The position numbers and the translations under genes are program-made. DNA of 62,927 nt, taken from NCBI GenBank assembly GCA_001799395.1, contig MGTJ01000028.1, forward strand, positions 1-62,927, written 5' to 3'. How positions within the stretch are numbered: position 1 is the first letter of the stretch; every line of letters begins with the position of its first letter. The DNA is from Desulfobacterales bacterium RIFOXYA12_FULL_46_15 (GTDB lineage: Bacteria; Desulfobacterota; Desulfobacteria; Desulfobacterales; Desulfobacteraceae). Below, piece after piece: positions 1 through 62,927 of this stretch. The notes beneath the pieces are model-generated. The model did not search any database, was not told the origin of the DNA, and saw only the letters and a program-made list of their open reading frames with translations.

Positions 1-3000
1 TTCAAACACGGCCCGACCCAGAATGGGTTCAAAATATTTATAATATTTCTTTTCCATGGCCTGCATGACAACAAGCAGCGTCTTATTCGACATCAGACTG
101 ATATATTTTCCTTCTTTAAACCATTTTCGGAAATATGAATTTGCAATGATTTTTAAATATTTATAATAGGGGGTTGTAATCGCTTCGCCTCCGTTATCTT
201 CAATGAAATGAACCAAATCCTGGTTCATAATATCATTGTCGCGCACATAAAGGTCTCCGAAAATACCAATTTTGGGTCGTTTACTCTGTTTGGTGTGTAT
301 GTTCATAAACATATTCATGATTGCCTTTATGGATGATTCCTTGTCCCCCCCTTTTTCAAATGTGTTGCATAAAAGCGACAATGCTTCCTTGAGTATCTGG
401 TCCGTTTCTCCTTTATGAATTTCATAAGGCCTGATTTTGCATCCTATACTTCTTAAAAGTCCACCGAACATATAGGCAAAATAGGCATTGGTAGAGGCTT
501 TAAATGAAATGTCAAACAAAGAAAGCTCTCCTTTATAAATTTCTGCTTTCTCAAATCCATTGCCGTTCCTTTCAAGTATTTTTTTAATATGATAGGGATA
601 CATTTTAATATTACAGGCTATTTCCGAAGGATTTAACCATATCGCACAATCAGAAGGATCAAGATTATTTTTTTCCACAGTATACATAAATGCGGCAGCC
701 ACTGCATTTAAAGGAATACATTGTCCTGTATTGGTCAGAATGCTCTTTTTCAATGTATCATGGTTTTCTTCCATTAAAAGGGCCTTATACCCCTCATTTT
801 TAAAAACAGATACAATAAGATTTCCGGTAAAGGTATCCCAGTTTGGGAAAAGTATGGTTTTGTTTCCTATTTTTGATAAGAATTTTGGGTGAAGATGAGA
901 AAAGTCCTTATTCTTTTCATCTGATGCAGATGTGTTATGGTTAAGGAATGCCTGGACGGCAGCCTCTACTCTTGTCTCATAGCCTACGCTGGAATCATGC
1001 TCATCGAGTTCCAATATCAGATAGGGTTTGTTATGGGTTTCCATTATCTGTTTAAAATAGTCTATCCCAAACGAATCTGGTGCGCATTTAAATGAGGTGA
1101 TATAGACTGGATAAAGATGGTCAGTTTTTGCCGCAATAAATGCAGTCTTGAGAATCTGAGCCACATATTTCCAGTGGATTTCTTTTAATAAAGGGTCGAT
1201 TTCAGAAAAATCAATATTTTTAGTATCCAGCATATCCTGGAAAAATACTTTTATACCAAGGTTTGAAAAAAGCCTGGGGATATTATTGTTCATTGTATCG
1301 GTCAAAACCGTATAGGGTCTGCCGATCAGAATAACATTAATATCAGAACCCGGGGCCCTGTGTTTTTCAAATAGTTTCTGCTTTTTGATTTTACAGGTCT
1401 CATTAAATTCTATGGCGCTGTCATAAGCCGACGAAATGTCGAAAAAGGAAAACAAAAAATCCGATGATATATTTTTTAATGTTTTATACAATTCCAGTTT
1501 GGTATGGAAATTTGTATAAAGGTATTTGATTATTGGGGAAATTAATCTTTTTTTATCAAATTCGGATAAGCATGAAATAACTGATGGGGAGAATTGGGTA
1601 TAATAGCAATGCTGTCTTCGCCTGTCTTTTTTTCCTGTGTTATCTTCAAAATAGAAGGGCAGGAAAACATAATCTGCAATACTCATCAAATAGTCTATAT
1701 GCCCATGCAGGGATACGACCGGAGCGCAAAATTCTGCTTTAGCGATCCTTTTCCCTGTCTTTACAGGATTCTTCAATCCGGTACTTGTAACTGTTTTAAT
1801 ACCCAAGCTTGAAAAAAAATAAATCCAGAAATCAAGGTCTTCAAACAGATGCAGTGCTTTTGGAATACCGATTGTAAAATCATGCTTTATGGCAGTCTTT
1901 TTAATTTTAGGGGTAGCCTGGCTTCTTAATTGCAAAAGACTGTAGTTGCCTTTCTGAGGAATTTTTTTATTTGTCTGATAATCCCTGCCACATAAAAAAC
2001 CATAGGCAAGGGTTTCCCCATTCACTTCAGCAATGGTCAGTTTGCAATAATTCGTACATATCTGGCAGGTTTCCCGGCGTACCGGGATCTCGGATTTCCA
2101 TAGCCCGAATCCTCTGAAGCCGGAGATATCCGGCTGCTTTTCCTTTAGCATCAACGCAACTCCCATGGCCCCCGTCAAATGGCAGTATTTTGATATGTGA
2201 ATGGGTCTTTGCAATTTTTGCTCAAACGCAGCAATAAGCGCTTTATTTTTTGCTGTTGCTCCCTGGAAAAGAATGCAATTTCCTATTTTTCCAATATTGG
2301 CAACTTTTGTAAGATAATTATCTCTGACAGAATGAAGAACCGATGCAAGGATTTCATTTTTTTGATATCCCTGGGCAAAAAAATAATTGATATCCCTTTC
2401 CATAAAAACTGTGCAGCGATCACTGGTCATAGGAGAAGAAACACCTTCCGTCAAACGGGAATATTCAGACAGAGGACAGCCTAATTTAAGTGCCTGCTCT
2501 TCAATAAAACTTCCTGTGCCTGCAGCGCACACCGTATTCATAACTGAAGCTGTAACTATTCCATTCTTTAGGAGGGTGAATTTTGCATCCTGCCCCCCGA
2601 TTTCAATGATGGTGTCCACGTTGCTGTTTAAATTATATGCAGCAGTTGCATGGGCTGTTATTTCATCCGGTTCAATATCGGCCCCTATAATTTTCCCGGC
2701 CATTCTACGCCCGGAACCCGTTGTCCCACAACCTTTTATCTTAATTTGAATTCCATATGTTTCAAGAAATATATCATAAGCTTTGAATATTTTTTGAATT
2801 GCCTTGACAGGCTTTGACGCTGTCTTCGTATAAAACCCGACGACCGGAATCCCTTCATGATTCATAAGAATACTTTTGGTGCTTGTCGAACCCACATCCA
2901 GCCCCAGATACCCTTCCTTTAAAGATATAGATTCCGGATTCTGATAAATGTCGGTTTCAACGTCTTCGCTGATATAGGAAGAAAAACATTTAAATTCAGG

Positions 3001-3894
3001 ATATTGAGAAAGCTTAAGCTCAAGTGGGGGATATAAAAGATGAGATTGGTTTCGTGAATTTAAAAAGACATCTTCAAAGGAAAAAAGGGTTGTTTTTTGA
3101 ATATTTTTATGAAGCAAAAGGTCATCCATCAGACAAAGCGCAGCGCCGGCGGCGCCATAGAATTTAGAATTTGAATCGGTAATGAATTGACAACCTGTTA
3201 TTTTTTCAAGATGGTTTTTTACAGCATCATTATAGGCGACACCTCCACAGAAAATAATTTTTTCACCTGCATGGCTGAATTTAAAAAGAGTATTGGAAAT
3301 ATTTTTTGCCAGGCCATAACACAGCCCATCACAAATCTGCTCAATACCATAACCCTCCTGCTGGGCATGGATCAGGTCGGTCTTCGCAAAGACTGCACAA
3401 CGGGTTGCAATTTCAGGGATTTTTTTTCTATTCAGAAGCGCTTTTCTGCTAAGTTCCTCAGATCCTTCGAAAAGATTCAGTCTTCGGGCCTGCTGATCAA
3501 GAAAACTGCCTGTCCCGGCAGCGCAGGAGGTATTCTGTTTTGCCCCAAGATAGTGCTGAGCTGCATCAAACCGGCTTAATGAAAATTTTTCACCACCAAT
3601 ATGTAAAATCGCATCAAATTCATTATGATAATATTTTGCAGCTCGAATAAGGCTGAACTGATCATCATAAATTTGATTCGCATGAAAAAAAGAAGGGGTG
3701 GAATCTGTTGCGGCAACATAGCCTATCCGTTTAATTTCAACATTCTCGATCATTTTCAAAAAACATTGTTTGACCTCACCATGATGTGTTGCACTTGAGG
3801 AAAAAACGATTTTCCCTTTGAGCGTCAACAAAACCATATGAATTGAAACAGAGCCGATATCAACACCAAGAATACAGAATGCAGAGTTTATCAT
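1..3894 (-). CDS. 2-hydroxyacyl-CoA dehydratase activase, giant fused form (C-terminus beyond window)
   Basis: The minus-strand frame stays open from the ATG at 3894 to the left edge, about 1298 codons, so the gene is partial at its C-terminus. Two ASKHA/BcrAD-BadFG activase modules are visible: module 1 begins LGVDIG near residue 8 and has SCAAGTGSF and TRCAVFAKTD; module 2 begins GLDVGSTS near residue 335 and repeats CAAGTGSF and DRCTVFMERD. The CAAGTG cysteines are the family's [4Fe-4S] ligands. A cysteine cluster CQICTNYC and a DUF2229/dehydratase-like part follow. Known family members drive one electron into a 2-hydroxyacyl-CoA dehydratase or benzoyl-CoA-type reductase with ATP hydrolysis. 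The substrate cannot be told here. The start overlaps the upstream stop codon by one base (TAATG), which suggests translational coupling. I translated the frame by eye and checked the register at several motifs. Confidence 0.9.
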   Translation of the reverse strand, partial: MINSAFCILGVDIGSVSIHMVLLTLKGKIVFSSSATHHGEVKQCFLKMIENVEIKRIGYVAATDSTPSFFHANQIYDDQFSLIRAAKYYHNEFDAILHIGGEKFSLSRFDAAQHYLGAKQNTSCAAGTGSFLDQQARRLNLFEGSEELSRKALLNRKKIPEIATRCAVFAKTDLIHAQQEGYGIEQICDGLCYGLAKNISNTLFKFSHAGEKIIFCGGVAYNDAVKNHLEKITGCQFITDSNSKFYGAAGAALCLMDDLLLHKNIQKTTLFSFEDVFLNSRNQSHLLYPPLELKLSQYPEFKCFSSYISEDVETDIYQNPESISLKEGYLGLDVGSTSTKSILMNHEGIPVVGFYTKTASKPVKAIQKIFKAYDIFLETYGIQIKIKGCGTTGSGRRMAGKIIGADIEPDEITAHATAAYNLNSNVDTIIEIGGQDAKFTLLKNGIVTASVMNTVCAAGTGSFIEEQALKLGCPLSEYSRLTEGVSSPMTSDRCTVFMERDINYFFAQGYQKNEILASVLHSVRDNYLTKVANIGKIGNCILFQGATAKNKALIAAFEQKLQRPIHISKYCHLTGAMGVALMLKEKQPDISGFRGFGLWKSEIPVRRETCQICTNYCKLTIAEVNGETLAYGFLCGRDYQTNKKIPQKGNYSLLQLRSQATPKIKKTAIKHDFTIGIPKALHLFEDLDFWIYFFSSLGIKTVTSTGLKNPVKTGKRIAKAEFCAPVVSLHGHIDYLMSIADYVFLPFYFEDNTGKKDRRRQHCYYTQFSPSVISCLSEFDKKRLISPIIKYLYTNFHTKLELYKTLKNISSDFLFSFFDISSAYDSAIEFNETCKIKKQKLFEKHRAPGSDINVILIGRPYTVLTDTMNNNIPRLFSNLGIKVFFQDMLDTKNIDFSEIDPLLKEIHWKYVAQILKTAFIAAKTDHLYPVYITSFKCAPDSFGIDYFKQIMETHNKPYLILELDEHDSSVGYETRVEAAVQAFLNHNTSASDEKNKDFSHLHPKFLSKIGNKTILFPNWDTFTGNLIVSVFKNEGYKALLMEENHDTLKKSILTNTGQCIPLNAVAAAFMYTVEKNNLDPSDCAIWLNPSEIACNIKMYPYHIKKILERNGNGFEKAEIYKGELSLFDISFKASTNAYFAYMFGGLLRSIGCKIRPYEIHKGETDQILKEALSLLCNTFEKGGDKESSIKAIMNMFMNIHTKQSKRPKIGIFGDLYVRDNDIMNQDLVHFIEDNGGEAITTPYYKYLKIIANSYFRKWFKEGKYISLMSNKTLLVVMQAMEKKYYKYFEPILGRAVFE

Positions 3895-4367
3895 TATAAT
3901 TTTTCCTTAATATGATTCCAGAATTCCAGTACGCCTTTAAACCATCCATCCATGAACATTTGTTCATCATCCACAGAACTTGACTCTCGATTTCTGGACA
4001 GGTTTGTCGCATCATAAATTTTTTTAAAATAGGCACTCATTTTTGAATCAGAAATTAATTTATACGTATCATTAAAGTTTAATACGTATAAAAGATCGCC
4101 ATAATGGGCAATTTTTGCCCACTGAACGCCCTCGGCTTTACCCAATGAATAATATTTTCTTTCCCAGTTCTGTTTTTCCTGTTTCAGCCGCTTAATAATG
4201 TCAGCCATATCAAAATCTTCTGATATTCTCTTCTGAAATTCCTCTTTTCTCTGAATGGCATCTGCCAATGCATCCTGAAATAGTTTTGAAAGATTAAAGG
4301 TAGCGCGCCACTCTTCCAATTTCTCATATAGAAAATCAGGAATGCTTAATGTGATTTTCTGAGTCAT
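3894..4367 (-). CDS. Ribbon-helix-helix-like protein, probable regulator
   Basis: This 157-residue protein is not one I recognise as a named family. Residues 1-40 (MTQKITLSIPDFLYEKLEEW, then two short helices) look like a CopG/MetJ-type ribbon-helix-helix DNA-binding domain: a beta strand of alternating residues followed by helix-turn-helix. Residues 40-75 are charged and probably coiled; the rest has no clear motif. It is translationally coupled to the downstream giant activase gene and has ATACGTAT palindromes both over its likely promoter and inside its own coding sequence, which fits an autoregulated repressor. That role is inference. Confidence 0.7.
   Translation of the reverse strand: MTQKITLSIPDFLYEKLEEWRATFNLSKLFQDALADAIQRKEEFQKRISEDFDMADIIKRLKQEKQNWERKYYSLGKAEGVQWAKIAHYGDLLYVLNFNDTYKLISDSKMSAYFKKIYDATNLSRNRESSSVDDEQMFMDGWFKGVLEFWNHIKEKL
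4062..4089. promoter_or_regulatory. Intragenic pair of ATACGTAT palindromes
   Basis: Two perfect 8-bp palindromes ATACGTAT sit at 4062-4069 and 4082-4089, centre-to-centre 20 bp (about two helical turns). They lie inside the 157-residue ribbon-helix-helix-like gene and match the pair upstream of it. They could be auxiliary operators; function is inferred from spacing and repetition only. Confidence 0.4.
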
Positions 4368-4404
4368 TCTAAAATCCTTTCATAAGATGATCAATATTTG
4401 TTTA

Positions 4405-4434
4405 ATACGTATCGAATCAAATGATACGTGTCAA
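4405..4434 (-). promoter_or_regulatory. Promoter with overlapping operator-like palindromes
   Basis: A perfect -35 box TTGACA lies at 4434-4429 on the minus strand. Seventeen bp on is a poor -10 (TACGTA, 4411-4406). Palindrome ATACGTGT (4424-4431) overlaps the -35 and ATACGTAT (4405-4412) overlaps the -10, centres 19 bp apart. This is the layout expected of a repressor-blocked promoter for the ribbon-helix-helix/activase operon. Confidence 0.5.
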
Positions 4435-4487
4435 TCACAAAATTACAATTTCTTACAAAAAACATACGCTATCAAACAGCTATAACC

Positions 4488-4516
4488 TTGAAAAATCTAC
4501 TATTTGAAGCTATAGT
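4488..4516 (+). promoter_or_regulatory. Candidate promoter of the mla operon
   Basis: TTGAAA (4488-4493) and TATAGT (4511-4516) are separated by 17 bp and read toward mlaE. Transcription would then start within a base or two of the mlaE ATG at 4525, giving a nearly leaderless message. No good Shine-Dalgarno sequence precedes that ATG. Confidence 0.35.
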
Positions 4517-4524
4517 GACCTATC

Positions 4525-5310
4525 ATGTTTACAGCATCTCTTGAAAAAATCGGTGGAATAACTATCAGGCTCTTCAAATCCTGCGGCAGGCTGTTCCTTT
4601 TTTTTATAAGAGGATTTATTAATGCTTTTATTCTGCCGATTCAGTTCAATAAAATAATAGACCAAACCTGGTTCATCGGTGCCAAATCATTTTTTGTTAT
4701 TGTTTTAACGGCAGTATTTACCGGGATGGTGCTTGGCCTTCAAGGTTATTATTCCCTGGCTAAATTCGGCTCCGAAGCAGGACTTGGAGCGGCTGTTGCC
4801 ATGACATTGGTGAGAGAACTCGGCCCTGTTCTTACCGCCATTATGGTTACGGCAAGAGCAGGATCTGCAATGGCTGCTGAAATAGGAGTGATGCGGGTTT
4901 CAGAGCAGATTGACGCCCTTAAAACCATGCATATCAATCCTGTCAGATTCCTTTTCACCCCAAGACTGATTGCATCTGTTATCAGTCTTCCATTATTGAC
5001 CGCTCTTTTTATTGTTGTAGGAATTCTGGGGGGATATTTATCCGGTTCCATTCTTCTTGGAATCAATCAATATGACTATATGGACGCAGTTATCAAGAGT
5101 GTCGATATTGAGGATATCAACGGTGGATTTTCAAAGTCTTTTGTTTTTTCAGTTGTCGTGACAACCATCTGTTGTTATCGTGGGTATTATACACATTTAT
5201 CCAGCGGTTTCGGTGCCAGGGGGGTCAGCCTGTCCACGACCAATGCTGTTGTCCAGTCCTGTATTTTTATTTTAATTTTTGATTATATTATTACATTCTT
5301 TCTGGTATAG
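4525..5310 (+). CDS. mlaE: MlaE-family ABC transporter permease
   Basis: This 261-residue integral membrane protein is the permease of the Mla retrograde phospholipid transporter in the inner membrane. The signature stretch around residues 90-135 (TLVRELGPVLTAIMVTARAG, AAEIGVMRVSEQIDAL) is diagnostic of the MlaE/YrbE family, and several hydrophobic segments follow. It begins the order mlaE-mlaF-mlaD-mlaA, with two bases separating it from mlaF. No strong ribosome-binding site is visible before the ATG, but no better start exists and the length is normal. MlaB and MlaC are not in the cluster. Confidence 0.92.
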   Translation: MFTASLEKIGGITIRLFKSCGRLFLFFIRGFINAFILPIQFNKIIDQTWFIGAKSFFVIVLTAVFTGMVLGLQGYYSLAKFGSEAGLGAAVAMTLVRELGPVLTAIMVTARAGSAMAAEIGVMRVSEQIDALKTMHINPVRFLFTPRLIASVISLPLLTALFIVVGILGGYLSGSILLGINQYDYMDAVIKSVDIEDINGGFSKSFVFSVVVTTICCYRGYYTHLSSGFGARGVSLSTTNAVVQSCIFILIFDYIITFFLV

Positions 5311-5312
5311 AA

Positions 5313-6065
5313 ATGACGGCTCCACTCATACAATTTGTTAATTTAAAAAAAAGCTTTGAAACCCAGGAGGTTTTAAAAGGCATCCATCTATCGATTTACA
5401 GCAAAGAGATCACCGCCATCATAGGAAAAAGCGGAACCGGGAAATCCGTATTGCTGAAACATATTATCGGTTTGATTCATCCGGATTCCGGAGAGATTCT
5501 GATTAATGGGGAACCCGTTCATTTATTGTCCCGTGGGAAAATTAAAGCTTTCCAGAAAGAATTAAGTTATATGTTTCAGGATAATGCATTATTTGACTCC
5601 ATGACCATCTACGAAAATATTGCTCTGCCGCTCGTAGAAAACAAGTATTACAAAAAAAACAAGATCAGGGACAAGGTCATGGATCACATCAAAGAGCTGG
5701 GATTGATGGGCTCAGAAAAAAAATTTCCCGCTCAGCTTTCAGGTGGCATGAAAAAAAGAGTTGCTCTGGCCAGGGCACTTGTTACAGATCCGAAAGTTGT
5801 TCTTTTTGATGAGCCAACGACAGGTCTTGATCCAATAAGAAAGAAAAATGTGCACACAATGATCAAAGAATATCAGGAGAAATTTGAATTTACTGCCGTC
5901 ATTGTCAGCCACGATATTCCTGATATTTTAAATATTTCTCAACGTATTGCCATGCTGGATGAAGGTATTATTCAATTTGAGGGTTCAAAACAAGATGTTC
6001 TTGATTCACAAAGCACAATAGTAAACGCTTTTATCAGAGGCGAAGAAGCTTTAGCTAAAAAATAA
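5313..6065 (+). CDS. mlaF: MlaF-family ABC transporter ATPase
   Basis: This is the cytoplasmic ATPase that powers MlaE. Walker A is GKSGTGKS (about residues 38-45), the ABC signature is LSGGMKKRVALARAL, Walker B is VLFDEPTTGLDP, and the H-loop is VSHD. The length of 250 residues is normal. The gene follows mlaE by two bases, so it is co-transcribed and probably translationally coupled. Confidence 0.93.
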   Translation: MTAPLIQFVNLKKSFETQEVLKGIHLSIYSKEITAIIGKSGTGKSVLLKHIIGLIHPDSGEILINGEPVHLLSRGKIKAFQKELSYMFQDNALFDSMTIYENIALPLVENKYYKKNKIRDKVMDHIKELGLMGSEKKFPAQLSGGMKKRVALARALVTDPKVVLFDEPTTGLDPIRKKNVHTMIKEYQEKFEFTAVIVSHDIPDILNISQRIAMLDEGIIQFEGSKQDVLDSQSTIVNAFIRGEEALAKK

Positions 6066-6088
6066 TAGGAGCTTGATAAAGAAAGGGC

Positions 6089-6547
6089 ATGAACAAAAGA
6101 AGAATTGAATTTTATGTAGGGCTTTTTGTGGTCCTGGGGCTCGTATGCACCATTTATATTTTTGTGGTTCTTGGCGAAATTGATTTTATCAGAGATACAA
6201 GGTATCCGGTATATGGTTTTTTTACTTCTGTTTCCGGGCTGAAAAAAGGAGCCCGTGTCGAAATGGCCGGTGTTGAAATCGGGGTTGTTTCAAATGTCAT
6301 GATTGACAAAGAACGACTGCTTGCCAAGGTGGAACTTAGCATTAATAAAAACATGACACTTTCAGAAGATGTTATTGCCTCTGTAAAAACATCTGGTATA
6401 ATAGGACAAAAATATATTGATATTGCACCTGGCGGTTCTGATGTCATGCTTGAGCCGGGGCAGGAAATATTTAATACCGAGTCTTCTCTGGATATTGAAT
6501 CTCTTGTCAGAAAATTTATATTTAACACGGATAAAAAGAGCCCTTAA
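6089..6547 (+). CDS. mlaD: MlaD-family MCE-domain substrate-binding protein
   Basis: This 152-residue protein has one N-terminal membrane anchor (about residues 8-27) and a single MCE domain including SGLKKGARVEMAGVEIGVV and the conserved SGIIGQKYIDI. MlaD hexamers hold lipid on the periplasmic face of MlaEF. The C-terminal tail is short. An AAAGGG ribosome-binding site lies just upstream of the ATG. It is third in the mla operon. Confidence 0.92.
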   Translation: MNKRRIEFYVGLFVVLGLVCTIYIFVVLGEIDFIRDTRYPVYGFFTSVSGLKKGARVEMAGVEIGVVSNVMIDKERLLAKVELSINKNMTLSEDVIASVKTSGIIGQKYIDIAPGGSDVMLEPGQEIFNTESSLDIESLVRKFIFNTDKKSP

Positions 6548-6623
6548 TAAGCCATTGGAAAATGCAGCATTTTTTTCACGGTTCATTTTTATAAAAAAAT
6601 AAAAACCAAAGGACAAGAAAACA

Positions 6624-7463
6624 ATGGGGAAAAAATATTTTTTTTTAATTGTGGTGGTTTTTATATTTGTTTTTATTGTGCATATTGATCTTTTCGCACA
6701 GGATTTTAATACTGTCACACCTTTATTATCAGAAGATTCTTTTTCTTTATGCTCAAACAGTACCCAGATCTTTCTTGCTCAGAACACTCAAGCCAAACAG
6801 GAAGAAAACGGTTTGGGCGATGAAATTTTTGCTGATTATCAGGATCCCGGGATAAGCTACCAGGTTTTCGACCCTCTCTATTATTTTAACTATGCCATGT
6901 ATTCACTGAATGACATGCTTTATTTTGCATTGCTTAAACCGATAGCCACAGGTTATAAAACCATAACACCCATCATTATTCGAAAAGGGGTGCACAATTT
7001 TTTTTACAATCTTCTTTTCCCTGTCCGATTTGTTAACAACCTTTTGCAAGGTGAAATAAAAGATGCCGGAATGGAAATTGAAGTTTTCTGTATCAATACC
7101 ACCATTGGAGTTTTAGGATTTGGCCGGGTTGCCCAGGATGAATTCGAACTTAAAACGAATGATGAGGATCTGGGTCAGACTTTTGGCTCTTATTCCATTG
7201 GAAACGGATTCTATCTTGTTCTCCCAGTGCTTGGGCCTTCCACCCTTAGGGATGTTTTAGGGCTTGCAGGAGATTATTTTTTAAAACCGGTCAATTATGT
7301 TGACCCTTGGGAGCTTTCTTTCGGTATTAACGCTTATGATACCATAAATTCATTATCTTTCCATTTAGGAGACTATGAGGCTATCAAAGCGGCCGCCATA
7401 GATCCATATGTTGCCATTAAGAATGCATATATCCAGAATCGGGAAAAAAAAATTAAAGAATAG
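6624..7463 (+). CDS. mlaA: MlaA/VacJ-family outer-membrane lipid-removal protein
   Basis: The 279-residue protein matches the VacJ/MlaA family: FDPLYYFNYAMYSLND, then FFYNLLFPVRFVNNLLQG, TTIGVLGFGRVA, EDLGQTFGSY and YLVLPVLGPSTLRD are the usual blocks in order. MlaA removes phospholipid from the outer leaflet of the outer membrane and hands it to the periplasmic carrier. Unlike the E. coli protein there is no clear lipobox; the signal peptide appears to end near LFAQD (signal peptidase I type). AAGGA precedes the ATG. Seventy-six bases separate it from mlaD with nothing notable in them. Confidence 0.9.
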   Translation: MGKKYFFLIVVVFIFVFIVHIDLFAQDFNTVTPLLSEDSFSLCSNSTQIFLAQNTQAKQEENGLGDEIFADYQDPGISYQVFDPLYYFNYAMYSLNDMLYFALLKPIATGYKTITPIIIRKGVHNFFYNLLFPVRFVNNLLQGEIKDAGMEIEVFCINTTIGVLGFGRVAQDEFELKTNDEDLGQTFGSYSIGNGFYLVLPVLGPSTLRDVLGLAGDYFLKPVNYVDPWELSFGINAYDTINSLSFHLGDYEAIKAAAIDPYVAIKNAYIQNREKKIKE

Positions 7464-7465
7464 AA

Positions 7466-8272
7466 TTATTCAAACAGATCAATCCTTCTGTTGGGCAAAA
7501 AATATTTCATTGGATGAGATCTTATTTTATTGAGAACTGTTTTTTCAATTCTAATGAGATGAACCCTTTCAGAATCGTCAATGGATTTGTAGATCACATG
7601 TCCATCCGGTCCTATTAAAAGACACACACCAGGAAAAAATAACCCTTTACCATTATCTCCGGTCTGATTCAGAGCAGCAATATAAATCCCGTTGTCAAAT
7701 GCTCTTGCCCGTAGATGCCTAATCCATGAATCATATTTTTTCTGCGAACTGCCTAGGGGAGAAGCGTGAGGGATGAAAATTACATCTGCTTGTTTCAATG
7801 CTATGGCCAGGGAAAGTTCAGGGAAATGGGCGTCATAACAAAGCTGAATACCAAAAATCAGGTCATGGGAGTTAAATATGGATATTTTATTACCTGCTGA
7901 AAAATATTTTTTTTCAAAGGGTGATATATGAATTTTTCTATAGATATCAAATGATCCATCTGCATTGAATACAAAATGGGAGGCATATATTCTCTCATCC
8001 CATGTTCTCTCAGCAAGGCCAACCAATATGGTGGATTTTGAATTTTCAGCCATGCCTTTAAACAGATCCAACATATCTTCTGTAACAGATCTTGCAACAG
8101 AAAGAATATCATCATTAGCCACATAACCTGTTAAATTCATTTCAGGAAAGACGATGATCCGTGCCCCTTTTTCTATGGCCAGGCTTATAAAATGACATGT
8201 TGATTCAAGGTTTTTCTCATACTCTCCGGCCAGGCAGTTTTGAACAACCAGAGCAACTTCAATCGTATTCAT
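7466..8272 (-). CDS. Carbon-nitrogen hydrolase (nitrilase superfamily)
   Basis: This 268-residue protein carries the Glu-Lys-Cys triad of the nitrilase superfamily: Glu in FPEMNLTGY (residue 44), Lys in RKIHISPFEKKYF, Cys in QLCYDAHFPE. These enzymes hydrolyse amides or nitriles, or transfer acyl groups; the substrate is unknown here. Its start overlaps the stop of the upstream ahb-type gene by four bases (ATGA), so the two are co-translated. The stop lies two bases from the convergent mlaA stop. Confidence 0.88.
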   Translation of the reverse strand: MNTIEVALVVQNCLAGEYEKNLESTCHFISLAIEKGARIIVFPEMNLTGYVANDDILSVARSVTEDMLDLFKGMAENSKSTILVGLAERTWDERIYASHFVFNADGSFDIYRKIHISPFEKKYFSAGNKISIFNSHDLIFGIQLCYDAHFPELSLAIALKQADVIFIPHASPLGSSQKKYDSWIRHLRARAFDNGIYIAALNQTGDNGKGLFFPGVCLLIGPDGHVIYKSIDDSERVHLIRIEKTVLNKIRSHPMKYFLPNRRIDLFE

Positions 8273-8724
8273 ACTTTAAAATTAGCACTAATCTTAAATA
8301 CTTTTGTTGCGGGTAAGTTCAATATGGGAGCAACTTGCGTCATCTCACTGATGTCTTTTAAGCTTTTTTCAATCATTGCAACAGAAGAGGCGATGAAGGT
8401 AAACCATATATTGAATTCATGATTCCGCTGATAATTATGAGTTACACCGGAATAGGAATTCACAGTTTTTGTGAAGAGACCGATTTTTTCTTCCGGTACT
8501 TTTGCGGTGCAGAGTGTTGAATAATATCCAAGTTTATCAGGACTAAAATTTCCACCAATACGACGAATCAGAAGATCATCCTTCATCTGTTTTATTCGGT
8601 TGATCACTTCCTCTTCCGTAAGACCCAGCTTTTGGGCAATAACATGAAAAGGTCTTGAATCAATGGGAAAATCAATCTGGATAGTATTTAAAAGGCTTTT
8701 ATTAATAAAATTGATGTCAGGCAT
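8269..8724 (-). CDS. Siroheme decarboxylase subunit (AhbA/AhbB family)
   Basis: This 151-residue Lrp/AsnC-like protein has an N-terminal helix-turn-helix (LLNTIQIDFPIDSRPFHVIA) and the motif VTHNYQRNHEFNIWFT typical of siroheme decarboxylase subunits (AhbA, AhbB, NirD/L/G/H). In sulfate reducers the AhbA-AhbB heterodimer converts siroheme to didecarboxysiroheme, first step of the alternative heme pathway. Only one subunit is encoded here, so which one is uncertain. AGGAG stands 10 bases before the ATG. It lies downstream of dsrC, beyond the dsrC terminator. Confidence 0.8.
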   Translation of the reverse strand: MPDINFINKSLLNTIQIDFPIDSRPFHVIAQKLGLTEEEVINRIKQMKDDLLIRRIGGNFSPDKLGYYSTLCTAKVPEEKIGLFTKTVNSYSGVTHNYQRNHEFNIWFTFIASSVAMIEKSLKDISEMTQVAPILNLPATKVFKISANFKV

Positions 8725-8775
8725 TTATGATAGCTCCTGAACTTTTCGGGAAACTTATTTTGGTACACAAGCAAT

Positions 8776-8806
8776 AAAGGCTCTGCACCAGTGATGCAGA
8801 GCCTTT
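8776..8806 (-). terminator. Rho-independent terminator after dsrC
   Basis: A perfect 12-bp inverted repeat (AAAGGCTCTGCA / TGCAGAGCCTTT) surrounds a 7-base loop, 34 bases past the dsrC stop. The T tract is short on either strand, so some read-through into the ahb-type gene is possible. Confidence 0.85.
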
Positions 8807-8839
8807 AAATTCAATGAATGGTATCGGATGCAGGGCTTA

Positions 8840-9157
8840 CTATACACATCCGGTTGGTTTTGGCAGACCTGCCATTTTACAAGCACCTTTTCCAGGTCCT
8901 GATGGAAACAGCTCATAGATGTGTTTCAGTTTGAACTTGGTTAGTTTTGAAAGAACACGAACCATCGGAGCGATGCCGTTTTTTTCATAATAATCCTGAA
9001 GAACTTTTATCAATACCCAGTGTTCTTCTGTAAGTTCTTCGATTCCTTCCTGAGTTTTGACATATTCTACCCACTCGTCACAATATGTATTGTAATCAAG
9101 AAGGAATCCGTCTTCATCTATTTCGAAAGATTTCCCGTTAAACTCGATTGTTGCCAT
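8840..9157 (-). CDS. dsrC: DsrC, sulfur-carrier partner of dissimilatory sulfite reductase
   Basis: This 105-residue protein is a true DsrC/TusE-family member with both redox cysteines of the C-terminal arm, Cys93 and penultimate Cys104 (GACKMAGLPKPTGCV). DsrC takes sulfite-derived sulfur from DsrAB as a trisulfide bridging these cysteines, and is re-reduced by membrane DsrMKJOP or possibly other disulfide reductases. A very strong ribosome-binding site AGGAGG precedes the ATG. It has its own promoter and a strong terminator, typical of the high expression of this protein. It lies directly downstream of the hdrA-flox operon. Confidence 0.95.
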   Translation of the reverse strand: MATIEFNGKSFEIDEDGFLLDYNTYCDEWVEYVKTQEGIEELTEEHWVLIKVLQDYYEKNGIAPMVRVLSKLTKFKLKHIYELFPSGPGKGACKMAGLPKPTGCV

Positions 9158-9197
9158 TTAAAATTTCCTCCTGTAAGTAATTATTTTCTATCATTTT

Positions 9198-9214
9198 TAA
9201 GACATGCTGTCTTA
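9198..9214. promoter_or_regulatory. Inverted repeat in the dsrC 5' leader
   Basis: Perfect dyad TAAGACA-TGC-TGTCTTA between the dsrC -10 box and the ribosome-binding site. It could be a repressor operator or an mRNA-stabilising hairpin. No function can be assigned from sequence alone. Confidence 0.4.
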
Positions 9215-9234
9215 GCTTTAATAATTAAAAACTT

Positions 9235-9264
9235 AACATATCTTAAGCAATGGTTGGTTGTCAA
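9235..9264 (-). promoter_or_regulatory. dsrC promoter
   Basis: Minus-strand TTGACA (9264-9259) and TATGTT (9240-9235) are separated by 18 bp, 78 bases upstream of the dsrC start and just beyond the end of the flavin/NAD gene. The -35 is a perfect sigma-70 match. Confidence 0.6.
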
Positions 9265-9281
9265 TATAAAATAAGCCTGAA

Positions 9282-10127
9282 TTAATATTCTTTCGGGGTC
9301 TTATTCAGTTGCTCAAGTGTAAAGACCGGGCCGTCTTTACACACTAGTTCCTTTCCGATATTACACCTGCCGCACATGCCGATACCGCATTTCATTCGGT
9401 TTTCAAGGGACATGATAATCTGATGCTCTTTATACCCCAGTGCGACCAGAGCCGGCTGAGTAAATTTAATCATGATGGGGGGACCGCAGATAATGGCATA
9501 GGTGTTCTCATCAGCTTTAGGGGCATTCTGTTCAACAATCTGGGGTACAAATCCTTTATGGTATTTCCAAGTTGGGTCATTGGTGCCGTCAACCGTAATA
9601 TGCATATTGATGTCATCCCTTTTTTCCCATTCATAAAGCTCTTCCCGGTATAGAAGCATACCAGGGGATCTTGCCCCATAGACAACATCGATATTCTTGA
9701 ACTTTTTCCGGTTGGCCGGATCAAGCATATAGATAATTGAAGACCTTAAGGTAGTAAATGCAAATCCTCCGCCGATAATGACCACATTTTTATTCTCAAG
9801 CTTATCCCAGGGATACCAGTTGCCCAAGGGGCCCCTGATTCCCATGATATCCCCGATCTTCATATTGTGCAGATGGGATGTTACCACACCGGTCCTGAAT
9901 ACTGTAAATTTGACGAATCCTTTCTCCACAGGAGAGGATGCAATCCCAATAGGGATTTCTCCAACGCCGGGGATGGAGAGTTCGGCAAATTGCCCGGCTT
10001 GGTATGAGAATTTTTTTTCATCTTCCGGGTTAAGGAAAACAAATTTAAAAGTCTTTAAAGACTTATCTTCAGTTGCAATTTCAATATTATCAATGCGAAC
10101 CGGATAAGGCAGATAAGGGTTTTCCAT
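9282..10127 (-). CDS. FAD/NAD(P)-binding oxidoreductase, FloxA/AsrB-like
   Basis: This 281-residue protein has a ferredoxin-reductase fold: an FAD-binding barrel in the first 100 residues, an NAD(P)-binding half with VVIIGGGFAFTTLRS near residue 115, and a C-terminal [2Fe-2S] motif CGIGMCGRCNIGKELVC with cysteines 247, 252, 255 and 263. It resembles the flavin subunit of anaerobic sulfite reductase (AsrB) and FloxA of Flox-Hdr complexes. It would be the entry point for NAD(P)H electrons into the complex encoded by this operon. AAGGAGG precedes the ATG. It is the last gene of the hdrA-mvhD-flox operon. Confidence 0.85.
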   Translation of the reverse strand: MENPYLPYPVRIDNIEIATEDKSLKTFKFVFLNPEDEKKFSYQAGQFAELSIPGVGEIPIGIASSPVEKGFVKFTVFRTGVVTSHLHNMKIGDIMGIRGPLGNWYPWDKLENKNVVIIGGGFAFTTLRSSIIYMLDPANRKKFKNIDVVYGARSPGMLLYREELYEWEKRDDINMHITVDGTNDPTWKYHKGFVPQIVEQNAPKADENTYAIICGPPIMIKFTQPALVALGYKEHQIIMSLENRMKCGIGMCGRCNIGKELVCKDGPVFTLEQLNKTPKEY

Positions 10128-10144
10128 GTTTCCTCCTTTGTTCG

Positions 10145-11197
10145 CTAGTTGTTCTTTTCATATGAGTTCATTATTTTGCACACTTCACGAATGTCTATAT
10201 TGACCGGACAGCTTTTGACACACCGGCCGCATCCGACACACATGATCCCCTTATCATATTTATCCGGAAAATATTTGAGTTTATGCATGAATCGCTGTCT
10301 TACCCTTTGAGTTTTGCTATCCCGGGGGTTGTGCCCGGTTGCATGTTTTGTAAATAAAGGAGACATGCAGGTATCCCAGTTTCTGAACCGGCCGGCAGAT
10401 TTCTGTTTGGTTTCATCCTGGATATCAAAACACCAGCAGGTAGGGCATACAAAGGTGCAGGTTCCGCAATTAATACAGGCAAATGCAATATCATCCCAGA
10501 AAGGGGCTTCATGAAGTTCAAGAACAGTTTTGCCTTTTAATTTACCGGTATCAATATGGGAACTGATATTTTTTTCAGCTTCTTTTCTTAAAATATCAAA
10601 CAGAGCCTGGCTTTCTTTTTCATCGGTGTTTTTTTCAAAGCCGCAGGATTTCATAAAAGCCTCGCCTTTACCCGTCAGGATTTTTGCCAGGTATGCATTA
10701 TCCAGATCAGCCATCAGTACATCAAGCCCTGATTCAGAAAATGGGCCTGTTCCGGCAGAAGTTGAAAAATCAAAAGGCCCGGGCTTATTAATGCCCACAC
10801 CCACAAAGGTTGTGGCTTCATAGGCATCGCACCAGTATGGGTCGCGGTAATCATCTGTATCAAAATTCATCTTCACAAGCTCAATTGCTTTTGCATCATA
10901 AGGCCGGATACCCACAACAGCTCTGGGTGATGAATCAAATTCAACTCTTTTCATGATGTGATGATCTTCTTTTGCCTCATCCAGAGTGGTGAAAAGAATT
11001 TTTTCCGTTTGGGGAAATAAAACGGATTTAACAGACATGATTGAATCATTGATAGTCATGTCGGGCAGCATATCTTTTTCAAGGGTCCTGATAAAAACCC
11101 CGTTTTTATCCTTAACCGGGCCGAAAAGCCGATAGGTTTCCCTGGATTTTTCAATCCCTTTGGCCCAGTTTTTTTTATCAATTGTTATAAATTTCAT
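10145..11197 (-). CDS. Two-cluster iron-sulfur protein, FloxB/AsrA-like
   Basis: This 350-residue protein resembles anaerobic sulfite reductase subunit A and FloxB. The C-terminal half holds two ferredoxin-type cluster motifs, CINCGTCTFVCPTCWCF and CVGCGRCVKSCPVNIDI, separated by a helical stretch. The N-terminal 200 residues are the AsrA-type domain with RAVVGIRPYDAKAI. It probably carries electrons between the flavin subunit and the MvhD/HdrA module. It lies 17 bases after the preceding gene, with AAAGGG near the start. Confidence 0.83.
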   Translation of the reverse strand: MKFITIDKKNWAKGIEKSRETYRLFGPVKDKNGVFIRTLEKDMLPDMTINDSIMSVKSVLFPQTEKILFTTLDEAKEDHHIMKRVEFDSSPRAVVGIRPYDAKAIELVKMNFDTDDYRDPYWCDAYEATTFVGVGINKPGPFDFSTSAGTGPFSESGLDVLMADLDNAYLAKILTGKGEAFMKSCGFEKNTDEKESQALFDILRKEAEKNISSHIDTGKLKGKTVLELHEAPFWDDIAFACINCGTCTFVCPTCWCFDIQDETKQKSAGRFRNWDTCMSPLFTKHATGHNPRDSKTQRVRQRFMHKLKYFPDKYDKGIMCVGCGRCVKSCPVNIDIREVCKIMNSYEKNN

Positions 11198-11214
11198 TAT
11201 AAACCCTTTTTATT

Positions 11215-12162
11215 TTATTTGATAAAATCATTGGGATCATCCGGACTGTATGCGTCCAGGGGTGGTCGTTTAGTTAGATCCAACCCAGCTTCCCAGCCAA
11301 ACATATCAAAGGTGTCCTTATTCAATTTTCTTGTGAAATCCCTGACATTAATATCCATGGGGCAGGCTTCAGCGCATGCGCCACAATCTGTACAACGGCC
11401 GGCGCAATGAAATGCCCGTAAAAAATGGAAGGTGTTGATATCGGTTTTATCCTGGCCCTTACCCACCCATTGGGGACCGGATTCATCCACAAAACAAGTG
11501 GGGCAATAGCATAAGGGGCAGGCATTCCGACAGGCATAACAGCGAATGCAGTTCTTTGTTAGATCCTGGAAATGGATCCATCTGGCATCTGCTTCCAATG
11601 CTGCTATTTTTTCAACATCCGGGTAAGGGACGTCAATAATCTGTTCTTTAACGAGATCACCTGCCAGGACATCATAAATCACAGGGTTTCTATGCTGACA
11701 TAGCCTGCAATTTTCTCTTAAATAATCATTTTTTTTCAATTTTTCTTTTTTTGAGGAAGATTCTATGATCAGGCTGTCTCCATCCTCTTCAAATTTTTGA
11801 ATTTCATCTTCAAACAAGGATTTGATTTTTGATTTATTAATCATGCCATTGCAGGGCACGCCGATGATATAAACCTGGTCTCTTTTTACCTGGTTTTCGA
11901 TGATATGGGTAACAATATTTCTTGAGTCACAGCCCTTGGCAATGACGGCTATTTTACCTTTCTGCTGTCTGATATAATTGGCAAGATTAAGTCCGCATGT
12001 TGAATTAAAAACAAGTTTTTCAGTATCTTGTTTTGATGCTATGGTAATAGGACTTGTTGCCATGGGAATGGTTCCGTTTGAAAAACCGATCACTTTTTCA
12101 ACTTCTTTTTTATCAAGCAGTTGAAAAGCAATTTCCCTGATTTTCTGTATACAGGTATCCAT
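11215..12162 (-). CDS. Iron-sulfur subunit with FrhB/FdhB-like domain (FloxC-like position)
   Basis: This 315-residue protein has an N-terminal FrhB/FdhB-like domain (IAVIAKGCDSRNIVTHI, IIGVPCNGMI), a middle CRLCQHRNPVIYD motif, then two iron-sulfur motifs CIRCYACRNACPLCYCPTC and CTDCGACAEACPMDINV. FrhB/FdhB proteins usually shuttle electrons from F420, formate dehydrogenase or ferredoxin. By position it corresponds to FloxC of Flox-Hdr clusters, but I am less sure of orthology. It starts 11 bases after the selenocysteine mvhD gene. An AAGGT ribosome-binding site is present. Confidence 0.75.
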   Translation of the reverse strand: MDTCIQKIREIAFQLLDKKEVEKVIGFSNGTIPMATSPITIASKQDTEKLVFNSTCGLNLANYIRQQKGKIAVIAKGCDSRNIVTHIIENQVKRDQVYIIGVPCNGMINKSKIKSLFEDEIQKFEEDGDSLIIESSSKKEKLKKNDYLRENCRLCQHRNPVIYDVLAGDLVKEQIIDVPYPDVEKIAALEADARWIHFQDLTKNCIRCYACRNACPLCYCPTCFVDESGPQWVGKGQDKTDINTFHFLRAFHCAGRCTDCGACAEACPMDINVRDFTRKLNKDTFDMFGWEAGLDLTKRPPLDAYSPDDPNDFIK

Positions 12163-12173
12163 AAACTGACCTT

Positions 12174-12596
12174 TTAATTATAGTCCTTTACAAGTTTTTT
12201 ATTGGGCCCAAGTGCCCGAACTTTATTTGAAATCTCTTTGACCACATCCACAAATTTGGTGGCTTCAGCAGATGAAATCCATGAAAAATGGATTCTGTCT
12301 CTTTCGATGCCCATATGTTCCAGAAGATTTCCCATGAGTGCAAATTTTCTTCGCGCATAATAATTACCATCCAGGTAATGACATTCACCCGGATGTCACC
12401 CGGATACCCATACGGCATCGGCTCCTTCTCTAAAGGCGGAAAGGACGAATTTGGGACTCATTCTTCCGGAACAGGGAATTCGAATAACCCTGATATCTGC
12501 GGGATATTCCATTCTGCTGACCCCTGCAAGATCTGCTGCACCATAGCTGCACCAGTTGCAAAGAAAGCTGACTATTTTAATATCTTTATCATTCAT
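12174..12596 (-). CDS. mvhD: MvhD/FloxD-family iron-sulfur protein, selenoprotein (Sec67)
   Basis: The reading frame of 140 residues needs readthrough of an in-frame TGA at 12398-12396. Upstream is [11 protein letters not shown] (Cys13, Cys16) and [11 protein letters not shown]; downstream the frame continues without a break as [20 protein letters not shown] to DYN and a TAA stop. The TGA stands where cysteine occurs in family members of the form GCHPGDCHY, so it should be Sec67. A 6-bp hairpin follows at SECIS distance. MvhD carries a [2Fe-2S] cluster and links hydrogenase or Flox modules to HdrA. Without Sec decoding it would be called as two pieces. AGGAG precedes the start and overlaps the end of hdrA. 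Confidence 0.92.
12363..12379 (-). promoter_or_regulatory. Candidate bacterial SECIS hairpin of mvhD
   Basis: Sixteen bases after the UGA the message can form a perfect 6-bp stem ATTACC/GGTAAT closing a 5-base loop UGGAU. The distance and the guanines in the loop suit a SelB-recognised bacterial SECIS element. Confidence 0.6.
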
Positions 12597-12611
12597 TATG
12601 ATTTATCTCCT

Positions 12612-15600
12612 TTAAACGGCTTCACCCAGGGCAAATATCTGTGAAAAAATCTGGTGAGTATCAAATCCTCTAAGATGCAACGCTCCTGACCGGCATGAAG
12701 CCACGCAAAGTCCGCATCCCTTGCACAGAACAGCATTTATTTCAGCTTTTCCTGCAAATCTTCCTTCTGTTGCAAACCTGGGTGCTGAATATGGGCAGAT
12801 TGCTACACAAACACCGCACTGACTGCATTTCATTGAATCAACATTGGCTATAGTTCCGCTGGTAAACAGGTTATCTTTTTTTGCAAGAAGGGTTAGCGCC
12901 CTTGATGCAGCAGCTCTTCCCTGTGTAATGGCTTCGTTCACGGGTTTTGGATAATGACCGGAACCACAGACAAATACACCGCTTGTTGCAAATTCGGCAG
13001 GGCCGAGTTTTGCATGTTTTTCAACAAAGAACCCTTCATCGTTCAGGGGAACTTTAAAGAAATTGGCAAGTTTTTCATCTTTTCGCGGAACAAGTGCAGT
13101 TGCAAGAGTCAGAAGATCGGCTTCGATCTCAACGGGTTGGTTCAGGACATGATCATTCAATTTGACCAGAAGTTTACCTTTGTCAAGGACAACCTCCGGT
13201 TTTTGCTCCCGGTCATACCGAATAAAAATGACGCCAAGTTCCCTTGCTTTTTTATATAAAAGTTCTCTTTCCCCATAGGTCCGGATATCCCGGTAAAGAA
13301 TGAAAACATCAATACCTGGTTTTCGCTTTTTCAACTCAATGGCATTGTCAACGGAATGGGTGCAGCAAACTCTTGAACAATAGGGCCGATCAGGTTGTCT
13401 TGATCCGACACACTGGATAAAAACCGCAGAATTGAGCTGATCCAGCTTGGCATCATTTTCCTTAAACATTTTATCCAGGTCCAGGGATGTAATGATGCGA
13501 TCATCGTTTCCATACTCATATTCAGTCGGCACGAGAGCCTTGGCACCGGTTGCAAGAACTGCAACGCCATATTCAAGTGCAAAAGATGTAGTATCGGTTT
13601 TCAAAGTAGATTTGAAATTTCCGACAAATCCATCCACATTTTCAAGGGTGGTATTGCAATGAACCGTAATATTGGCATTGGATTCAATTTCTTTGATCAA
13701 TTCATTGAGATGGGTTTGAACATCCTCTCCCTGAGATGTTTTATATAATTTATGAGCTTCCCCTCCCAGCTTATCTTTTTTCTCAATGAGATGGGTTTTA
13801 TACCCCTGTAATGCGAGGCTCTTTGCTGAGGTCATGCCTGCCAACCCGCCACCGATGACCATAACCGTATCATTCACATTTATTTTTTCTTCTTTCAGAG
13901 GCTCGGCCAGAGCTGCTTTGGCCACTGCCATCCTGACGAGATCCTTAGCTTTCTGGGTCGCGATTTCAGGATTGCTCTTATGAACCCATGAATTATGATT
14001 TCGAATATTGGTCATTTCAAACAAATATTTATTCAACCCTGCATTGGTAAGGGTCTCCTGGAATAAAGGCTCATGGGTCTTGGGCGTACAGGCGGCTACA
14101 ACAATCCGGTTGAGATTTTTTTCCTTGATATACTCAACCATTTTATTCTGGGCGTCCTGACTGCAAGCATACATGGCTTCGTCTGCAAACTCAACATAGG
14201 GAAGGGTCTTTGCGTATTCCGTGACTCCCGCACAGTCCACAACCCCTTTGATATTTGACCCGCAATCACAGATAAAGACTCCTATTTTCGGCCGATCTCC
14301 CACAACATTGATCTCAGGGATTTTTTCAACCGCTTTTGTCAGGGTATTGCGTGCCGCGCTTAATGCATCACCGGCCGCAGAAGCGGCTGCGCTGGCATCC
14401 AGAACGGATTCAGGAATATCCTTGGGCTTATTGAATACACCGGAAACATAAATACCGTCCCTTGAGCTTGTAACCGGTTCAAACGAACTGGTTTTACAGA
14501 AACCCGAGGGTGTCAGTTCTATGCCGAGTTTCTGAGCAAATTCCTTAGTCTCTTGAGTAATTTCAAGACCCACGGAAAGTACTATCATATCAAATGTATC
14601 ATTAATGATTTGACCTTTTTCGTCCACATACCGGATATTAAGATCATGAGTCTCGGAATTTTCAGTGACCGAATGTACTCTGGAGCGGATGAATTTAATA
14701 CCATGCTTTTTTTTTGCATTTTCATAGTATTTTTCAAATTCTTTCCCCGGAGTCCTCATATCCATAAAGAAAATAGAACAATCCAGGTTTCCGCCGGCAT
14801 GTTCCTTTGCAATCATGGCTTCCTTAATGGCATACATGCAACAGACCGAAGAGCAATAGGCATTATCACATTTATTGATATCTCTGGAGCCTACGCATTG
14901 AAACCAGGCAATTTTTTTTGGGTCTTTTCGTTTTTCAGCCAGGAGTTTATCCTGCTTCTTCTTGGGATTCAGCGGTAATTTGGGGAATGTTGTGACATGA
15001 CCCATGGTTGGGCCTGTGGCTGAAAGGATTCTTTCAAACTCCATGGATGTAACAACATTGGGGAAATTTGCATATTGATAATTATCAAACCGAGAGGGAT
15101 CAAAGGGCTTAAATCCAGGTGAAAAAATGATGGACCCTGCATTAAGGGTTATCCTTTCTTCTTTTTGGGTGTAATCAATGGCCTTTGCGGGACAGACCTC
15201 CTCACAGATTCCACATTTATCTTTTGTCAATTTTAGACAGACATCAGGGTTGATGGCATATTTCAGCGGAACAGCCTGGGGATATTCGACATAGATCGCT
15301 GTACGCTGTTTCAGATCAGCATTATAGCCGTCATCAAATTTTCCCGGACATTTTTCCGTGCAGGCGCCACACCCGACACAGAGATTTACATCCACATATC
15401 TGGGCTTTTTTAAGATTTCAACTTGGAAATCACCTTTTTTACCTTTGACATCCAGAACTTCCGAAAGTGTTAGAAGTTCTATATTTAAGTGCCGGCCGAC
15501 CTCGACCAGTGTAGGTGAGATAATTCACATTGCGCAGTCATTGGTCGGAAAGGTCTTATCCAATTGTGCCATCACACCGCCGATGGAGGGACCTTTTTCA

Positions 15601-15704
15601 ACCAAATAAACATAATACCCGGAATTTGCAAGATCGAGGGCCGACAGCATGCCGGAAATACCGCCACCGATCACAACTACAGATCCGGTTAGTTTGTTAT
15701 TCAT
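12612..15704 (-). CDS. hdrA: HdrA-type flavoprotein, double-module, selenoprotein (Sec60)
   Basis: The full gene is 1030 residues once the in-frame TGA at 15527-15525 is read as Sec60, in the context [19 protein letters not shown]. Order: FAD site VIGGGISG (residues 11-18), Sec60, ferredoxin motif [11 protein letters not shown] (109-119), a second ferredoxin motif near 155-170, CVGSR...YCSSVCC (about 270-289), an HdrA-type cysteine domain ([14 protein letters not shown]), a second FAD site VIGGGLAG (616-623), a second CVGSR...YCSRVCC, and two C-terminal ferredoxin motifs. This is a tandem duplication of the HdrA core. HdrA is the flavin-bifurcating subunit of heterodisulfide reductase complexes. 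ATG at 15704 has AGGAG in front. Ignoring Sec would leave a protein starting at a GTG near residue 104 that lacks the first FAD site. Confidence 0.93.
15492..15509 (-). promoter_or_regulatory. Bacterial SECIS element of hdrA
   Basis: Fifteen bases after the UGA the message forms CUGGUC-GAGGUC-GGCCGG: a 6-bp stem (two G-U pairs) with an apical loop containing GGUC, like the loop that SelB reads in E. coli fdhF. Position and loop both support Sec insertion. Confidence 0.75.
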
Positions 15705-15731
15705 ATTTAATTTCTCCTGTTATTTACATTC

Positions 15732-15747
15732 TTTACCACTTGGTAAA
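15732..15747. promoter_or_regulatory. Inverted repeat in the hdrA leader, candidate operator
   Basis: Perfect dyad TTTACCA-CT-TGGTAAA lies between the hdrA promoter and its ribosome-binding site. Seven-base arms with a 2-base centre suit a dimeric regulator better than an RNA hairpin. No known regulator motif is recognised. Confidence 0.45.
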
Positions 15748-15799
15748 AGCGAATCGAGTATGACCTGATAAGCTTATATTTTATAAACCAAAATATTAT

Positions 15800-15829
15800 G
15801 TTATAAAGCCATCAAATTAAGGTTGTCAA
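15800..15829 (-). promoter_or_regulatory. hdrA operon promoter
   Basis: Minus-strand TTGACA (15829-15824) and TATAAC (15805-15800) are 18 bp apart, about 95 bases before the hdrA ATG. This probably drives hdrA-mvhD-flox. Confidence 0.6.
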
Positions 15830-15858
15830 CAATTATCGAACCAAAGAATAGATTGTTT

Positions 15859-16770
15859 ATGAAGAGAATTATTATTATCTGCGGACCCACAGGAGTTGGA
15901 AAAACGCCGCTTGCCGTTCGGGTTGCACAAAAATTCAATGGAGAGATTGTGGGGGCGGATTCAATGCAGATTTACCGGCACCTGAATATTGGAACGGCAA
16001 AACCTGACCCTGAAGAAATGGATCTTGTCCGTCACCATCTGATTGATTGTATTGATCCTAAAGATGAGTTCGATGCCGGTCGTTATGTGAAATTAGCCGA
16101 TAAAGCCATTCAAGATATCACATCCCGTGGAAAGATTCCCATCATAACAGGCGGTACAGGTCTTTATATCAAGGCTCTTTTAAATGGATTATTCCGCTCT
16201 GAATCCATTTGCACAGAAACATTGTCCCGGCTGGCATTAGAACTTAAAGAAAAAGGAGTTCATGCCCTTTATGAAAAACTATCAGAATGTGATCCAAAAG
16301 CTGCCGATAGGATACATCCCAATGATTCTTTCAGGGTCATCAGGGCCATAGAGGTGTTTCAAACCACTGGAAACAGGATTTCAGATTATCAGAAAAGACA
16401 CAGCTTTCATGATCATCGGTATGAAAGCCTGAAAATCGGCTTATATCTGGAGCGGGAAAAATTATATGACCGTATCAATCAGCGGGTTGATATGATGATG
16501 AATAAAGGGCTTTTAAATGAAGTCCTTTCCATGGTTGAAAATGGTTATTCATTCAACCTGAAATCTATGCAATCCATTGGATATAAACATATGGCGATGT
16601 TCATCCAAAAAAAAATTGACCTTCCGGAAGCAATCAACCTCTTAAAAAGAGACACCAGAAGATATGCAAAAAGACAGTTCACCTGGTTTAATAAAGATAA
16701 GGATATTGCCTGGTATAACCCTCTGGAAATAAATGGAATTGAAAAATTGATAAAAGATTTTTTGACATAG
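15859..16770 (+). CDS. miaA: tRNA dimethylallyltransferase
   Basis: MiaA (303 residues) puts a dimethylallyl group on A37 of tRNAs reading UNN codons. Visible are the P-loop CGPTGVGKT, DSMQIYRHLNIGTAKP, VRHHLIDCIDP, ITGGTGLYIKALLNG, and RYAKRQFTWF near the end. I start at ATG 15859 (MKRIIIICGPTG): the longer frame from 15823 would begin inside the hdrA promoter, and family members begin close to the P-loop. No clear ribosome-binding site is seen. Confidence 0.93.
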   Translation: MKRIIIICGPTGVGKTPLAVRVAQKFNGEIVGADSMQIYRHLNIGTAKPDPEEMDLVRHHLIDCIDPKDEFDAGRYVKLADKAIQDITSRGKIPIITGGTGLYIKALLNGLFRSESICTETLSRLALELKEKGVHALYEKLSECDPKAADRIHPNDSFRVIRAIEVFQTTGNRISDYQKRHSFHDHRYESLKIGLYLEREKLYDRINQRVDMMMNKGLLNEVLSMVENGYSFNLKSMQSIGYKHMAMFIQKKIDLPEAINLLKRDTRRYAKRQFTWFNKDKDIAWYNPLEINGIEKLIKDFLT

Positions 16771-16810
16771 CATATTATTTTACATATAGTCCGATTTCTG
16801 TATGTTTTGT

Positions 16811-16825
16811 AATAATAATAATAAT
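16811..16825 (+). repeat. (AAT)5 microsatellite at a start codon
   Basis: Five AAT units run directly into the ATG of the LpoA-like lipoprotein gene, which lacks a visible Shine-Dalgarno sequence. Being upstream of the frame, slippage could alter spacing to control elements but not the frame. Confidence 0.5.
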
Positions 16826-18563
16826 GATTAATGAAAAAAATGAATATATGAAATCCGAATATCGATATTATCTCAGAGTGATATGCTTTTTTGTGATTCT
16901 ATGGTCGCTCTGCCTAACAGCTTGTGTAAAATCTCCTGTTCAAACTGTTCCTGAAAAAGAAAAAACTATTGTTAAACCATTGGAACCTGTTGAAAAAAAA
17001 GAAGATGAGTTTTCAAAGCCATCCGTTATTCAAGCATTATCTGCTGAGGCGGAAAAATTTTTTTCCCAGAAAAATTTCAAGGATGCCTTGTCCATTTATG
17101 ATCAATTGCTTTTAAAGGTAAATGAAGAGAAACAACTTGAAATCATTTCTAAAATTGAATCCGTTCTTTCTAAAACACCGACAAAGGATTTGGAGGAATG
17201 GAGTGGAATGAAAGATGTCCATATCCCCAAAGCACTTATTCTATATTTTCTGGGTTTAAACCATGCCCTTGAAAATAATCCCGGGAAATCTAAAGAAGCA
17301 CTTGAAATATATATATCCCAATATCCTGACCATTATTACTATTATGAAGCATTGGACCTTCTGGACACGGTAAAAAAATCCATTTTCAGCAAGGATACCA
17401 TCGGCTGCCTTCTGCCTTTAACAGGAAAATACGCTGCTTTCGGACAAAGGGCATTGACGGGAATACAGCTTGCAGTTCATGAACTGTCTAATAAATATTC
17501 CAGGGAATTTAAAATTATTGTCTTCGACACCCAGGCAGATTCCGGTCTGGCCATTGAAGGGGTCAGGCAATTATATCAGAGCAATGTTGCCGCCATTATC
17601 GGGCCTTTATTAATGGAAGGGGAGGCCGGAAAAGAGGCTGAAAAACTAAAAATACCGATGATAGCATTAACTCAGAAAACTGATTTTCCCCTTCAGGGAG
17701 ACTATCTATTTGCCAATTTTATAAACCCGGAGATGCAGGTTCAAGTTCTGGGTAATTATATTTTTTCCAACCTTGGAATAAAAAAGGTAGCCATTCTTTA
17801 CCCGGATGAAAAATACGGAATTAAATATATGGAACTTTTTTTGGAGGCTGCCAGGGAATATGGAGGGGAAATTGTCGGGATAGAACCCTATGACGGGAAA
17901 AAAACAAATTTTACAGTTCCTATCAAGAAACTGACAGAGGAATTTTCCCCGGTCCCGGGATCTATTGATTCGCCGCTTGCAAATTCAGAAGGAACTGCTG
18001 ACCTAAGTGAGGGTCAAAAAAGCTATCTGATGGAAAATGAAGATGAAACAGAATTATCAAAAAGGAAAAAAGCAGACACTAAGTCAAAGATTCATTTCCA
18101 GGCTCTGTTTATTCCGGATTCTCCTTCCAGGGTCAGTCTGATCCTCTCTCAATTCGCATTTAATGATGCAAGGGACATATACCTGATCGGAACCAACCTT
18201 TGGCATGATGAATCCTTTTTAAAGATTGTAAAAGGCTATAATAAAAAAGTCATTATTCCGGATGGTTTTCTCGATAGTAGTCAAAACCCTGTTACAGGAG
18301 AGTTTTCAAAAAATTTTGAATCCCTGTTTAATCATAAACCCCAATTTCTTGAAGCTATTTCTTATGATACGGCTTCAATTCTTTTTATAACTGCCATGGA
18401 TGAAGATGTTGATTCGCGGGAAGCCTTAAAGAATGCTTTAAAAAAGAAACGCATCTATGAAGGCGTTACAGGGCATACAATGTTTGATGAACAAGGGATT
18501 GCCCACAGGCCTCTTTTTCTTATGACCGTTAAAAATGGAGAATTTGTTGAAATCACTCAGTGA
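16824..18563 (+). CDS. Lipoprotein with TPR-like and periplasmic-binding domains (LpoA/LppC-like)
   Basis: This 579-residue envelope lipoprotein has a lipobox LCLTAC (Cys34), a helical TPR-like part (about residues 70-180), and a Leu/Ile/Val-binding-protein fold starting near TIGCLLPLTGKYAAFGQRAL. That architecture matches LpoA, the outer-membrane activator of penicillin-binding protein 1a, and related ligand-binding proteins. The middle holds a low-complexity insert (near residues 375-415). ATG at 16824 and ATG 16848 are both possible starts; neither has a clear ribosome-binding site. Its end overlaps the convergent phosphofructokinase gene by 11 bases. Confidence 0.78.
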   Translation: MINEKNEYMKSEYRYYLRVICFFVILWSLCLTACVKSPVQTVPEKEKTIVKPLEPVEKKEDEFSKPSVIQALSAEAEKFFSQKNFKDALSIYDQLLLKVNEEKQLEIISKIESVLSKTPTKDLEEWSGMKDVHIPKALILYFLGLNHALENNPGKSKEALEIYISQYPDHYYYYEALDLLDTVKKSIFSKDTIGCLLPLTGKYAAFGQRALTGIQLAVHELSNKYSREFKIIVFDTQADSGLAIEGVRQLYQSNVAAIIGPLLMEGEAGKEAEKLKIPMIALTQKTDFPLQGDYLFANFINPEMQVQVLGNYIFSNLGIKKVAILYPDEKYGIKYMELFLEAAREYGGEIVGIEPYDGKKTNFTVPIKKLTEEFSPVPGSIDSPLANSEGTADLSEGQKSYLMENEDETELSKRKKADTKSKIHFQALFIPDSPSRVSLILSQFAFNDARDIYLIGTNLWHDESFLKIVKGYNKKVIIPDGFLDSSQNPVTGEFSKNFESLFNHKPQFLEAISYDTASILFITAMDEDVDSREALKNALKKKRIYEGVTGHTMFDEQGIAHRPLFLMTVKNGEFVEITQ

Positions 18564-19881
18564 AATAGGCATCCTGACCCGTTGCTTCCAATACTGACTG
18601 CCAGAGACGTCCATTCGGGTCCAGATGCTTTCTTTTCCCGGCTGAAGCATCCATGGGGACATGGACATAATGATTATTCCAAAAGCTGATCAGAAGTTTT
18701 GTTTTGCCGGCCATTCCGGCATGGACGGCTTCCCTGCCGAGAAAACCGCAAAAAACACTGTCGTTAGCGTTGGCCGGAAGACTTCTGATAATATAACTCG
18801 GGTCAATGTATTTTAAGGATATGGGAATATCCTTTGCTTTAAACCATTGAGATATCTTATCTTTAAGAAAAAGACCTATATCCATGAGGACGACATTGCC
18901 GGAAGGGTCATATTGCTTTTCCTGATCTTCAAATAGAGTCTGGCCGGCTCCTTCTGCTACGATGATAACTGCATGTTTCCGGTGGAGAATTCTATTTTCC
19001 AAGGCCTGTAAAAACCCGGTTTTTCCATATAAAAAAAAATCGACCTCGGGAATAAGAACAAAATTGGCATCCTGCTGGGCTAGTGCGGCGGTTGCTGCCA
19101 GAAATCCCGAATGCCTTCCCATGAGTTTGATCAATCCTATGCCATAGGGATATGCTTCAGCCTCATTGTGAGCCCCTTTGATGGCAAGGGTGGCAACATC
19201 TACGGCCGTATCAAACCCGAAGGACCTGGACACAAGATGGATATCATTGTCTATGGTTTTAGGAATACCTATGATGGATATTTTAAGATTCCTATTTTCG
19301 ATTTCCTCAGCAATTTTTTTTGAAGCCATAAGGGTCCCGTCACCACCCACCATGAACAGGATGCTGATATTCATTCTTTCAAGACAATCGACGATGGTTC
19401 CAATATCCTGGGTTCCTCGTGAAGAGCCTAACATGGACCCCCCGGTATTCTGGATCCCGGATACGGAATGAGGATTTAAATCCACAACATCATGTTCAAA
19501 ATCAGGAATAAAACCCTGGAGTCCGTGTTTGATTCCATAAATGGTTTTAACATTATAAATATGAAATAACTCTAAAACAATGGATCGAATAATGTCGTTC
19601 AGACCGGGGCATAGTCCTCCGCAAGTGGCAATGGCGCATTTGAGCTTGCTTGGATCAAAATATATTTTTTCCCTTGGACCAGCCTGATCAAAACTGACGA
19701 TTTTCTTTTTGTCATGATAATTCTGTTCCAATCGATCCAATTGAACATCCACAATAATTCTTTCTTTATCTGAAACAAAAAGCTTTTCACGCTCTCCCGG
19801 TTTGATCCGTTTTTTTAAAGGAGAAATGATTTTAGCTTCTCCAAGGGTTGGGATATCCGTATTAAATTCAAATTCCCTCAT
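18553..19881 (-). CDS. 6-phosphofructokinase, long (TP0108/trypanosomatid) type
   Basis: This 442-residue enzyme phosphorylates fructose 6-phosphate. Motifs are ATCGGLCPGLND, GIQNTGGSMLGSSRG, MVGGDGTL, GIPKTIDNDI and KLMGRHSGFLA. The Gly in GGDGT usually marks ATP use, while the Lys in PKTIDND resembles pyrophosphate enzymes; the long clade with both (Treponema TP0108, trypanosomes) is ATP-dependent, so ATP is more likely. The N-terminal 80 residues are clade-specific. The start shares one base with the kdsD stop (TAATG), so they are coupled. Confidence 0.85.
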   Translation of the reverse strand: MREFEFNTDIPTLGEAKIISPLKKRIKPGEREKLFVSDKERIIVDVQLDRLEQNYHDKKKIVSFDQAGPREKIYFDPSKLKCAIATCGGLCPGLNDIIRSIVLELFHIYNVKTIYGIKHGLQGFIPDFEHDVVDLNPHSVSGIQNTGGSMLGSSRGTQDIGTIVDCLERMNISILFMVGGDGTLMASKKIAEEIENRNLKISIIGIPKTIDNDIHLVSRSFGFDTAVDVATLAIKGAHNEAEAYPYGIGLIKLMGRHSGFLAATAALAQQDANFVLIPEVDFFLYGKTGFLQALENRILHRKHAVIIVAEGAGQTLFEDQEKQYDPSGNVVLMDIGLFLKDKISQWFKAKDIPISLKYIDPSYIIRSLPANANDSVFCGFLGREAVHAGMAGKTKLLISFWNNHYVHVPMDASAGKRKHLDPNGRLWQSVLEATGQDAYFTE

Positions 19882-20861
19882 TAAGTGCCTCCATTAAATT
19901 GAAATGATCCTTTTCCAAGTATATCATGCAGATGTAAAAGCCCGACGAGCCTGTTTCGATCATCAACTACGGGAAGAACGGTTATTTGATGTTTCTCCAT
20001 CAGATTCAATGCTTCATATAAAAATGAATCTGCTTGTAAGGAGTGAGGATTGTCCGTCATGACCTGGTCTACCGATCGGGTTGTAAAATTGCTTTGGTTT
20101 TCAGCAATGCAATGTCTGATATCACCGTCTGTAATAATTCCTTTCAGTTTTTTTTCCATATCAAGGACAAGTACGGCACCCAATCTTAATCTGTCCATTT
20201 CCTGTATGGCTGTTTCCATGGGAGAACCTGTCAGTACCCAGGGAGCTCCAGAGGCTTCAAACATGATCTCTCCCACCTGGCAAGATAGGCGCTGGCCTAG
20301 TGCGCCGCCGGGGTGAGATTTTATAAAGTCACTTTTTTTAAATTTTTTTTTGGTAATTAATACGACAGCTAACGCATCCCCCATGGCAAGCTGGGCTGTT
20401 GTACTGGAGGTAGGTGCCATATTAAAAGGACAGGCTTCCTTCTCAACTCCTGTATCAATAACTATATCACATATTCTGGCCATGGAAGACCTGGTATTCC
20501 CTGTAAATCCGGCAAGCCTGCACCCGATATTCTTGATCAGGGGCAAAAGTTGAATAAGCTCCGTGGTTTCTCCGCTATTGGAAATGGCAATAAAAAAATC
20601 GTCCCGGCTCACCATCCCAAGATCCCCATGAAGAGCTTCCACCGGATGTAGAAAAATTGAATTCGTTCCTGTGCTGAGGAGTGTGGCTGCAATTTTTTTT
20701 CCAATAAGACCTGATTTTCCAATGCCGGATATGATGACCCGGCCGGTAGAGTTTAATATCCCGTTTACAAGGTCCTCAAAAGATGAATTAATGGTGCGAG
20801 TCAGTCTTAATATGCTGTCCGCTTCAATTTTCAATACTTCCTTTGCTTGATCGATAATCAT
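19881..20861 (-). CDS. kdsD: Arabinose-5-phosphate isomerase
   Basis: KdsD (326 residues) makes arabinose 5-phosphate from ribulose 5-phosphate, first step toward the Kdo sugar of lipopolysaccharide. It has an SIS domain (RVIISGIGKSGLIGKKIAATL, HGDLGMVSRDDFFIAISNSGET, SHPGGALGQRL) and two CBS repeats (about residues 205-320). Lipid A genes lie further on in this window. It is translationally coupled to the phosphofructokinase. Confidence 0.92.
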   Translation of the reverse strand: MIIDQAKEVLKIEADSILRLTRTINSSFEDLVNGILNSTGRVIISGIGKSGLIGKKIAATLLSTGTNSIFLHPVEALHGDLGMVSRDDFFIAISNSGETTELIQLLPLIKNIGCRLAGFTGNTRSSMARICDIVIDTGVEKEACPFNMAPTSSTTAQLAMGDALAVVLITKKKFKKSDFIKSHPGGALGQRLSCQVGEIMFEASGAPWVLTGSPMETAIQEMDRLRLGAVLVLDMEKKLKGIITDGDIRHCIAENQSNFTTRSVDQVMTDNPHSLQADSFLYEALNLMEKHQITVLPVVDDRNRLVGLLHLHDILGKGSFQFNGGT

Positions 20862-20972
20862 GATTGGCTGCTGTCTATTCTGTTTGTTAATAAGTGTTGA
20901 ACATATTTTTATATATACAGGACCTGATTTATTTTTTATATAAAAATATTATCTCCCTGTAGCAAGCAAATA

Positions 20973-21001
20973 TTGACAATAACCAATTGCTGTGATATCA
21001 G
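20973..21001 (+). promoter_or_regulatory. Promoter of the PxxKW protein gene
   Basis: TTGACA (20973-20978) and TATCAG (20996-21001) with 17 bp spacing lie about 95 bases before the start codon. The -35 is perfect, the -10 weak. The rest of the 235-base gap between kdsD and this gene is A+T-rich with no other feature seen. Confidence 0.45.
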
Positions 21002-21096
21002 AATAAGGTTTAATTTCATCAAAAGGTGATTAAAAAACAAACAAGAAACATCAATTTATTGATATTGAATAAATTAAAACTATAGGACAAACAATT

Positions 21097-21369
21097 ATGA
21101 TTTGTACAACAGTAAGAGAAGGTGACGATTGTGTATTCATGACCGCAAAGGGATGCAGTTACAATGAAGGTGCCTGCCTTCCGATCGTTGAGGAATGCAA
21201 TGGGTGTCAGAGGGTTTCAAAATTCGAAACAGGTATGTATTGTACTGCTGCTCCGGATCCATCACTAAAATGGAAAAACGGAATCTGTAATGTAGCGACT
21301 CATGTCAAAGCAGTTGAAGTCGTTAAAAAACAGAAACTTAACCCGATTAAAGCATCAAAAAGACGATAA
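21097..21369 (+). CDS. PxxKW family cysteine-rich protein
   Basis: The 90-residue protein has eight cysteines in the first 65 residues (including CVFMTAKGC, CLPIVEECNGC, MYCTAAPDPSLKW, GICNVATH) and a basic tail (KASKRR). The PDPSLKW stretch fits the PxxKW cysteine-rich family of anaerobic deltaproteobacteria, whose function is unknown; the cysteines probably bind metal or an iron-sulfur cluster. It stands alone between its own promoter and terminator. Confidence 0.8.
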   Translation: MICTTVREGDDCVFMTAKGCSYNEGACLPIVEECNGCQRVSKFETGMYCTAAPDPSLKWKNGICNVATHVKAVEVVKKQKLNPIKASKRR

Positions 21370-21390
21370 CCTTCATATTCCGGTTTTCTT

Positions 21391-21435
21391 AAAACTCTGT
21401 GGTTTTTGTATGATATAACTGCAGAGTTTTTTTTT
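21391..21435 (+). terminator. Rho-independent terminator after the PxxKW gene
   Basis: AAAACTCTG pairs with CAGAGTTTT across a 22-base loop, followed by a run of T. It starts 21 bases past the stop codon. Confidence 0.75.
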
Positions 21436-21499
21436 GATAAATGATTTTAATAATTTGCTGTAATTTTTTTTCCTTTATAAAGGGTATTAGAAGTGATCT

Positions 21500-22810
21500 A
21501 TGAATCCCATTGCCCAAGAACTCAATGACATTATCAATGGTTCCAATCCTCATATATTTGAAATGTTGAGCGATATGGGAAAAGCCTTATTTTTTCCAAA
21601 GGGTATCTTAACTCAGAGTGCTGAAGCAAAAGAGAAAGCTCGAAAAATAAATGCAACCATTGGTATCGCAAAAGAAGGAGGGCATGTCTTAAGCCTTCCT
21701 TCCATTACTCAATACATCCAGGGCATTGACTCGGATGAATATCTTCCCTATGCATCATCCTATGGCATTCCAGCACTCCGAAAGAAATGGAAAGAAGAAC
21801 TTGTTATAAAAAACCCCTTGCTGAATAATAAGAATATCAGCCTTCCGGTTGTTACTTCCGGCATCACCCATGGGATCAGTATCCTTTCAGACATGTGGAT
21901 TGATAAAAACGATGTGGTTATCTTACCGGACATGTTCTGGGGAAACTATTCTCTGACCTTCTGTGTCCTAAACAGCGCACGAATTGTACATTATTCAGCC
22001 TATGATGAAAATCTGACTTGTTTTAATATCAAATCTTTTGAAAAAGTAATTCGGGAACAAGCCAAGCTGAATGATAAAATCGTCACTGTTCTGAATTTCC
22101 CTCATAACCCGACAGGATACTCCTTAAGCAGACCGGAAGCAGAGCAGGTCGCTGACATTCTGATTGATGTTGCTCAAAAAGGAACAAAAATAGTGGTCGG
22201 TTGTGATGATGCATACTTTGGACTTTTTTTTGAAGATGAAACCGGCAAGGAATCAATCTTTGCAAAGATTGCAGGCGCGGACAAACGGATTGTGGCAATA
22301 AAAATTGATGGCGCCACAAAAGAAGACTATGTCTGGGGATTTCGAACCGGTTTTGTTACCTATGGGGTTTATTGTGATAACAGCATGGTTTATGAATCGC
22401 TGGAAAAGAAAACTGCCGGATGTATCCGGGGCAATATTTCCAATTGCTCTCATTTAAGCCAAACTATCCTTTTAAAATCTATGGCTGATGATAATTATGA
22501 AATATATAAAAAAGAAAAATTCGAACTTCTTAAGAAACGGGCTCAAAAGATAAAACAAATTTTAATCAACCCGAAGTATAAAGAAGCTTTCGATGTCTAT
22601 CCGTTTAATTCAGGATATTTCATGTGTATCAGGCTCAAGGATGTGAATGCGGAAAAGCTAAGGCTCCATCTTTTAGATCACTATGAAACCGGGCTCATCT
22701 CTTTAGGAGATCAAAATATCAGAATTGCCTTCTCCTGCCTTGAAATTAGTGACATAGAACCCTTGTTTGACATTATTCTGAGTGGTATCAATGACCTGAG
22801 AAGAGGCTGA
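21500..22810 (+). CDS. PLP-dependent aminotransferase, class I/II
   Basis: This 436-residue fold-type I aminotransferase has the PLP-pocket stretch VLNFPHNPTGYSLS, GCDDAYFG and KIDGATKEDYVWGFRTGF, where the Lys in DGATKEDY is the probable Schiff-base lysine. The substrate cannot be inferred; family members include aspartate and aromatic aminotransferases. It is followed five bases later by the ClC channel gene. Confidence 0.85.
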   Translation: MNPIAQELNDIINGSNPHIFEMLSDMGKALFFPKGILTQSAEAKEKARKINATIGIAKEGGHVLSLPSITQYIQGIDSDEYLPYASSYGIPALRKKWKEELVIKNPLLNNKNISLPVVTSGITHGISILSDMWIDKNDVVILPDMFWGNYSLTFCVLNSARIVHYSAYDENLTCFNIKSFEKVIREQAKLNDKIVTVLNFPHNPTGYSLSRPEAEQVADILIDVAQKGTKIVVGCDDAYFGLFFEDETGKESIFAKIAGADKRIVAIKIDGATKEDYVWGFRTGFVTYGVYCDNSMVYESLEKKTAGCIRGNISNCSHLSQTILLKSMADDNYEIYKKEKFELLKKRAQKIKQILINPKYKEAFDVYPFNSGYFMCIRLKDVNAEKLRLHLLDHYETGLISLGDQNIRIAFSCLEISDIEPLFDIILSGINDLRRG

Positions 22811-22815
22811 GTTTA

Positions 22816-24603
22816 ATGGAATTCATGAAAAAAGCAGGATCAGGCGATGTAACAATTGCAGGGAAATGGCTTTTTCGTTTTGTTCTAATCGGTATTGTTG
22901 CCGGGTTTGGTGCAGTAATTTTTCATTATCTGTGCAGCCTTGGCATGCATTATTTTCTGGATATGATGGCAGGCTACCGACCTGATTCTCCTGCCGGTGA
23001 ACATCTTCTTTTGCCTCACACACAAACTCCGTTTAATCGCTGGGTGCTGTTAATTCTGCCAGCTCTGGGTGGTCTTGTCAGTGGCTGGATCGTATACACC
23101 TTTGCCCCGGAAGCTGAGGGCCATGGTACAGATGCCGCCATCGATGCTTATCATCACAAAGGGGGAATTGTACGCGGAAGAATACCCATTGTGAAAACTA
23201 TTGCTTCTACAATCACATTGACAACCGGAGGGTCAGGGGGTAGGGAGGGTCCAATTGCTCAAATTGGAGCAGGTTTTGGATCATTTTTAGCCGGGAAATT
23301 AAAGCTTTCTGAAAGAGAAAGAAGAATTATGATGGCTGCGGGTATTGGTGCCGGAGTCGGCAGTATTTTTCGAGCCCCTCTGGCAGGAGCGCTTTTTGCT
23401 GCAGAAGTGCTCTATCGTGACCCTGATTTTGAGTCTGAGGTCCTTATCCCGGCAGGGATTTCTTCGGTAGTAGCCTATTGCATTTTCTGTCTTGTATTTG
23501 GATGGGGAGCATTATTTGATTCTCCAGCTTTAAAATTTCAAAACCCATTGGAATTGGGGCCCTATACTGTTCTTTCTGTAATTCTGGTTTTGGCAGCAAT
23601 TTTTTATATTAAAATTTTTTACAGTGTAATCGGTATATTTAAAAAAATTCAAATCCCGAATTTTCTCAAACCGGCCATTGGTGGGCTTATTACCGGGGTT
23701 ATCGGTTTTTTTCTTCCGAATACGCTTGCTTTTGGTTATGGATATATCCAGAAAGCAATTATTGGTGAACTTACAATTACCGCTCTTATGCTTCTGGCAG
23801 TTGGAAAAATATTTACAACTGCTTTTTCCATTGGTTCAGGGGGCAGTGGTGGTGTTTTCGGTCCTTCCATTGTCATCGGAGGCGCCTTGGGAGGAGCTGT
23901 CGGTAAATTATTCCACCTTTTCATTCCTGCGGTTGTGACTCAACCCGCTTCTTTTGTGATTGTCGGGATGGCTGGTTTTTTTTCCGCAGTATCGAATGCT
24001 CCCATTTCAACTATTATTTTTATCAGTGAGATCACCAATTCTTATCATTTATTATTACCCAGCCTTCTAGTCTGCTCCCTTTGTTATCTTTTAAGCCGGA
24101 AATGGACAATTTTTCATAATCAGGTCAAATCAAGAATTGATTCACCTGCTCATGCCGGTGAATTCATGATGGACATCCTCGAAACTATAAAAGTCGAAAA
24201 TTTGGGGCATCTAGTTAAGGAAGTTTTGTGTGTTAATGAAGATATGCCCTTTAGTGAATTTAAAAATAAAATATTCACTCATACCAAACAACATTATTTC
24301 CCTGTAATCAACCGGCTTGGAAAATTCTGTGGTATTTTTTCTTCTACTGATATCAGGGAAGTCATTTTTACACATCATATTGAAGACTTGGTTGTAATGA
24401 AAGATATTATGGTATCTGATATTATTTCTACAACACTTTCCGAAAATCTTAATACGGTTTTAATAAAGCTGACCCAAAAAAATATTGATGCATTACCTGT
24501 TTTGCATGAAGAAGACTCAAGTCATCTGATCGGTTTAATTTACAGGCGGGATATCATTGCTTATTACAACCATCATATTAGAAAAATCAAAGCTCAGCAA
24601 TAA
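22816..24603 (+). CDS. ClC-family chloride channel or H+/Cl- antiporter with CBS domains
   Basis: The 595-residue membrane protein has the ClC signatures GSGGREGPIAQIG (with the gating glutamate) and GSGGSGGVFGPSIVIGG, about ten hydrophobic segments, and a cytoplasmic CBS pair from about residue 455 onward. Such proteins move chloride, fluoride or other anions; the ion is not clear here. GAGG stands before the ATG. It overlaps the end of the convergent truA by 10 bases. Confidence 0.92.
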   Translation: MEFMKKAGSGDVTIAGKWLFRFVLIGIVAGFGAVIFHYLCSLGMHYFLDMMAGYRPDSPAGEHLLLPHTQTPFNRWVLLILPALGGLVSGWIVYTFAPEAEGHGTDAAIDAYHHKGGIVRGRIPIVKTIASTITLTTGGSGGREGPIAQIGAGFGSFLAGKLKLSERERRIMMAAGIGAGVGSIFRAPLAGALFAAEVLYRDPDFESEVLIPAGISSVVAYCIFCLVFGWGALFDSPALKFQNPLELGPYTVLSVILVLAAIFYIKIFYSVIGIFKKIQIPNFLKPAIGGLITGVIGFFLPNTLAFGYGYIQKAIIGELTITALMLLAVGKIFTTAFSIGSGGSGGVFGPSIVIGGALGGAVGKLFHLFIPAVVTQPASFVIVGMAGFFSAVSNAPISTIIFISEITNSYHLLLPSLLVCSLCYLLSRKWTIFHNQVKSRIDSPAHAGEFMMDILETIKVENLGHLVKEVLCVNEDMPFSEFKNKIFTHTKQHYFPVINRLGKFCGIFSSTDIREVIFTHHIEDLVVMKDIMVSDIISTTLSENLNTVLIKLTQKNIDALPVLHEEDSSHLIGLIYRRDIIAYYNHHIRKIKAQQ

Positions 24604-25337
24604 TTGACCTGTTTTAGAAACAATCCGTGGGGTGGGGCAGTGGGACCTGCTTTTGTTCTGTCTTTTGCTTCAAGGATATCTGTAAAATCCTGAACTGATA
24701 TTTTTTTTTGCCCGGCAAGAACAATTGTACCGATCAGATTTCTGACCATATATTTCAGAAAACCACTGGCACAGATTTTAAAAACAAGTCGATCTTCATT
24801 TAATTGACAGACATCGGAAAAAAAAATTTTTCGCGTGGTGCTTGACCTGGGACTGCCTGTATTTTCAAATGACCTGAAATCAAAAACACCTGAAATCGCC
24901 TGACAGCACTGTCTCATTGGTGTGATATCTAGGGGTTGCCGTATATGCCATTGAAATAATGATCCAATGGCACATGGGTCTTCCCGGTTTAAAATAAAAT
25001 AATGGTATTCCTTGGAAATAGCATTATACTGGGCATGAAAATTATCTTCAACAATAGTGCATCCTCTGATGACAACAGGATCTTTAATCATGCTGTTAAC
25101 TGCTTTTTTAATCATATACGGTTCCATATCTGTGTCGGCATGGAAATTTGCAACCTGGCCAAAGGCGTGAACACCGGAATCGGTTCTTCCTGAACCCGTA
25201 ACTCTGATATCCTTGTTGAGTATGCGGCAGAGAACTTTTTCTATTTCGCCCTGAACGGTCTTTTTATCTTTTTGTCTCTGCCAGCCAAAAAAAGAAGTAC
25301 CATCATATTCTACAATAATTTTAAAGTTTTTATTCAT
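24594..25337 (-). CDS. truA: tRNA pseudouridine(38-40) synthase
   Basis: TruA (247 residues) converts U38-40 in the anticodon arm to pseudouridine. The catalytic aspartate is in GSGRTDSGVHAFGQ; YDGTSFFGWQRQ and FKICASGFLKYMVRNLIGT are also typical. It overlaps the MarR gene stop by eight bases, so the two are co-transcribed. Confidence 0.94.
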   Translation of the reverse strand: MNKNFKIIVEYDGTSFFGWQRQKDKKTVQGEIEKVLCRILNKDIRVTGSGRTDSGVHAFGQVANFHADTDMEPYMIKKAVNSMIKDPVVIRGCTIVEDNFHAQYNAISKEYHYFILNREDPCAIGSLFQWHIRQPLDITPMRQCCQAISGVFDFRSFENTGSPRSSTTRKIFFSDVCQLNEDRLVFKICASGFLKYMVRNLIGTIVLAGQKKISVQDFTDILEAKDRTKAGPTAPPHGLFLKQVNYC

Positions 25338-25776
25338 TCTGATCTGAAAATTCGGATATTTTTTTATTTGCTGTCAAAAGAGTGAAGGATAATTGATTAA
25401 CGGCCCGCTCACCCAGAAGGCCGGTGTATTTCAGGATCAATTGTTTATAGGCCAATGCAAGGGCTTCCTTGATCTCAAGACCTTTTTCACTCGGTGATAT
25501 ATGGGTTGATTTTCCTTGGGTTTCGCGTCTTAATAATTTTTTTTTTTCAAGCGCATCAACAAATCGTGTTATAGTGGACGGGCTAAGATTGAGAAATCGG
25601 CTCAGTTTCTTAGGATTGATACCGGGTGAATCATATACCAGTAATAATAAAGAAGCATGAGCTGGTGATATTTTCAAATGCTTAAATTCAATTTCAGCAA
25701 TCCGCAGTAAGGTTCTTGAAAAAGTTTGGGTATTAAAAAACAGGCAACCTTCAAGAAAATTTTCATTGATTTCCAT
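25330..25776 (-). CDS. MarR-family transcriptional regulator
   Basis: This protein (148 residues from ATG 25776) has the winged-helix core of MarR: ISPAHASLLLLVYDSPGINPKKL, LSPSTITRFVDALEKKKLLRR and the wing THISPSEKG. I chose ATG 25776 because GGAG lies just upstream and the GTG at 25806 falls between the predicted -10 box and the transcription start. The 17-bp direct repeats over its promoter suggest autoregulation. Its ligand is unknown. Confidence 0.87.
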   Translation of the reverse strand: MEINENFLEGCLFFNTQTFSRTLLRIAEIEFKHLKISPAHASLLLLVYDSPGINPKKLSRFLNLSPSTITRFVDALEKKKLLRRETQGKSTHISPSEKGLEIKEALALAYKQLILKYTGLLGERAVNQLSFTLLTANKKISEFSDQNE

Positions 25777-25807
25777 TTTTACTCCAGGATTTAAAATTGT
25801 AGACACA

Positions 25808-25834
25808 ATTATAATGTATGTTCCAATATGTCAA
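25808..25834 (-). promoter_or_regulatory. Promoter of the MarR-truA operon
   Basis: Minus-strand TTGACA (25834-25829) and TATAAT (25813-25808) are both perfect, but the spacer is only 15 bp. Short spacers often mark regulated promoters. Confidence 0.55.
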
Positions 25835-25868
25835 GTTTGGAAAAAATAGTAAATATTTGAAGTTTGGA
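25825..25868. repeat. 17-bp direct repeats, candidate MarR operator
   Basis: AATATGTCAAGTTTGGA (25825-25841) and AATATTTGAAGTTTGGA (25852-25868) agree at 15 of 17 bases and are 27 bp apart. The first overlaps the marR -35 box. Confidence 0.5.
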
Positions 25869-25897
25869 GAAAATTTTATTCTTTGACACATAAAGCA

Positions 25898-25926
25898 TTT
25901 ACACGGAAGGCCCTGAAAAGTATAAT
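25898..25926 (+). promoter_or_regulatory. argJ promoter
   Basis: TTTACA (25898-25903) and a perfect TATAAT (25921-25926) are 17 bp apart, 45 bases before the argJ start. Confidence 0.7.
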
Positions 25927-25971
25927 GCCTTCTCATTATAAGTGCAATCAATTATCCGAAGGAAATTATTT

Positions 25972-27141
25972 ATGAAAGGCTTTCGTTTTGCAGGAATTCG
26001 CGCAGGAATCAAGAAAAAGGACCAAAAAGACCTGGGGCTTATATATAGCGACTCACCTGCTGTCGCAGCAGCTCTTTTCACACGGAATAAGGTTGTTGCA
26101 GCGCCGGTTATTCTTGGCAAAGAAAAAATTAAAAAAGGATTATGCCGGGCTGTCCTTGTCAATAGCGGAAACGCCAACTGTTTTACAGGGAAGCAGGGAA
26201 TTGAAGATGCTGTGTTCTGTTCAAAAATAGTCGCACAATCCCTCCACATCCCTGAAGATCATGTTATGGTTTCTTCAACAGGAGTGATTGGAGCTTATCT
26301 TCCCATGAAAAAATTTGAAACCGGTATTAAAGAAATTGTCCGGCATCTTTCTGAAAACTGTATCAATGATTTTGCCGATGCCATCCTGACCACTGATACC
26401 TGCCGTAAAATTGTAAACGAAACCAATTCGATCAAAGGCAAACCTTTTTCAGTTATCGGAATTGCCAAGGGTTCCGGTATGATTCGGCCTGACATGGCTA
26501 CTATGCTTGCTTTTGTATTAACAGATGCAAAAATTTCAAGTGAGGATTTAAAAATTATCCTGACGGCGGTTAATGAAAAGACCTTTAACCGGATCACCGT
26601 AGATGGGGATACCAGTACCAATGATACACTCCTGGCCCTGGCCAACGGAAGCTCAGGTGCTCTTGTTAATGACTCTGAATCCAGAGCCGTTTTTCATAGC
26701 GTACTTGAAAAAGTATGTATGCAGCTTTCAAAAATGATAGTCAAAGATGGGGAAGGTGCTACCAAACTTGTACAAATCATTGTAAAAGGCGCTAAAACAA
26801 AAGAGGACGCGTTCAAGGCCAGTGAGGCCATTGCCCATTCAAATCTTGTTAAGACGGCAATCTATGGGGAAGATCCGAACTGGGGGAGGATCACGGCTGC
26901 AGCTGGAAGATCCGGAGCCTATGTAGTTACGGAAAAAATGGATCTGTTCTTTGACGGTCGCCCCCTGGTTCTAAAAGGCAATTGGCTTGGGCCTGATGCT
27001 GAAAAAGAAATTGCCCTGATCATGAAAGAAAAGGAAATTGTTATCACCCTTGATCTTAATCTTGGGCAGGAGACTGACAGCTTTTGGTTTTGCGATTTCA
27101 GTGAAAACTATGTCAAAATAAATGCAGAATACAGGTCCTGA
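25972..27141 (+). CDS. argJ: Bifunctional ornithine acetyltransferase / N-acetylglutamate synthase
   Basis: ArgJ (389 residues) recycles the acetyl group between acetylornithine and glutamate in arginine synthesis. The self-cleavage nucleophile is the Thr in GMIRPDMATMLAF; VNSGNANCFTG and EDPNWGRITAAAGRSG are typical. ATG 25972 is chosen over 25942 because GAAGGAA precedes it and family proteins start near here. Whether it also makes acetylglutamate from acetyl-CoA cannot be told. Confidence 0.93.
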   Translation: MKGFRFAGIRAGIKKKDQKDLGLIYSDSPAVAAALFTRNKVVAAPVILGKEKIKKGLCRAVLVNSGNANCFTGKQGIEDAVFCSKIVAQSLHIPEDHVMVSSTGVIGAYLPMKKFETGIKEIVRHLSENCINDFADAILTTDTCRKIVNETNSIKGKPFSVIGIAKGSGMIRPDMATMLAFVLTDAKISSEDLKIILTAVNEKTFNRITVDGDTSTNDTLLALANGSSGALVNDSESRAVFHSVLEKVCMQLSKMIVKDGEGATKLVQIIVKGAKTKEDAFKASEAIAHSNLVKTAIYGEDPNWGRITAAAGRSGAYVVTEKMDLFFDGRPLVLKGNWLGPDAEKEIALIMKEKEIVITLDLNLGQETDSFWFCDFSENYVKINAEYRS

Positions 27142-27143
27142 AA

Positions 27144-27836
27144 ATGCGGCTCCAGAAATATCTGGCCCATGCAGGGCTTTGTTCCAGAAGAAAAGCTGAA
27201 GAATATATCTCTAATGGCCGGATCAAAGTGAATGGCAAAACAATATCAGAACTTGGATCAAAAATTGACCCGATTATGGATTCGGTTGCTTTTGATGGCA
27301 AACCCGTTATCATCAAACAGGAACACTCCAAAATCTATCTTGCTTTGAACAAACCGGAAGGCTATGTCACCTCATGCTCCCAAACAAAAACAAAAATCGT
27401 CATGGACCTGATTGACATGAATGAACGGGTATATCCTGTCGGAAGACTGGACAAAGACTCAAAAGGTCTCATATTGCTGACCAACGATGGAGATCTTCAC
27501 AATAAACTGTCCCACCCTTCCTTTGATCATGAAAAAGAATATATTGTGACAACGGTTCTTCCAGTGTCTGATATTGCATTAAAAGACATGGCCGGGGGAA
27601 TGTCCATTGACGGTATAAAAACCCGAAAGGCCATCGTCAAACGGATTTCAAGCAATCAGTTCCGCATTGTTTTAAAGGAAGGAAGAAATCGGCAGATCAG
27701 AAAAATGGTTCAAAAAACAGGTAACACTGTTGATACACTGCTCAGAATAAGAATAGCAAATATCAGCCTCGGCAATTTAAAAGAAGGAACCTGGCGCTAT
27801 CTGACCCATGCAGAAATCCAAAAATTAACCCAGTAA
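27144..27836 (+). CDS. 16S/23S rRNA pseudouridine synthase, RsuA/RluB/E/F family
   Basis: The 230-residue enzyme has an N-terminal S4 RNA-binding domain (MRLQKYLAHAGLCSRRKAEE) and the RsuA-type catalytic motif VGRLDKDSKGLILLTNDGDL with its aspartate. EGRNRQIRKM is also diagnostic. It follows argJ by two bases. The target (RluB is most likely) cannot be fixed from sequence alone. It overlaps trpS by 12 bases, convergent. Confidence 0.88.
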   Translation: MRLQKYLAHAGLCSRRKAEEYISNGRIKVNGKTISELGSKIDPIMDSVAFDGKPVIIKQEHSKIYLALNKPEGYVTSCSQTKTKIVMDLIDMNERVYPVGRLDKDSKGLILLTNDGDLHNKLSHPSFDHEKEYIVTTVLPVSDIALKDMAGGMSIDGIKTRKAIVKRISSNQFRIVLKEGRNRQIRKMVQKTGNTVDTLLRIRIANISLGNLKEGTWRYLTHAEIQKLTQ

Positions 27837-28850
27837 ACTGATACCAATGGCTTTTCTAACCTGATCAAGGAATGGTACTGAAAACTCTCTTGCCCTTGCT
27901 GCACCTTTTTTCAGGATATTATCAATATCCGACGGCGTTTTGATTAGCTCTTCATATCTCTTCCTGGGTTCTTTCAAAATTGCATTGATGTACTCAAAAA
28001 GCTCCTGTTTCATAGTCCCCCAAGCGATTCCCTGCCTGTAACGTGCAGCCATGGCTTTACTTTCCGATGATGTTGCAAAGGCCTGATAAATAGAGAAAAG
28101 CGTGCAGGTATCAGGGTCCTTGGGTTCATCCGGCCCCAGTGAATTGGTCTGAATTTTCATGATCAGTTTACGAAGGGCTTTTTCAGTGTCAAACAAAGGA
28201 ATATAATTATTATAGCTTTTACTCATTTTCCGGCCGTCAAGACCGGATAGAACAGCAGATGTTTCATCCACCACTACTTCCGGTAGAACAAAGAGGTTTC
28301 CATAAATATGATTGAATCTTGCTGCAATATCTCTTGTCATTTCAAGGTGCTGGACCTGGTCTTTTCCTACAGGTACTTTTTTGGCATTAAACATCAGGAT
28401 GTCCGCAGCCATGAGAATCGGATAGGAAAAAAGTCCCATGGTGATACCTTTGTCAGGGTCCTTGTCTTCATCTTGTTCATTATCAGCAACGGCTGCTTTA
28501 TAGGCATGTGCCCGGTTCATCAATCCTTTGGCCGTAAGGCTTGTCAGAATCCAGGTTAATTCCGGAATTTCAGGGATGTCGGATTGACGGTAAAACACGC
28601 AATTGTCATAATCAAGCCCCAATGCAATCCACGCAGCTGCAATTTCAAGGGCAGATTGTTTTCTCAACCTTGGGTCATGGTTTTTAATCAAAGAATGATA
28701 ATCGGCAAGGAAATAATAGGATTTGAGGGCTTTGTCCCTGCTGGATTCAACGGCCGGTCTAATGGCACCGACATAATTGCCGAGATGAGGAGTTCCACTG
28801 GTTGTAATTCCAGTTAAAAAATCTGCATTTTTCATTTTCTTTTGATCCAT
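27825..28850 (-). CDS. trpS: Tryptophanyl-tRNA synthetase
   Basis: TrpS (341 residues) is a class I synthetase. The HIGH-like motif is TPHLGNYVGA, the KMSKS motif GRKMSKSYNNYI; YPILMAADILMF and KVPVGKDQVQHLEM are typical. ATG 28850 is taken as start; a TTG nine bases upstream is also possible. It lies 51 bases after the DHH-CBS-polymerase gene and is probably co-transcribed. Confidence 0.93.
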   Translation of the reverse strand: MDQKKMKNADFLTGITTSGTPHLGNYVGAIRPAVESSRDKALKSYYFLADYHSLIKNHDPRLRKQSALEIAAAWIALGLDYDNCVFYRQSDIPEIPELTWILTSLTAKGLMNRAHAYKAAVADNEQDEDKDPDKGITMGLFSYPILMAADILMFNAKKVPVGKDQVQHLEMTRDIAARFNHIYGNLFVLPEVVVDETSAVLSGLDGRKMSKSYNNYIPLFDTEKALRKLIMKIQTNSLGPDEPKDPDTCTLFSIYQAFATSSESKAMAARYRQGIAWGTMKQELFEYINAILKEPRKRYEELIKTPSDIDNILKKGAARAREFSVPFLDQVRKAIGISLLG

Positions 28851-28901
28851 AGTTTTCAATCATCCAATTTAAATGAAGGGGCATTAACAGAAAGTCTTGA
28901 T

Positions 28902-31577
28902 TTAATCAATAAGTTTATTGCTTCTGACATATTCTTCTGCAAAGGCTATTTCCTCTTTTTGGGTTTTTAGCCTGCCTTTAAGTTTTTCATTTAACACCTG
29001 GTTAAAAATCACAGTAAAAACCGGGCTTGGTTTTAAACCCAGGGTCATAAGATCCCGGCCCCGGATAGATGGTTTTATTTTCCGATGTTGAGTATAAAAA
29101 TTTGAAATAGCCTTTTTCGTTCCTTCATGGGTAGCAAGCGCCATCATGTATAAAAGGTATTCTGTCCTGAAACCGATCAGTGCCCAGTACAAATCCTGAA
29201 TCGTATAAGAAGCTGCCTGTTCGATTAAAATTAGTTGTTTTTCTGCTTTATATCTTTTTTCCATCAATATACCGCGTTCCTTTAAGGGCATATTAAGCCT
29301 GTCGCAAATCTGCTCACAGACCTTGTATGAAGACCGATTTAAAAGAGCCATAAAATAGACCGACCATCTGGGATATTCTTCGTCAGTATATAACAAATCA
29401 TGCCAGGCAAGGATTTTATTAACGGTTTCAAGCAATTGATATGTTTTCGGATCAATCTCCAGTTTTCTATGGATCATTTTTTCAAGTCCGTATTCCACAA
29501 TTGTCCTTATTGCCGGAATTGGGTTTTCTTCTTCAAAGATCTGTTTGATTTCCGACAATACCCTCAATCCGCTTAAATGTTTAAAACAATCAATGGTGAT
29601 GGCGTTTTTGATCAGGTTGGAGGTTACCTTTCCAATCTTGAATCCGAATCGGTTAGAAAATTTAATGGCCCTGAAGATACGGGTCGGATCTTCCACAAAA
29701 CTTAAATTGTGGATGGTTCGGATGGTTTTATCTTTAAGATCCCGTATCGCACCAAAAAAATCGATGAGCATTCCGAAATTCTCAGGATTCAGACTGACGG
29801 CAAGCGTATTGATGGTAAAATCCCTTCTTGCAAGATCGAGTTTGATGGAGCTTTTTTCAACAATGGGCAATGCAGCAGGCATTTTGTAATATTCAAGCCG
29901 TGAAGAGGCTACATCTATTTTGAAATTATCAGGAAAAATAATGACTGCAGTGCCGAACTTTTTATGGGGGTTGACCCTGCATCCCTCTTTTGCTGCAAAT
30001 ACTTTTGCAAATTCAATTCCATCTCCTTCGACAACAATATCAATATCCTCGTTGGGGCGGTTCAACAACAGGTCCCTTACAAATCCTCCCACAACAAACA
30101 TATTGTAGCCAAGTTCATTACCGGTTTTTCCAATATTTTCAAGAAGCCGGATCATACGGTTATCAAGACGCCGGCATAGGAGGTCCTCAATCTGTTTGTT
30201 TTTTATATTCCTTTTTAGACCGATTTCAGTTTCATTGTTGGTGATTTCCTTGTTGTGCTGAACCAGATAATTTAAAAGATTGGTCCGGGTAATAACCCCT
30301 CTTATCCAGCCATCATCAATAACCGGTAAAATCCTGTGTTTTGCTTCAATGATGATGCTTTCAATCTGGGCAATATCTGCATCGGAAGAGACAAATTTGA
30401 TTTCTGAATTCATATATTCCTTAACCGGCTGATTGGATAGTTTGTGGTATAATGTTTTTTCAATTACCTGCCGCGTAATATAACCTTCATAGGAATTCTT
30501 TTGTTTATCAACCACGAGTAAGGTATTGATATTATACTGTGTCATCAGATTGCCGGCTTCCTTGCAGGTTATATGGGGCTCTATGGTAATGGCAGGAGAT
30601 GTCATGAGATTTTTTGTAATCTGAACCCGCTTGATTTCTTTTTGAAGCCGTTTAAGAAGCATCATTTCTACCTGAGCAAGTGTTTTATTATCAATTTTTG
30701 CAGAAGCGGCATAGGCATGACCACCGCCACCGAACTCGGATAATATCTTTCCGGCATCAACTTCAGGCAGACGGTTTCGTGCAATAATATTAATTTTATT
30801 GTCCATGAGCACGACTGCAAAAAAAACATCAAGGTCTTCCATCCTGACAACTTTTTGAACTATGGTTGCAAGATCAGTGATATAGGAAGGAGAAGAAATC
30901 ACGGAGATAAAAACATCTACTCCATTAACCTTATGGACTTTCATTTCATTTAAAAGTTCATTCAACCATGTCACCTGTTCAGATTTGATTTCTTTTATCA
31001 CAAAATTTGAAATGGTGTTCAGGCTCGCCCCGCAGCCCAGAAGGAAAGCAGCCTGTTCGAGGTCTTCCCGGGTTGTGGAAGAATTGGTAAACAGGCCTGT
31101 ATCTTCATATATTCCCAATGCCATGACAGTTGCTTCATCAGGGGTTGGAATGATATTTTTTTCCTGAAGTATTGAGCTTAAAATCGTTGTTGTAGATCCT
31201 GTCTGCCGGATCACTTCAAAACTGCCTCTTAAATCTTCCTCCATGGGCGGATGATGATCATATATATGAATCTCAACATCTTGTCTATCGAGCAAAAAAG
31301 AGACCTGAGTCAATCTGTTTTTCTGTTTTGTGTCCACCAGCACAAGTCTTTTGATTTCTGAAAAATCTGTTGGGCCTGCCTCCGCCATATTCAGAAGATA
31401 ACTCATCGAATTAATAAAAAATTCCCTGAGATTTTTTTCCTGAGATCCGGGAAAAACGATCACGGAATCAGGATATAGCTTCTGAGCTGCAAGCATGGAC
31501 GCAATAGCATCAAAATCTGCATTGATATGGCTTGTTATAACTGTTTTATAGTTTTTTTCTTTTTTTTCTCTGCTCAA
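28902..31577 (-). CDS. A-adding tRNA nucleotidyltransferase fused to DHH and CBS domains
   Basis: This 891-residue fusion has an N-terminal DHH/DHHA1 phosphoesterase (SHINADFDAIASMLAA, YDHHPPMEED, FGGGGHAYAASAKI), two CBS repeats (about residues 310-430), and a C-terminal class II tRNA nucleotidyltransferase (VVGGFVRDLLLNRPNEDIDIVVEGD, RRDFTINTLAVSL, EDPTRIFRAIKFSNRFGF). Related fusions in other bacteria add the terminal A of tRNA CCA ends, with a separate CC-adding enzyme. The start is a TTG with AGGAG seven bases upstream. Confidence 0.88.
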   Translation of the reverse strand: MSREKKEKNYKTVITSHINADFDAIASMLAAQKLYPDSVIVFPGSQEKNLREFFINSMSYLLNMAEAGPTDFSEIKRLVLVDTKQKNRLTQVSFLLDRQDVEIHIYDHHPPMEEDLRGSFEVIRQTGSTTTILSSILQEKNIIPTPDEATVMALGIYEDTGLFTNSSTTREDLEQAAFLLGCGASLNTISNFVIKEIKSEQVTWLNELLNEMKVHKVNGVDVFISVISSPSYITDLATIVQKVVRMEDLDVFFAVVLMDNKINIIARNRLPEVDAGKILSEFGGGGHAYAASAKIDNKTLAQVEMMLLKRLQKEIKRVQITKNLMTSPAITIEPHITCKEAGNLMTQYNINTLLVVDKQKNSYEGYITRQVIEKTLYHKLSNQPVKEYMNSEIKFVSSDADIAQIESIIIEAKHRILPVIDDGWIRGVITRTNLLNYLVQHNKEITNNETEIGLKRNIKNKQIEDLLCRRLDNRMIRLLENIGKTGNELGYNMFVVGGFVRDLLLNRPNEDIDIVVEGDGIEFAKVFAAKEGCRVNPHKKFGTAVIIFPDNFKIDVASSRLEYYKMPAALPIVEKSSIKLDLARRDFTINTLAVSLNPENFGMLIDFFGAIRDLKDKTIRTIHNLSFVEDPTRIFRAIKFSNRFGFKIGKVTSNLIKNAITIDCFKHLSGLRVLSEIKQIFEEENPIPAIRTIVEYGLEKMIHRKLEIDPKTYQLLETVNKILAWHDLLYTDEEYPRWSVYFMALLNRSSYKVCEQICDRLNMPLKERGILMEKRYKAEKQLILIEQAASYTIQDLYWALIGFRTEYLLYMMALATHEGTKKAISNFYTQHRKIKPSIRGRDLMTLGLKPSPVFTVIFNQVLNEKLKGRLKTQKEEIAFAEEYVRSNKLID

Positions 31578-31715
31578 AAAATAACTCCTGTTGTATTCAA
31601 TTAATAAAATTTATATAGTATATCTATCATAATTTTACAAATGATCCGGCTTTGATATATGTAAATATAATATCCACCGTTATATCTTGGATGATTAGAA
31701 TAAGGATTCGCCACT

Positions 31716-32930
31716 ATGCCTGCAATTTTTGAATGGAAAGGGAAAAATCCAAAAGGTAGAAAAGTAAAGGGTGAAATGGAGGCAGAAACTTCTGATCAGA
31801 TCAGACAGAATCTCCAGAGACGGAAAATAACACCTACACATGTCCGAAAAAAACCAAAAGATCTTTTTGAAAATATCAAATTCTTGCAACCCAAAGTCAA
31901 AGAAAACGATGTCATTATTTTTGCAAGGCAGTTTTCCACAATGATTGATGCAGGTCTGCCCCTTCTTCAATGCCTCGATATTCTACAGTCTCAGCAGGAT
32001 AACCCGACTTTTAAAAAAAACTTAAAGAAAATCAAGGAATCTGTTGAATCCGGTGAAACCTTTGCAGATGCTTTAAAAAAATTTCCAAAAATTTTCAACG
32101 AACTTTTCATTAACATGGTTGCGGCTGGAGAAGCAGGTGGTATCCTGGATGTGATTTTAAACCGACTTTCCAGCTATATGGAAAAAATGGCAAAACTGAA
32201 ACGCCAGGTTAAAGGCGCCATGACATATCCCATTATCACTCTAGTTATTGCCGTCATCGTTGTGGCAGTCATTTTAGTCTTTGTCATACCGGTCTTTGCT
32301 GATATGTTTAAAGATTTCGGTGCTTCATTGCCGGCTCCCACGCTTATGGTCATTGGCATGAGTAATTTTGTTATTCATAATATCGGCTATCTTATTGGCG
32401 GAATTATGACCTTTGTTTTTCTTTTTCGAAAAACCTATGCAAATCAAAAAGGCCGTATTTTAATAGATGAACTGTTTTTAAGACTTCCGGTTATTGGTCT
32501 TCTGATCCGAAAAGTATCGGTGGCCAAATTCACCCGGACAGCCAGTACCATGCTTTCAAGCGGTGTATCAATTCTTGAGGTTTTGGATATTGTTGCAAAA
32601 ACTTCCGGCAATAAAATTGTGGAATTCGCTATCCAGGATGTACGATCAGGTATTTCAGAAGGAAGGTCCATGGCAGACCCCCTTCTTGAAAGCGGTGTTT
32701 TCCCTTCCATGGTCTGTTCAATGATAGCTGTTGGAGAATCAACAGGGGCATTGGATACAATGATGGCAAAAATTGCAGATTTTTATGATGATGAAGTAGA
32801 TCAGGCTGTAAAAAATCTTACAGATATGATCGAACCTTTTATGCTTGTCTTTTTAGGTGTAGTAGTCGGTGGTCTTGTAATTTCAATGTATCTTCCCATT
32901 TTCACAATGGCCGGCGCGATCACATCATAA
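31716..32930 (+). CDS. pilC: Type IV pilus / type II secretion inner-membrane protein PilC
   Basis: The 404-residue protein has two T2SF domains with conserved ARQFSTMIDAGLPLLQCLDIL and TRTASTMLSSGVSILEVLDI, and three membrane segments (about residues 170-190, 215-240, 375-400). PilC anchors the pilus assembly ATPases. Neither pilB nor pilT is beside it; only the sensor kinase pilS follows. The 138-base gap to the divergent polymerase gene holds no clear promoter. Confidence 0.88.
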   Translation: MPAIFEWKGKNPKGRKVKGEMEAETSDQIRQNLQRRKITPTHVRKKPKDLFENIKFLQPKVKENDVIIFARQFSTMIDAGLPLLQCLDILQSQQDNPTFKKNLKKIKESVESGETFADALKKFPKIFNELFINMVAAGEAGGILDVILNRLSSYMEKMAKLKRQVKGAMTYPIITLVIAVIVVAVILVFVIPVFADMFKDFGASLPAPTLMVIGMSNFVIHNIGYLIGGIMTFVFLFRKTYANQKGRILIDELFLRLPVIGLLIRKVSVAKFTRTASTMLSSGVSILEVLDIVAKTSGNKIVEFAIQDVRSGISEGRSMADPLLESGVFPSMVCSMIAVGESTGALDTMMAKIADFYDDEVDQAVKNLTDMIEPFMLVFLGVVVGGLVISMYLPIFTMAGAITS

Positions 32931-32932
32931 CC

Positions 32933-34234
32933 ATGAAAACCCAACCTGTAGAGGGCTATACTGATTTTAGCCGTCAGATTAGATGGCTTATCATTTCAAG
33001 AGCTATTTTCGGTATCATTCTCATTATTTCAAGCCTTGTTTTTTCCTTAAGGGAAAATCTGTCTTTTTTTTCTCAACCTTTTCTGTCTCTTTACAAAATA
33101 GCTGCATGTATACTTGTTCTTTCAATTATTTATCTCTTTCACCTGATCCGGTTTGACAGAAAGATTTTTCTTGCATATTTCCAAACCATCTCTGATACTT
33201 TTATTGTAACTGCCATTGTTTTTATAACCGGAAGCTATGACAGTGTTTTTAATTTTCTTTACCTTGTCGTCATCATCTATTCTTCGATGCTCCTCCTTCA
33301 AAAAGGAAGTTTGATTATCGCCACTATCTCCTGCCTCCAGTACAGCATATTAATTGAACTTGAATTTTATAAAATTATTACACCTTTATACAGCCGGGTC
33401 GGATTTTCAGGCAACCTGGATGAAAATCATATCGTTTACAGAATTATTATATTCATTGTGGCTTGTTTTGCCGTTGCCATTCTCAGCGGCATTTTATCTT
33501 TTCAAGTAAAAGCTGCCCAAAGGGATCTGAAAATCACACAACAGCATTTACAACGTGTCGAAAAAATGGCTGCCATGGATGAAATGATTTCCGGCATTGC
33601 TCATGAAATCAAAAATCCGCTGGCTTCTCTTTCCGGATCAATTCAACTGCTTCGGGAAGACACCAGATCCGGCTCCTATGAGGATAAGCTGATGCAGATT
33701 ATTCTTAGAGAAACAGACCGTCTTAAAAATATTGTCAATGATATCAGAATATTTTCCAAACCCAATGCAGGAGACAAGGTTGAAATCAAACTATCGGATA
33801 TGATTGAAGAAACAATCAGGCTGTTTTTAAATGATCCGGAATGGAAACCATCGATTCACCTCCAGCTCAACCTTGATAAGAATATTACCTTATTTTTCAA
33901 CCCAGCTCATTTTACACAGATTCTATGGAACCTATTGAAAAATGCAGTTCAATCCATCCAGGATCAAGGTGAAATAACCATCACCCTGGAGTCTTCAAGG
34001 ACGGATAAAGTTTATTTAACTGTTGAAGACACAGGTATAGGCATTCCGCAGAAGGATTCCAATCATATTTTTGATCCTTTTTTTACAACCAAACCTGAAG
34101 GAACCGGTCTTGGGCTTTCTATCCTCCACAGGCTGATTGATGCAAATAACGGTATGATATATTTTGAATCCACTCCAGGAAAAGGGACAATTTTTACTGT
34201 TGTTTTCAGCAGATTTCCATTAAAGGAAAAATAA
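32933..34234 (+). CDS. Sensor histidine kinase, PilS/NtrB-like
   Basis: The 433-residue kinase has about six N-terminal membrane helices (residues 20-190), a coiled linker, then HisKA with the phospho-acceptor in ISGIAHEIKNPLASLSGS and an ATPase domain with NLLKNAVQSIQD (N box), DTGIGIP and EGTGLGLSI (G boxes). The multi-helix input domain and pilC linkage suggest PilS. No response regulator gene is adjacent. It starts two bases after pilC. Confidence 0.85.
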   Translation: MKTQPVEGYTDFSRQIRWLIISRAIFGIILIISSLVFSLRENLSFFSQPFLSLYKIAACILVLSIIYLFHLIRFDRKIFLAYFQTISDTFIVTAIVFITGSYDSVFNFLYLVVIIYSSMLLLQKGSLIIATISCLQYSILIELEFYKIITPLYSRVGFSGNLDENHIVYRIIIFIVACFAVAILSGILSFQVKAAQRDLKITQQHLQRVEKMAAMDEMISGIAHEIKNPLASLSGSIQLLREDTRSGSYEDKLMQIILRETDRLKNIVNDIRIFSKPNAGDKVEIKLSDMIEETIRLFLNDPEWKPSIHLQLNLDKNITLFFNPAHFTQILWNLLKNAVQSIQDQGEITITLESSRTDKVYLTVEDTGIGIPQKDSNHIFDPFFTTKPEGTGLGLSILHRLIDANNGMIYFESTPGKGTIFTVVFSRFPLKEK

Positions 34235-34241
34235 CAAAATC

Positions 34242-34271
34242 TTGACTTTTTGATGGAATGTAGGCTATCTA
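34242..34271 (+). promoter_or_regulatory. Candidate internal promoter before lysS
   Basis: TTGACT (34242-34247) and TATCTA (34266-34271), 18 bp spacing, in the 104-base gap before lysS. This may let lysS and the envelope genes be made independently of pilC-pilS. Confidence 0.4.
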
Positions 34272-34338
34272 TGCATGTTTTATCAATATGAAAACAACCG
34301 GCCTGCATAACGCAGCAAGAATATAAAGGCAAAGATAA

Positions 34339-35820
34339 ATGGATAAAGATACCAACCTGATACAGCTTAGAAAAGAAAAAATTACAGAACTCAAAGATAG
34401 CGGAATAAATCTCTATCCAAATGATTTTAAACCTTCATGTTCCATCAAAATACTAAAACGCATTATCGAAGAAAAGCCTGAGACCCTTGGTGAGAATGGA
34501 AATGAGTTTTATATGGCTGGAAGAATGATGGCTGTTAATATAATGGGCAAATCATCTTTTATCAGATTTAAGGAAGGCTCTGAACAGCTTCAGGTATATT
34601 TACAGAAAAATACAATCGGTGATGACAATTATTCTCTGTTTAAAAAACTCGATATAGGAGATTTTATCGGAGTCAAGGGACCACTATTCCAGACAAAGAC
34701 CGGGGAATGGACACTTCAGGCTAAGGAATTCAGATTATTGTCAAAAGCCGTAAGACCGCTTCCTGAAAAATTCCATGGAATTAAAGATCCTGAGAAACGA
34801 TACCGGCAGCGATATCTTGATCTGATAATGAATGAGGATACTCAAGATATTTTTATTAAAAGAAGCCGGATTATTTCAACAATGAGACATTTTTTTGAAG
34901 AAAAAGGATTCATGGAGGTGGAAACACCCATGATGCAGCCTCTGCCGGGGGGGGCTGAAGCAACACCTTTTAAAACATGGCACAATGCACTTGGAATGGA
35001 ACTTTTTTTAAGGATTGCTCCTGAACTATATCTGAAACGGTTGGTGGTCGGCGGATTTGAAAAAGTATTCGAAATCAACCGTAACTTCAGAAATGAGGGA
35101 GTTTCGAGTCGGCATAATCCTGAATTTACAATGGTTGAATTTTACCAGGCCTATGCTGATTATGAGACATTAATGGATTTAACCGAAGAAATGTTTGAAA
35201 TCATAGTTAAAAAAATAACAGGATCGACATCTATCAGCTATCAAGGCCAAACCATAGATTTGAAAAAAGGATGGCAACGAATTTCAATGATGGATTCTTT
35301 AGAACAAATCGGCGGGATCAATGCTGAAACCCTAAATGACCCTGAAGCACTTCTCAGTCTGGCACAAAAGAATAATATTCAGATTTCTAAAAAAGACCGT
35401 CACGGGAAAGTGTTAACAAAAATGTTTGATGCCCTTGTTGAACCTAAACTGATTCAACCCACATTTATTACCGGTTATCCTGTGGAAGTGTCGCCCTTAT
35501 CCAGAAAAAACGACATCAACACCGAATTAACAGACCGGTTTGAATTATTTATTGTAGGCCGGGAAATCGCTAACGGATTCTCTGAAATCAATGACCCTGA
35601 AGATCAGTATCAACGTTTCCTGATGCAGGTCAGGCAGAGAGATGAGGGGAATTCCGAAGCTCATATCATGGATTCCGAATATGTAGAAGCCCTTGAATAC
35701 GGCATGCCGCCTACTGCCGGAGAAGGTATCGGTATTGATAGACTTGTAATGCTGCTGACGGATTCACCCTCCATACGAGAAGTCATTCTTTTTCCCCATA
35801 TGAAAAAAATATCTGAATAA
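34339..35820 (+). CDS. lysS: Lysyl-tRNA synthetase, class II
   Basis: LysS (493 residues) has an N-terminal OB-fold anticodon domain and class II motifs: FRNEGVSSRHNPEFTMVEFY (motif 2) and GEGIGIDRLVMLLTDSPSIREVILFP (motif 3). The stop codon is followed without a gap by the ATG of the lolC/E gene, so the synthetase and lipoprotein exporter are translated together. Confidence 0.95.
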   Translation: MDKDTNLIQLRKEKITELKDSGINLYPNDFKPSCSIKILKRIIEEKPETLGENGNEFYMAGRMMAVNIMGKSSFIRFKEGSEQLQVYLQKNTIGDDNYSLFKKLDIGDFIGVKGPLFQTKTGEWTLQAKEFRLLSKAVRPLPEKFHGIKDPEKRYRQRYLDLIMNEDTQDIFIKRSRIISTMRHFFEEKGFMEVETPMMQPLPGGAEATPFKTWHNALGMELFLRIAPELYLKRLVVGGFEKVFEINRNFRNEGVSSRHNPEFTMVEFYQAYADYETLMDLTEEMFEIIVKKITGSTSISYQGQTIDLKKGWQRISMMDSLEQIGGINAETLNDPEALLSLAQKNNIQISKKDRHGKVLTKMFDALVEPKLIQPTFITGYPVEVSPLSRKNDINTELTDRFELFIVGREIANGFSEINDPEDQYQRFLMQVRQRDEGNSEAHIMDSEYVEALEYGMPPTAGEGIGIDRLVMLLTDSPSIREVILFPHMKKISE

Positions 35821-37044
35821 ATGGCTTTCGAATTTTTCATAGCCGGAAAATATCTTAAGGCTAAACGAAAAGAAGGATTCATTTCTCTTATCACACTGTT
35901 ATCCGTAGCCGGTGTTGCTGTCGGAGTGATGGCACTGGTTATCGTCATCGCGGTCATGAGTGGTGCTGAAACTGATTTTCGAAAACGGATTCTTGGATTG
36001 GAACCCCATATTCTTATTATGAATTATGCCGGGAAATTTGACGGATATAATGAAATCATTGCCAATTTGACCCAAAAAGAACAGATAGTGGCTGTATCAC
36101 CTATTCTGTTTGCCCAAGCCATGATCAGATCAACACATTCTTTTTCAGGTATCATGATCAGAGGAATTGACCCTGGTAATAGCTTCAGCTTGATAAAAGG
36201 TTTTAGGCAGGAACAATTAAAAAAATTATTGGGTAAAGATCCGTCAAATGATAATTTTCCCGGTATTATTCTTGGCAAAGACCTTGCAAATTCAATCGGT
36301 GTAATTCCGGGCGATAAAATAATCCTCATGTCTCCCAATGGGATTGTTTCACCAATAGGCAATATTCCCTCCATGAAAAGGTTTGTCGTAGCCGACACAT
36401 TTGATTCAGGAATGTATGAATATGATAGTTCTCTTGCTTATATTGAGATAGGGGAAGCACAACAGCTAATAGGAATCAAAAATCAAATTTCGGCTGTTGG
36501 AATCTGGATTAATGATGTTTTTGATGTCAAAACGGCAAAAAACAATCTGACAGGTCTCTTTAATTATCCTTTCTACATGAGGGATTGGATGGAAATTAAC
36601 AAGAGTCTTTTTTCAGCTCTGAAGCTCGAAAAAACAGCAATGTTTATCATCCTGACACTCATTATTCTTGTCGCAGCTTTTAATATTGCAAGCGCCTTGA
36701 TTATGATGGTAATGGAAAAAAACAAAGACATTGCCGTACTTAAAACCATGGGCGCCACCCACAGAACCATCAGGAGAATTTTTATTATTCAGGGCATGAT
36801 TATCGGGTCTTTGGGCACATTTATCGGGACGGTTTCGGGTGTTATTATCTGTTATTTCCTGAAAAAATATGATTTTATTCAACTGCCGGATGCATATCCA
36901 TTCTCCACACTTCCAGTGCAGCTTGAATATGCAGACGTTCTGGTAATAGCTGGCAGTGCGGTTCTTATCTGTTTTTTATCAACACTTTATCCATCCTATA
37001 AAGCATCAAAAATGAACCCGATTGAGGCGTTAAGATATGGATAA
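35821..37044 (+). CDS. Lipoprotein-releasing ABC transporter permease (LolC/E type)
   Basis: This 407-residue inner-membrane protein has one N-terminal helix (about residues 25-50), a periplasmic MacB-like domain, and three C-terminal helices (residues 275-395) with the motif MVMEKNKDIAVLKTMGAT typical of LolC/LolE. It extracts outer-membrane lipoproteins from the inner membrane for LolA. Only one permease gene is present, implying a homodimer (a LolF-type arrangement) with LolD. It overlaps lolD by eight bases. Confidence 0.9.
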   Translation: MAFEFFIAGKYLKAKRKEGFISLITLLSVAGVAVGVMALVIVIAVMSGAETDFRKRILGLEPHILIMNYAGKFDGYNEIIANLTQKEQIVAVSPILFAQAMIRSTHSFSGIMIRGIDPGNSFSLIKGFRQEQLKKLLGKDPSNDNFPGIILGKDLANSIGVIPGDKIILMSPNGIVSPIGNIPSMKRFVVADTFDSGMYEYDSSLAYIEIGEAQQLIGIKNQISAVGIWINDVFDVKTAKNNLTGLFNYPFYMRDWMEINKSLFSALKLEKTAMFIILTLIILVAAFNIASALIMMVMEKNKDIAVLKTMGATHRTIRRIFIIQGMIIGSLGTFIGTVSGVIICYFLKKYDFIQLPDAYPFSTLPVQLEYADVLVIAGSAVLICFLSTLYPSYKASKMNPIEALRYG

Positions 37045-37726
37045 TTTAACCCTGCCATTAATGTCTCTCCAATCAATTTCAAAAAGTTTTTGTTCAAAGA
37101 CATCAAATATTGAAATTCTGAATGATACGGTTTTTAATATCTATAAAGGTCAAACAATCGCGATTGTAGGTTCATCCGGCATAGGGAAATCAACACTGCT
37201 GAATCTAATCGGAACCATTGATAAACCGGATTCCGGAAAAATTCTTTTCAGAGGAAACGACCTGTCTTTGTATAATGACGAGAAACTTGCCGGTTTCAGA
37301 AATTTAAAAATCGGTTTTGTATTTCAGTTTCATTATCTCCTGCAAGGTTTTTCAGCCTTGGAAAATGTTATGATACCCGGTTTAATAGCGAATAAAAATA
37401 AAAAAACTATTGAAAAACTGGCCATAAATATGCTTGAAAGAGTAGGGCTTTCTTTAAGACTCAGGCATAGGGTAGAAGACCTGTCAGGAGGAGAACAACA
37501 ACGGGTAGCTCTGGCTAGAGCCCTGGTGATGGATCCTGAAATACTTCTGGCAGATGAGCCCACGGGGAACCTTGATCGGAAAAACAGCAGCAGTGTGCAT
37601 GTTTTAATTCGTGAGTTGAACGAGGAGCTTGGTATGACGGTTATTGTTGTCACTCATAACAATGAACTTGCCGAGATGATGAAAACAAAAGTGACCATAA
37701 GGGATGGAAAAATAATTCCTGTATAA
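37037..37726 (+). CDS. lolD: Lipoprotein-releasing ABC transporter ATPase LolD
   Basis: The 229-residue ATPase has Walker A GSSGIGKSTLLNLIG, signature LSGGEQQRVALARAL, Walker B LLADEPTGNLD and switch VTHN. It drives lipoprotein release with the overlapping LolC/E gene. Confidence 0.93.
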   Translation: MDNLTLPLMSLQSISKSFCSKTSNIEILNDTVFNIYKGQTIAIVGSSGIGKSTLLNLIGTIDKPDSGKILFRGNDLSLYNDEKLAGFRNLKIGFVFQFHYLLQGFSALENVMIPGLIANKNKKTIEKLAINMLERVGLSLRLRHRVEDLSGGEQQRVALARALVMDPEILLADEPTGNLDRKNSSSVHVLIRELNEELGMTVIVVTHNNELAEMMKTKVTIRDGKIIPV

Positions 37727-37752
37727 TAGGAAAAACACTTAGGGGAAAAATT

Positions 37753-40392
37753 ATGAATACATCTTTTTTTAAAAAAGCCTTCACATTCTCTGTTCTGTTT
37801 CTTTTAATGTCGGCATGCAATTTGTCTGCAGACACAAATGTGAAAATTGCAATTTTCCCTTTTTCAATTTCAGCAAATAAACCGAACCAACAGATTCAGG
37901 AAAAAATCAAACTGATGATATCCGAAAATCTTAAAAAGGAAGGGGTAACCGTTATCTTTCCGGAAATGCAACCAGATGCCGGCAACCTGGATTTTGCCCA
38001 ATTAAAAACATACGGTATCAACGCAGGAGTTGACTATATCTTAACCGGGTCTGTATTTGTTGCAGGAGAGGGCATCAGCATCGATTCAAAACTGATCAAT
38101 ATATACGATCAGGACAATTTAATTTCTCTTTTTACCGAATCAGATAGTTTTGAAAATCTTTTTTCATCAGTTACAAAATTCAGTAAAGAAATCATTGGAG
38201 AATTGTTCAATAAAAAAATTATCACGGAAATCACCGTTGTTGGAAACAAGAGAATTGAAAAAGATGCCATCCTGAGAATTATTGATGCTCGAACCGGGGA
38301 TATTATTAAACAGGAGAATATATCAAAGGATCTAAAAAAGATTTATGACATGGGATATTTTGATGACGTTATCGTTGAGAAAGAACCCCATGACAACGGT
38401 GCAAAAATTGTTTTTAAAGTGACTGAAAAACCAAGCATCCGGGAGATCAAATTCAAGAAAAACTCAGTCTATAAGAACGAAGAGCTGATGGAAAGTATTA
38501 ATATCAAAACAGGATCCATTTTAAATGTTCACACCATTAATTCAAATGTTGATAGGCTCAGGCTTCTCTATACTGAAAAAAACTACCATAATTGTTCAAT
38601 TACCTACGAAATCATTCCCCTGGAACATTCACAAGCAGATATTGCGTTCACCATAGAAGAAGGGGAAAAAATCAAAGTTGAAAAGATCAAATTTGAAGGC
38701 AATTCTCATTTCTCTGAAAAAGAATTGAAAAAAGTAATGGAAACCTCTGAGAAAGGTTTGTTTTCCTTTTTTACCTCTTCAGGTGATTTAAATGAGACCG
38801 AGGTTAAAAATGATGCTGTAAGGATTGAATCTTTATATAAAAATAATGGATTCATTGATGCGAAAGTATCTGATCCCAATGTTGAAATCGGAAAAGAATA
38901 TATCTCCATAAGCTTCAAAATAGAAGAAGGTGCCCAGTATAAAATAAAACAAATTGATCTTTCCGGAGATCTTATTCTTACGAGAGAAGAAATATTGGAA
39001 AAAATCAAATCCAAAGAAGGAGAACTTTATAATCGGGAACAAATCAGAAATGACATGAATAGCATTGCTGATCTTTATTCACAGCACGGGTTTGCCAATG
39101 TTCATATCAACCCCCTGATTAACAAAAATGAAAATGAGCATCTGATGGCCGTTAACTATTCGATCAATAAGGGGGAACCTGTTTATTTTAAGAATGTCAA
39201 TATCAGTGGTAATTTGAAAACGCGGGACAAGGTTATCAGAAGGGAACTTAAGGTTGTCGAGCAGGATTTGTATAACAAGGATGCTATTGAAAAAAGTTAT
39301 AAAAATCTTAATCGTTTGGATTATTTTTCTGAAATTGATGTCATGCCGGTTAAAACAGAAGAAGAAAATCAAATGAACTTGGATGTGAAAGTTGTTGAAA
39401 AAGATACCGGTACATTTTCATTCGGTGGTGGATTCAGCAGTGAAGATGGCGGGTTCGGAATGATATCGGTTCTAGAGAGAAATCTATTTGGGAGAGGCCA
39501 AACAGGAAAGATTGCCGCTAAAATTTCCGGATCTTCAAATCTTTATGATATCAGTTTCTTCGAGCCCTATATCCTTGATAGCCATGTTTCAGGCGGATTC
39601 AATTTCTATAAAGAAGATAAAGAATACAATTATTATGATAAAGAAGCGCTCGGTATGACATTAATGCTGGGATATAAGCTTTTTGATTATACAAAATTAG
39701 GAATTAACTATAATATTGAAGACTTTACCATCTCAAGTGTACAGTCTGATTACACCAATATGACATCTGGTTCATTTCTGACGAGCAGTATCAAACCATA
39801 CGTTACATATGATTCGAGAAATGATATTTTCCTTCCCACAGAAGGTTTCAAACACTCATTCTCTGTTGAATATGCAGGAGAAATGCTGGGTGGTGAAATT
39901 GACTATACCAAATACCTTGCTGAGACAGGAGCTTATTTCCCATTATTCTGGAAATTTACAGGGGCACTGCATGCAGAAGGGGGGTATTTTGATGACCAGA
40001 CCAATAACACCGTCAGCGTAGATTATGCTAAATTTTACCTTGGCGGAATGAATTCTATCCGGGGGTTTGATAAATATGATATCAACGGAAAGCGTTCTGG
40101 AGACATCAAAGAGATAGGCGGTGAAAAATATGTTCAGTTTAATGCGGAAATAACATTCCCCTTGACAGATAAATATAAACTTGCCGGTGTATTTTTTTAT
40201 GATCGCGGGGATGTTTATAGAACGAGTGAAAGTATTGATTTTGCAGACCAGTTCTCCAGTTTCGGAACCGGGATAAGATGGAATTCTCCCTTAGGACCGT
40301 TGCGTATAGAATATGGTTGGGTTATTGATGGTAAAAACGTAAGAGAAGCGGGTGACGGAAAATTTGCTTTTTCTGTCGGTGCTTCTTTTTAA
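37753..40392 (+). CDS. bamA: Outer-membrane protein assembly factor BamA with extra N-terminal domain
   Basis: BamA (879 residues) inserts beta-barrel proteins into the outer membrane. After a signal peptide come an extra domain (about residues 30-150, VKIAIFPFSISANKP to LTGSVF), five POTRA repeats (about 155-560, first one ITEITVVGNKRIEKDAIL), and a 16-strand barrel ending in the usual aromatic residue (VGASF). IRGF in the barrel is the conserved VRGF/Y motif. The extra domain resembles the TolB-N/FlgO-type fold, as I have seen in other deltaproteobacterial BamA. The signal peptide ends in LMSAC, so lipidation is possible though odd. The gene leads into skp-lpxD. Confidence 0.93.
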   Translation: MNTSFFKKAFTFSVLFLLMSACNLSADTNVKIAIFPFSISANKPNQQIQEKIKLMISENLKKEGVTVIFPEMQPDAGNLDFAQLKTYGINAGVDYILTGSVFVAGEGISIDSKLINIYDQDNLISLFTESDSFENLFSSVTKFSKEIIGELFNKKIITEITVVGNKRIEKDAILRIIDARTGDIIKQENISKDLKKIYDMGYFDDVIVEKEPHDNGAKIVFKVTEKPSIREIKFKKNSVYKNEELMESINIKTGSILNVHTINSNVDRLRLLYTEKNYHNCSITYEIIPLEHSQADIAFTIEEGEKIKVEKIKFEGNSHFSEKELKKVMETSEKGLFSFFTSSGDLNETEVKNDAVRIESLYKNNGFIDAKVSDPNVEIGKEYISISFKIEEGAQYKIKQIDLSGDLILTREEILEKIKSKEGELYNREQIRNDMNSIADLYSQHGFANVHINPLINKNENEHLMAVNYSINKGEPVYFKNVNISGNLKTRDKVIRRELKVVEQDLYNKDAIEKSYKNLNRLDYFSEIDVMPVKTEEENQMNLDVKVVEKDTGTFSFGGGFSSEDGGFGMISVLERNLFGRGQTGKIAAKISGSSNLYDISFFEPYILDSHVSGGFNFYKEDKEYNYYDKEALGMTLMLGYKLFDYTKLGINYNIEDFTISSVQSDYTNMTSGSFLTSSIKPYVTYDSRNDIFLPTEGFKHSFSVEYAGEMLGGEIDYTKYLAETGAYFPLFWKFTGALHAEGGYFDDQTNNTVSVDYAKFYLGGMNSIRGFDKYDINGKRSGDIKEIGGEKYVQFNAEITFPLTDKYKLAGVFFYDRGDVYRTSESIDFADQFSSFGTGIRWNSPLGPLRIEYGWVIDGKNVREAGDGKFAFSVGASF

Positions 40393-40415
40393 ATTATTCA
40401 CATGTGGAGGCTTTA

Positions 40416-40949
40416 ATGAAAAAGATTGTATTTACCCTATCTGTACTGTATTTTTTCCTTGCATTTGCTCCTGCTGTATTTTCAGCAGATGCAGCAAAGA
40501 TCGGAATATTTGATTTTCAAAAAGTATTGTCTGAATCCAGTGCCGGAAAACTCACCCAAAAACAGCTTACAGACAAAGGAAATGAATTTCAGGGTAAATT
40601 AAAGACTGAAAAAGATAAATTAGATGAGATGAACAAAGCTTATGAAAGAGAAAAACTGGTTTTAAGTCCGGAAAAACAGGGTGAAAAAGAAAAAGATTTT
40701 CGAAATCGCGTAAATGATTTTAAAAAGATGCAAGATGATTTTTCAAGGGAATTCAAGCAACTGGAAGTTCAGTCTTTAAATAAAATTCAAGACGATGTGG
40801 TCCAGATAATAAATGAAATAGGTAAAGAAGAAGGATATATCATCATTATAGAGAAAAAAGCCGGGGGTGTTCTTTATTCTCTGGAAAAACTTGATGTTAC
40901 AGATCAGGTTATTAAAAAATATAATTCAAAAACCGCAAAAACCAATTAA
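40416..40949 (+). CDS. skp: Skp/OmpH-family periplasmic chaperone
   Basis: The 177-residue protein has a signal peptide ending near VFSADA, then IGIFDFQKVLSESSAGK and a long charged coiled-coil (about residues 50-130), as in Skp. Skp holds unfolded outer-membrane proteins for BamA, encoded just upstream. ATG 40416 has GGAGG in front; the GTG 12 bases upstream overlaps that ribosome-binding site. Confidence 0.88.
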   Translation: MKKIVFTLSVLYFFLAFAPAVFSADAAKIGIFDFQKVLSESSAGKLTQKQLTDKGNEFQGKLKTEKDKLDEMNKAYEREKLVLSPEKQGEKEKDFRNRVNDFKKMQDDFSREFKQLEVQSLNKIQDDVVQIINEIGKEEGYIIIIEKKAGGVLYSLEKLDVTDQVIKKYNSKTAKTN

Positions 40950-40959
40950 TTTCTTTTAT

Positions 40960-42018
40960 ATGAAACTATCGGTAAATGAAATTGCCGGAATAATTACTGC
41001 CAAGGTTATCGGCGATCTGAGTTTTATTGTCATGGGAGTCTCTTCATTTAATGAATCTGGCCCCCATGATATTACATTTGCATGTGATCCAAAATATTTG
41101 AACCACCTTGATCATACAAAAGCTGGTGCGATCATTGTCCCGGACAGCTTTAACCCTGAAAAAAGGCACTTGCCCGGTACTGTTTTATTGAAAACACCGA
41201 ATCCCAAATTGTCTTTTTTTAAGCTGATATCACTTTTTCATCCTGAAAAAAAAATTTTACCCTTTATCCATCACAGTGCTCATATCGGACAATTCTCAGC
41301 ACTTGGAAAAGACCTGATAATTGAAGCCAATGTATATATTGGTAACCATGTACAAATCGGGGATAATGTTCGCCTGATGCCTGGTGTCTATATCGGGGAT
41401 GATGTTATTATCGGTGATCAAACCCTAATTAAACCCAATGTCACAATATTTGATGAAACAAAAATCGGGCAAAGGGTTATTATCCATGCCGGAACCGTCA
41501 TCGGCTCCGACGGGTTCGGATTTGCACAGGATGTTGATCAGCACCGGAAACTCATGCATAAAGGGCATGTAGTCATCGGAGATGATGCAGAGATAGGAGC
41601 CTGTAACACCATAGACAGGGGAACCCTTGGTACCACTATAATCGGCAATGGTGTCAAAACTGATAACCTTGTCCACATCGCTCATAATGTTAAAATAGGA
41701 CACAATACCCTGATCGTTGCACAAGTCGGGATAGCCGGAAGCACTATTGTCGGCCGGAATGTTATTATTGCAGGAAAAGCCGGAATTTCAGGACATATAG
41801 AAATAGGCGACGGTGCCATCATTGGTCCTTATTCCGGTGTTCACAGCAATGTTAATGAAAAAGAGATTGTATCCGGTATCCCTCATATGCCTCATGCCCT
41901 CTGGAAAAAGGTTGTCAGCACCATATCAAGATTGCCGGAGATGAGGAAAACCCTTTTGTCTTTCGAGAAAAGATTAAAGGATGTTGAAAATATGAAAAAG
42001 AATACGGAGTATAAATGA
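40960..42018 (+). CDS. lpxD: UDP-3-O-acylglucosamine N-acyltransferase
   Basis: LpxD (352 residues) adds the second acyl chain in lipid A synthesis. An N-terminal UDP-binding domain (to about residue 100) precedes a left-handed beta helix of hexapeptide repeats (IGDNVRLMPGVYIGDDVIIG and many more). The catalytic His lies near NLVHIAHNVKIG. Start ATG 40960 is chosen (MKLSVNEIAG); longer in-frame starts lie inside skp. Overlaps lpxA by four bases. Confidence 0.94.
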   Translation: MKLSVNEIAGIITAKVIGDLSFIVMGVSSFNESGPHDITFACDPKYLNHLDHTKAGAIIVPDSFNPEKRHLPGTVLLKTPNPKLSFFKLISLFHPEKKILPFIHHSAHIGQFSALGKDLIIEANVYIGNHVQIGDNVRLMPGVYIGDDVIIGDQTLIKPNVTIFDETKIGQRVIIHAGTVIGSDGFGFAQDVDQHRKLMHKGHVVIGDDAEIGACNTIDRGTLGTTIIGNGVKTDNLVHIAHNVKIGHNTLIVAQVGIAGSTIVGRNVIIAGKAGISGHIEIGDGAIIGPYSGVHSNVNEKEIVSGIPHMPHALWKKVVSTISRLPEMRKTLLSFEKRLKDVENMKKNTEYK

Positions 42019-42788
42019 TGATTCACCCCACGGCTATTATTGATCCTTCTGCTGAAATTGACAGTAATGTCACCATTGGTCCTTATGCTATTATCAAATC
42101 AGATACTTTTATTGGATCCGGTACAACCATCGGCCCGTATACCACTATTGAAAACTACGTGTCCATAGGTGAAAACTGTCAGATCTACCAGTATGCATCT
42201 ATTGGAGGAGCTCCTCAGGACCTGAAATTTCATGGAGAAAAAACCTATTTAAAAATCGGCCGGGGAACAATAATACGTGAATTTGTAACCATTAACCGGG
42301 GAACTGAAAACGGCGGGGGTATTACGGAAGTCGGAGAGGAAAATTATCTCATGGCCTATACCCATATCGCCCATGATTGTAAAACCGGGAAACAGGTTAT
42401 TCTGGCTAACAATTCCACTCTGGCAGGGCATATCATTATTGGTGACAACGTTAGTGTCGGTGGGTTGGTTGCCATCCATCAATTTGTTCAGATCGGAGAT
42501 TTTGCCTATATCGGGGGAAAATCCGCTGTGGTTAAAGATATCCCCCCATATGTGATTGCCGCAGGAGACCGGGCAACCCTGCATGGCCTCAACAATGTCG
42601 GATTACAGCGGCATAAATTTTCAAAATCAACCATTTCTCAACTTAAAAAAACATACCGGATTTTTTTCAGGATCGGATTGACGGTTAAACAGGCCTCTGA
42701 ACGTGTCAAGGCCGAAGTGGATATGATACCTGAAGTAAAAAATTTTATGAATTTTATTATTGAATCAAACAGAGGTGTAACACGATAA
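42015..42788 (+). CDS. lpxA: UDP-N-acetylglucosamine O-acyltransferase
   Basis: LpxA (257 residues) catalyses the first step of lipid A synthesis. Hexapeptide repeats fill the first 190 residues; YTHIAHDCKTGKQVILANNSTLAGH contains the catalytic histidine, and the helical C-terminus is normal. ATGA overlap with lpxD. Confidence 0.95.
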   Translation: MMIHPTAIIDPSAEIDSNVTIGPYAIIKSDTFIGSGTTIGPYTTIENYVSIGENCQIYQYASIGGAPQDLKFHGEKTYLKIGRGTIIREFVTINRGTENGGGITEVGEENYLMAYTHIAHDCKTGKQVILANNSTLAGHIIIGDNVSVGGLVAIHQFVQIGDFAYIGGKSAVVKDIPPYVIAAGDRATLHGLNNVGLQRHKFSKSTISQLKKTYRIFFRIGLTVKQASERVKAEVDMIPEVKNFMNFIIESNRGVTR

Positions 42789-42792
42789 AAAA

Positions 42793-43608
42793 ATGAATAT
42801 CGGCCTGATTGCAGGTGGTGGGCAATTCCCCCTATTATTTTCACAAAAGGCCAATGAAAAAGGGTATAAGGTTTTTGCAGCAGGTTTCAATACCGAGACA
42901 GATCCCTTACTTTCTGATCATGTTGAGGAACTCCAATGGTTTTATCTTGGACAGGTGACCAAACTCATCAGGTATTTCAAGCATCAAGGTATTTCACAAG
43001 CCGTCATGCTCGGCAGTATTAAAAAAAACAATATTTTTAAAGATATCCGGCCTGATTTCAAAGCGCTTTCATTTATCGCAAAAACAGCTCTGACCCATGA
43101 TGATTCAATTTTGACTTCTTTTGCTGACCTCCTGTTAAAAGAAGGTATTAAAATTTTACCTTCTACCTTTCTTTTACCGGAACTTATTTGCCCCAGGGGA
43201 TGCTGGACAAAAAGAAAACCAAACAAAGCTGAGCACAAAGACATAATCGAAGGCTGGAGGCTTGCGAAAGAAATCGGAAAACTTGATATTGGACAATGCC
43301 TTGTAATGGCAAATGGAACCGTTCTGGCCATTGAAGCCATTGAAGGAACTGATTCTGCCATAAAAAGAGGGGGGCTTTTGTCCCGTAATAGCGGCTGTAT
43401 TGTGGTTAAACTATCCAAACCTTTCCAGGATTTAAGATTTGATCTGCCTTCCTCAGGCAGTCAAACTATTAGGACCATGCATGAAGCAGGAGCTACTGTC
43501 CTTGTTCTTGAAGCAGGAAAATCCATCAGTTTCGATCGCGAAGAAATGATATCCCTGGCAGATCAATACCATATATCCATTCTTGGATATACAGAAGAAG
43601 ACATATAA
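42793..43608 (+). CDS. lpxI: UDP-2,3-diacylglucosamine pyrophosphatase LpxI
   Basis: LpxI (271 residues, formerly DUF1009) cleaves UDP-2,3-diacylglucosamine to lipid X; it replaces the LpxH of enterics. Diagnostic blocks are GLIAGGGQFPLLF, AVMLGSIKKNNIF, and the C-terminal GGLLSRNSGCIVVKLSKPFQDLRFDLPS. It sits between lpxA and lpxB as in many alpha- and deltaproteobacteria and overlaps lpxB by one base. Confidence 0.93.
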   Translation: MNIGLIAGGGQFPLLFSQKANEKGYKVFAAGFNTETDPLLSDHVEELQWFYLGQVTKLIRYFKHQGISQAVMLGSIKKNNIFKDIRPDFKALSFIAKTALTHDDSILTSFADLLLKEGIKILPSTFLLPELICPRGCWTKRKPNKAEHKDIIEGWRLAKEIGKLDIGQCLVMANGTVLAIEAIEGTDSAIKRGGLLSRNSGCIVVKLSKPFQDLRFDLPSSGSQTIRTMHEAGATVLVLEAGKSISFDREEMISLADQYHISILGYTEEDI

Positions 43609-44777
43609 TGAATACTCTTGTAACCCTAAAGCATGTCATGGTTCTGACCGGTGAACCCTCTGGTGATTTTCATGCAGGCCGGCTTGTGGAAGAAATCAGG
43701 AAAAAGAACGGCCGCATTTATTTTTCCGGTATCGGCGGCCCCATTCTCAAGCAACAGGGGGTCGACCTTTTTTATGATATTGAAAAACTCTCTGCCATGG
43801 GTATTACTGAGGTTTTTTTACAATTCAGATATATTAAAAAAGCCTTTGATCTCTTCAGGGAAAAACTCAGGCATCACCTACCAGACCTAATAATCCTTGT
43901 GGATTATCCAGGATTCAATCTCAGGGCAGCCAAATATGTGAAAGACCATTATAATATTAAAATACTATATTATATTACTCCCAAAGTATGGGCCTGGAAA
44001 AAAAACAGGCTGTTCAAAATTAAAAAATACGTTGACTACGCTGCTTTGATATTTCCCTTTGAAGAAAAACTATTTAAAAAAACCGGTATTTCATCCAATT
44101 ATGTTGGAAATCCTCTTTTGGACGAATACCCTGAAAATTTCCCCAAATCCTTGTTTGGGTCAAAAACCGTATCATATAAAGCAAATGATCCGATTATAAT
44201 CGGACTCCTTCCAGGTTCAAGAAGTGCTGAAATTAAAAATTTGCTTAATATTATGATTCAATCTGCCTGTCTCATTCATCAAAGACAAAAGCAGGTACGG
44301 TTTCTTGTTTCAAAAGCCTCTTCAGTAAGAAGGGTATGGATAGAAGAAGGCATAAAAAAATCAGGCAACCCTCAGCTATTTGAAATTGTAGAAGGACATG
44401 TTGGAGAAATTTTTAAACAATCGAACATGATCATCGCAGCTTCAGGAACAGTAACGCTTGAGGCAGCACTTTACCATATACCAACCATCCTGATATATAA
44501 AATGTCAATTGCAAGTTTTTGGGTTGCAAAATTACTGGTCAAAGTGAAATATGCAGGCCTTGCAAATTTGATTGTAAATGAAGAAATCATGCCGGAACTT
44601 CTCCAGTACAAGGCAAGCCCTGACAAAATATGTAAAAAAGCCATTTATATGATCAACCATCAAAATTATTATCAAACCAGACTGGAATTGGTAAGAAAAA
44701 AGCTTGGGAAAAAAGGGGCTGCAAAAAATACCGCCTGTATTGCAATTCACCTTCTCAGAGAATTCCATCCCATATAA
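43608..44777 (+). CDS. lpxB: Lipid A disaccharide synthase
   Basis: LpxB (389 residues) joins lipid X to UDP-diacylglucosamine. Visible: GEPSGDFHAGRLV, GIGGPILKQQGVDLFYDIEKLSAMG, VDYPGFNLRAAKYVK, YYITPKVWAWKKNR, LLPGSRSAEI and ASGTVTLEAALYHIPTILIYKM. It ends the bamA-skp-lpx group; the 85-base gap that follows holds a TTGACA at 44783-44788 without a convincing -10. Confidence 0.95.
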   Translation: MNTLVTLKHVMVLTGEPSGDFHAGRLVEEIRKKNGRIYFSGIGGPILKQQGVDLFYDIEKLSAMGITEVFLQFRYIKKAFDLFREKLRHHLPDLIILVDYPGFNLRAAKYVKDHYNIKILYYITPKVWAWKKNRLFKIKKYVDYAALIFPFEEKLFKKTGISSNYVGNPLLDEYPENFPKSLFGSKTVSYKANDPIIIGLLPGSRSAEIKNLLNIMIQSACLIHQRQKQVRFLVSKASSVRRVWIEEGIKKSGNPQLFEIVEGHVGEIFKQSNMIIAASGTVTLEAALYHIPTILIYKMSIASFWVAKLLVKVKYAGLANLIVNEEIMPELLQYKASPDKICKKAIYMINHQNYYQTRLELVRKKLGKKGAAKNTACIAIHLLREFHPI

Positions 44778-44871
44778 TAGATTTGACAAAATTACGGAAA
44801 TTTTATTAGAGTGAGTCCGTTTAAAATAAATATGACAATTATTTTAATTAATATAGGAAAATTTGGATTTG

Positions 44872-46113
44872 ATGTCTTTTGAAATCATTCTTTTACTAAT
44901 ATGCCTTCTTCTGTCCGGATTTTTTTCAGCCTCTGAAACTGCACTTTTTTCCATCAGCAAAGTAAAAGCCCTCCACATCGCAAAAGACGGCTCCGGAAGC
45001 GGACGATTGATTCAGAGTATGAAAGAGGATTCTCACAAGCTCTTAACCACTGTCCTGATTGGCAATAATCTTGTAAATATAGGGGCTTCATCCATTGCCA
45101 CTTCCCTTGCTATCTCCAGGTTTGACTCCAATGCAGTCGGTATTGCAACCGGTATCATGACAATGCTCATTCTTGTTTTTGGTGAAATTTTTCCGAAATC
45201 ATTTGCCAATCACAATAATCTTCTTGTAGCAAGGCTTGTCATATATCCTCTTTTCTGGCTTTCAAAGTTTTTTTTTCCATTGATTTATATTTTAAACTTT
45301 ATACCAAAACTTCATGGGAAAGCAGATCCCCGCCATGGTATGTTGACTGAAGATGAACTCATGACCATGGTTGAAGTTGTGGAAGAAGATGGAGAAATAA
45401 ATGAGGCGGAAAAACAGTTTATCACAAAGATATTTGAATTCGATGATACAGCTTGCTCAGAAATCATGACCCCCAGGGCTGACATGTTTGTGATAGATAT
45501 TTCAGAGACAGTGGACATCTCAGAAATTCTTAAAACCGGTTTTTCGAGAATCCCCGTTATTGAAGGCAGTATTGATAACATCATTGGGATTTTACATGTT
45601 AAAGATCTGTTTGCAAGTTTCCAAAAAGCATGTACTGCAAATTTTAAAGCTCCCATGGATATTAAACAAATCTTAAAAAAACCGTATTTTATCCCTGAAT
45701 CTAAAAAGCTTGACTCCCTTTTACAGGATTTTAAACGGAATAAAAATCACCTGGCAGTTGTTGTGGATGAACATGGCGGTGTGGCGGGTATAGTTTCCCT
45801 GGAAGATGTCCTTGAGGAAATTGTAGGTGAAATTATTGATGAGACGGACAGAATGACACCGGATATTATCCGGCTTAAAGACAATAAATGGATGGTTGCA
45901 GGAAGAATCAATATTGATGATTTGAATGAAGAAATTGATACTGGAATACAGGAATCCAATACATATGATACTTTTTCCGGGTTTTTCCTGGAACAGATCG
46001 GCAGAATCCCACAACCTGGAGAATCCATTATTTTTGACAAATGGACGGCAACTGTTAAAGATATGGACGGCAACCGGATACAAAGCTTTATCCTGAAAAA
46101 GGAATCTTCCTGA
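44872..46113 (+). CDS. CNNM/CBS-domain membrane protein (CorC/HlyC family)
   Basis: The protein (413 residues from ATG 44872) has an N-terminal CNNM (DUF21) membrane domain (LSGFFSASETALFSISK), two CBS repeats (MTPRADMFVIDISE, LAVVVDEHGGVAGIVSLEDVLEEIVGEI) and a C-terminal CorC/HlyC domain. The family is linked to magnesium and cobalt transport. The start is unsure: AGGA lies 13 bases before the ATG, and TTG codons at 44863 and 44869 fit it better. Confidence 0.87.
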   Translation: MSFEIILLLICLLLSGFFSASETALFSISKVKALHIAKDGSGSGRLIQSMKEDSHKLLTTVLIGNNLVNIGASSIATSLAISRFDSNAVGIATGIMTMLILVFGEIFPKSFANHNNLLVARLVIYPLFWLSKFFFPLIYILNFIPKLHGKADPRHGMLTEDELMTMVEVVEEDGEINEAEKQFITKIFEFDDTACSEIMTPRADMFVIDISETVDISEILKTGFSRIPVIEGSIDNIIGILHVKDLFASFQKACTANFKAPMDIKQILKKPYFIPESKKLDSLLQDFKRNKNHLAVVVDEHGGVAGIVSLEDVLEEIVGEIIDETDRMTPDIIRLKDNKWMVAGRINIDDLNEEIDTGIQESNTYDTFSGFFLEQIGRIPQPGESIIFDKWTATVKDMDGNRIQSFILKKESS

Positions 46114-46135
46114 CGCCATGTGAGGAAACGACAAA

Positions 46136-47227
46136 ATGGTTGAAAATGATTTAAAAAACTTAAGGGATCAGATTGATGATATTGATTCAAAAATATTAAA
46201 TTTGATTAATCAGCGACTTGAAATTGGAAAAAAGGTCGGACTGATCAAGAAAGAAACCGGTAGCCGGATACTTGACCGGACAAGGGAACGAAGCGTAATT
46301 GAAAAACTATCAAAAATAAATCAGGGCCCTGCAGATAAGCAATTATTAAAATATTTTTTTAATGTTATCATTAAAGCAACCCGCGACATTCAAAGACCAA
46401 AAACCATTTCTTACCTTGGCCCTGAAGCAAGTCATTCACATATTGCAGCATTGACCTATTTCAGGCATTCTGGGAAATTTGTGGAACAGCCCAATCTCTA
46501 TGAAATATTCAGAGAAGTGGAAAAAAATGAAAGTCATTTCGGCATTGTTCCCGTCGAAAATTCCATTGAAGGCGCCGTGACCCACACGCTGGATCTGTTC
46601 AGCAATTTTGATTTATATATCTGTGCGGAACACTATGAACCTGTCTCCCATGATTTATTATCCATAACCGGTGAACCGCAGGATGTTCAAAAAATCTGCT
46701 CACATCCGCAAGCGCTTGCCCAGTGCAGATCCTGGATTAAAAAAAAATTCGGCCATACTCAGATGATTGAAACCGGCAGTACTGCTAAAGCCGCTCTTCT
46801 CGCCAGTGAAGATAAAAATATAGCTGCCATTGCGAGCAAACAGGCAGCCCATATCTATGCACTTCAAACCGTAGAATCAAAAATAGAAGATCATTCAGGA
46901 AATATTACAAGATTCCTTGTTATCGGAAAAGAACTTCCTGAACCAAGCGGAAATGATAAGACCTCTATTATGTTTGCAACTTCCCATATTCCGGGGGCAT
47001 TGTTTAAAGCCATTGAGCCCATCGACAGAGCAGGGCTTAACATGTTGAAGCTTGAGTCAAGGCCTACTCACCATCAGAACTGGAGCTATTATTTTTTCCT
47101 GGATATAGAAGGTCATCAACAAGATCAACGATTAATCGAAACCATAAACGAAATAAAAAAATATTCCCTGTCGCTTAAGATTCTGGGCTCCTACCCTGTA
47201 TTTGAAAAAGAGGATTATGAAGCATGA
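46136..47227 (+). CDS. pheA: Chorismate mutase / prephenate dehydratase
   Basis: PheA (363 residues) makes phenylpyruvate from chorismate. The AroQ-type chorismate mutase is at about residues 1-85 (LRDQIDDIDSKILNLINQR), prephenate dehydratase at about 95-275 (TISYLGPEASHSHIAA, VPVENSIEGAVTHTLDLF), and a C-terminal ACT domain with ESRPTHHQNWSYYFFLD, the phenylalanine-sensing motif. It overlaps aroE by four bases and leads the aromatic block. No leader peptide precedes it. Confidence 0.95.
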   Translation: MVENDLKNLRDQIDDIDSKILNLINQRLEIGKKVGLIKKETGSRILDRTRERSVIEKLSKINQGPADKQLLKYFFNVIIKATRDIQRPKTISYLGPEASHSHIAALTYFRHSGKFVEQPNLYEIFREVEKNESHFGIVPVENSIEGAVTHTLDLFSNFDLYICAEHYEPVSHDLLSITGEPQDVQKICSHPQALAQCRSWIKKKFGHTQMIETGSTAKAALLASEDKNIAAIASKQAAHIYALQTVESKIEDHSGNITRFLVIGKELPEPSGNDKTSIMFATSHIPGALFKAIEPIDRAGLNMLKLESRPTHHQNWSYYFFLDIEGHQQDQRLIETINEIKKYSLSLKILGSYPVFEKEDYEA

Positions 47228-48042
47228 TCGACTCTTTTACACAACTTTACGGTGTTTTCGGCAATCCTGTCAGGCATTCAAAAAGCCCGCTTATTCACAA
47301 TTTTGCCTTTCAGTACCATAATATCAATGCCGTATATCTCGCTTTTGAGCCGGCCGGGGTTTCAAAATGCATTGATGCCGTCAGGACCTTAAATATCAAG
47401 GGCGCTTCCATAACCATACCGTTTAAGGAATCCCTGATGGAATATCTTGACTGGATGGATGAGGATGCTGCGGCCATAGGCGCTGTTAATACTATTGTTA
47501 ACAAAGAAGGAAGTCTTCTCGGATTCAACACTGATTACAAGGCTGCCGTGGAACCCTTGAAGCCTTTTGGCATCACCGGGAAACAAGTTTGTATTCTTGG
47601 AGCCGGGGGAGCGGCCCAGGCTGTGGCATATGGAATCAAGAAGGAAAAAGGACATCTTGTGATTTTAAACAGAAATAAAAAAAAAGGAGAAAATCTTGCT
47701 GAAAAATACAATGCAGATTTTTTCCCACTGGATGATAAGGAAAACATTTCTAAAATCCAACCGGATATCCTTATTAATACAACACCTGTCGGAATGCATC
47801 CGAATATTGCACATCTGTCCTTTCCTTTGGATTATCTGAATCCTGATACCATTGTAATGGATATAATTTATAACCCTTTGAAAACAAGACTTCTGAAAGA
47901 GGCTCAATCAAAAGGATGCAGGACCATTGACGGGCTTTCCATGTTTTTACATCAGGGGGCCCATCAATTCCGATTATGGACAGGAATCAGCCCTGACATT
48001 GATTTGATGAGAAACATTATCTTAAAGAATGGAGACTTGTAA
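47224..48042 (+). CDS. aroE: Shikimate dehydrogenase
   Basis: AroE (272 residues) reduces 3-dehydroshikimate with NADPH. Motifs: FGNPVRHSKSPLIHNFAF, catalytic Lys in SITIPFKESLMEYLD, VNTIVNKEG, NTD near residue 100, and the nucleotide site ILGAGGAAQAVAYG. Coupled to pheA upstream and directly adjoining aroA. Confidence 0.95.
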   Translation: MIDSFTQLYGVFGNPVRHSKSPLIHNFAFQYHNINAVYLAFEPAGVSKCIDAVRTLNIKGASITIPFKESLMEYLDWMDEDAAAIGAVNTIVNKEGSLLGFNTDYKAAVEPLKPFGITGKQVCILGAGGAAQAVAYGIKKEKGHLVILNRNKKKGENLAEKYNADFFPLDDKENISKIQPDILINTTPVGMHPNIAHLSFPLDYLNPDTIVMDIIYNPLKTRLLKEAQSKGCRTIDGLSMFLHQGAHQFRLWTGISPDIDLMRNIILKNGDL

Positions 48043-49299
48043 GTGAAAAAAATTATCCCTAAACAGATCCGGGACCAAAAGGTTGTCATCCCGGGTTCAA
48101 AAAGCATTTCTCACCGCATGCTCATCTGTGCCTCCCTTTGTCCGGGCATCACAATGATTGAAAATCTTCTTCAAAGTGAGGATATAACATGGACCATGAA
48201 TGCTTTGTCATGTTTTGGCGCCTATATTGAAAAGATAAAAGACGGGAATTTTCAGATCACAGGGTTTGAAGGAGCCCCGAAACCCTGTCAAAAAGAAATT
48301 TATCTCGGCAATTCAGGTACTTCCATGCGGCTTCTGACAGGAATTGCAGCCTTGGGAAATACTGAATATATCCTGACGGGTGATAAACGGATGTGCGAAC
48401 GACCTATGATTGAATTGCTTAATGCTCTGACACTGCTGGGCATTCTTGCAAAATCGGAAAGCCAAAAAGGAACACCGCCTGTCCATATATGCGGCGGTAA
48501 GCGACAGGGAGGGGGCGTCACTATTGACTGTTCAAAAAGCAGCCAGTATCTGTCATCTCTTCTGATGATAGGACCTTTTATGACGGATGGCCTTGAAATC
48601 AGCCTTGACGGCCCTGCGGTTTCATCTCCTTATATTGATTTAACACTGGATATCATGAAAAAATTTGGGGTAGAAGCCTGTCGTATTCATTCCACCCTGT
48701 ATAAGGTACCGGGTCAACAGGCCTATTGCCCGGGTCAATTCTTTGTTGAGCCCGATCTTTCCAATGCCGGTTATTTCTGGGCCATTGGTGCCATTACAGG
48801 AAAGATGATATCTGTAAAAAACATCAGTAAAAATTCTCTTCAAGGGGATTTGAAACAGGTCAAAATCTTAGAGCAGATGGGATGTACCATTAATATTGGA
48901 GAAAACGAGATTGGTGTCCGTGGCTCAGAACTTATCGGGATTGATGTTGATATGTCAGATACCCCGGATGCCGTCCCGGCCATTGCCGTTGTTGCAAGTT
49001 TTGCCAAAGGAAGGACCCGGATTAATAATATTAAGCACCTCCGGGAAAAAGAATGTGACAGGATTGATGCCATATCTTCCCAGCTCATGAAGATGGGAAT
49101 TACGGTCAGACAGGGGGATGATTTTCTGGAAATAACCGGAGGCCGGCCAATAGGAGCCCAAATTGAAACCTTTAATGATCACAGGATAGCAATGGCATTT
49201 TCCATTCCGGGACTTATGATACCGGGTGTTGAAATTGAAAATGAAACCTGTGTTGCAAAATCTTTCCCAAATTACTGGGAAATATTTGAAACCCTCTAA
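48043..49299 (+). CDS. aroA: 5-enolpyruvylshikimate-3-phosphate synthase
   Basis: AroA (418 residues) transfers enolpyruvyl from PEP to shikimate 3-phosphate. Motifs: PGSKSISHRMLICASL, LGNSGTSMRLLTGI, RINNIKHLREKECDRI and FNDHRIAMAF. The start is GTG immediately after the aroE stop. Confidence 0.95.
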   Translation: MKKIIPKQIRDQKVVIPGSKSISHRMLICASLCPGITMIENLLQSEDITWTMNALSCFGAYIEKIKDGNFQITGFEGAPKPCQKEIYLGNSGTSMRLLTGIAALGNTEYILTGDKRMCERPMIELLNALTLLGILAKSESQKGTPPVHICGGKRQGGGVTIDCSKSSQYLSSLLMIGPFMTDGLEISLDGPAVSSPYIDLTLDIMKKFGVEACRIHSTLYKVPGQQAYCPGQFFVEPDLSNAGYFWAIGAITGKMISVKNISKNSLQGDLKQVKILEQMGCTINIGENEIGVRGSELIGIDVDMSDTPDAVPAIAVVASFAKGRTRINNIKHLREKECDRIDAISSQLMKMGITVRQGDDFLEITGGRPIGAQIETFNDHRIAMAFSIPGLMIPGVEIENETCVAKSFPNYWEIFETL

Positions 49300-49302
49300 A
49301 TA

Positions 49303-49815
49303 ATGAAAATTTTTTTAATCGGATACAGGTGTACCGGAAAGACAACCATAGGTAAAATTCTTGCAGATCGTCTTAATCATAATTTTTTGGATATGGATCA
49401 AATGATTGAGCAACGGGCAGCATCGACAATTTCCAACATTGTCGATAGCTATGGCTGGGATTATTTCCGGCAGATGGAAAAAAAATTACTTTTCAATATT
49501 GTGACAAAGAACGATGTAGTGGTATCAACCGGCGGCGGTATTGTCATTGATCCTGAAAATTTGATCTTTTTAAATAAAAACGGATATGCCATATGGCTTG
49601 ATGCAGATATCCAAACCATCTTGTCAAGACTTAACTCAGATCCTTTAACCCATTCTTCGAGGCCTTCCCTGACACTTAAAAATCTGAAAGAAGAAACAAA
49701 AGAATTGCTGGAGATACGCAGGCCCTTATATAAAAAAGCCGCTCATTTTACGATTCAAACCGATTTTTATACCCCGCAGGAAATTGTAACCATCATTGAA
49801 AGGAGATTGCCCTGA
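49303..49815 (+). CDS. aroK: Shikimate kinase
   Basis: The 170-residue enzyme has the P-loop GYRCTGKTTIGK, shikimate-binding DMDQMIEQRA and FRQMEKKLL, and STGGGIV. It lies three bases after aroA and shares one base with aroC. Confidence 0.93.
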   Translation: MKIFLIGYRCTGKTTIGKILADRLNHNFLDMDQMIEQRAASTISNIVDSYGWDYFRQMEKKLLFNIVTKNDVVVSTGGGIVIDPENLIFLNKNGYAIWLDADIQTILSRLNSDPLTHSSRPSLTLKNLKEETKELLEIRRPLYKKAAHFTIQTDFYTPQEIVTIIERRLP

Positions 49816-50873
49816 TGTCAGGTTCCAGTTTTGGTAAGGCATTTAATATTACTACCTTTGGAGAATCTCATGGAAAGGGGATCGGTGTCGTTATTCAAGG
49901 CTGTCCCCCTATGCTTGATCTTGATGAAAAAATTATCCAAAAGGCACTTGACAGAAGAAGACCAGGGCAGGGCGGGGTGTCTAGTACGGCAAGAAAAGAA
50001 CCTGACAACCCTGTCATTGTTTCAGGCATATTCAAAGGCAAGACCACAGGAACGCCCATTATGATTTTGATTGAAAACAAAGATGCAAAATCAATGGCTT
50101 ATGATTCAATTGCTTCGGTTTTCCGGCCAGGCCACGGGGATTACACCTATCATGCAAAATACGGCATCCGGGATTACCGGGGAGGAGGAAGATCCTCGGC
50201 AAGAGAAACTGCAGCAAGGGTTGCAGCAGGAGCTGTAGCACAGGTCATTCTTGATCAGGAGGGTATCCGGATACAAAGCTATACCCTTGAACTTGGGAAT
50301 ATCAGGGCTGTCTTAACGGATGATTTATCCTGTAAGAACCAGAACTATCTTCAATGCCCGGACATGGCGGCTGCAAAAAAAATGGAGGAAAAAATAATAG
50401 AAATCAAAAAACAAGGAGACTCTCTTGGCGGGATTGTTGGGATTATTGCCTCTAATATCCCGGCAGGCCTTGGAGACCCAGTTTTTGATAAGCTGGATGC
50501 TGATATTGCAAAAGCATTGATGAGCATTGGAGCGGTCAAAGCCGTTGAAATCGGAGCAGGAATTGATGCCGCTAAAATGACCGGTTTTGAAAATAATGAT
50601 GAAATTTTCCCTGACGGTTTTAAAACAAACCATTCAGGGGGAATTCTTGCAGGGATCTCAAATGGGGAAGATATTATTGCAAGGGTTCATATCAAACCCA
50701 TCCCCTCTATATTGAAAAAGCAACAAACCATTGATGAAGACGGAAATAAAACTGAAATATCGACGGGTGGAAGACACGATATCTGTGCGATTCCAAGGAT
50801 CAACATGGTCTGTGAGGCCATGATGGCCATAACCCTCGCAGACCATGTATTGCGGCAGAAAACCGTAAGGTGA
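49815..50873 (+). CDS. aroC: Chorismate synthase
   Basis: AroC (352 residues) makes chorismate from EPSP with reduced FMN. Motifs: TTFGESHGKGIGVVIQGCPP, RRRPGQGG, RPGHGDYTYHAKYGIRDYRG and GRHDICAIPR. It ends the long plus-strand run at a convergent junction only five bases from the next gene's stop. Confidence 0.96.
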   Translation: MSGSSFGKAFNITTFGESHGKGIGVVIQGCPPMLDLDEKIIQKALDRRRPGQGGVSSTARKEPDNPVIVSGIFKGKTTGTPIMILIENKDAKSMAYDSIASVFRPGHGDYTYHAKYGIRDYRGGGRSSARETAARVAAGAVAQVILDQEGIRIQSYTLELGNIRAVLTDDLSCKNQNYLQCPDMAAAKKMEEKIIEIKKQGDSLGGIVGIIASNIPAGLGDPVFDKLDADIAKALMSIGAVKAVEIGAGIDAAKMTGFENNDEIFPDGFKTNHSGGILAGISNGEDIIARVHIKPIPSILKKQQTIDEDGNKTEISTGGRHDICAIPRINMVCEAMMAITLADHVLRQKTVR

Positions 50874-50878
50874 CAAGT

Positions 50879-51193
50879 TTATTTCTTTACTATATCAACC
50901 TCAAGTTTGTCTGCAATTTCAATGGCTGAAATTAATGCATCATTAATCATAAATAATTGAATTTTTAACGTTTTTAATGAAGCAGGGGTTGCTGAAATTT
51001 TTTCCTTACCGGAAAGAATTTTAGCCAGGGTATTTGATTTCTTTGCAAATTCCGTCAATTTTTCACTGAAATTGGTAATTTCAGCAGCCCACTTTTCTCT
51101 TTCCTCTTTGGAAATTTCGATATTTGCATTGCCTGTTCCATTGATAAGATGATCGATCTGATAGTCTTCCGGGTTTGCAATTATTTCATACAT
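50879..51193 (-). CDS. Small helical protein of unknown function
   Basis: I do not recognise this 104-residue protein. It is acidic N-terminally, has no signal peptide and no cysteine, and from about residue 28 looks like a helical hairpin (EEREKWAAEITNFSEKLTEF and onward). A good ribosome-binding site AAAAGGAG and a promoter lie upstream, so it is probably real. Confidence 0.65.
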   Translation of the reverse strand: MYEIIANPEDYQIDHLINGTGNANIEISKEEREKWAAEITNFSEKLTEFAKKSNTLAKILSGKEKISATPASLKTLKIQLFMINDALISAIEIADKLEVDIVKK

Positions 51194-51244
51194 GTGAATC
51201 TCCTTTTAAACCGGTTCATATAAATTTCTGATAAAAACACTATC

Positions 51245-51273
51245 AGGATATTTTAAGGCCAATGCTAAGTCAA
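51245..51273 (-). promoter_or_regulatory. Promoter of the 104-residue unknown gene
   Basis: Minus-strand TTGACT (51273-51268) and TATCCT (51250-51245), 17 bp apart, 52 bases before the start. A short dyad CTGATA/TATCAG (51228-51246) overlaps the -10 edge. The rest of the gap to the TolC-family gene holds only a loopless palindrome AGGGCGCCCT (51368-51377). Confidence 0.5.
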
Positions 51274-51418
51274 GCTTTGGGGACTAAAAACATTAGGAAT
51301 TCAGCCAGTTTTAAAGGATCTTTCACATTTGGCAAATTAAATTTTCATTCTCCTGCATGAAAAATTAAGGGCGCCCTGGAATAAAAAAAATATAGCTGTG
51401 TTGAAGCTTTGTTCAATA

Positions 51419-52720
51419 TCAGACAGGGTTTAAGAAAAAAGCTGATAAATCACCTTTTGTATAGATTATCCTGAGAACTGAAAGATAATATTTATACCGG
51501 GCATCTGATATCCTTCTCTGGGCGGAAACAAGAAGGGTATTGGCATCCATGATATCAATGCTGTCCGCCATTCCATAATTAAACTGCATCTGGACTGCAT
51601 TAAAGGTCTCTTCTGCATATTTAAGTTCATCCTTTAGGTTTTCTAAAGTACTTTTTGCCGTTTCATAGTCTAAAAATGAATATTTCGAATCCAGGCTGAT
51701 TTTTTTTTCCTGAAGTATCAGTGCTTTTTCCGCCTTTTTTTGATCAAGGAGCGCCTGCTTTATGGTAGCCCTTCTCAAACCACCGTCAAAGAGGGTGAAC
51801 ACAAGGGTTCCTGCAACATAAGTGTCTTCTGTATCGGATTTGACGGCTGATGGTCTTGCATCATACTGGAAATCCGTTTCCTTATACCCTCCCTCAAGTT
51901 CTATGGCGGGCCAATAGTCGCTTTTTTTGAATTTTACTGTTTTTTCGGCAATATCAAGATTCTTTTTTGATTCTTTTATCTCAGTCCGGTTTTTTAAAGC
52001 ATAAGCCTGTATTTCTTCAAGGTTGCACTCATAGTTTTCAATTTCCATAATATCCTGCTTATGAAGATCAAACTCCTGATCAATGTCGACCAGGTTCTGC
52101 AAAGCTGCTTTGCTTTGATGAATCCCGTTTTCCGCTTTTGTTTGTTCGGTTAATGCCTTGGAGAGTTCTGCTTCTGCCCTGAACAAATCGGTTTTGGTTA
52201 CATTACCGACGCTTAATTTTTCTTTGACGGCATTCCGGTGACTAGTAAGGCGCTGGACATCGGATTGTGCTATTTCAAAAAATTTTTCAGCACTCAGGAT
52301 ATTGTAATAAGCCTGGGCAACCTGGAATACATATTGGGACCGGATAGTTTCAAGGCTGAATTCCTTTGTTTCGATACCCCTTCGTGTAACATCGAGAGCA
52401 ATGAGTTCTTTCCCGTTAAGCGTAAATGACTGGGTCAGCTTGATACCGACAACCTGACTGTCCGGAGATGTAATGGAATCTTTTTTATATTCGGTAATAC
52501 TTCCATAGGCAGTCGCTTTTGGGATTAATACCGACAAAGCCCTTTTTTCCTCTAAACGGGCAATCTCAAGATCATCTTCAGCAATTCTGATGGTTTCGCT
52601 TTGGGTGTTGGCAAGCTTGATCAGATCATGAAGAGAATAATTGGTCCGGCAATTTGCATTACCCTGAATTGAAAAAAAAACCAGTACGACGAACAAGAAT
52701 AGATTTGGCAGTTTATTCAT
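51419..52720 (-). CDS. TolC-family outer-membrane efflux protein
   Basis: The protein (433 residues from ATG 52720) has a signal peptide (NLFLFVVLVFFSIQGNANC) and two OEP repeats, each a long helical pair (about residues 40-215 and 235-425), with YNILSAEKFFEIAQSDVQRL and SFLDYETAKSTLENLKDELK. TolC-like trimers form the outer-membrane duct of efflux pumps or type I secretion. ATG 52720 is chosen since AGAGG precedes it. No pump genes are adjacent. Confidence 0.87.
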   Translation of the reverse strand: MNKLPNLFLFVVLVFFSIQGNANCRTNYSLHDLIKLANTQSETIRIAEDDLEIARLEEKRALSVLIPKATAYGSITEYKKDSITSPDSQVVGIKLTQSFTLNGKELIALDVTRRGIETKEFSLETIRSQYVFQVAQAYYNILSAEKFFEIAQSDVQRLTSHRNAVKEKLSVGNVTKTDLFRAEAELSKALTEQTKAENGIHQSKAALQNLVDIDQEFDLHKQDIMEIENYECNLEEIQAYALKNRTEIKESKKNLDIAEKTVKFKKSDYWPAIELEGGYKETDFQYDARPSAVKSDTEDTYVAGTLVFTLFDGGLRRATIKQALLDQKKAEKALILQEKKISLDSKYSFLDYETAKSTLENLKDELKYAEETFNAVQMQFNYGMADSIDIMDANTLLVSAQRRISDARYKYYLSVLRIIYTKGDLSAFFLNPV

Positions 52721-52759
52721 TTTTCTGAACCTCTTTGTATTGAAAATCAAAATGTTTCA

Positions 52760-52789
52760 ACAATATTATCATTATGCGATTTGCGTCAA
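52760..52789 (-). promoter_or_regulatory. Candidate promoter of the TolC-family gene
   Basis: Minus-strand TTGACG (52789-52784) and TATTGT (52765-52760) are 18 bp apart. A TAATAT at 15 bp spacing is an alternative -10. The rest of the gap before purC is A+T-rich and unremarkable. Confidence 0.4.
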
Positions 52790-52947
52790 GAATATAGAAT
52801 ATTAAATTTGAATGATTGTAAAATATTGCTGAACAATCAAATGTCATACCCGTCAATAATTTTATCCCCAGCAATAGATAAATTTCATATCTTGTGATAT
52901 TAACCATCATAATCATTTAGACATAAATTCATATGAAGGAGAAAAAT

Positions 52948-53835
52948 ATGACCCATATCCCGAAAACTCAATTTGATGATCTTTCTTTACTCCGCCAGGG
53001 TAAGGTCAGAGATATATTTGATACCGGGGATGCACTCCTGATGGTAACGACAGACAGACTTTCAGCGTTTGACGTGGTACTGCCCGATCTTATTCCGGAT
53101 AAAGGAAAGGTTTTAAACCAGATATCTGTATTCTGGTTTAAAAAAATGGAATCCATTGTCAAAAATCATATCATCACCACAAATGTAAATGACTACCCGG
53201 ATGAATTCAAACCCTATAAAGATGCCCTGGATAAAAGAAGCATGCTCGTCAAAAAAGCAGCGCCGCTTCCCATAGAGTGTATTGTCAGAGGGTATATCGC
53301 CGGTTCTGGCTGGAGTTCATATCAAAAAGAAGGGCATGTATGCGGTATCTCATTACCTCCGGGTTTAAAAGAATCAGATAAGCTTATGGAGCCGCTTTTT
53401 ACACCTTCGACCAAGGCGGAAGTCGGAGATCATGATATTAATATCGGTTTTGATGAGACCATTAACCTGATCGGCCGTGAAAGAGCACATGAACTTAGGA
53501 ATCTGAGCCTTGAAGTATATAAGCATGGAGCAGAATATGCACTTTCAAAAGGCATTATCATTGCAGACACCAAATTTGAATTCGGCCTTTTGGAAGACAA
53601 GATTATTCTGATAGATGAAATTCTCACTCCTGACTCATCCAGATTCTGGCCTTTAAGCGACTATGAGCCAGGAAGAGGTCAGAACAGTTTTGATAAACAG
53701 TATGTGAGAGACTGGCTGATTGCTTCCGGTTGGGATAAGAAACATCCAGGGCCAAAGCTGCCTCAGGATGTCATTGAAAGGACATCCTGCACTTATAAAG
53801 ATATCTATACCCGCCTGACAGGTGAAAATGTTTGA
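52948..53835 (+). CDS. purC: SAICAR synthase (phosphoribosylaminoimidazole-succinocarboxamide synthase)
   Basis: PurC (295 residues, the longer form) joins aspartate to CAIR in purine synthesis. Motifs: LLRQGKVRDIFDTGDALLMVTTDRLSAFDVV, ECIVRGYIAGSGWSSY, IIIADTKFEFGL and DEILTPDSSRFW. Start ATG 52948 has AAGGAG in front; the ATG 15 bases upstream overlaps that site. No purine riboswitch was seen in the leader. Confidence 0.95.
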   Translation: MTHIPKTQFDDLSLLRQGKVRDIFDTGDALLMVTTDRLSAFDVVLPDLIPDKGKVLNQISVFWFKKMESIVKNHIITTNVNDYPDEFKPYKDALDKRSMLVKKAAPLPIECIVRGYIAGSGWSSYQKEGHVCGISLPPGLKESDKLMEPLFTPSTKAEVGDHDINIGFDETINLIGRERAHELRNLSLEVYKHGAEYALSKGIIIADTKFEFGLLEDKIILIDEILTPDSSRFWPLSDYEPGRGQNSFDKQYVRDWLIASGWDKKHPGPKLPQDVIERTSCTYKDIYTRLTGENV

Positions 53836-54787
53836 TACCCTTTGTGAAATAAATCTCTCAGATATTGATTTAAATGATGAGCGTTATAGAATTTCACCAG
53901 GGATAGTAAACATCAGTTTTCTTGCTGATTCCATAAAGAAAATAGGCCTGATATCCCCACCGGTTATCAGGCCTGTGGATAATAAATTCATTGTTATCTC
54001 TGGATTTAACAGAATCACGGCGCTTCTTCACAACAATGTATTAAAAACGCCAGTGTATTTAGCAGGTAAAGAAACCGATGATTTTCAATGCCTGTTATTT
54101 GCCATTGCTGCTCTTTCATTTAAAAGACCGCTGACCCATGTTGAACTGATTGCAGGCGTTACGCGCCTTTCCGATTATTTAGAAAGAGAAGAGATGGCAA
54201 AAATAGCACCCCCGGTTTTTAATATGCAACTGACTCCAGGTTTTATTGAGGATCTGTTGCATATCGGGTCTTTACCTGATCCGGCCATGGAATTGATCCA
54301 CACCGGCAATCTATCCCTTAAGGCTGCTAAAAAAATCTCTTTTCTGGATAAGGATGAAATCCCCTTTTTTTTAAATATTTTTTCAAAAATCAAGGCATCC
54401 ACCAGTATTCAATTTGAGATCCTTCAAAATATTTTAGAAATATCAGCACGAGAGGGGATTCACCCGCAATCCTTTTTTAAGGAAATGAAAATCATAAATC
54501 CCCTTGATGATGAAACTTTAGATGCTGTCTTAAGAACCCAGCGATTCAGAACCATGGTGTTTGAGCAGCGTTACCCTGTACTTTCTCAAACCCGGCGAAT
54601 GATTCTGGATAAAATTGCTGCCACAAAACTTCCCGGCATTATAAGACTCATACCTTTGGAAAATTTTGAAAGCCGGGGATATTCCATATCTTTTATGGTG
54701 AAAAACCATGATGAATTTCAAAAAAACGTCCGGCAGCTGACAGATGTATTAGAAAACAAGACACTCAGAGAAATTCTCGATTCATGA
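53828..54787 (+). CDS. ParB-like nuclease-fold protein
   Basis: The protein (319 residues from ATG 53828) has an N-terminal ParB/sulfiredoxin-like domain: ISPGIVNISFLADSIKKIGLISPPVIRP then VISGFNRITALL, in the place of the ParB GxxR box. The remainder is helical with possible HTH-like segments. It is not a chromosome-partition ParB by context: no parA or parS. The ATG lies inside the purC stop region and the end overlaps the radical SAM gene by four bases, so the two are coupled. A GTG two codons upstream is also possible. Confidence 0.75.
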   Translation: MFDTLCEINLSDIDLNDERYRISPGIVNISFLADSIKKIGLISPPVIRPVDNKFIVISGFNRITALLHNNVLKTPVYLAGKETDDFQCLLFAIAALSFKRPLTHVELIAGVTRLSDYLEREEMAKIAPPVFNMQLTPGFIEDLLHIGSLPDPAMELIHTGNLSLKAAKKISFLDKDEIPFFLNIFSKIKASTSIQFEILQNILEISAREGIHPQSFFKEMKIINPLDDETLDAVLRTQRFRTMVFEQRYPVLSQTRRMILDKIAATKLPGIIRLIPLENFESRGYSISFMVKNHDEFQKNVRQLTDVLENKTLREILDS

Positions 54788-55890
54788 AAATTGATACTCT
54801 TTTTATTGATCATTTGTTACCGATAGATGATGAAACAGGATATCTGATATCAAAGATTAAAGCAGATCCCCAAAAAATAGAAGACATCAGGACGGTTTAT
54901 GATTTTATTAACAATTCGGATGATCCCATTTCTCTTGCCAAAAAGACACTCTATATTACCCGGAATAAAGGTGCCGTTATCAGAAATTGCCCCGGAACCA
55001 GTCATTATACCTGTTGTGATTATACCATTCTTCACACCGGGACATTTTGCACCATGGATTGCTCTTATTGTATTCTCCAGGCCTATTTTCATCCCCCGGT
55101 GCTGCAATACTTTACCGGGTTGAAATCTCTTGGGCATGAGCTTCAGGCAACCTTTTGCCGGAATAAAATCTTCAGAATCGGAACCGGTGAATATACGGAT
55201 TCACTGATCTGGGAAAAACAAAGCCTTATGCCCCAATTTCTGGTTGAAACCTTTGCCGGACAAGACAATAGCGTACTCGAACTTAAAACCAAAACCGTTA
55301 ATATTGAGTCATTGCTTCCCCTTGACCATAACGGGAAAACCATTATTGCCTGGTCATTGAACACTCCCGATATTATCAGGTCACAGGAAAAAGGAACCGC
55401 ATCTCTTATTTCACGGCTTGAAGCAGCCAAGCGTGCCGAATCAAAAGGATACAGACTTGCTTTTCATTTTGATCCCATAGTGATTTACCCGGACTGTGAA
55501 TTTCATTATAGGGATGTCATTCGACAGATTTTTAAATATGTCCGTCCTGAAAGTATTGTCTGGATAAGTCTTGGTACTTTCAGGTTTATGCCGGGCTTAA
55601 AACAGGTAATTGAAAAAAGGTTTCCGGCATCCACTATCTGCTATGGAGAATTTATCCCCGGGCTTGATAATAAGATGCGATATTTCAAACCCTTGAGAAT
55701 TAATATGTATAAAGAAATGATTTCCTGTATAAAGGCCTTTGCCCCTGATGTTTTAATCTATTTTTGCATGGAAGATGAAGAAGTCTGGGAAAAATGCCTT
55801 GGTTTTTTCCCAGGGAAAGAAGGGGAGCTTGGAAATATGCTGGATCAAAGTGCTGTCAGTCATTGTAATCTTGATAAAGCTTTAATATGA
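54784..55890 (+). CDS. Spore photoproduct lyase-like radical SAM protein
   Basis: The 368-residue protein resembles SplB: CPGTSHYTCCDYTILHTGTF then the radical SAM motif CTMDCSYC (CxxxCxxC, residues about 97-104) and LQAYFHPP. GTGEYTDSL and a TIM-barrel-like remainder follow. SplB repairs the UV thymine photoproduct of spores, but related proteins occur in non-sporeformers with unknown roles. It overlaps the ParB-like gene by four bases. Confidence 0.8.
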   Translation: MKIDTLFIDHLLPIDDETGYLISKIKADPQKIEDIRTVYDFINNSDDPISLAKKTLYITRNKGAVIRNCPGTSHYTCCDYTILHTGTFCTMDCSYCILQAYFHPPVLQYFTGLKSLGHELQATFCRNKIFRIGTGEYTDSLIWEKQSLMPQFLVETFAGQDNSVLELKTKTVNIESLLPLDHNGKTIIAWSLNTPDIIRSQEKGTASLISRLEAAKRAESKGYRLAFHFDPIVIYPDCEFHYRDVIRQIFKYVRPESIVWISLGTFRFMPGLKQVIEKRFPASTICYGEFIPGLDNKMRYFKPLRINMYKEMISCIKAFAPDVLIYFCMEDEEVWEKCLGFFPGKEGELGNMLDQSAVSHCNLDKALI

Positions 55891-55914
55891 AGCAGATCAG
55901 AGAAGATTCAATTT

Positions 55915-56784
55915 TCATGCGGTCAACCTGCTGTAGAATGTTTTTTCAAGAAGCCTGACCTGTTTTTTTCTTTCAGGGGTCAGAAAATGGCTGTAAAGCG
56001 GGTCATTTGGGGAAAGACTTTTTTGAAGAACATCCCTTTCAAGAGTGGACAGCACATCCACGGACACATCACAGGAGGGATATCCCTTGTCGTCGATGAG
56101 AATGGTGTCATCCGGTTTCAAGGGGACGATATTGTTGATGTCGACGAGCTTGAATCTGCCGTCACGGGTCACGATCAGATTGCCGATACCGGCAAGATCC
56201 GGGATATATCCGGTGTGGGCTATCATCTTGCGGATTTTCTCGACAAACCGGGCAATATTCTGTTTTACTTTTCCGAGCCATACTTCCGGTGTCATATCGG
56301 TTTCGGACATGGCAGTGAAAAGATCTCTGAGATGGTTTTCCCCAGGGGTGCGCCACGGATCGAGGATCTCTCCTTCAATATATTCCTGTAAACCGCAGAG
56401 GACGATCTCCCGTTTCCCCATGTTGGAATAGTCCACAATAAATTCTTCAGAGGCTGCGATCAGACCAGGCCCAAGATACGTGAAGAGGATCGTATATTTT
56501 CTGATTTCCGTTAAAATCTCATCTTTGGATGTAAATCGGTTTCTAAGGATTCTGAACATTTTTTTAGGCTTGGCCCTGGGGAACATTTTTAACCCGTCAA
56601 TGATTTCCCCCTGGGTTTCTTTTTCCACATCCTTGGCTAAAAGAACTTCAAAAATAAGGGACCGCAGGCCTGAACGATAATACCTCCTGAATATATAGGG
56701 CCCGGAGTCATTGATAAAATTCAGCTTCAAGACTTTGTCCCCGGATAGAATACTCCGGTCCCTGATATCCATTGTTTCATTCAT
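55915..56784 (-). CDS. Unknown protein with kinase-like fold motif
   Basis: I do not recognise this 289-residue protein (from ATG 56784). The stretch YIPDLAGIGNLIVTRDGRFKLVDINNI resembles the catalytic and metal-binding loops of the protein-kinase-like fold (lipopolysaccharide or aminoglycoside kinases), but the usual Asp of HxD is only partly matched. LKLNFINDSGPYIFRRYY is near the N-terminus. It overlaps or abuts the upstream methyltransferase gene (stop TGA, one base, ATG). An earlier in-frame ATG at 56826 lies within that gene. Confidence 0.65.
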   Translation of the reverse strand: MNETMDIRDRSILSGDKVLKLNFINDSGPYIFRRYYRSGLRSLIFEVLLAKDVEKETQGEIIDGLKMFPRAKPKKMFRILRNRFTSKDEILTEIRKYTILFTYLGPGLIAASEEFIVDYSNMGKREIVLCGLQEYIEGEILDPWRTPGENHLRDLFTAMSETDMTPEVWLGKVKQNIARFVEKIRKMIAHTGYIPDLAGIGNLIVTRDGRFKLVDINNIVPLKPDDTILIDDKGYPSCDVSVDVLSTLERDVLQKSLSPNDPLYSHFLTPERKKQVRLLEKTFYSRLTA

Positions 56785-56785
56785 C

Positions 56786-57961
56786 TCAGATCGTGCCGAT
56801 CCCGGTAAATATGTTGAGGCCGCCATGGAAAACGGGTTTCCAACGGAGCTTGAGCAAAGGGTTCGGCAGGGCTTCTTTTAAAGGAAGGATGAGCCCCAGA
56901 CGCCATCCCTTGAAATCAGACAGGAGTTTTTTTTCGATTTCCCGGTACAGGGTTTTTGCGCCGTTTTTTTCTTCAAGCCTTTTGCCATAAGGCGGGTTTA
57001 ACATGATGACCCCCTTTTTCCCAGGACATATAACGGCAGGGTCTATTGAAAAAAAATCTTTTTGGCAAAGGTCGATGGTTTGGCAGAAATCATGGTTTGC
57101 CATATTCTGCTGCATCACGGCAACGGCTTGATGATCAATGTCTGAAGCAAATATCTGTTTTTCAGACAGCTTGACCCGGTTCTCTTCAGCCTGTTTTTTC
57201 AAATGGGCAAAAGCTTTTGGACTGAAGCTGGGCCAGGATTCAAAGGCAAAGGACCGAAAAAGGCCGGGTGGTATCCCGGCCTTGATCATGGCGGCTTCAA
57301 GGGAAAAAGTGCCGGACCCGCACATGGGGTCTATAAGGATATCCGTTGTTGAAAACCCTGCCCGGAAAAGCATGGCAAAAGCCAGGTTTTCCCTTAAGGG
57401 GGCAGGTGTCACCTTTTCTTTGATGCCCCGTTTAAACAGAAGATCACCGGTGCTGTCAAGGGAGATATGAAATTCATCCCGGTCTGCCCGGATATACACT
57501 GTCTGGGCGGATGCCTTATCTGCTGTAAAGGCAGCCATGGATTCCATCTGGTTGAGGATGATTGCCTCGCATCGCTCTGCAATGGCATCGGAATGGTAAA
57601 GCCTTGATTTCCTGGCTGTGACGGAAAAATTAAGGGTGCAGTTTTCCGGCAGGAAAAGGGCAAAATCAATGGCCCTGATTTTTTTTTCAAGCTTTTCAAA
57701 AGAATCTGCCTTGAATCTGCCTATCCTGAAAAGTATCCGGGAAGGACTCCTTAGATTGAGATTCATGGCAGCACAATCTGAAATCCTGCCCTTGAATTCA
57801 ATGCCGCCGTCAATGAGCTTAAGATTATTCTGCGGGAACCTGGCCGTGAGCATTTCAGACCGGCAAACGGTTTCCAGGCCGGGTGAGCAGACAATGAAAA
57901 AATCATGCTCCCGGCCGCTGACCCTTCTTTTTATTCTTTTTTCAAATGCAGTCCGGTCCAT
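56786..57961 (-). CDS. Class I SAM-dependent RNA methyltransferase, RlmL/YpsC type
   Basis: The 391-residue enzyme has an N-terminal THUMP region (FIVCSPGLETVCRSEM, ARKSRLYHSDAIAERCEAII) and a Rossmann methyltransferase with DPMCGSGTFSLEAAMIKAGIPPG and the catalytic NPPYGKR. It matches the m2G-forming RlmL N-terminal half; the target is probably 23S rRNA. It directly follows the DAHP synthase gene. Confidence 0.9.
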   Translation of the reverse strand: MDRTAFEKRIKRRVSGREHDFFIVCSPGLETVCRSEMLTARFPQNNLKLIDGGIEFKGRISDCAAMNLNLRSPSRILFRIGRFKADSFEKLEKKIRAIDFALFLPENCTLNFSVTARKSRLYHSDAIAERCEAIILNQMESMAAFTADKASAQTVYIRADRDEFHISLDSTGDLLFKRGIKEKVTPAPLRENLAFAMLFRAGFSTTDILIDPMCGSGTFSLEAAMIKAGIPPGLFRSFAFESWPSFSPKAFAHLKKQAEENRVKLSEKQIFASDIDHQAVAVMQQNMANHDFCQTIDLCQKDFFSIDPAVICPGKKGVIMLNPPYGKRLEEKNGAKTLYREIEKKLLSDFKGWRLGLILPLKEALPNPLLKLRWKPVFHGGLNIFTGIGTI

Positions 57962-59002
57962 TTATAACCTTTTCATGGCGCAGCGGATCAGTTCCCGGGT
58001 GGTTTCAAAAGAAATGCATTCATCCGTGATGGATACTCCGTATTTCATATCTTTTAAATTGCCGTCACATTTCTGGCAGCCTTCAAACAGGTTGCTTTCC
58101 AGCATGAGGCCGATGATGCCGGTGTTTCCGTCCAGCCGCTGGTCCAGTGCACTTTTGAAGACAAAGGACTGTCCAGTGTGTTTTTTGCCTGAATTGTCAT
58201 GGGAACAGTCGATCATCACGGCATCCAGAAGGGTCTTCCGGTTCAGCTTTTCACGGGCTTTTCCGATGGAGACCGGATCATAATTGGGAGAGGGGCCGCC
58301 TCTCAGGACCAGATGGCCGAAAGGATTGCCTTTCGTGTGGACCACACAGGCCTGCCCGGCCGGGTCGATCCCCAGAAAGGTCTGGGGTGTGGCCGCTGCG
58401 GTGATGGCATTGATGGCGGAATCAAGGCTTCCGTCTGTACTGTTCTTGAATCCGACAGGCATGGAAAGGCCGCTGGCCAATTCCCGGTGGGTCTGGGATT
58501 CCGTCGTCCTGGCGCCGATGGCCACCCAGGTAAGAAGCCCGTCAATGTATTGGGGGGTGATGGGGTCTAAAAGCTCGGTTGCCGTGGGCAATCCCATGCG
58601 GTTGATATGGATGAGAAGGGATCTTGCCTGTCTCATCCCTTCATCCACATTATGGGATTCATCCAGAAAGGGATCATTGATAAGACCCTTCCACCCTACC
58701 GTAGTTCTGGGTTTTTCAAAATACACCCGCATGATCAGGTTGATCTTGTTTTTTACCTCTTCTCTCAAGGCGTTCAGCTTTTCGGCATATTCAAGGGCCG
58801 CATCAATGTCATGGATGGAGCATGGGCCTGCAATCACCAACAGGCGGGAATCTTTCTTCTGTAAAATGGCTTCAACATCTTTCCGGCCTTTGATCACGAT
58901 TCCGGCAACATCATCGGTGATGGGCAGTTCTTTTTTGATGGCAGCCGGTGAGATAAGGGGTTTAAAGGCTTTTACATTAAGATCATAGGTCGTCTGGTTC
59001 AT
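57962..59002 (-). CDS. 3-deoxy-7-phosphoheptulonate (DAHP) synthase, class I (AroF/G/H type)
   Basis: This 346-residue enzyme condenses PEP and erythrose 4-phosphate, the entry to aromatic amino acid synthesis. Motifs: LLVIAGPCSIHD, MRVYFEKPRTTVGWKG, AIGARTTESQTHRELASGLSMPVGFKN, DCSHDNSGK and the metal ligands within. It supplies the aroE-aroA-aroK-aroC-pheA block at 46-51 kb. It is preceded by a tyrosine-rich leader peptide and attenuator, which predicts control by tyrosine. AAGGAG precedes the ATG. Confidence 0.95.
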   Translation of the reverse strand: MNQTTYDLNVKAFKPLISPAAIKKELPITDDVAGIVIKGRKDVEAILQKKDSRLLVIAGPCSIHDIDAALEYAEKLNALREEVKNKINLIMRVYFEKPRTTVGWKGLINDPFLDESHNVDEGMRQARSLLIHINRMGLPTATELLDPITPQYIDGLLTWVAIGARTTESQTHRELASGLSMPVGFKNSTDGSLDSAINAITAAATPQTFLGIDPAGQACVVHTKGNPFGHLVLRGGPSPNYDPVSIGKAREKLNRKTLLDAVMIDCSHDNSGKKHTGQSFVFKSALDQRLDGNTGIIGLMLESNLFEGCQKCDGNLKDMKYGVSITDECISFETTRELIRCAMKRL

Positions 59003-59050
59003 GGTCTTCTCCTTTTGCAGGATTCAGACAAAAGCGAGCAGCTCAAACTA

Positions 59051-59083
59051 AAAAGCCGCAGGCTTTTGCTGCCTGCGGCTTTT
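59051..59083 (-). terminator. Attenuator terminator before the DAHP synthase gene
   Basis: A perfect 13-bp stem (AAAAGCCGCAGGC / GCCTGCGGCTTTT) with a 7-base loop, followed by more T, lies between the leader peptide stop and the DAHP synthase start, 49 bases from its ATG. In this place it must act as a regulated, not final, terminator. Confidence 0.85.
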
Positions 59084-59098
59084 ATTGTTATTTTAACA

Positions 59099-59173
59099 TT
59101 AACGCCGGACAGGCAGACCTGTATAATAATATACTGAATAAGAATAATATCTGTCTGTCAAGCTGTGTTTCAT
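59099..59173 (-). CDS. Tyrosine-rich leader peptide of the DAHP synthase attenuator
   Basis: A 24-codon frame from ATG 59173 to TAA at 59099-59101 carries six TAT tyrosine codons in positions 9-17 (YYSYSVYYY), then TGLPVRR. AAGGA lies about eight bases upstream. A peptide of this size and composition, followed by a terminator and a biosynthetic gene, fits the classical amino-acid attenuation layout. The 11 bases GCCTGTCCGGC (59114-59104) within its end can pair with the terminator's 5' arm as an antiterminator. TTGACT at 59224-59219 is a possible -35 of its promoter. Confidence 0.85.
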   Translation of the reverse strand: MKHSLTDRYYSYSVYYYTGLPVRR

Positions 59174-59247
59174 TTGTTTTTTCCTTTTTTAAACACATAG
59201 ACCATAGATTTTCTTTCAAGTCAAGCCCTTTGATGGAGTTATAAATT

Positions 59248-59667
59248 TTACTCCTCAGGTTCTACCCTGCCTCTCAGGCTTTTCACCCGGCTGTGTTTTA
59301 TTTTTTCATCCAGTCGTTTTTCCCCTGCAGCTTTGGAAGGCCGGGTGGGTTTTCTTTTTTTGGGGGTGGCCATAGATTTTGAAATCAATGCCAGAAGACG
59401 GTTGACTGCATCCTCCCGGTTTTTTTCCTGGCTGCGGAACCGCTGGGCCTTGATAATGATGATGCCGTCCTTTGAAATTCTCCGGTCCTTCAGGGCCGAC
59501 AAGGTTTCTTTTATATGATCCGGCAGGCTTGAATGTTGAATATCAAACCTGAGATGAACGGCGCTGGATACTTTGTTGACGTTCTGTCCACCGGCGCCCT
59601 GGGCGCGGATGGCTTCAAAACGGATTTCATTTTCCGGGATGGCGATCTTTTCTGATATGAATAACAT
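59248..59667 (-). CDS. arfB: Alternative ribosome-rescue factor ArfB (YaeJ type)
   Basis: The 139-residue protein has the class I release-factor GGQ motif in AQGAGGQNVNKVSSAVHLRF and a basic C-terminal tail (KKRKPTRPSKAAGEKR, KSLRGR) that enters the empty mRNA channel of stalled ribosomes. It lacks a codon-recognition domain, as expected. GTG 59670 is one codon upstream; ATG 59667 has AGAGG before it. Confidence 0.92.
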   Translation of the reverse strand: MLFISEKIAIPENEIRFEAIRAQGAGGQNVNKVSSAVHLRFDIQHSSLPDHIKETLSALKDRRISKDGIIIIKAQRFRSQEKNREDAVNRLLALISKSMATPKKRKPTRPSKAAGEKRLDEKIKHSRVKSLRGRVEPEE

Positions 59668-59715
59668 CACTGCCTCTTTTATATTAAAATGCGTTAAAAG
59701 GTTGATGCCTTCATT

Positions 59716-60477
59716 TCACGGCAATTGAACGGATGAAAGTTTTTCCATGGTTTTATAATCCGTGTTATCACATTGAATCGGGGTAATGGAAATATAGTTT
59801 TGGGACAGGGCATGGACATCGGTATCGATTTCACCCATGATCCGGGAGGCGTCGCCATACCAGTAATAAAACCTGTTTTTGGGGTCAACCCGTTTTTCAA
59901 ACTGTTTTGAAATATTATCCTGGGCTTGACGGGTGATCCGGACACCCTGGATTCCGTTTATGGGGATGTCCGGCGCATTGATGTTCAGGAAAGTCCCGTC
60001 AGGCAGGTCGAAATTATGGATTTTTTCAGAAAGGCCTGTAATAAACCTGGACATTCCCTGAAAATCCATGAATTTATCTGATCTTCGGATGGAGACCGCT
60101 ATGCTTGAGATTTGATTCAGTGCGCCTTCCCGTGCAGCCCCCACCGTGCCTGAATAATTAATATCCACGCCGGTGTTGCAGCCGGGGTTGATCCCTGAGA
60201 TGATCAGGTCCGGTGGCTGTAACGGACAAAGTTCAAACAACCCGAGTTTCACGCAGTCGGCAGGGGTCCCGGTAATGCCGTATCCCGGCCTGCCGTTATT
60301 GAGGGTGATTGCATTGATCCGCATGGGCTGGTTCAGGCTGATGCCGTGGCTCACAGCGCTTTTTTCCCTGTCCGGTGCAATCAGAAGGACCTCGTGCGCT
60401 GCAGCACTCAGAGCTTCATAGAGGGCAAGTATCCCCGGGGCATTGTATCCGTCATCATTTGTCAGAAGAATTTTCAT
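59716..60477 (-). CDS. surE: 5'/3'-nucleotidase SurE
   Basis: SurE (253 residues) removes phosphate from nucleoside monophosphates in stationary phase. The metal site is ILLTNDDGYNAPG near the N-terminus; GTPADCVKLGL and SGINPGCNTGVDINYSGTVGAAREG follow. ATG 60477 is preferred to the ATG two codons upstream; both fit. It follows the penicillin acylase gene by a short gap. Confidence 0.93.
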   Translation of the reverse strand: MKILLTNDDGYNAPGILALYEALSAAAHEVLLIAPDREKSAVSHGISLNQPMRINAITLNNGRPGYGITGTPADCVKLGLFELCPLQPPDLIISGINPGCNTGVDINYSGTVGAAREGALNQISSIAVSIRRSDKFMDFQGMSRFITGLSEKIHNFDLPDGTFLNINAPDIPINGIQGVRITRQAQDNISKQFEKRVDPKNRFYYWYGDASRIMGEIDTDVHALSQNYISITPIQCDNTDYKTMEKLSSVQLP

Positions 60478-60504
60478 GTGCATAATTTAGGGCCTTTATC
60501 CAGG

Positions 60505-62907
60505 TTACGGCATCAGGGTCATTTTTGATTTTTCATGCTCATCAATAGCTTTGTCACTGAACCACCAGTATTTTTTTTCGCCTGACATAAAGGCATCTAC
60601 CTGATCTTTCATATGGGGATGAAAGGTTCTGCCGGTCACCCCGCCGGGCATGACGGCCAGGATTTTTCCATTGTCTGAAAAATCGGCCACCATGCGAAGG
60701 GCCGCACAATGGGTGACTTGAAAGGGTTTGTCATAATCATACCACCCCCTGTAAAGGGTTTCCCCTGATCCGCCGATGGGCATGGGGCCGGAGCCGAGCA
60801 GTTCCTTTCCCAGACCTTTTCTTAGGATGGGGTTGACCAGTTCCAGGGTGTGCACTTTTCCCCATTGCCATTTTTCAGGATCAGGTCCCAGGACAGGATT
60901 TAAAAACCCCTTTGCCTTTAGTGCGGCCAGGTGAAACAGATCTTCAAGGGTTTCGGTCTTATCCTTTGTCCGGATATCGTCAAACCATGGGTCATTTTTG
61001 CTTATGACCATTTGTTCCAGTTTTTCCTGCCAGAAATACCAGTTATTGAGCAGGGTCAAGGCCTTTTCCGGGCCCAGGTCGTCTTCAACCACCATCATGG
61101 CAAAAAACCGGTAAACGGTCTGAAAGACGGCAGGTGCCGGTTTTTTCGGGTCATCGGTAAAATCCCAGCTCGACAGGATGTTGCCGAGGGTCCTGGTGTC
61201 ATCATATTTCAACAGGCTTTCGGCCATGATGGGAGCAATTCGTTCCGCCATCAGGTTTTTGATATCCCTCTGATAAGACCATAAATCATCAATGGATTTT
61301 TTTCCAGGAGCTGTCATGAGTTCTGAGATTCTTCTGTAGCGGTAGGAAGGGGCAAAATAAGAGGAATAATAATAGGGGTAGTCATGGCCTGTGGTTTTCT
61401 GGTTACAGGTGGCGAGCCAGTTTTTTTCAGGGTTCATGGCCGAAGGCATCCGGTCTGCCGGAATCCATCCTGTCCAGTTATCGGTTGAATCTTTTACCAA
61501 AAAGGGGAAGGTGCCGTCACCATTGGCGCGGATGGGGATTTTACCTGAAGCCTGGAAACCGATATTGCCTTTAGCATCGGCAAAGACCCAGTTGAAACAT
61601 CCCATGGGAACCTGTTTTAAGGCGGTTGCAAGCTCTTGGCTGTTTTTTGCCGTCAGAACATCCATCAGGCCAATGGCCGGTTCCATGGATTCAACAGGGG
61701 CAAACCGCATGCTGATAATCTTTTCTGTGGTAAATCCGTCCAGGATTCCGGAAACAACAGGGCCCCTCCGGGTTGCCCTGATGGTGACAGGCTCTTCCCT
61801 GTATCCGCCCGGGGCATTTTTGTCTTTTATCTTCATGGTTTCTTTAATCATGACAAAGGGGATGGAGGTCTCTTTTTCAAGATAGTTGTCCTGGTTTTCA
61901 GGGTCAGGGGTTTCAATATAGAGATCCTGCATGTCTCCGTAGTTATTGGTGGCAGACAGGGCAATATGATCGGTACGGCCGATGGACATGCCGGGAATAC
62001 CGGCAATATTCACCCCGACCGCTCTGAAATCGGGAGTGATGAGTCCGATGGGATACCATACTCCCGGCAGAATCCTTGGATCAAGATGGGGATCGCCGCA
62101 AAGAACCGCCTTACCGGTGGCGGAGAGAGCCGGGGATATAGCCCAGTTATTGCTCCCGATTCGAAGGGCTCCGTCATGGGCATAAGCGTCGGTTTCCCTG
62201 ATAGCGGTTAATGAAGCCATCAGGTTTTCTTTTGGAGGCATCATAAACGTCCCGGTATCCTCCGGGTCATCGGCATTGATATTCACCGGCATGAGCCTGG
62301 ATGCGTTTTCATACCCCAGGGTTTCAAGGAGCATCTGGGCAGTGATCTCAGTGCCCAGGTTGGCTGCGGTTGAATATCCCATGTAATAAAGCACGCCAAG
62401 GGAATCGGTGACGGTCCATTTTTCAGCCTTGATGCCGGCAAGTTTGAATTCGAGAGGGATATCGTTCGGGCAGGTGTCTATGAAAGCATTGATGCCGTCC
62501 ACATATTTTTGAAAAAAGGCCCTGGTTTTATCATCCAGGATGTTTGCCTGCTTTTCGGCTATTCGATAAAGGCCGATGGTTCTCATGCGGATGTCCAGGT
62601 TTTCGGCAGCAGGCCCGGCAAATTCACAGACCCTGCCCTGGATGACAAGGCGGGTCAGCTGCATCTGAAAGAGCCTGTCCTGGGCTGTGGCAAAACCCTG
62701 GGCCATGAGCACATCTCCGGTATTTTCTGCATGGACGTAGGCCATCCCGTTTTCATCCCGCTGGAGCGTGACCTTATCTTTGAGACCTTTAAGCTGAAGC
62801 TCTCCTTTGTCTTGATAATCATTCAAAAACCGCAGACAGAAAAATGCGGACAGGCCGCAGGCGGCTAAAAAAAACAGGATGACAAGACCGTAACGAAACC
62901 CTTTCAT
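60505..62907 (-). CDS. Penicillin acylase family protein (Ntn hydrolase)
   Basis: The 800-residue precursor has an N-terminal membrane or signal segment (about residues 7-27), an alpha-like part with RDENGMAYVHAENTGDVLMAQGFATAQDRLFQMQL, the autocleavage point at the Ser of RIGSNNWAISP (about residue 250) and GDPHLDPRILPGVWYPI. The catalytic Ser becomes the beta-subunit N-terminus. Family members cleave penicillins, acyl-homoserine lactones or other acylamides; the true substrate here is unknown. The start is at the right edge with a ribosome-binding site AGGAA seen. Confidence 0.9.
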   Translation of the reverse strand: MKGFRYGLVILFFLAACGLSAFFCLRFLNDYQDKGELQLKGLKDKVTLQRDENGMAYVHAENTGDVLMAQGFATAQDRLFQMQLTRLVIQGRVCEFAGPAAENLDIRMRTIGLYRIAEKQANILDDKTRAFFQKYVDGINAFIDTCPNDIPLEFKLAGIKAEKWTVTDSLGVLYYMGYSTAANLGTEITAQMLLETLGYENASRLMPVNINADDPEDTGTFMMPPKENLMASLTAIRETDAYAHDGALRIGSNNWAISPALSATGKAVLCGDPHLDPRILPGVWYPIGLITPDFRAVGVNIAGIPGMSIGRTDHIALSATNNYGDMQDLYIETPDPENQDNYLEKETSIPFVMIKETMKIKDKNAPGGYREEPVTIRATRRGPVVSGILDGFTTEKIISMRFAPVESMEPAIGLMDVLTAKNSQELATALKQVPMGCFNWVFADAKGNIGFQASGKIPIRANGDGTFPFLVKDSTDNWTGWIPADRMPSAMNPEKNWLATCNQKTTGHDYPYYYSSYFAPSYRYRRISELMTAPGKKSIDDLWSYQRDIKNLMAERIAPIMAESLLKYDDTRTLGNILSSWDFTDDPKKPAPAVFQTVYRFFAMMVVEDDLGPEKALTLLNNWYFWQEKLEQMVISKNDPWFDDIRTKDKTETLEDLFHLAALKAKGFLNPVLGPDPEKWQWGKVHTLELVNPILRKGLGKELLGSGPMPIGGSGETLYRGWYDYDKPFQVTHCAALRMVADFSDNGKILAVMPGGVTGRTFHPHMKDQVDAFMSGEKKYWWFSDKAIDEHEKSKMTLMP

Positions 62908-62927
62908 TTTTATTTCCTCTTTTTTTA

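Follow-up and report, generated by a model that had tools for sequence, protein, structure and literature searches.

A short reading frame dense in tyrosine codons, followed by a hairpin and then by a gene for DAHP synthase (DAHPS), raises the question of whether this enzyme answers to the supply of tyrosine and, if so, by what device. The locus lies in a stretch of 62,927 nucleotides, hereafter the window, which comprises positions 1 to 62,927 of contig MGTJ01000028.1 of Desulfobacterales bacterium RIFOXYA12_FULL_46_15 (assembly GCA_001799395.1). A first-pass annotation, made from the letters of the sequence, had described here a leader of 24 codons with TAT in six of nine positions, a ribosome-binding site and a perfect 13-bp terminator directly before the DAHPS gene, and had taken them for a tyrosine attenuator. 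Each of these elements was found again, on the minus strand, which the annotation had left unstated. The features of the locus, in the order in which they would be transcribed, are:

59196..59224, minus strand: putative leader promoter, TTGACT (59224-59219) and TCTATG (59201-59196) separated by 17 nt
59181..59186, minus strand: plausible leader ribosome-binding site, AAGGAA, from the sequence
59099..59173, minus strand: leader peptide ORF of 24 codons plus stop, MKHSLTDRYYSYSVYYYTGLPVRR, from sequence and conservation
59150..59159, minus strand: RNA arm 1, partner of arm 2, from the fold and covariation
59123..59149, minus strand: control codons 9-17 with six TAT (Tyr), from the sequence
59104..59117, minus strand: RNA arm 2, partner of arm 1 or arm 3, from pairing and covariation analysis
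59069..59083, minus strand: RNA arm 3, partner of arm 2 (antiterminator) or arm 4, from pairing and covariation analysis
59051..59063, minus strand: RNA arm 4, forming with arm 3 the 13-bp intrinsic terminator, from pairing and covariation analysis
57962..59002, minus strand: AroFGH-type DAHP synthase (451 bits for TIGR00034, cut-off 173), the gene predicted to be controlled
56786..57961, minus strand: RlmL-like methyltransferase (205 bits, under the family cut-off of 466), its start abutting the DAHPS stop codon

A run of TAT codons could arise by chance in AT-rich intergenic DNA, and the region is indeed AT-rich. However, among the 3533 short ORFs of 8-60 codons on both strands of the window (a count that includes nested starts) this was the sole frame with at least 5 Tyr in 9 codons, none of 2000 dinucleotide shuffles of the upstream region (348 nt) produced such a Tyr-dense frame, and the leader is conserved across the order, as detailed below; we regard chance as a next to impossible explanation. 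The terminator stem (59051-59083) consists of 13 perfect pairs closed by a 7-base loop with T-rich sequence next on the minus strand, and the DAHPS start at 59002 lies 96 bases past the leader stop codon. Arm 1 is encoded by leader codons 5-8 and arm 2 by codons 19-24, while arms 3 and 4 make up the terminator. The fold of the 149-nt leader RNA lies 5.5 sd below those of its shuffled versions, with computed energies of -11.9 kcal/mol for arms 1:2, -20.5 kcal/mol for arms 2:3 together with a small inner helix, and -23.2 kcal/mol for arms 3:4; the 11 pairs of 2:3 would form an antiterminator that excludes the terminator. The putative promoter has a weak -10 and its site is absent from the consensus-scan list; TTGAC lies 47-60 nt ahead of the leader ATG in 21 of the 23 rows examined, that of the window among them, and a search for a promoter pattern across 395 loci found none. 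An Rfam scan of the whole window, T-box riboswitch included, returned 0 matches at the gathering cut-off, and the Rfam Phe_leader family (RF01859) scored 19.2 bits against the window leader, below its gathering cut-off of 55.

Taken together, these parts very probably constitute a trp/phe-type transcription attenuator that is mediated by the ribosome and has tyrosine codons as its control codons. From the parts and their ability to pair, which can be read directly, we infer that the ribosome stalls, that transcription terminates and that tyrosine is the signal. With an abundance of charged tRNA-Tyr, the ribosome would run on to the leader stop codon and cover arm 2, leaving arm 3 to pair with arm 4, and transcription would end before DAHPS. 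When tRNA-Tyr is uncharged, the ribosome would wait at codons 9-17, arm 2 would pair with arm 3, no terminator would form and DAHPS would be made. The E. coli pheL/pheA and trpL/trp attenuators are likewise built of a leader ORF, control codons, arms 1-4 and a terminator; layout and predicted mechanism are as in the window, and the amino acid sensed and the gene controlled differ. The methyltransferase is perhaps co-transcribed with DAHPS and, since it begins exactly where the DAHPS gene ends (57961-57962), this RNA-modifying enzyme may also fall under tyrosine control.

The AroFGH-type enzyme occurs in 75 of the 86 genomes of the family, including that of the window, and an aromatic leader precedes 72 of the 74 family loci whose upstream DNA was read (absent at L145 and L150); matches lacking the 5' end (G022, a piece of G042 and a piece of G079) were left unread. 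In the rest of the order, where 72 loci from 61 genomes were read, 54 of 61 main copies have the leader (absent at L159, L163, L164, L174, L201, L210 and L214), one of these 54, L219, being doubtful (Trp-rich, with no Tyr and no terminator). Over the whole order the leader is present at 126 of 135 main-copy loci and missing from 9, and it was seen at 0 of 11 second-copy loci. The criterion applied, 5 aromatic codons in 10, is reached by 8.3% of shuffled upstream regions; the stricter 7 in 10 is reached at 106 of 146 loci versus 0.24% of shuffles. A terminator accompanies 116 of the 126 leaders, the other 10 lacking one by the criterion used.

These observations bear on whether the main role of the leader lies in translation coupling or mRNA stability, with the hairpin being the ordinary terminator of arfB, a gene which ends at 59248 on the same strand, 74 bases upstream of the leader start. 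Against this, the hairpin comes after the leader and not after arfB, its arm 3 is complementary to arm 2 inside the leader, the aromatic codons are kept beside DAHPS genes only ~55-65% identical to that of the window, and the same kind of leader precedes aromatic-pathway genes at 33 of 38 loci described below. We therefore consider this explanation highly improbable.

Compensatory change in the RNA was evaluated in an alignment of 69 family leaders (A1), which was not fitted to the structure, although the structure had been read from one of its rows, and which left out L146 and L147 (long insertion) and L125 (duplicate). Of the pairs in helix 1:2, 6 changed on both sides, a number reached by 0 of 500 shuffles. 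No shuffle matched four of the five covariation measures for this helix; the remaining one, which counts further pair types, was reached by 79 of the 500. For arms 3:4, 6 pairs again changed on both sides (0/500 shuffles as high), with one slid control (+3) scoring higher in cells changed on both sides, 10 vs 7. Arms 2:3 were paired in 86.9% and mostly invariant, and no covariation signal was seen for them in the 69 leaders (1 pair changed on both sides; 186/500 shuffles as high), which is to be expected, although it is not proof, because the arm 2/3 strand must pair twice. In a complementary model the ribosome footprint, held fixed and with kinetics ignored, was masked at each codon. Capture of arm 3 by upstream RNA averaged 0.65 with the ribosome at the first three aromatic codons versus 0.27 near the stop; of the 116 leaders, 109 had higher values at the first three aromatic codons than at the last codons, the remaining 7 showing the opposite direction. 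For the window leader the values were 0.73 and 0.24, arm 3 being captured for ribosome positions up to roughly codon 19 and set free close to the stop codon. The same model lets the 2:3 pairing of the window RNA win even with no ribosome present (0.73), so that an untranslated transcript, unlike in the classic case, need not terminate. As judged from sequence comparison, the attenuator reading of the first-pass annotation is thus well supported by anatomy, conservation and covariation in two of three helices.

The first-pass annotation had further proposed that the device would switch off the first step of the pathway when tyrosyl-tRNA is plentiful. This is too broad, since two more DAHPS genes with leaders of their own are present in the genome, and the window device appears to be one of three, one for each DAHPS isozyme found in the genome. 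A TIGR01361-type DAHPS precedes aroB (TIGR01357) on contig C140, behind an upstream ORF ending in ...LPLWRWWRKPPVSSA (a Trp leader) and then a terminator. A DAHPS-prephenate dehydratase (PDT) fusion, apparently split across contigs C9 and C81 and verified on an intact relative (L275), follows an upstream ORF reading MNKSTHTGIFNFGRFFFRSVHPV (a Phe leader), also with a terminator. Of the 46 fusion loci with sufficient sequence upstream, 40 carry the Phe-leader motif, the six misses including G078 and G079, whose leaders fall slightly off the search pattern. Four Phe in 8 codons occur at 45 of the 46 loci and also in 267 of 1380 shuffles; this criterion is weak alone, and the conserved peptide is the better evidence for the fusion leader. 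Three Trp in 8 codons were found at 34 of 69 AroFB loci (22/49 in the family, 12/20 outside) versus 14 of 2070 shuffles; all 11 Desulfotignum-genus loci and all 7 loci read from genus g3 fell below this mark, and the nearest relatives of the window organism (G033, G034 and G046) have only 1 or 2 Trp in the AroFB leader. The three upstream regions were all read in 31 family genomes, of which 16 have the full set of leaders, a count for which the Trp criterion was relaxed to 2 in 8.

Other genes of the pathway in this genome were also inspected. A trpE gene (TIGR00564, 505.5 bits, just under the cut-off of 517.7) on contig C207 of G000 (L234, ~515-611) stands behind a Trp leader, MKNLNSNHKGRFNWWWQCWIWCLLPQGMGLR, containing NWWWQCWIW and followed by terminator-like hairpins. 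No aromatic leader with a terminator was seen in the region upstream of tyrA (L236). Separately, many of the AroFB Trp leaders (L237-L262) begin with MFLYIETN or similar, a start that is conserved though far from the Trp codons. The window also carries a run of pheA (CM-PDT), aroE, aroA, shikimate kinase and aroC at 46136-50873, downstream of lpxA and lpxB, and this CM-PDT is a second PDT besides the fusion.

The question of which amino acid is sensed was addressed through the codons of the relatives. The tyrosine codons, on whose conservation the first-pass annotation had made its reading depend, are kept: the 10 most aromatic codons hold at least 2 Tyr in 125 of 126 leaders, together with at least 1 Phe in 118 and at least 1 Trp in 48. 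The commonest family leader resembles MNFCLTDRFYFYFRYYFYTGLPVLR, a mixture of Phe and Tyr, and in the 42 family leaders that are 25 codons long the constant residue is Tyr, at codon 12 in 41 and at codon 10 in 37, with Phe at codon 11 in 36. The name of tyrosine leader accordingly fits the codons of the window leader and not those of most relatives. Tyr-only leaders number 8 of 126: that of the window, L087 and L151 from the same genus and of the same leader type, four of the Desulfotignum type (L124, L125, L129 and L131), and L169. At L082, the locus whose full-length DAHPS is closest to that of the window, the control codons of the leader still include a single Phe. In a DAHPS tree of 37 of the 38 rows given (L087, a partial gene, was dropped), the window clade and Desulfotignum occupy separate positions, each surrounded by mixed leaders, and for this reason Phe was probably lost at least twice; because the leaders of relatives are mostly mixed, the Tyr-only form appears to be the derived state.

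This pattern could also mean that the leader senses general aromatic supply (Phe and Tyr, sometimes Trp) and that the Tyr-only form in the window is drift with the signal unchanged. The 118 leaders with Phe and the 48 with Trp are in keeping with such a sensor, as are the mixed leaders carried by the outgroups and most of the sister group on the tree; moreover, the isozyme with the Phe leader is also present in many mixed-leader genomes, so that it does not explain the loss of Phe. On the other hand, a leader with neither Phe nor Trp codons, such as that of the window, cannot sense these amino acids by attenuation, and two lineages lost Phe yet kept Tyr, and we hold a general sensor to be rather unlikely. 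Tyrosine-specific attenuation in the window species, which we prefer, is supported by the leader codons themselves. Two simple rules for codon loss were considered and rejected. That Phe codons were lost since the isozyme with the Phe leader took over is unsupported, as many mixed leaders coexist with the Phe-leader fusion; no DAHPS-PDT fusion was found in G070 and G073, two of the four Desulfotignum-type Tyr-only genomes. That the Trp codon was lost where AroFB is present is equally unsupported, with a Trp codon in 20 of 54 leaders with an AroFB match versus 5 of 18 without, the latter figure being approximate since the list of genomes without AroFB was compiled by hand.

In order to follow the leader independently of the enzyme, a covariance model (R1) free of gene sequence was built from the 69 leaders and searched in 394 genomes of the phylum, each at least 90% complete. 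Matches at E 0.01 or better were obtained in 129 of the 394 genomes, the weak ones among them being unproven and some overlapping a match on the opposite strand. In the genome of the window R1 also picked up the Phe leader of the fusion. We read 38 of the best-scoring loci, a non-random set excluding the window, of which 9 came from the main R1 search and 29 through 31 genomes chosen for low E-values; an aromatic-pathway enzyme comes next at 33 of the 38, in other families of the phylum as well, one of the 33 (L359) being a training member. Seven query proteins were used, those for shikimate kinase, acyl-CoA synthetase, aminotransferase, ADH synthase and dehydroquinate synthase II being taken from the same loci. 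The best same-strand match was ADH synthase with dehydroquinate synthase II at 15 loci and ADH synthase alone at 1, AroFB-type DAHPS at 7, AroFGH DAHPS at 6, shikimate kinase at 4, ADP-forming acyl-CoA synthetase at 2 and an aminotransferase at 1, with none of the queries matching at 2; ten proteins from nine R1 loci were named by NCBIfam. The ADH synthase behind the leader is archaeal-type and non-homologous to DAHPS. Twelve genomes of the order in which it follows the leader (G115, G116, G120, G138, G149, G180, G184, G185, G195, G214, G227 and G241) are absent from the 112-genome list of AroFGH DAHPS (E 1e-60), which suggests that the leader precedes the first committed step even though another enzyme performs it.

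On these grounds we find it reasonably probable that Desulfobacterales divide entry into the aromatic pathway among three DAHPS isozymes, each with its own leader attenuator (Tyr or Tyr plus Phe, Phe, and Trp), as a protein-free counterpart of E. coli TyrR and TrpR, and that the leader of the Tyr type represents an ancient RNA element which kept its job while its enzyme was exchanged for non-homologous ones (AroFGH DAHPS, AroFB-type DAHPS and archaeal-type ADH synthase) and whose codons can be retuned from Phe plus Tyr to Tyr alone. If the leaders act as their codons suggest, the first step of a branched pathway would be split among three isozymes with no regulatory protein. E. coli too has three isozymes over three end products, AroF, AroG and AroH for Tyr, Phe and Trp, with control by allostery, TyrR and TrpR according to sections of PMC11878033, whereas in the genome of the window three leader peptides would take this part.

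A 2004 survey by Vitreschak and colleagues is said to list branched-chain, His, Thr, Trp and Phe attenuators and no Tyr one, and the AroR leader of Corynebacterium glutamicum is reportedly the work of Neshat et al. 2014. AroR (Phe-Tyr-Phe) precedes aroF as an attenuator, and portions of PMC11802643 and PMC4046766 state that the operon answers Phe and not Tyr. Like the window leader, AroR is a leader-peptide attenuator with aromatic codons before DAHP synthase; it differs in its phylum, its three control residues and its Phe response, as against six Tyr and no Phe. The uORFC-13-1 motif before aroF of Acholeplasma and environmental sequences, as described in part of PMC8632094, likewise combines an upstream ORF and a terminator before DAHP synthase, and is set apart by its description as a U run coding at least one Phe; the same text mentions that attenuation of E. 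coli aroF had been hypothesised earlier. In the main text of a survey of premature terminators (PMC2965389) the terms desulf, aroF, DAHP and tyrosine do not occur. The remark of the first-pass annotation that a Tyr leader on a DAHPS is uncommon is therefore fair, though AroR and uORFC-13-1 are precedents. While the mechanism proposed here is of a known kind (trp/phe-type attenuation), we found no description of leader control by Tyr alone or of the three-leader set over the isozymes in the open literature, most subscription papers lying outside this scope, so that an earlier report is possible. The many aromatic codons in the leaders fit the theory, as set out in part of PMC1183508, that attenuation becomes more sensitive when the fraction of control codons is high. 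The natural changes from Phe plus Tyr to Tyr offer a ready set for how leader codons set specificity, and bear on why AroR is said, in the portions cited above, to ignore Tyr. Furthermore, a leader model with no Rfam match in the window leads to genes of the aromatic pathway in further families of the phylum.

Outside the phylum, a DAHPS leader with YRYFYFYFYY and a terminator lies within 260 bases of the gene start in Latescibacterota (L026). Chlorobiaceae DAHPS genes (L022-L024 and L029) were considered for leaders of this kind; aromatic ORFs exist there, with no terminator seen between ORF and gene, and the idea was dropped. At two R1 matches with an aromatic leader ORF (L376 and L395) no recognised aromatic-pathway gene lies downstream; the protein after L376 weakly matches metallo-beta-lactamase-fold proteins (74 bits against a cut-off of 240). 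Shikimate kinase stands behind an aromatic leader at L373, L378, L385 and L390, in other families of the phylum. Finally, L371 has a leader with eight consecutive Tyr, and L370 a similar one (both at ~1507-1593, match strand), before an ADP-forming acyl-CoA synthetase that perhaps acts in the salvage of aromatic amino acids.
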